Made by a program: the position numbers and the translations under genes | The notes under the pieces: model-generated | What the model was told of the DNA's origin: nothing | The model's input: the letters and a program-made list of their open reading frames with translations, nothing else | The model's database searches: none | Origin: Clostridia bacterium BRH_c25 | GTDB taxonomy: Bacteria; Bacillota_A; Clostridia; Lutisporales; Lutisporaceae | DNA length: 9,577 bases | Direction: 5' to 3' | Assembly (NCBI GenBank): GCA_001515955.1 | Contig: LOES01000031.1 | Span: 1 to 9,577 of the forward strand | Shown here: positions 1 through 9,577 of the stretch, piece by piece | Numbering within the stretch: position 1 is the stretch's first letter | Layout of the letters: the number at the start of each line of letters is the position of its first letter

Positions 1-1128
1 CTCTCTCATTGTCGTTCCCATAGGAACCTCAACAAGACCGGTATTATTTATCTTACCACCCAGTGCAAATACCTTCGTACCCTTGGACTTTTCCGTTCCC
101 ATGCTTGCAAACCATTCCGGACCGTTATTGAATATAGGAGCTATGTTCGCATAGGTTTCTACGTTATTAAGAATTGTCGGCTTTCCAAACAAGCCTTTAA
201 CTGCGGGAAATGGAGGTCTTGGTCTCGGCATACCTCTTTGCCCCTCTATAGAAGCTATAAGTGCTGTTTCCTCTCCACATACAAAGGCACCTGCTCCAAG
301 TCTCACTTCCAGGTCGAATTTGAAGCCCGTACCCATTATGTTTTCCCCGAGCAGTCCATAATTCCTGGCCTGGCTTATTGCTATTGCAAGACGCTTTACA
401 GCTATCGGATACTCTGCTCTGCAATATATATATCCCTGACTGGCTCCTATTGCGTAGCCGGCTATAGCCATTGCTTCAATTACCGAATGAGGATCCCCTT
501 CCAGAACACTTCTGTCCATAAATGCTCCCGGATCTCCTTCGTCAGCATTACACAGTACATATTTCTGATCGTTCTGTGATTTTGCCGCAAAATCCCACTT
601 CATTCCTGTGGGGAAACCAGCACCGCCTCTTCCTCTGAGTCCTGATTTCTTCACTGTATCCACTACTTCTGCCGGTGCCATCTCCGTAAGCACCTTTGCA
701 AGAGCCTTGTAACCGTCAAAAGCTATATACTCGTCTATATTCTCAGGATTAATAATACCACAATTTCTTAACGCAACTCTGACCTGCTTCTTGTAGAAGT
801 CAACCTCTTCGATTGCTTTTATCCTGTTTTCTTCAACGGATTCTGCATAAAGCAATCTCTTTACAACTCTACCTTTTACCAGATGCTCCTTGACTATTTC
901 CTCTATATCCTCAGGCTTAACCATGCTGTAAAAAGAAGCTTCAGGATATATTATTACTATCGGGCCTAAAGCGCAAAGTCCGAAGCATCCGGTTCTTTCC
1001 ACCACAACCTCGCCTTCAAGACCGTTTTTCTTTATTTCCTCATCAAAGTTCTTTGCGATTTGTTCCGAATTTGCAGAAGTACATCCGGTACCTTTGCAAA
1101 TCATGACATGGGAACGATACATCTCCAT
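1..1128 (-). CDS. hydB: NuoF-like flavin subunit of multimeric [FeFe]-hydrogenase (HydB/HndC), 3' end off window
   Basis: This is the NAD(P)H- and FMN-binding subunit of a soluble NAD-linked, probably electron-bifurcating, [FeFe]-hydrogenase. It passes electrons between NADH, ferredoxin and the catalytic subunit in the cytoplasm. The visible 376 codons begin with a thioredoxin-fold [2Fe-2S] domain with all four cysteines (C11, C16, C48, C52). The Complex I 51-kDa core follows: a GRGGAGFPTG NADH-binding loop near residue 167, a DEGDPGAF FMN-site motif near 195, and CGEETALI near 283. The frame is open to position 1, so the C-terminal [4Fe-4S] regions (the family is about 600 residues) lie outside. 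The ATG at 1128 follows GGAGG with 8-nt spacing; an ATG at 1133 is followed directly by a stop codon. It lies 35 bp downstream of the HndB-like gene, and the catalytic subunit gene is expected next. Family assignment is secure; bifurcation is inferred from the subunit set. Confidence 0.95.
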   Translation of the reverse strand, partial: MEMYRSHVMICKGTGCTSANSEQIAKNFDEEIKKNGLEGEVVVERTGCFGLCALGPIVIIYPEASFYSMVKPEDIEEIVKEHLVKGRVVKRLLYAESVEENRIKAIEEVDFYKKQVRVALRNCGIINPENIDEYIAFDGYKALAKVLTEMAPAEVVDTVKKSGLRGRGGAGFPTGMKWDFAAKSQNDQKYVLCNADEGDPGAFMDRSVLEGDPHSVIEAMAIAGYAIGASQGYIYCRAEYPIAVKRLAIAISQARNYGLLGENIMGTGFKFDLEVRLGAGAFVCGEETALIASIEGQRGMPRPRPPFPAVKGLFGKPTILNNVETYANIAPIFNNGPEWFASMGTEKSKGTKVFALGGKINNTGLVEVPMGTTMRE

Positions 1129-1163
1129 TACATTTACCTCCTATATGTTTCGCAAGCCTTCTA

Positions 1164-1532
1164 CTATTTGTCTCCGGCTCCGATTGTATATTCGTCGACA
1201 ACCTTGCCCTGCATAATATGCTCATTCACAATTCTTATAGCTTTTGAAGCGTTTACTTTTATATAGGTAACCTTCTCTTCACCGGGCTTGTATACCTCCA
1301 CAATAGGTTCCAGCCTGCACATACCAATACAGCCTGTCTGCGCAACGACTACATCTGCCAGGTTGTGTTTCTTTACTTCATCCATTATAGAGAGAAGCAC
1401 AGGTCTTGCTCCTGCAGCTATGCCACAGGTTGCCATTCCTACAACTACTCTAGTACCGGATCTATCTTTTCTGACATTGATTGTGTCCAGAGTCTTCTTT
1501 CTGATTTCTTCCAATTCCTGAATTGTTTTCAT
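1164..1532 (-). CDS. hndB: Thioredoxin-like [2Fe-2S] ferredoxin-domain protein (HndB-like hydrogenase subunit)
   Basis: This 122-residue protein has the thioredoxin-like ferredoxin fold found as a small extra subunit (HndB type) in NAD(P)-linked [FeFe]-hydrogenase operons. An electron-transfer or structural role in the complex is likely. The visible motifs are ATCGIAAGARP (C36) and TGCIGMC (C68, C72). Related domains bind [2Fe-2S] through C-x4-C plus C-x3-C. Here the second ligand position (41) is glycine, so only three of the four cysteines are present and cluster binding is uncertain. I chose the ATG at 1532 because GGAGG lies 8 nt upstream. A GTG at 1541 would add three residues but sits inside that ribosome binding site. 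The start is one base after the stop of the upstream ATPase gene, which suggests translational coupling. Confidence 0.88.
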   Translation of the reverse strand: MKTIQELEEIRKKTLDTINVRKDRSGTRVVVGMATCGIAAGARPVLLSIMDEVKKHNLADVVVAQTGCIGMCRLEPIVEVYKPGEEKVTYIKVNASKAIRIVNEHIMQGKVVDEYTIGAGDK

Positions 1533-1533
1533 T

Positions 1534-2097
1534 TTACACACCTCCGCGTAAATTTGCTAAACCTTCATTTATATAATCCTTGATCCACATCAACACGTCG
1601 GGCTCTCCCATCGAAACATCATTACCCAACGCAGTCCTTATCTCTCTTGTATCCAGGCAAAACTCCCCATGGTCAATAATATGCCTGTATACAAAATCAA
1701 CAATTTTGCTTTCATCAGAATCTGAAATAATAAGGCTCAGCATGGTTTCAGCCATGTTCCCAATAGGAGCTCTGTCTATATGGCTGTGCTTGAAGGTTGC
1801 TGTAACCTTTGTTCCTACATTCTTCTCAGATTCTATAACAAGGTCTCCCTCACATCTCTTGCAGGCTGCAAGCATTAGTGGTATCCCGAGACCAACCTTT
1901 CTGCTGGTTCTTGTAGTAACAAAGGGATCCATAACCTTTTCAAGAAAAACCTTATCCATGCCTCTGCCGTTGTCTTCTATGCAAATAGTCATCCTATCTT
2001 TTTCTGTATCTTCAAGGATAGTGATCCTCACCAGACTGGCCCCTGCGGATATTGAATTCTGGGACAAGTCAAGAATATGCAGTGATAAATCTCTCAT
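1534..2097 (-). CDS. Histidine-kinase-type ATPase (HATPase_c) protein in the hydrogenase operon
   Basis: This is a soluble 187-residue GHKL-fold ATP-binding protein with no sensor, transmembrane or phospho-acceptor histidine domain. The N box is at residues 8-20 with N14, the G1 box is EDNGRGM (41-47), a PFVTT segment is at 58-62, and the G2 box is VGLGIPL (68-74). A GTKVT strand near 95-99 closes the ATPase fold. About 80 further residues form a C-terminal extension I do not recognise. The gene lies between the NuoE-like and HndB-like subunit genes, 12 bp after the first and 1 bp before the second. It is therefore co-expressed with the hydrogenase and may regulate, phosphorylate or help assemble it. 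That role is inference. Its own ribosome binding site is weak (AGAAG), so translation probably depends on the upstream gene. The ATG at 2097 is the first in-frame start after the preceding stop. Confidence 0.9.
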   Translation of the reverse strand: MRDLSLHILDLSQNSISAGASLVRITILEDTEKDRMTICIEDNGRGMDKVFLEKVMDPFVTTRTSRKVGLGIPLMLAACKRCEGDLVIESEKNVGTKVTATFKHSHIDRAPIGNMAETMLSLIISDSDESKIVDFVYRHIIDHGEFCLDTREIRTALGNDVSMGEPDVLMWIKDYINEGLANLRGGV

Positions 2098-2109
2098 AAC
2101 TATATGCTT

Positions 2110-2580
2110 CTAGTACTTCTTCAATATTTCCGGAATATCATCAGGTACCAATTTACCGTATACCTCTTCATTGATCATCATTACCGGAGCGAGTCCGCAG
2201 CAGCCCAGGCACCTGGTTGCCTCAAGGGTAAATTTCCCATCTTCCGTCGTTTCTCCTGATGCTACTTCAAGCTCTTCTTTGAGCTTGTCAAGTATGCCCT
2301 GAGCATTCTTAACATAGCAGGCTGTCCCAAGACACACACTTATCGTGTTCTGTCCTCTGGGCTTCAAGGTAAACCTTGAATAAAAGGTAGCGACCCCGTA
2401 TATTTCGGCCAATGGAATGTTCAAAACCTCTGAGATTCTCTTCTGTGCTTCTTCAGGAATAAAGCCGAATAATTCCTGCGTTTCATGGAGAACCGGCATT
2501 AAGCCACCCTGAATATTCTTATGCTCTATAAGAATATTCTCCAATTTCTCCAATTTTTCTTTCATTTCAGCGTCAGACAT
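2110..2580 (-). CDS. hydC: NuoE-like [2Fe-2S] subunit of multimeric [FeFe]-hydrogenase (HydC/HndA)
   Basis: This is the Complex I 24-kDa-type subunit, which carries one [2Fe-2S] cluster and partners the NuoF-like flavoprotein in NAD-linked hydrogenases. It has 156 residues, normal for the family. An N-terminal helical bundle leads into IYGVATFYSRF (60-70), typical of NuoE. The thioredoxin-fold domain follows with cluster ligands C83 and C88 (VCLGTAC) and C124 and C128 (RCLGCCGLAP). C127 is an extra cysteine. The frame can be extended to an ATG at 2649, but the ATG at 2580 has AAGGAGGG about 9-10 nt upstream and gives the normal family length. It is the first hydrogenase-subunit gene after a 185-bp gap containing a candidate promoter, so it may start a separate transcript from the sensory block upstream. 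Confidence 0.95.
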   Translation of the reverse strand: MSDAEMKEKLEKLENILIEHKNIQGGLMPVLHETQELFGFIPEEAQKRISEVLNIPLAEIYGVATFYSRFTLKPRGQNTISVCLGTACYVKNAQGILDKLKEELEVASGETTEDGKFTLEATRCLGCCGLAPVMMINEEVYGKLVPDDIPEILKKY

Positions 2581-2658
2581 TAAAGAGTTCCCTCCTTCAA
2601 AATATTCATGATTACATAATATTACTTTTGCTTGATATAAATTTATCAATTCATGTTC

Positions 2659-2696
2659 TACAATATTGTATCACACATTAGATATTTTTTTAACAA
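2659..2696 (-). promoter_or_regulatory. Candidate extended -10 promoter with overlapping palindrome, upstream of hydC
   Basis: On the minus strand TGATACAAT (2673 to 2665) reads as an extended -10 element. The perfect 12-bp palindrome TACAATATTGTA (2659-2670) overlaps it. The -35 region at 17-bp spacing is weak (TTAAAA). A TTGTTAA half-site, resembling half of the clostridial Rex operator, lies at 2690-2696, but the second half is not conserved. This would place the hydrogenase subunits under partly independent control from the upstream genes. Promoter identity is inferred from sequence alone. Confidence 0.45.
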
Positions 2697-2765
2697 TAAT
2701 TATAAATTTTTTTCTCTGCATGGCATATTCTTATTGGAAGTTGCGAAAAATAAAAATCCCAATGC

Positions 2766-3473
2766 TTAATCCAGTTTATCAAAAAGCTCACTTACACTTA
2801 GGCAATCCAGTTCTATAAAGAATTCCCGTTCATTGATATCTTGAAGATAATGAGCATCAGAAGATACAATATACTTGAATTTGCTCAAGAAGGGATATTT
2901 TTTCAGAGCAGCTGCCGGTGTGAATTTTTTCGAAATTTCTATTGTTTTGACCTTAAGCTCCGGAGGGATGAAACCAAGATTGGCAATAATACTAAAGCCC
3001 GGCCTGTCTACATGAGCCGGGATACAGATCCCTCCAAGGGCTCTGACCAGTATAAATACATCATTGACTGAAAGCGCTGAAGAAGACAGCAGCAGCCTGT
3101 CTTCTTTTCCTACTATTTCATCGGTTCCATTAAAAATCAGCTGCCGTCCAAAAATTTCTTCACTATTCTTTATATCCGGCAACGAATTGTATACTATCTC
3201 TGCGAATTTCATTGCCCCTTCCATTCTTTTAAAAAGGCACACTATATGAACTTCTTCCTTAGTCTGGACTTCCATTCCGGGAATAACCATCAACCCGTTT
3301 TCTCTTGCTGCTTCCATAACTGCAGGAAGGTTAGCGCATGAATTGTGATCTGTGACTGCTATTATATCAAGTCCTTTCAGAAGAGCCATATTCACTATAT
3401 TGCCCGGTGTCATATCCTCATCACCGCATGGAGATAATGCCGAGTGTATGTGAAAATCCACCGCAAATTCCAT
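2766..3473 (-). CDS. PHP-domain metal-dependent phosphoesterase
   Basis: This 235-residue protein belongs to the PHP (polymerase and histidinol phosphatase) family, whose members hydrolyse phosphate esters at a multi-metal site. The full set of likely metal ligands is visible: HxH at H8/H10 (DFHIHS), TDH at 41-43, E68 (PGMEV), H76, H154 (PAHVDRP), and D206/H208 (SSDAH). It is soluble, with no signal peptide. The substrate is unknown. I chose the ATG at 3473, two bases after the stop of the upstream DRTGG gene. The frame extends to 3521, but that start would overlap the neighbour by 47 bp and add 16 residues before the conserved DFHIHS strand. The ribosome binding site is poor, so coupled translation is likely. 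It is the last gene of the sensory-type block. A role in removing a phosphate signal, or hydrolysing a nucleotide made or bound by its neighbours, is speculative. Confidence 0.9.
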   Translation of the reverse strand: MEFAVDFHIHSALSPCGDEDMTPGNIVNMALLKGLDIIAVTDHNSCANLPAVMEAARENGLMVIPGMEVQTKEEVHIVCLFKRMEGAMKFAEIVYNSLPDIKNSEEIFGRQLIFNGTDEIVGKEDRLLLSSSALSVNDVFILVRALGGICIPAHVDRPGFSIIANLGFIPPELKVKTIEISKKFTPAAALKKYPFLSKFKYIVSSDAHYLQDINEREFFIELDCLSVSELFDKLD

Positions 3474-3474
3474 A

Positions 3475-3810
3475 CTATTCAATTCCCATCTTATAAAGTT
3501 CTTTTGCAAGCTCATATGCACTTAAGCTTGATTGGAACACCGGAATTCCTTCATCTTCAGCTTTACGGAGAGTTTCCTCCTCAACCTCTATTCCTTCCGG
3601 CACAATTATACAACCCAGCTCCAACAAAACTGCAACTGCAATAATATTTGAATGAGTCTGGACAGTGATCCACGCATCTCCTTTATTGCCATGGGACATT
3701 ACCCAGCTTAGAAGATCACATATATATGCTCCTGTCAACTCCTTATCAATACCGCTGCTTCCTGCCAACAGCTTCAACCCGATTTTCTCACTGGCATCTC
3801 TGACTCTCAT
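3475..3810 (-). CDS. DRTGG-domain protein (second copy, downstream of HydS-like gene)
   Basis: This small soluble protein of 111 residues has a single DRTGG-like domain. Such domains are otherwise found next to CBS-pair or kinase/phosphotransacetylase domains and are thought to bind ligands or mediate regulation. The pattern visible is a short N-terminal helix, GAYICDLLSWVMS at 27-39, a strand WITVQTHSNIIAVAVLL at 47-63, and ELGCIIVPEGIEV at 64-76. The literal DRTGG tetrad is not present, as is common in the family. It lies 19 bp after the HydS-like gene and 1 bp before the PHP gene start, with AAGGAG about 10 nt before the ATG. It pairs with a diverged second DRTGG gene at the head of the operon, so the two bracket the kinase and iron-sulfur protein. 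No enzymatic residues are recognisable. Function beyond likely ligand sensing is unknown. Confidence 0.8.
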   Translation of the reverse strand: MRVRDASEKIGLKLLAGSSGIDKELTGAYICDLLSWVMSHGNKGDAWITVQTHSNIIAVAVLLELGCIIVPEGIEVEEETLRKAEDEGIPVFQSSLSAYELAKELYKMGIE

Positions 3811-3829
3811 ACATAACCTCTCCTTAACC

Positions 3830-5119
3830 TTATACTTTCTGCTTATTCTTAAAGCTTTCCATTGTTTTAACTATACAGATGGCTTTTTGGTTTTCGCCCT
3901 TTACAATATCTTCAGCAAAGGCTCTGCAGGTTGGTGCCCCACATACACCGCAGTCTATACCCGGCAAAAATTTCAGCATTTCCTTTATCATTTCCATTTT
4001 TCTCATTGATTTGGCAATATCATCATCCAGACGCATTATAGCCCTGGGCTCAATATGCTCAGTCAGCCTTATCAAACCATCCTTATACATTTCTATTTGC
4101 TCTCTTATCTCTTCCTCACCGGCCGCTGAGTCAGGGAGCCCTTGTGAAAGAGCCTTCATCCGGCTTCTGGCTATAAACGGATTCTCAATGGTAAGGGGCC
4201 CGCCGGCACAACCCCCGATACAAGCCATACCTTCAAAAAACTCCAATCCGTCAAGCTTATCCATCTCTATTTCTTCCAACACTTTAATGACCTCATGTAT
4301 CCCGTCAACAGCAAGGTAGTTTTCAATTCCCAAAGACTCCCCCTGCCCTCCAGTCAGCGGCCATAAAAGCGATTTTCTGGTGCTTCTGGTTATAATCTCT
4401 TCCTGACTGCTGCCAATATTTCTCAGTATATCGCCATATATGGCCTTCATCGACAGCACCCCATCTATATATGATTTTTTTATCCCCAGGGGTTTTGTCA
4501 CACTTGTCATTCTGGCTGTACACGGAGAAATAAAGACAACGCCTATCTCATCAATACTGAAGCCGGTCTTTTTTACAGCATCAGCTTTAGCCAAACGGGC
4601 AGCTATCTCCATTGGTGTTTCTATATCGGCCACATTAGGCAGCAGTTCGGGAAACCTGATCTGTATAAGTCTAAGAGTGGCAGGGCATGTAGAATTTATT
4701 ATCGGACGTTTGGCATCAGGGTTTTTGAGCATGTGGTTTTTTATCACATTGTCAATAATCTCCGTTCCCACAGACGCCTCATAAACCTCGTCAAACCCCA
4801 CATTTTTGACCGCTGCAAGCATCTCATTTATTCCTGCTTTATCCGGAAATTGTCCATATAATACCAGCGATGGTATGGCTATAGTATATTTGAATCTTTT
4901 CAATATATCGAGAGTATCTGTAACGGCACTTTTGGCATGATTGGGGCATACTCTTATACATTCACCGCAGTCAATGCATTTTTCGCCGATAATCCGGGCC
5001 TTTCCATCTCTAAGCCTTATGGCCTCAGTAGGACAAATTTTCAAACATCTTGTGCATCCGACACAATTATCATCATTAAGCACAACCGAGTGAAAGTACT
5101 TCTCTCCCACTTCAATCAC
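3830..5119 (-). CDS. HydS-like [FeFe]-hydrogenase-family protein, putative H2/redox sensor
   Basis: This 429-residue soluble iron-sulfur protein is related to the catalytic subunit of [FeFe]-hydrogenases but resembles the sensory (HydS-type) group. Two [4Fe-4S] ferredoxin motifs come first (C19, C22, C25, C29; C48, C51, C54, C58). The H-cluster domain follows and keeps all four cluster cysteines: C145 (STCPA), C200 (SPCTAR), C300 and C304 (MACIGGC). The usual TSCCP motif has lost its first cysteine, which is the proton-transfer residue and is T144 here. The MPCxxKxxE motif reads SPCTARMTS, so its lysine and glutamate are replaced. A C-terminal Fe-S domain has C390, C393, C398 and probably C415. 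There is no PAS domain. The start is GTG at 5119, overlapping the kinase gene by 8 bp, with GAAGG just upstream. Slow or no turnover and a sensing role are inferred from these substitutions and the regulatory neighbours. Confidence 0.9.
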   Translation of the reverse strand: MIEVGEKYFHSVVLNDDNCVGCTRCLKICPTEAIRLRDGKARIIGEKCIDCGECIRVCPNHAKSAVTDTLDILKRFKYTIAIPSLVLYGQFPDKAGINEMLAAVKNVGFDEVYEASVGTEIIDNVIKNHMLKNPDAKRPIINSTCPATLRLIQIRFPELLPNVADIETPMEIAARLAKADAVKKTGFSIDEIGVVFISPCTARMTSVTKPLGIKKSYIDGVLSMKAIYGDILRNIGSSQEEIITRSTRKSLLWPLTGGQGESLGIENYLAVDGIHEVIKVLEEIEMDKLDGLEFFEGMACIGGCAGGPLTIENPFIARSRMKALSQGLPDSAAGEEEIREQIEMYKDGLIRLTEHIEPRAIMRLDDDIAKSMRKMEMIKEMLKFLPGIDCGVCGAPTCRAFAEDIVKGENQKAICIVKTMESFKNKQKV

Positions 5120-5543
5120 CTGCCTTCAAATCTACTTCCATAGCAATAACAGTACCTTTTCCAACTGAAGAATTTGCACGGAACCTATCTGTGCATTTTT
5201 TCATATTCGGCAGACCCATGCCTGCTCCAAAGCCCATTTCCCTTACTTTTTCAGTAGCAGTTGAATAACCTTCCCGCATAGCCAGTTCCAAATCAGCTAT
5301 GCCAGGCCCCCTGTCACTTGCAGTCACCTTTATACAGCCTGGTGTAACCTCTAAAGCAATCTGACCACCCAGAGAGTGAATTACTATATTCATTTCTGCC
5401 TCATAAGTAGCTATGGAAATCTTTCTTATAGCACCAGAGTCAATACCCAGCTGCCTTAAAATTTTCTTTATATTGCTGGATGCCTCTCCGGCTCTGACGA
5501 AATCATCCTTCTCCACATCAAAAACATATCTGATATCTTCCAT
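5112..5543 (-). CDS. RsbT-like serine kinase / anti-sigma-factor-type ATPase
   Basis: This 143-residue GHKL-fold protein belongs to the RsbW/RsbT/SpoIIAB class, which phosphorylates serine or threonine on STAS-domain partners or binds sigma factors. It shows the N box YEAEMNIVIH (E48, N52, H56), the G1 box DRGPGI (77-82), LAMREGYST (87-95) and the G2 box GFGAGMGLPNMKK (104-116). The DRGPGI...GYST...GLP pattern is closer to RsbT-type switch kinases than to RsbW. No STAS anti-anti-sigma protein or PP2C phosphatase lies in the window, so its target is unknown. GGAGG stands 9 nt before the ATG at 5543. The end overlaps the GTG start of the HydS-like gene by 8 bp, which points to coupled translation and perhaps a physical complex. 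I infer that it relays the state of the iron-sulfur protein. Confidence 0.9.
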   Translation of the reverse strand: MEDIRYVFDVEKDDFVRAGEASSNIKKILRQLGIDSGAIRKISIATYEAEMNIVIHSLGGQIALEVTPGCIKVTASDRGPGIADLELAMREGYSTATEKVREMGFGAGMGLPNMKKCTDRFRANSSVGKGTVIAMEVDLKAGD

Positions 5544-5586
5544 TTTAGTAAGCCTCCAATAAAATAAACGGGGATGCCGAACCCTA

Positions 5587-5937
5587 TTAGTCTATGCTTA
5601 CTCCTTCAAGCCCGTTGCTGTAAAGCTTTCCTGAGGCAGTATACATAGTGTCTCTGGTCAACAGCAGTACGATATCATTCTCAGTAGCGAGTTTTATTAT
5701 ATCTTGTTCCGGTTTTTTTCCTCTTACAAAAACAATAGCACTTAAGTCTGCCATTTCTGCAGTTCTTACCACTTGCTGATTTGTAAGCCCCGTGAGAAGA
5801 ATTGTCTTGCCTTTTACATAGGCCAGTACATCGCTCATAAGATCAGACCCAAATGCATATAAAACTTCATTTTCCATAAGATTATTCCCGCACAGCACCT
5901 TTGCATCCAGTATTTCTCTAACCTCACATATTTTCAT
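5587..5937 (-). CDS. DRTGG-domain protein (first copy, head of operon)
   Basis: This small soluble protein of 116 residues consists of one DRTGG-like domain. Features seen are an N-terminal helix with MKICEVREIL, then AFGSDLMSDVLAYV at 28-41, KTILLTGLTNQQVVRTAE at 44-61, SAIVFVRGKKP at 66-76, and a terminal helix-strand pair with DIVLLLT at 88-94. It is similar in length and layout to the other DRTGG gene in this operon but clearly diverged. This may reflect an old duplication with separate roles. GGGAG lies 7 nt before the ATG at 5937. It is the first gene of the leftward cluster and lies 43 bp before the kinase gene. The region upstream carries paired TTTCGCG boxes. A regulatory ligand-binding role is inferred; no ligand can be named. 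Confidence 0.8.
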   Translation of the reverse strand: MKICEVREILDAKVLCGNNLMENEVLYAFGSDLMSDVLAYVKGKTILLTGLTNQQVVRTAEMADLSAIVFVRGKKPEQDIIKLATENDIVLLLTRDTMYTASGKLYSNGLEGVSID

Positions 5938-5964
5938 AAATAAACTCCCTCATAAAACAATATA

Positions 5965-6009
5965 TTTCGCGAAAACCATTTTAAATTCTTAATTCAAATT
6001 TCGCGTAAA
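5965..6009 (-). promoter_or_regulatory. Paired TTTCGCG-core boxes around a candidate promoter of the leftward operon
   Basis: A perfect 10-bp palindrome TTTCGCGAAA (5965-5974) and a near copy TTTCGCGTAAA (5999-6009) lie with centres 34 bp apart. Between them, read leftward, is TAAAAT (5983 to 5978), a reasonable -10. The second box falls where the -35 would be (about 6001-6006) and the first falls near the expected transcription start. No good -35 hexamer is seen, which would fit a promoter needing an activator or blocked by a repressor. I do not recognise the binding protein. Confidence 0.4.
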
Positions 6010-6024
6010 TGTTTCCTTGATTGT

Positions 6025-6072
6025 TATTGAATTCGCACTTTACCCTAGAGAAATGCTTTTGTGCGTTCAATA
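6025..6072. repeat. Long imperfect inverted repeat in divergent intergenic region
   Basis: The arms TATTGAATTCGCAC (6025-6038) and GTGCGTTCAATA (6061-6072) pair over 12 bp with a 2-nt bulge (TT in the left arm), leaving a 22-nt loop. Neither side is followed by a T-run, so it does not look like a terminator. It could be an operator for a dimeric or tetrameric regulator, or a structured leader of either divergent gene. Confidence 0.5.
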
Positions 6073-6132
6073 TAGTTTGTAGTATATTTGATACTCTAAT
6101 CATCCACCACAATGATATTATACATTATAGAA

Positions 6133-6159
6133 TAAATAAAAACGATAACTAATTGATAT
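6133..6159 (+). promoter_or_regulatory. Sigma-D-like promoter candidate for the lytic transglycosylase gene
   Basis: TAAA (6133-6136) and ATTGATAT (6152-6159) are separated by exactly 15 bp. The motility sigma factor consensus is TAAA-N15-GCCGATAT, and five of eight -10 bases match. The region is AT-rich, so chance agreement is quite possible. Motility-linked expression would suit a CwlQ-like transglycosylase. Confidence 0.3.
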
Positions 6160-6202
6160 ATGTCGCCAATTGTAATAAAATGAAAGAAAGGAGTTGATCA
6201 AG

Positions 6203-6742
6203 TTGTCTTCCATTTTATCAGGCATCCTGCGTCAAAAGCTTTCAGAAATACAAAGTCAGCTTCCATCTTACGTAAAGATTATGAAGGACACTGCACCAAG
6301 CTTCGAAAAAATTCTTGAGGATGAGATAATTGAGCCTCTGGATTATCAAAGCCAGTCAAGCAATGACTATAGTCAATTAATCGAAGCCGCTTCAAAAAAA
6401 TATAATATCAACAGCAATATAATAAATGCAGTGATAAAAGCAGAATCAAGCTTTAACCCCAAAGCGGTATCAAGAACAGGTGCAATGGGCCTCATGCAGC
6501 TTATGCCCGGAACCGCCAAAGCGTTAGGTGTAAGTAATGCTTTTGATCCCAGTGAAAACATAGATGGAGGCGTCAGGTACCTTAAGGATATGCTGTCTGA
6601 ATTTGGCGGCAGTCTGGAGCTTGCACTTGCAGCATACAATGCAGGCCCCAACAGTGTCAAGAAGTACGGCGGGATACCTCCTTATAAAGAAACACAGAAC
6701 TACGTAAAAAAAGTAATGTCAGGCTTGAAAAACAAGGCATAA
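6203..6742 (+). CDS. Soluble lytic murein transglycosylase (SLT domain)
   Basis: This 179-residue protein has a C-terminal lysozyme-like SLT domain that cleaves the glycan strands of peptidoglycan. The catalytic glutamate is E81 in [12 protein letters not shown]. It is followed by [13 protein letters not shown] (93-105) and ALAAYNAGP (141-149), all standard family 1 motifs. About 55 N-terminal residues form a helical region with no signal peptide or membrane segment. This resembles Bacillus CwlQ/YjbJ-type enzymes, which also lack one. The start is probably TTG at 6203, because AAAGGAG ends 9 nt upstream. Another TTG at 6194 directly abuts that site and would add three residues. It is divergent from the hydrogenase cluster and ends 27 bp before the convergent acetyltransferase gene. 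How it reaches the wall is not evident. Confidence 0.92.
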
Positions 6743-6769
6743 TAAATTATAGGATAGCCCTGAGCTTCT

Positions 6770-7348
6770 TCATGTTATTTCCTTCTTCATTATTATAAAA
6801 TCAGCAGCCAGATTTTTAAGCTCAATATACTGTTCTATGGTTCTAAAATAGTTGAACTCAAGTTTCTGCCAAAAGGACTTCCCTATTTCGTTTCCGGCTA
6901 TTACACCTATATATACTCTTTTAACATCATAGCTCTTATTAAGCATGTCAATAAAGGCTCTGGCAGTCTTTGTCCCTATTCCCAGCCTTTGGTATCTGTT
7001 GTCTATAAGTATTGAGGATATCCAAGCTTCTTCGCTGTTTTCATAATCGATTCTTCCTTTGATCACGCCAACCAGCTGCGGACCGGAAGCCTTGTCAAGG
7101 AAAATCCCCGTGAAAAACTCATGGCTGTTGACAAGCACTTCCAGATACTTTTGATTTATATCCTCCAGGGACATCCTTCTGTCTATGCCCGTAGCATATA
7201 TGTTCAGCTCATTCTGGTTATATAAATCCAAGACATCCCCCAGGTCTTCCTTTGTGATATCCTTAAAGATCAGATTATCCAATTGTTTATTTAGAGTAAG
7301 CATTTCATTCACCTGCATATAGCACACTAAAAAATCTAATGCGCTCAT
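6770..7348 (-). CDS. GNAT-family N-acetyltransferase
   Basis: This predicted cytoplasmic acetyltransferase of up to 192 residues transfers an acetyl group from acetyl-CoA to an unknown amine. The GNAT fold is recognisable from LIFKDITKEDLGDVLDLY (26-43), the central strand AWISSILID (108-116), and the acetyl-CoA loop RYQRLGIGTKTA (118-129). SFWQKLEFNYFRT then marks the last conserved motif. The substrate cannot be inferred from the sequence or its neighbours. The start is uncertain. The ATG at 7348 follows GAGG at only 4 nt, while an ATG at 7303 follows AGGTGA at 5 nt and gives a 177-residue protein starting nearer the domain. The gene stands alone, divergent from the HD-GYP gene and convergent with the transglycosylase. 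I see no clear promoter or terminator for it. Confidence 0.85.
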   Translation of the reverse strand: MSALDFLVCYMQVNEMLTLNKQLDNLIFKDITKEDLGDVLDLYNQNELNIYATGIDRRMSLEDINQKYLEVLVNSHEFFTGIFLDKASGPQLVGVIKGRIDYENSEEAWISSILIDNRYQRLGIGTKTARAFIDMLNKSYDVKRVYIGVIAGNEIGKSFWQKLEFNYFRTIEQYIELKNLAADFIIMKKEIT

Positions 7349-7382
7349 ATTACCTCAATTTAGTGTTTAAGCCCTATATATA

Positions 7383-7401
7383 TATTCTACACAACAGAAT
7401 A
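7383..7401. repeat. Short perfect inverted repeat upstream of the acetyltransferase gene
   Basis: TATTCT (7383-7388) and AGAATA (7396-7401) form a perfect 6-bp inverted repeat around a 7-base loop, next to a run of alternating TA (about 7375-7384). It lies about 35 bp before the acetyltransferase start and could be an operator. The rest of the 245-bp divergent region holds only the HD-GYP promoter and a tandem GATTTTCT pair (7551-7566). Confidence 0.3.
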
Positions 7402-7507
7402 AATTCCTCTTTTATATCCTTAGTGCAGCGCTGAAATAAGCTAATTCCAGACCTTTCCACACTATTACCTTATAATTTACATTTTTAAGCAAAATTTGTT
7501 AATAATC

Positions 7508-7535
7508 TTTACATTATCCATATTTAATATATAAT
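7508..7535 (+). promoter_or_regulatory. Sigma-A-type promoter of the HD-GYP gene
   Basis: TTTACA (7508-7513) and TATAAT (7530-7535) are separated by 16 bp. The -35 matches five of six consensus bases and the -10 matches all six. Transcription would start near 7542, leaving a leader of about 50 nt. I see no c-di-GMP riboswitch in that short leader. Confidence 0.7.
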
Positions 7536-7593
7536 CATAAATATAAGCATGATTTTCTGATTTTCTTAATCCAACTTGAAAGAAACAGGTGAT

Positions 7594-8631
7594 ATGATGG
7601 CCGAAGTAAGAGTAATGAAAACTTCAGATTGTGAACCTGGGATGGTGTTGGCTTCGGACGTAGTAAACGATTATGGAGCAGTAATACTATACCAGAATTC
7701 AAAATTGGATGAGTATTCCATCAATAAACTGACCAAGCTTGGTTTGAATTTTATAAAGGTTTATACCGATTATGAATTCAAGGAAAAGAAGCAAATTGTT
7801 GTTGAAGCCCAATACAATAACAATTTGGAGGAATTCAAGCAGATAATATGGGATATAAGCTGCGGAAGAAACTTGCAAATGGATCGTATAAGTGAAGTTT
7901 CCAAAAGTCTCAGCAACAACTTTGATTCGATAAACGACCTGGTTTTTTGTCTCAGCAAGGTCAGATCAATTAATGAGTATACCTATACCCACAGTTTAAA
8001 TGTATCTCTCCTGTGCTCCCTGCTGGGTTCCTGGCTGAATCTCAACCATACTCACATTGAGCAGCTTTCTTATTGCGGAATATTGCATGATATAGGAAAG
8101 TCAAAGGTACCTAAAGAAATACTTAACAAGCCGGATACACTTAATGAAAAGGAATTCAATGAAATAAAAAAACATCCTGTTACAGGCTATAAGCTGCTTG
8201 AGCAGAATGACGAAATAAGCAAGGATGTTGCTCTGGGAGTATTAATGCATCACGAAAGGGAGGATGGCTCCGGTTATCCCTTCGGACTGAAATCAAAGCA
8301 GATTCATTATTATGCAAAAGTCCTCGCTGTAGTTGATATATTTGACGCAATGACCTCCAACCGGGTACACAAGAAACGCCAGCCGCCTTTCGACGTGCTT
8401 GAAATGTATGAAAGTGAATATCTGACAAAATGTGATGCCAGCATAATGCTTACTTTTCTCAAGCATATATCAAGCTATTATGTCGGAAATATGGTCAAGC
8501 TGAGCAACGGCTCCGTTGGAGAAATAGTGTATATTAATCCCAACAGGATTTCCCGCCCTCTAATAAAGTCAAAGGATAACATTATTGATCTCAGTGTGAT
8601 GCCTGAAATAAAAATTGTAGAAATGCTGTAA
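7594..8631 (+). CDS. HD-GYP domain cyclic-di-GMP phosphodiesterase
   Basis: HD-GYP proteins hydrolyse the second messenger c-di-GMP and so influence motility, adhesion and biofilm. This one has about 345 residues. The N-terminal 120 or so form the small region often found before HD-GYP domains (CEPGMVLASDV, then YGAVIL), with no transmembrane segment or receiver domain. The catalytic domain shows the metal site residues H133 (THSLN), GILHDIGK with H165/D166, KHP at 193-195, HHEREDGSGYP with H219/H220 and GYP at 227-229, and AVVDIFDAMTSNR with D248. All key residues are present, so activity is expected. A C-terminal segment with GNMVKLSNGSVGEIV (a small beta domain) follows. The start is ATG at 7594 or 7597 after AGGTGA. 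A TTG at 7576 lies in the same frame but has no ribosome binding site. It is monocistronic with its own promoter. Its input signal is unknown. Confidence 0.93.
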   Translation: MMAEVRVMKTSDCEPGMVLASDVVNDYGAVILYQNSKLDEYSINKLTKLGLNFIKVYTDYEFKEKKQIVVEAQYNNNLEEFKQIIWDISCGRNLQMDRISEVSKSLSNNFDSINDLVFCLSKVRSINEYTYTHSLNVSLLCSLLGSWLNLNHTHIEQLSYCGILHDIGKSKVPKEILNKPDTLNEKEFNEIKKHPVTGYKLLEQNDEISKDVALGVLMHHEREDGSGYPFGLKSKQIHYYAKVLAVVDIFDAMTSNRVHKKRQPPFDVLEMYESEYLTKCDASIMLTFLKHISSYYVGNMVKLSNGSVGEIVYINPNRISRPLIKSKDNIIDLSVMPEIKIVEML

Positions 8632-8658
8632 TTACAGGTCAATAATTTAGAGGAGATT

Positions 8659-8715
8659 ATGATTTTTTATTTGATGCTTATAAATATAATGTATTTAATG
8701 AATATTCTGGTATAA
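8659..8715 (+). CDS. Possible 18-residue hydrophobic peptide ORF upstream of fba
   Basis: An ATG at 8659 follows AGAGGAG at short spacing and opens a frame of 18 codons ending in TAA. The peptide is almost wholly hydrophobic (begins MIFYLMLINIM). It lies between the HD-GYP gene and fba and overlaps the candidate fba promoter. It may be a chance frame in AT-rich DNA. No function is claimed. Confidence 0.15.
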   Translation: MIFYLMLINIMYLMNILV

Positions 8716-8716
8716 T
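8708..8716 (+). promoter_or_regulatory. Extended -10 promoter candidate for the fba leader
   Basis: TGGTATAAT is a full extended -10 element (TGn plus TATAAT). No recognisable -35 is present at 16-18 bp, which such promoters can tolerate. Transcription would start near 8723, giving a 135-nt leader before fba. Confidence 0.5.
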
Positions 8717-8732
8717 AATAGGAGTAGTGGAA

Positions 8733-8759
8733 AAATGCACTGTTTTCATAAAAGCATTT
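8733..8759 (+). repeat. Hairpin-forming inverted repeat in the fba leader
   Basis: AAATGC (8733-8738) pairs with GCATTT (8754-8759), and an inner TTTT/AAAA pair closes over CAT. A T-rich tract (8770-8776) lies about 10 nt further on. The stem is AT-rich and weak as a terminator. It may be part of a folded leader or small RNA together with the stronger hairpin at 8789. Confidence 0.35.
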
Positions 8760-8788
8760 ATCACGCTTCTTTTTTTAAGCCTATAGAA

Positions 8789-8817
8789 GTTCTGATATGC
8801 GATCAGTAACGCTTTTT
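8789..8817 (+). terminator. Intrinsic-terminator-like hairpin upstream of fba
   Basis: GTTCTGAT (8789-8796) pairs with ATCAGTAAC (8802-8810) around loop ATGCG, with one bulged T at 8807, and is followed by GC and TTTTT (8813-8817). It ends 40 bp before the fba start and lies downstream of the extended -10 promoter. It could attenuate fba, end a short RNA of about 95 nt, or terminate HD-GYP transcription. An AGAAG at 8785-8789 can also pair with CTTCT at 8766-8770, which would compete with the base of this stem. Confidence 0.45.
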
Positions 8818-8857
8818 ATAATAATAGTGTATTAAAATATATGTAGGAGGTATCATC

Positions 8858-9577
8858 ATGCCATTAGTTACATCAAAGGAAATGTTCAAAAAAGCATATG
8901 AAGGTAAGTATGCAGTGGGTGCATTTAATGTCAACAATATGGAAATAATTCAGGGTATTGTTGATGCGGCAAAAGAAGAAAAAGCTCCACTCATACTGCA
9001 GGTTTCAGCCGGTGCGAGAAAATATGCAAAGCATATATATCTTATGAAGCTTGTTGAAGCAGCAGTAGAGGACAGTGGTCTCCCAATCTGCCTTCACCTG
9101 GATCACGGCGAAGATTTTGAGATCTGCAAGTCTTGCATTGATGGTGGATTTACATCAGTAATGATTGACGGTTCCAAGCATTCCTTCGAGGAAAACATCG
9201 CAGTGACAAAAAAGGTTGTAGAGTACGCCCATGAGAGAGGCGTAGTGGTAGAAGCCGAGCTGGGCAAGCTGGCAGGGGTTGAGGATGCTGTAAAGGTTGC
9301 TGCAAAAGATGCTACATATACCGATCCCGACCAGGCAGTTGAATTCGTTCAGAGAACAGGGGTTGATTCTCTTGCAATAGCAATTGGCACCAGCCATGGA
9401 GCATACAAGTTCAAAGGAGAACCTGAGCTTGACTTTGCAAGACTTGAGAAAATCTCAAAGCTGCTGCCGGACTACCCATTGGTACTGCATGGAGCTTCCA
9501 CAGTGCTTCCTGAGTTTGTAGAGCTTTGCAACAAATATGGCGGCAATGTGGCAGGAGCACAAGGGGTTCCTGAGGAT
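8858..9577 (+). CDS. fba: Class II fructose-1,6-bisphosphate aldolase, 3' end off window
   Basis: This zinc-dependent glycolytic and gluconeogenic enzyme reversibly splits fructose-1,6-bisphosphate into dihydroxyacetone phosphate and glyceraldehyde-3-phosphate in the cytoplasm. The first 240 residues are present, of about 305-310 in the family, and the frame is open at the right edge. Visible residues are the N-terminal GAFNVNNME (21-29), HLDHGEDFE with catalytic D82 and zinc ligand H83, VEAELGKLAG (131-140), GTSHGAYK with H180, and LHGAST with H211. The glycine-rich phosphate-binding loops fit the family. The ATG at 8858 follows a strong TAGGAGG 8 nt upstream. The gene is transcribed alone from a candidate extended -10 promoter through a leader with a terminator-like hairpin, so attenuation is possible. 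Codon use looks like that of a highly expressed gene. Confidence 0.96.
   Translation, partial: MPLVTSKEMFKKAYEGKYAVGAFNVNNMEIIQGIVDAAKEEKAPLILQVSAGARKYAKHIYLMKLVEAAVEDSGLPICLHLDHGEDFEICKSCIDGGFTSVMIDGSKHSFEENIAVTKKVVEYAHERGVVVEAELGKLAGVEDAVKVAAKDATYTDPDQAVEFVQRTGVDSLAIAIGTSHGAYKFKGEPELDFARLEKISKLLPDYPLVLHGASTVLPEFVELCNKYGGNVAGAQGVPED

Follow-up and report, generated by a model that had tools for sequence, protein, structure and literature searches.

A HydS-like group D [FeFe] protein is co-inherited with a SpoIIAB-type kinase, two DRTGG proteins and a PHP phosphoesterase in a putative H2/redox signalling cassette

The proximity of group D (M2e) [FeFe]-hydrogenases to a kinase is already in print. 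For one such protein, TamHydS from Thermoanaerobacter mathranii, the gene lies upstream of those of a bifurcating hydrogenase and adjoins that of a histidine-kinase-like ATPase (PMC8163306), and the secondary structure of TamHydS is reported to shift under H2 (PMC13104023). Athe_1292 of Caldicellulosiruptor bescii also appears in a published list as M2e (PMC3561251). In Halanaerobium hydrogeniformans, the operon Halsa_1862-1871 has been listed gene by gene as hydrogenase, NADH dehydrogenase, ferredoxin, histidine kinase, NuoE, PHP, "iron-sulfur binding hydrogenase", FeS protein, anti-sigma kinase and an unidentified ORF, and the available portion of that paper leaves its function uncommented (PMC4237134). 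This is the order of the cassette and hydrogenase genes described here (PMC4237134), and from their positions we infer Halsa_1868 and Halsa_1871 to be DRTGG proteins. In the literature searched, we found no discussion of DRTGG or PHP partners of a group D hydrogenase.

Two further systems resemble parts of the locus. Group C HydS proteins (Thermotoga maritima, Ruminococcus albus; hfsB of Thermoanaerobacterium) are of the H-cluster sensor type, with a PF04060 FeS domain and a link to hydrogenases, as is the group D protein (HydS-D), but they carry a PAS domain that HydS-D lacks. In the SpoIIAA-SpoIIAB and RsbT-RsbS systems, a stand-alone GHKL kinase is encoded beside small single-domain alpha/beta proteins.

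We analyzed a stretch of 9,577 nucleotides from Clostridia bacterium BRH_c25 (contig LOES01000031.1), referred to as the window. Its minus strand encodes, between positions 2766 and 5937, DRTGG-1 (5587-5937, 116 aa; Pfam PF07085, 39.5 bits), a SpoIIAB/RsbT-type GHKL protein kinase (5112-5543, 143 aa; HATPase_c, 36.9 bits), a group D (M2e) HydS-like [FeFe] protein (3830-5119; Fe_hyd_lg_C, 106.9 bits; PF04060 FeS domain, 46.0 bits), DRTGG-2 (3475-3810, 111 aa; PF07085, 26.8 bits) and a PHP-family metal-dependent phosphoesterase (2766-3473, 235 aa; PF02811, 45.2 bits). All five ORFs are present and their domain matches exceed the Pfam gathering cut-offs (25.2 bits for PF07085), which bears out the five packed genes around a HydS-like protein that a sequence-only reading of this DNA had proposed. 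Gaps of 43 nt (DRTGG-1 to kinase), 19 nt (HydS to DRTGG-2) and 1 nt (DRTGG-2 to PHP, with its ATG at 3473) separate them. That reading also described a kinase start/stop overlap with the sensor, but the overlap, of 8 nt, exists only if HydS starts with GTG 5119. A start at GTG 5110 is more likely: this codon aligns with the start codons of relatives, has an AGGTGA 5 nt upstream and leaves a 1-nt gap to the kinase.

The cassette lies upstream of NuoE/NuoF-type hydrogenase subunits on the same strand, as had been noticed, but not directly so: 185 nt (2581-2765) separate the PHP gene from the NuoE-type subunit (2110-2580, 2Fe-2S thioredoxin-like; PF01257, 175.1 bits). A second stand-alone GHKL ATPase (1534-2097; PF02518, 54.3 bits), a 2Fe-2S ferredoxin-like subunit (1164-1541; no Pfam match, and an NF041612 match at 2.7e-10 that is under the cut-off) and a NuoF-type flavin subunit that runs off the window (1-1128; PF01512 Nuo51 FMN-binding, 163.8 bits) follow on the minus strand. 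The second GHKL protein, which sits within the hydrogenase operon, was absent from the earlier finding.

By its sequence, the window protein belongs to group D (M2e), with a putative role in H2 sensing. It contains two N-terminal [4Fe-4S] sites, an H-cluster domain and a C-terminal Cx2Cx4Cx16C motif (C390/C393/C398/C415) that is present in 98 of 100 aligned rows, and its Pfam matches include no PAS domain. The eight ferredoxin-type and four H-cluster cysteines are kept in the window and in 100/100 rows. PMC8163306 gives as group D marks the absence of the C299 equivalent and a Ser/Thr at the M353 equivalent; the window protein has T144 and S198 at these sites. Position 144 is A in 71 rows, S in 16, D in 5, T in 4, N in 2 and L in 1 (one of the 100 rows is not shown), and position 198 is T in 64, S in 35 and A in 1. 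TamHydS shares the domain order, the C-terminal motif, the hydroxyl residue at the M353 position and the lack of PAS, whereas its gene has an AraC neighbor, and DRTGG and PHP partners go unmentioned in the portion of the report at hand (PMC8163306).

HydS-D was found in 184 of 391 genomes (E<=1e-100); of these, 183 also matched DRTGG-1 (weakly in 3) and all 184 matched DRTGG-2 (weakly in 1). The order DRTGG-1, kinase, HydS, DRTGG-2, PHP on one strand was exact in 92 of 100 fetched group D loci, which excludes a chance association of the five genes. The five proteins are co-inherited as a unit, and the proposed check on conservation beyond close relatives came out in favor of the cassette, whose order recurs in roughly half of the class as sampled and matches the published Halanaerobium list. 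No natural fusions of cassette genes occur within the 100 loci; hydrogenase subunits aside, the commonest extra family on the cassette strand is a SPOR-domain protein (21/100 loci).

The kinase is a relative of SpoIIAB rather than SpoIIAB itself, since its only curated NCBIfam match, TIGR01925 spIIAB (1.3e-13, 51.1 bits), falls under the 135-bit equivalog cut-off. Its description as RsbT-like holds as far as the SpoIIAB/RsbT-type GHKL class, but the best curated-model and structure matches are to SpoIIAB (PDB, 7e-11). E48, E50, N52, H56, the DxGxG motif and the lid glycines 104/106/108/110 are kept in 100/100 rows (the window and 99 loci), so that the sequence has the N-box Glu/Asn, DxGxG and glycine-rich lid of GHKL proteins. 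With SpoIIAB as its best homolog, the kinase might be an anti-sigma factor proper and bind a sigma factor encoded elsewhere; DRTGG-1 or DRTGG-2 would then be the anti-anti-sigma protein, and the output would be transcription. We consider this very unlikely, as the curated SpoIIAB cut-off is missed (51 of 135 bits) and no sigma family appears among the neighbor clusters of the 100 loci, judged mostly by reading sequences.

Both DRTGG proteins were modeled confidently with AF2 (pLDDT 90.9 for DRTGG-1 and 98.0 for DRTGG-2). The top PDB matches of DRTGG-1 are the DRTGG domains 2ioj and 3l2b, that of DRTGG-2 is 2ioj, and the fold TM-scores to 2ioj, 3l2b and 3l31, by query length, are 0.70-0.84. The two share a near-invariant D-L-x-S...T pattern. 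D32 (97), S35 (97), D36 (98), T49 (98) and N53 (94) are conserved among 99 rows of DRTGG-1, where G103 is listed beside them, and D32, S35, T49 and N55 of DRTGG-2 are invariant in 98 rows. In the models, D32, S35 and T49 are placed near where helices 34-40 and 54-62 begin. The predicted fold is like that of the DRTGG domains in CBS-pyrophosphatase and AF1212, but DRTGG-1 and DRTGG-2 are single-domain, paired paralogs in a hydrogenase-linked cassette, and AF1212 lacks the D-L-x-S pattern (in a weak alignment, E 0.03).

In the PHP protein, H9, H11, D43, H44, E69, H77, H155, D207 and H209 (numbered from the ORF at 2766-3476) are kept in 94-95 of 95 rows; they form the HxH, DH, E, H, H and DxH motifs that we take to be the metal ligands of the PHP family. 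The residues of the kinase and the PHP protein are consistent with activity, and both are predicted enzymes. Among the models that the PHP protein matched, all below their cut-offs, are those for RNase RNM and a nucleoside bisphosphate phosphatase; it also matched two structures, one of them an exoribonuclease. These matches fit a scheme in which a nucleotide carries the message: DRTGG-1 and DRTGG-2 would be adaptors that bind an adenine nucleotide or phosphometabolite, the PHP protein a nucleotide phosphoesterase, the GHKL protein a sensor of ATP/ADP and not a protein kinase, and HydS the link between H2 or redox state and this measure of energy. The D/S/T/N residues common to the DRTGG proteins could bind a ligand instead of accepting phosphate, their place around helix starts is common for ligand sites, pyrophosphatases regulated by nucleotides contain DRTGG domains, and DRTGG-2 persists alone in some genomes. 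We nonetheless find this scheme doubtful, because in sequence the DRTGG-1 profile matches CBS-pyrophosphatase over only its C-terminal half and the kinase catalytic residues are strictly kept.

Partial cassettes bear on which DRTGG protein the kinase might target. DRTGG-2 stands alone, with its invariant residues kept, in G140, G205 and G245, which argues that it can work without kinase or sensor. The DRTGG-1-kinase pair occurs alone in G200, where the kinase has lost E50 and H56; G229 has kinase, DRTGG-2 and PHP without DRTGG-1 and HydS; and DRTGG-2 is present without PHP at L110, L112 and L127. The loss patterns disagree and single out neither DRTGG protein as the target. Partial distance correlations, a weak test, favor DRTGG-1 with the kinase and DRTGG-2 with PHP across subsets. 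The kinase-HydS value is unstable (0.28, 0.10, 0.18), and outside pairs correlate as highly (HydS-NuoE 0.39, kinase-second HATPase 0.32).

Like SpoIIAA-SpoIIAB and RsbT-RsbS, the cassette sets a stand-alone GHKL kinase beside small single-domain proteins, but these have the DRTGG fold, and the linked STAS and PP2C genes of partner-switching systems are missing from it in the 24 genomes checked. There, the nearest STAS match is 27 kb from HydS-D, and no SpoIIE-type PP2C above the cut-off lies within 20 kb (nearest about 21 kb), although one genome, G197, has a below-cut-off SpoIIE match (17.2 bits) at 5 kb. The module is compact, self-contained and of a sensory type, as had been suggested; the phospho-relay, with the DRTGG proteins as possible kinase targets, and the control of hydrogenase output that the same reading proposed are hypothetical. 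The accompanying statement that it has no STAS or PP2C partner stands for the neighborhood but not for the genome, since all 24 carry both types elsewhere, and these unlinked proteins could be partners in trans.

For comparison with group C, we fetched ten hydrogenase loci from G002-G004; none has a DRTGG or SpoIIAB-type profile match. On these ten loci, which do not include hfsA itself, we rejected a role for DRTGG proteins in group C operons, with hfsA as one of them. Pfam confirmed PAS-type group C proteins in L136 (a stretch of only 4.5 kb), L137 and L138. In G003, a SpoIIE-type PP2C gene follows the group C gene. L138 also contains a 761-aa ORF with a match to the second HATPase (48 bits).

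A separate promoter probably serves the hydrogenase genes. In relatives the median PHP-NuoE gap is 181 nt (over 50 nt in 64/64, measured with mechanical start codons), whereas the median gaps within the cassette are -1 to 14 nt. In the window this gap holds a promoter-like site (TG-extended TACAAT, 2693-2665, minus strand); the scanned region has 13 such sites against a shuffle mean of 11.2, which is no excess. Rex-like sites (TTGTTAA-N4-TTAACAA, <=2 mismatches) occur upstream of NuoE in 26/72 sequences versus 3/360 letter shuffles and upstream of DRTGG-1 in 11/99 versus 4/495, which suggests that the hydrogenase genes are under an NADH-linked control of their own; no such site occurs in the window at this threshold. 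An operator shared upstream of DRTGG-1 was discarded, as the TTTCGCG pair of the window is found in 0/98 relatives. Sixteen long-flank loci, 14 of them with all five genes, are free of hydrogenase genes over the stretch that was fetched. The cassette is therefore separable from the hydrogenase operon, and these loci and the promoter-sized gap weaken a single operon with the hydrogenase and count against a simple cis-operon picture.

The same loci weigh on an explanation without signaling, namely that the GHKL proteins are ATP-driven chaperones that, with the DRTGG and PHP proteins, mature or protect [FeFe] hydrogenases on a HydS-D scaffold. The cassette is usually beside hydrogenase genes, the operon has two GHKL proteins, and a second stand-alone HATPase/GHKL gene is found in 77/100 group D loci. 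Nevertheless, this is the least probable explanation we considered: besides the 16 loci with no hydrogenase neighbor, a full-length HydA-type protein is present in 5/5 checked genomes (of unstated completeness) without HydS-D, and TamHydS itself is reported to be active with a synthetic cofactor (PMC8163306).

We propose instead a dedicated group D H2/redox signaling cassette in which the kinase acts on a DRTGG protein, a reading that we hold to be evenly poised between right and wrong. HydS would bind H2, or read the redox state of ferredoxin, and the resulting conformational change would gate its partner, the SpoIIAB-type kinase. The kinase would then phosphorylate a DRTGG protein or, in its ATP state, reversibly bind it, so that the DRTGG protein stands in for the STAS protein that serves as anti-anti-sigma factor in classical partner switching. 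The first candidate for the phosphosite is Ser35, which is conserved and lies near the start of a helix. The PHP enzyme may reset the switch, most likely with DRTGG-2, through dephosphorylation or the clearance of a nucleotide ligand. Acting in trans, the switched DRTGG protein would affect the activity or expression of hydrogenase as well as redox metabolism more widely. Its extension to a general group D H2/redox route in a large share of Clostridia, with DRTGG proteins replacing STAS, PHP replacing PP2C and an H-cluster H2 sensor gating the kinase, is a tentative idea that we rate as rather unlikely. At its boldest, this idea would have the kinase-linked group D and PP2C-linked group C sensors, both present in G003, push a shared switch in opposite directions.

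The nearly constant set of four partner genes in many Clostridia-type anaerobes points to the missing signaling partners of the suspected sensor, and co-inheritance names four proteins to purify with HydS-D. The cassette is common (184/391 sampled genomes) and is not tied to a neighboring hydrogenase. If the proposal is true, it would account for the way in which many fermenting anaerobes sense H2 or the state of ferredoxin, with consequences for H2 and ethanol yields, and single DRTGG-domain proteins would gain a function.

The genes of interest lie on the minus strand of the window. Read in the direction of transcription, the first is DRTGG-1 (D1, 5587-5937), followed by a GHKL kinase (5112-5543), an H-cluster protein (3830-5119), DRTGG-2 (D2, 3475-3810) and a PHP protein (2766-3473). 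The open reading frames bear out the tight packing of these five genes described in a sequence-only reading. The overlap it reported between the kinase and H-cluster genes depends on the start codon: a GTG at 5110, which has AGGTGA upstream and fits the relatives better, leaves a 1-nt gap and no overlap. Next come NuoE (2110-2580), a second GHKL ATPase, a stand-alone protein encoded within the hydrogenase operon (1534-2097), a 2Fe-2S protein (1164-1541) and NuoF (1-1128, running past the window edge). On the other side of the cassette (6194-8631) are a lytic transglycosylase and a GNAT-like acetyltransferase, which adjoin it again in 14 of 100 loci, and an HD-domain protein (7 of 100). The region upstream of D1 (5938-6190) contains two near-palindromes, TTTCGCG(A/T)AAA; 98 relatives have no copy of TTTCGCG or of its complement in front of D1.

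The central protein carries two clusters of ferredoxin type and an H-cluster domain in which all four cysteines are present, with threonine and serine at the equivalents of C299 and M353, a C-terminal Cx2Cx4Cx16C motif and no PAS domain. These features match the group D, or M2e, marks in the relevant passages of two papers (PMC8163306; PMC6984386), and by every sequence feature examined this HydS belongs to group D. M2e hydrogenases have been classed as sensory because protein kinases and bifurcating hydrogenases are encoded close by (passage in PMC3561251), and one operon has been listed gene by gene in the cassette's order (listing in PMC4237134). Our searches of the open-licence PMC literature turned up no account of DRTGG or PHP proteins as HydS partners; subscription papers could contain one. 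The single paper there that mentions both DRTGG and hydrogenase is a D. vulgaris mutant-library study, in which each term appears once.

A HydS profile built from 13 relatives matched at E≤1e-45 in 187 of 391 genomes of one class, taken as Clostridia, and at E≤1e-100 in 184 of these. The other three (G044, G142 and G355) match only at about 1e-46 and lack both D1 and D2, and their proteins are probably from another group. We examined 100 neighborhoods, the 60 with the highest scores plus 40 others from the remaining list, a sample that leans to the better-scoring part and excludes the lowest-scoring places. The earlier reading had named a search for this five-gene order across Clostridia as one of its checks, and the complete order is found on one strand in 92 of these loci, with median internal gaps of 0, 14, 2.5 and -1 nt (earliest start codons); in two of them, L084 and L095, D2 lies ~4 kb after HydS. 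Individually, the kinase is present in 99 loci, D1 in 98, D2 in 97 and PHP in 94. Among the eight incomplete loci, L063 and L093 are truncated by contig ends, and L092 has no D1 within the 0.6 kb to its contig start, with a D1 match elsewhere in the genome. L102 and L094 have D2 on a separate contig of the same genome, which for L094 begins D2-PHP-NuoE and continues to HydA; L110, L112 and L127 lack PHP.

Co-inheritance is also evident across the 391 genomes, of which 194 have a D1 match (E≤1e-6) and 199 a D2 match. Within the 184 HydS-D genomes, D1 matched in 183 (weakly, at 1e-8 to 1e-20, in G053, G286 and G339; not in G088) and D2 in all 184 (weakly in G061); the two profiles cross-match, so weak matches may be the other paralogue. 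Applying strict cut-offs gives 180 genomes with both HydS and D1, 4 with HydS only, 4 with D1 only and 203 with neither (Fisher p ~3e-101, uncorrected for kinship). Of the three D1-only genomes inspected, two break off at a contig edge in or just past the kinase, and the third, G200, has a true D1-kinase pair and no HydS. D2 occurs without HydS in 15 genomes, and we inspected its places in seven of these (G136, G200, G335, G069, G140, G205, G229) and in G245. In G140, G205 and G245, a lone D2 (sites in L149, L150 and L152, around 9470-9970) lies between genes for a uridine-kinase-family protein and a SpoU-type RNA methylase (Pfam, for L149). By inspection, this is where the relatives L082, L088 and L097 carry the full cassette, next to that upstream gene. 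These solo proteins retain D32, L-L-S35, T49 and N55. G229 has kinase-D2-PHP before NuoE, with D1 and HydS absent, and the G069 sequence is cut at D2.

Linkage to hydrogenase genes is looser. The fetched stretch includes the second HATPase in 77 of 100 loci, NuoE in 71 and a long [FeFe] hydrogenase in 52, and none of these in 22. Sixteen of the 22 are long-flanked: 14 contain all five genes, L127 lacks PHP and L094 is split over contigs. In L113 the cassette's neighbors are dihydroorotate dehydrogenase genes. A full-length HydA-type protein is encoded in all 21 genomes checked (16 long-flank cassette genomes and 5 without HydS-D), and in G025 it adjoins the D2-PHP half. Because the five checked genomes without HydS-D also have this protein, the cassette is dispensable for possessing a hydrogenase, and where it is separate from the hydrogenase genes it would have to act in trans. 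The PHP-NuoE gap has a median of 181 nt (>50 nt in 64 of 64), compared with 4.5 nt between NuoE and the HATPase, and Rex-like sites (≤2 mismatches to TTGTTAA-N4-TTAACAA) precede NuoE in 26 of 72 sequences versus 3 of 360 letter shuffles. L078 and L106 are examples. The gap and these sites suggest that in many genomes the hydrogenase genes are transcribed apart from the cassette.

The reported absence of a STAS or PP2C partner holds near the cassette but not genome-wide. In 24 cassette genomes, no STAS match lies closer to HydS-D than 27 kb, and the nearest above-cut-off SpoIIE-type match is ~21 kb away; G197 has a below-cut-off SpoIIE-type match (17.2 bits) 5 kb away. Both families are encoded elsewhere in all 24 genomes, so partners in trans are possible. 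When neighboring ORFs of at least 80 aa were clustered across the 100 loci and the 45 largest clusters viewed, the commonest same-strand family besides the cassette and hydrogenase genes was a SPOR-domain protein (21 loci). L118 has a further HATPase protein ~4 kb downstream on the opposite strand.

For group C, the signal from R. albus HydS has been proposed to go to a neighboring Ser/Thr kinase (as reported in a passage of PMC5707799). In G003, a PAS-type group C HydS gene is followed directly by a 391-aa SpoIIE-type PP2C ORF (L138:8096-9817; G003:C7:955442-956011, both minus), so this genome has both a group D sensor linked to a kinase and a group C sensor linked to a phosphatase. A 911-aa protein (L137:7739-10474, minus) joins an H-cluster domain to C-terminal FeS, PAS, sigma-54 activator AAA+ and HTH domains; its gene immediately precedes NuoE, NuoF-like and HydA-like ORFs, and it is apparently a one-component H2-sensing sigma-54 activator. 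A 637-aa protein (L143:7952-9865, minus) with an H-cluster domain, a PF04060-like FeS domain just below cut-off and an MCP signaling domain is a putative chemotaxis-type H2 sensor.

The cassette proteins themselves retain key residues. In the kinase, 100 of 100 aligned sequences keep E48, E50, N52, H56, the DxGxG motif and the lid glycines. Its profile hits SpoIIAB structures (7e-11), with E48 and N52 aligned to the N-box Glu and Asn of SpoIIAB. The full set of PHP metal ligands is present in 94-95 of 95 sequences. Predicted structures of D1 and D2 are confident DRTGG folds (pLDDT 90.9 and 98.0), closest to 2ioj and 3l2b, followed by the HPr kinase N-domain. D32, S35 and T49, plus an Asn at 53 or 55, are near-invariant in both and lie close to where helices 34-40 and 54-62 begin. 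In STAS proteins the phospho-Ser also caps a helix, which makes Ser35 the first candidate site; equally, these residues may form a ligand pocket.

Partial distance correlations in three gene/locus sets (91, 67 and 75 loci) were 0.37, 0.21 and 0.41 for D1-kinase and 0.44, 0.46 and 0.33 for D2-PHP; kinase-HydS was unstable between sets, and certain outside pairs were equally high. These values hint at D1-kinase and D2-PHP pairing. The data show co-inheritance, conserved residues, the folds and the autonomy of the cassette. We favor reading it as a probable H2/redox signaling unit, in which HydS would gate the kinase, the kinase would act on a DRTGG protein, and the PHP enzyme would reset the switch.
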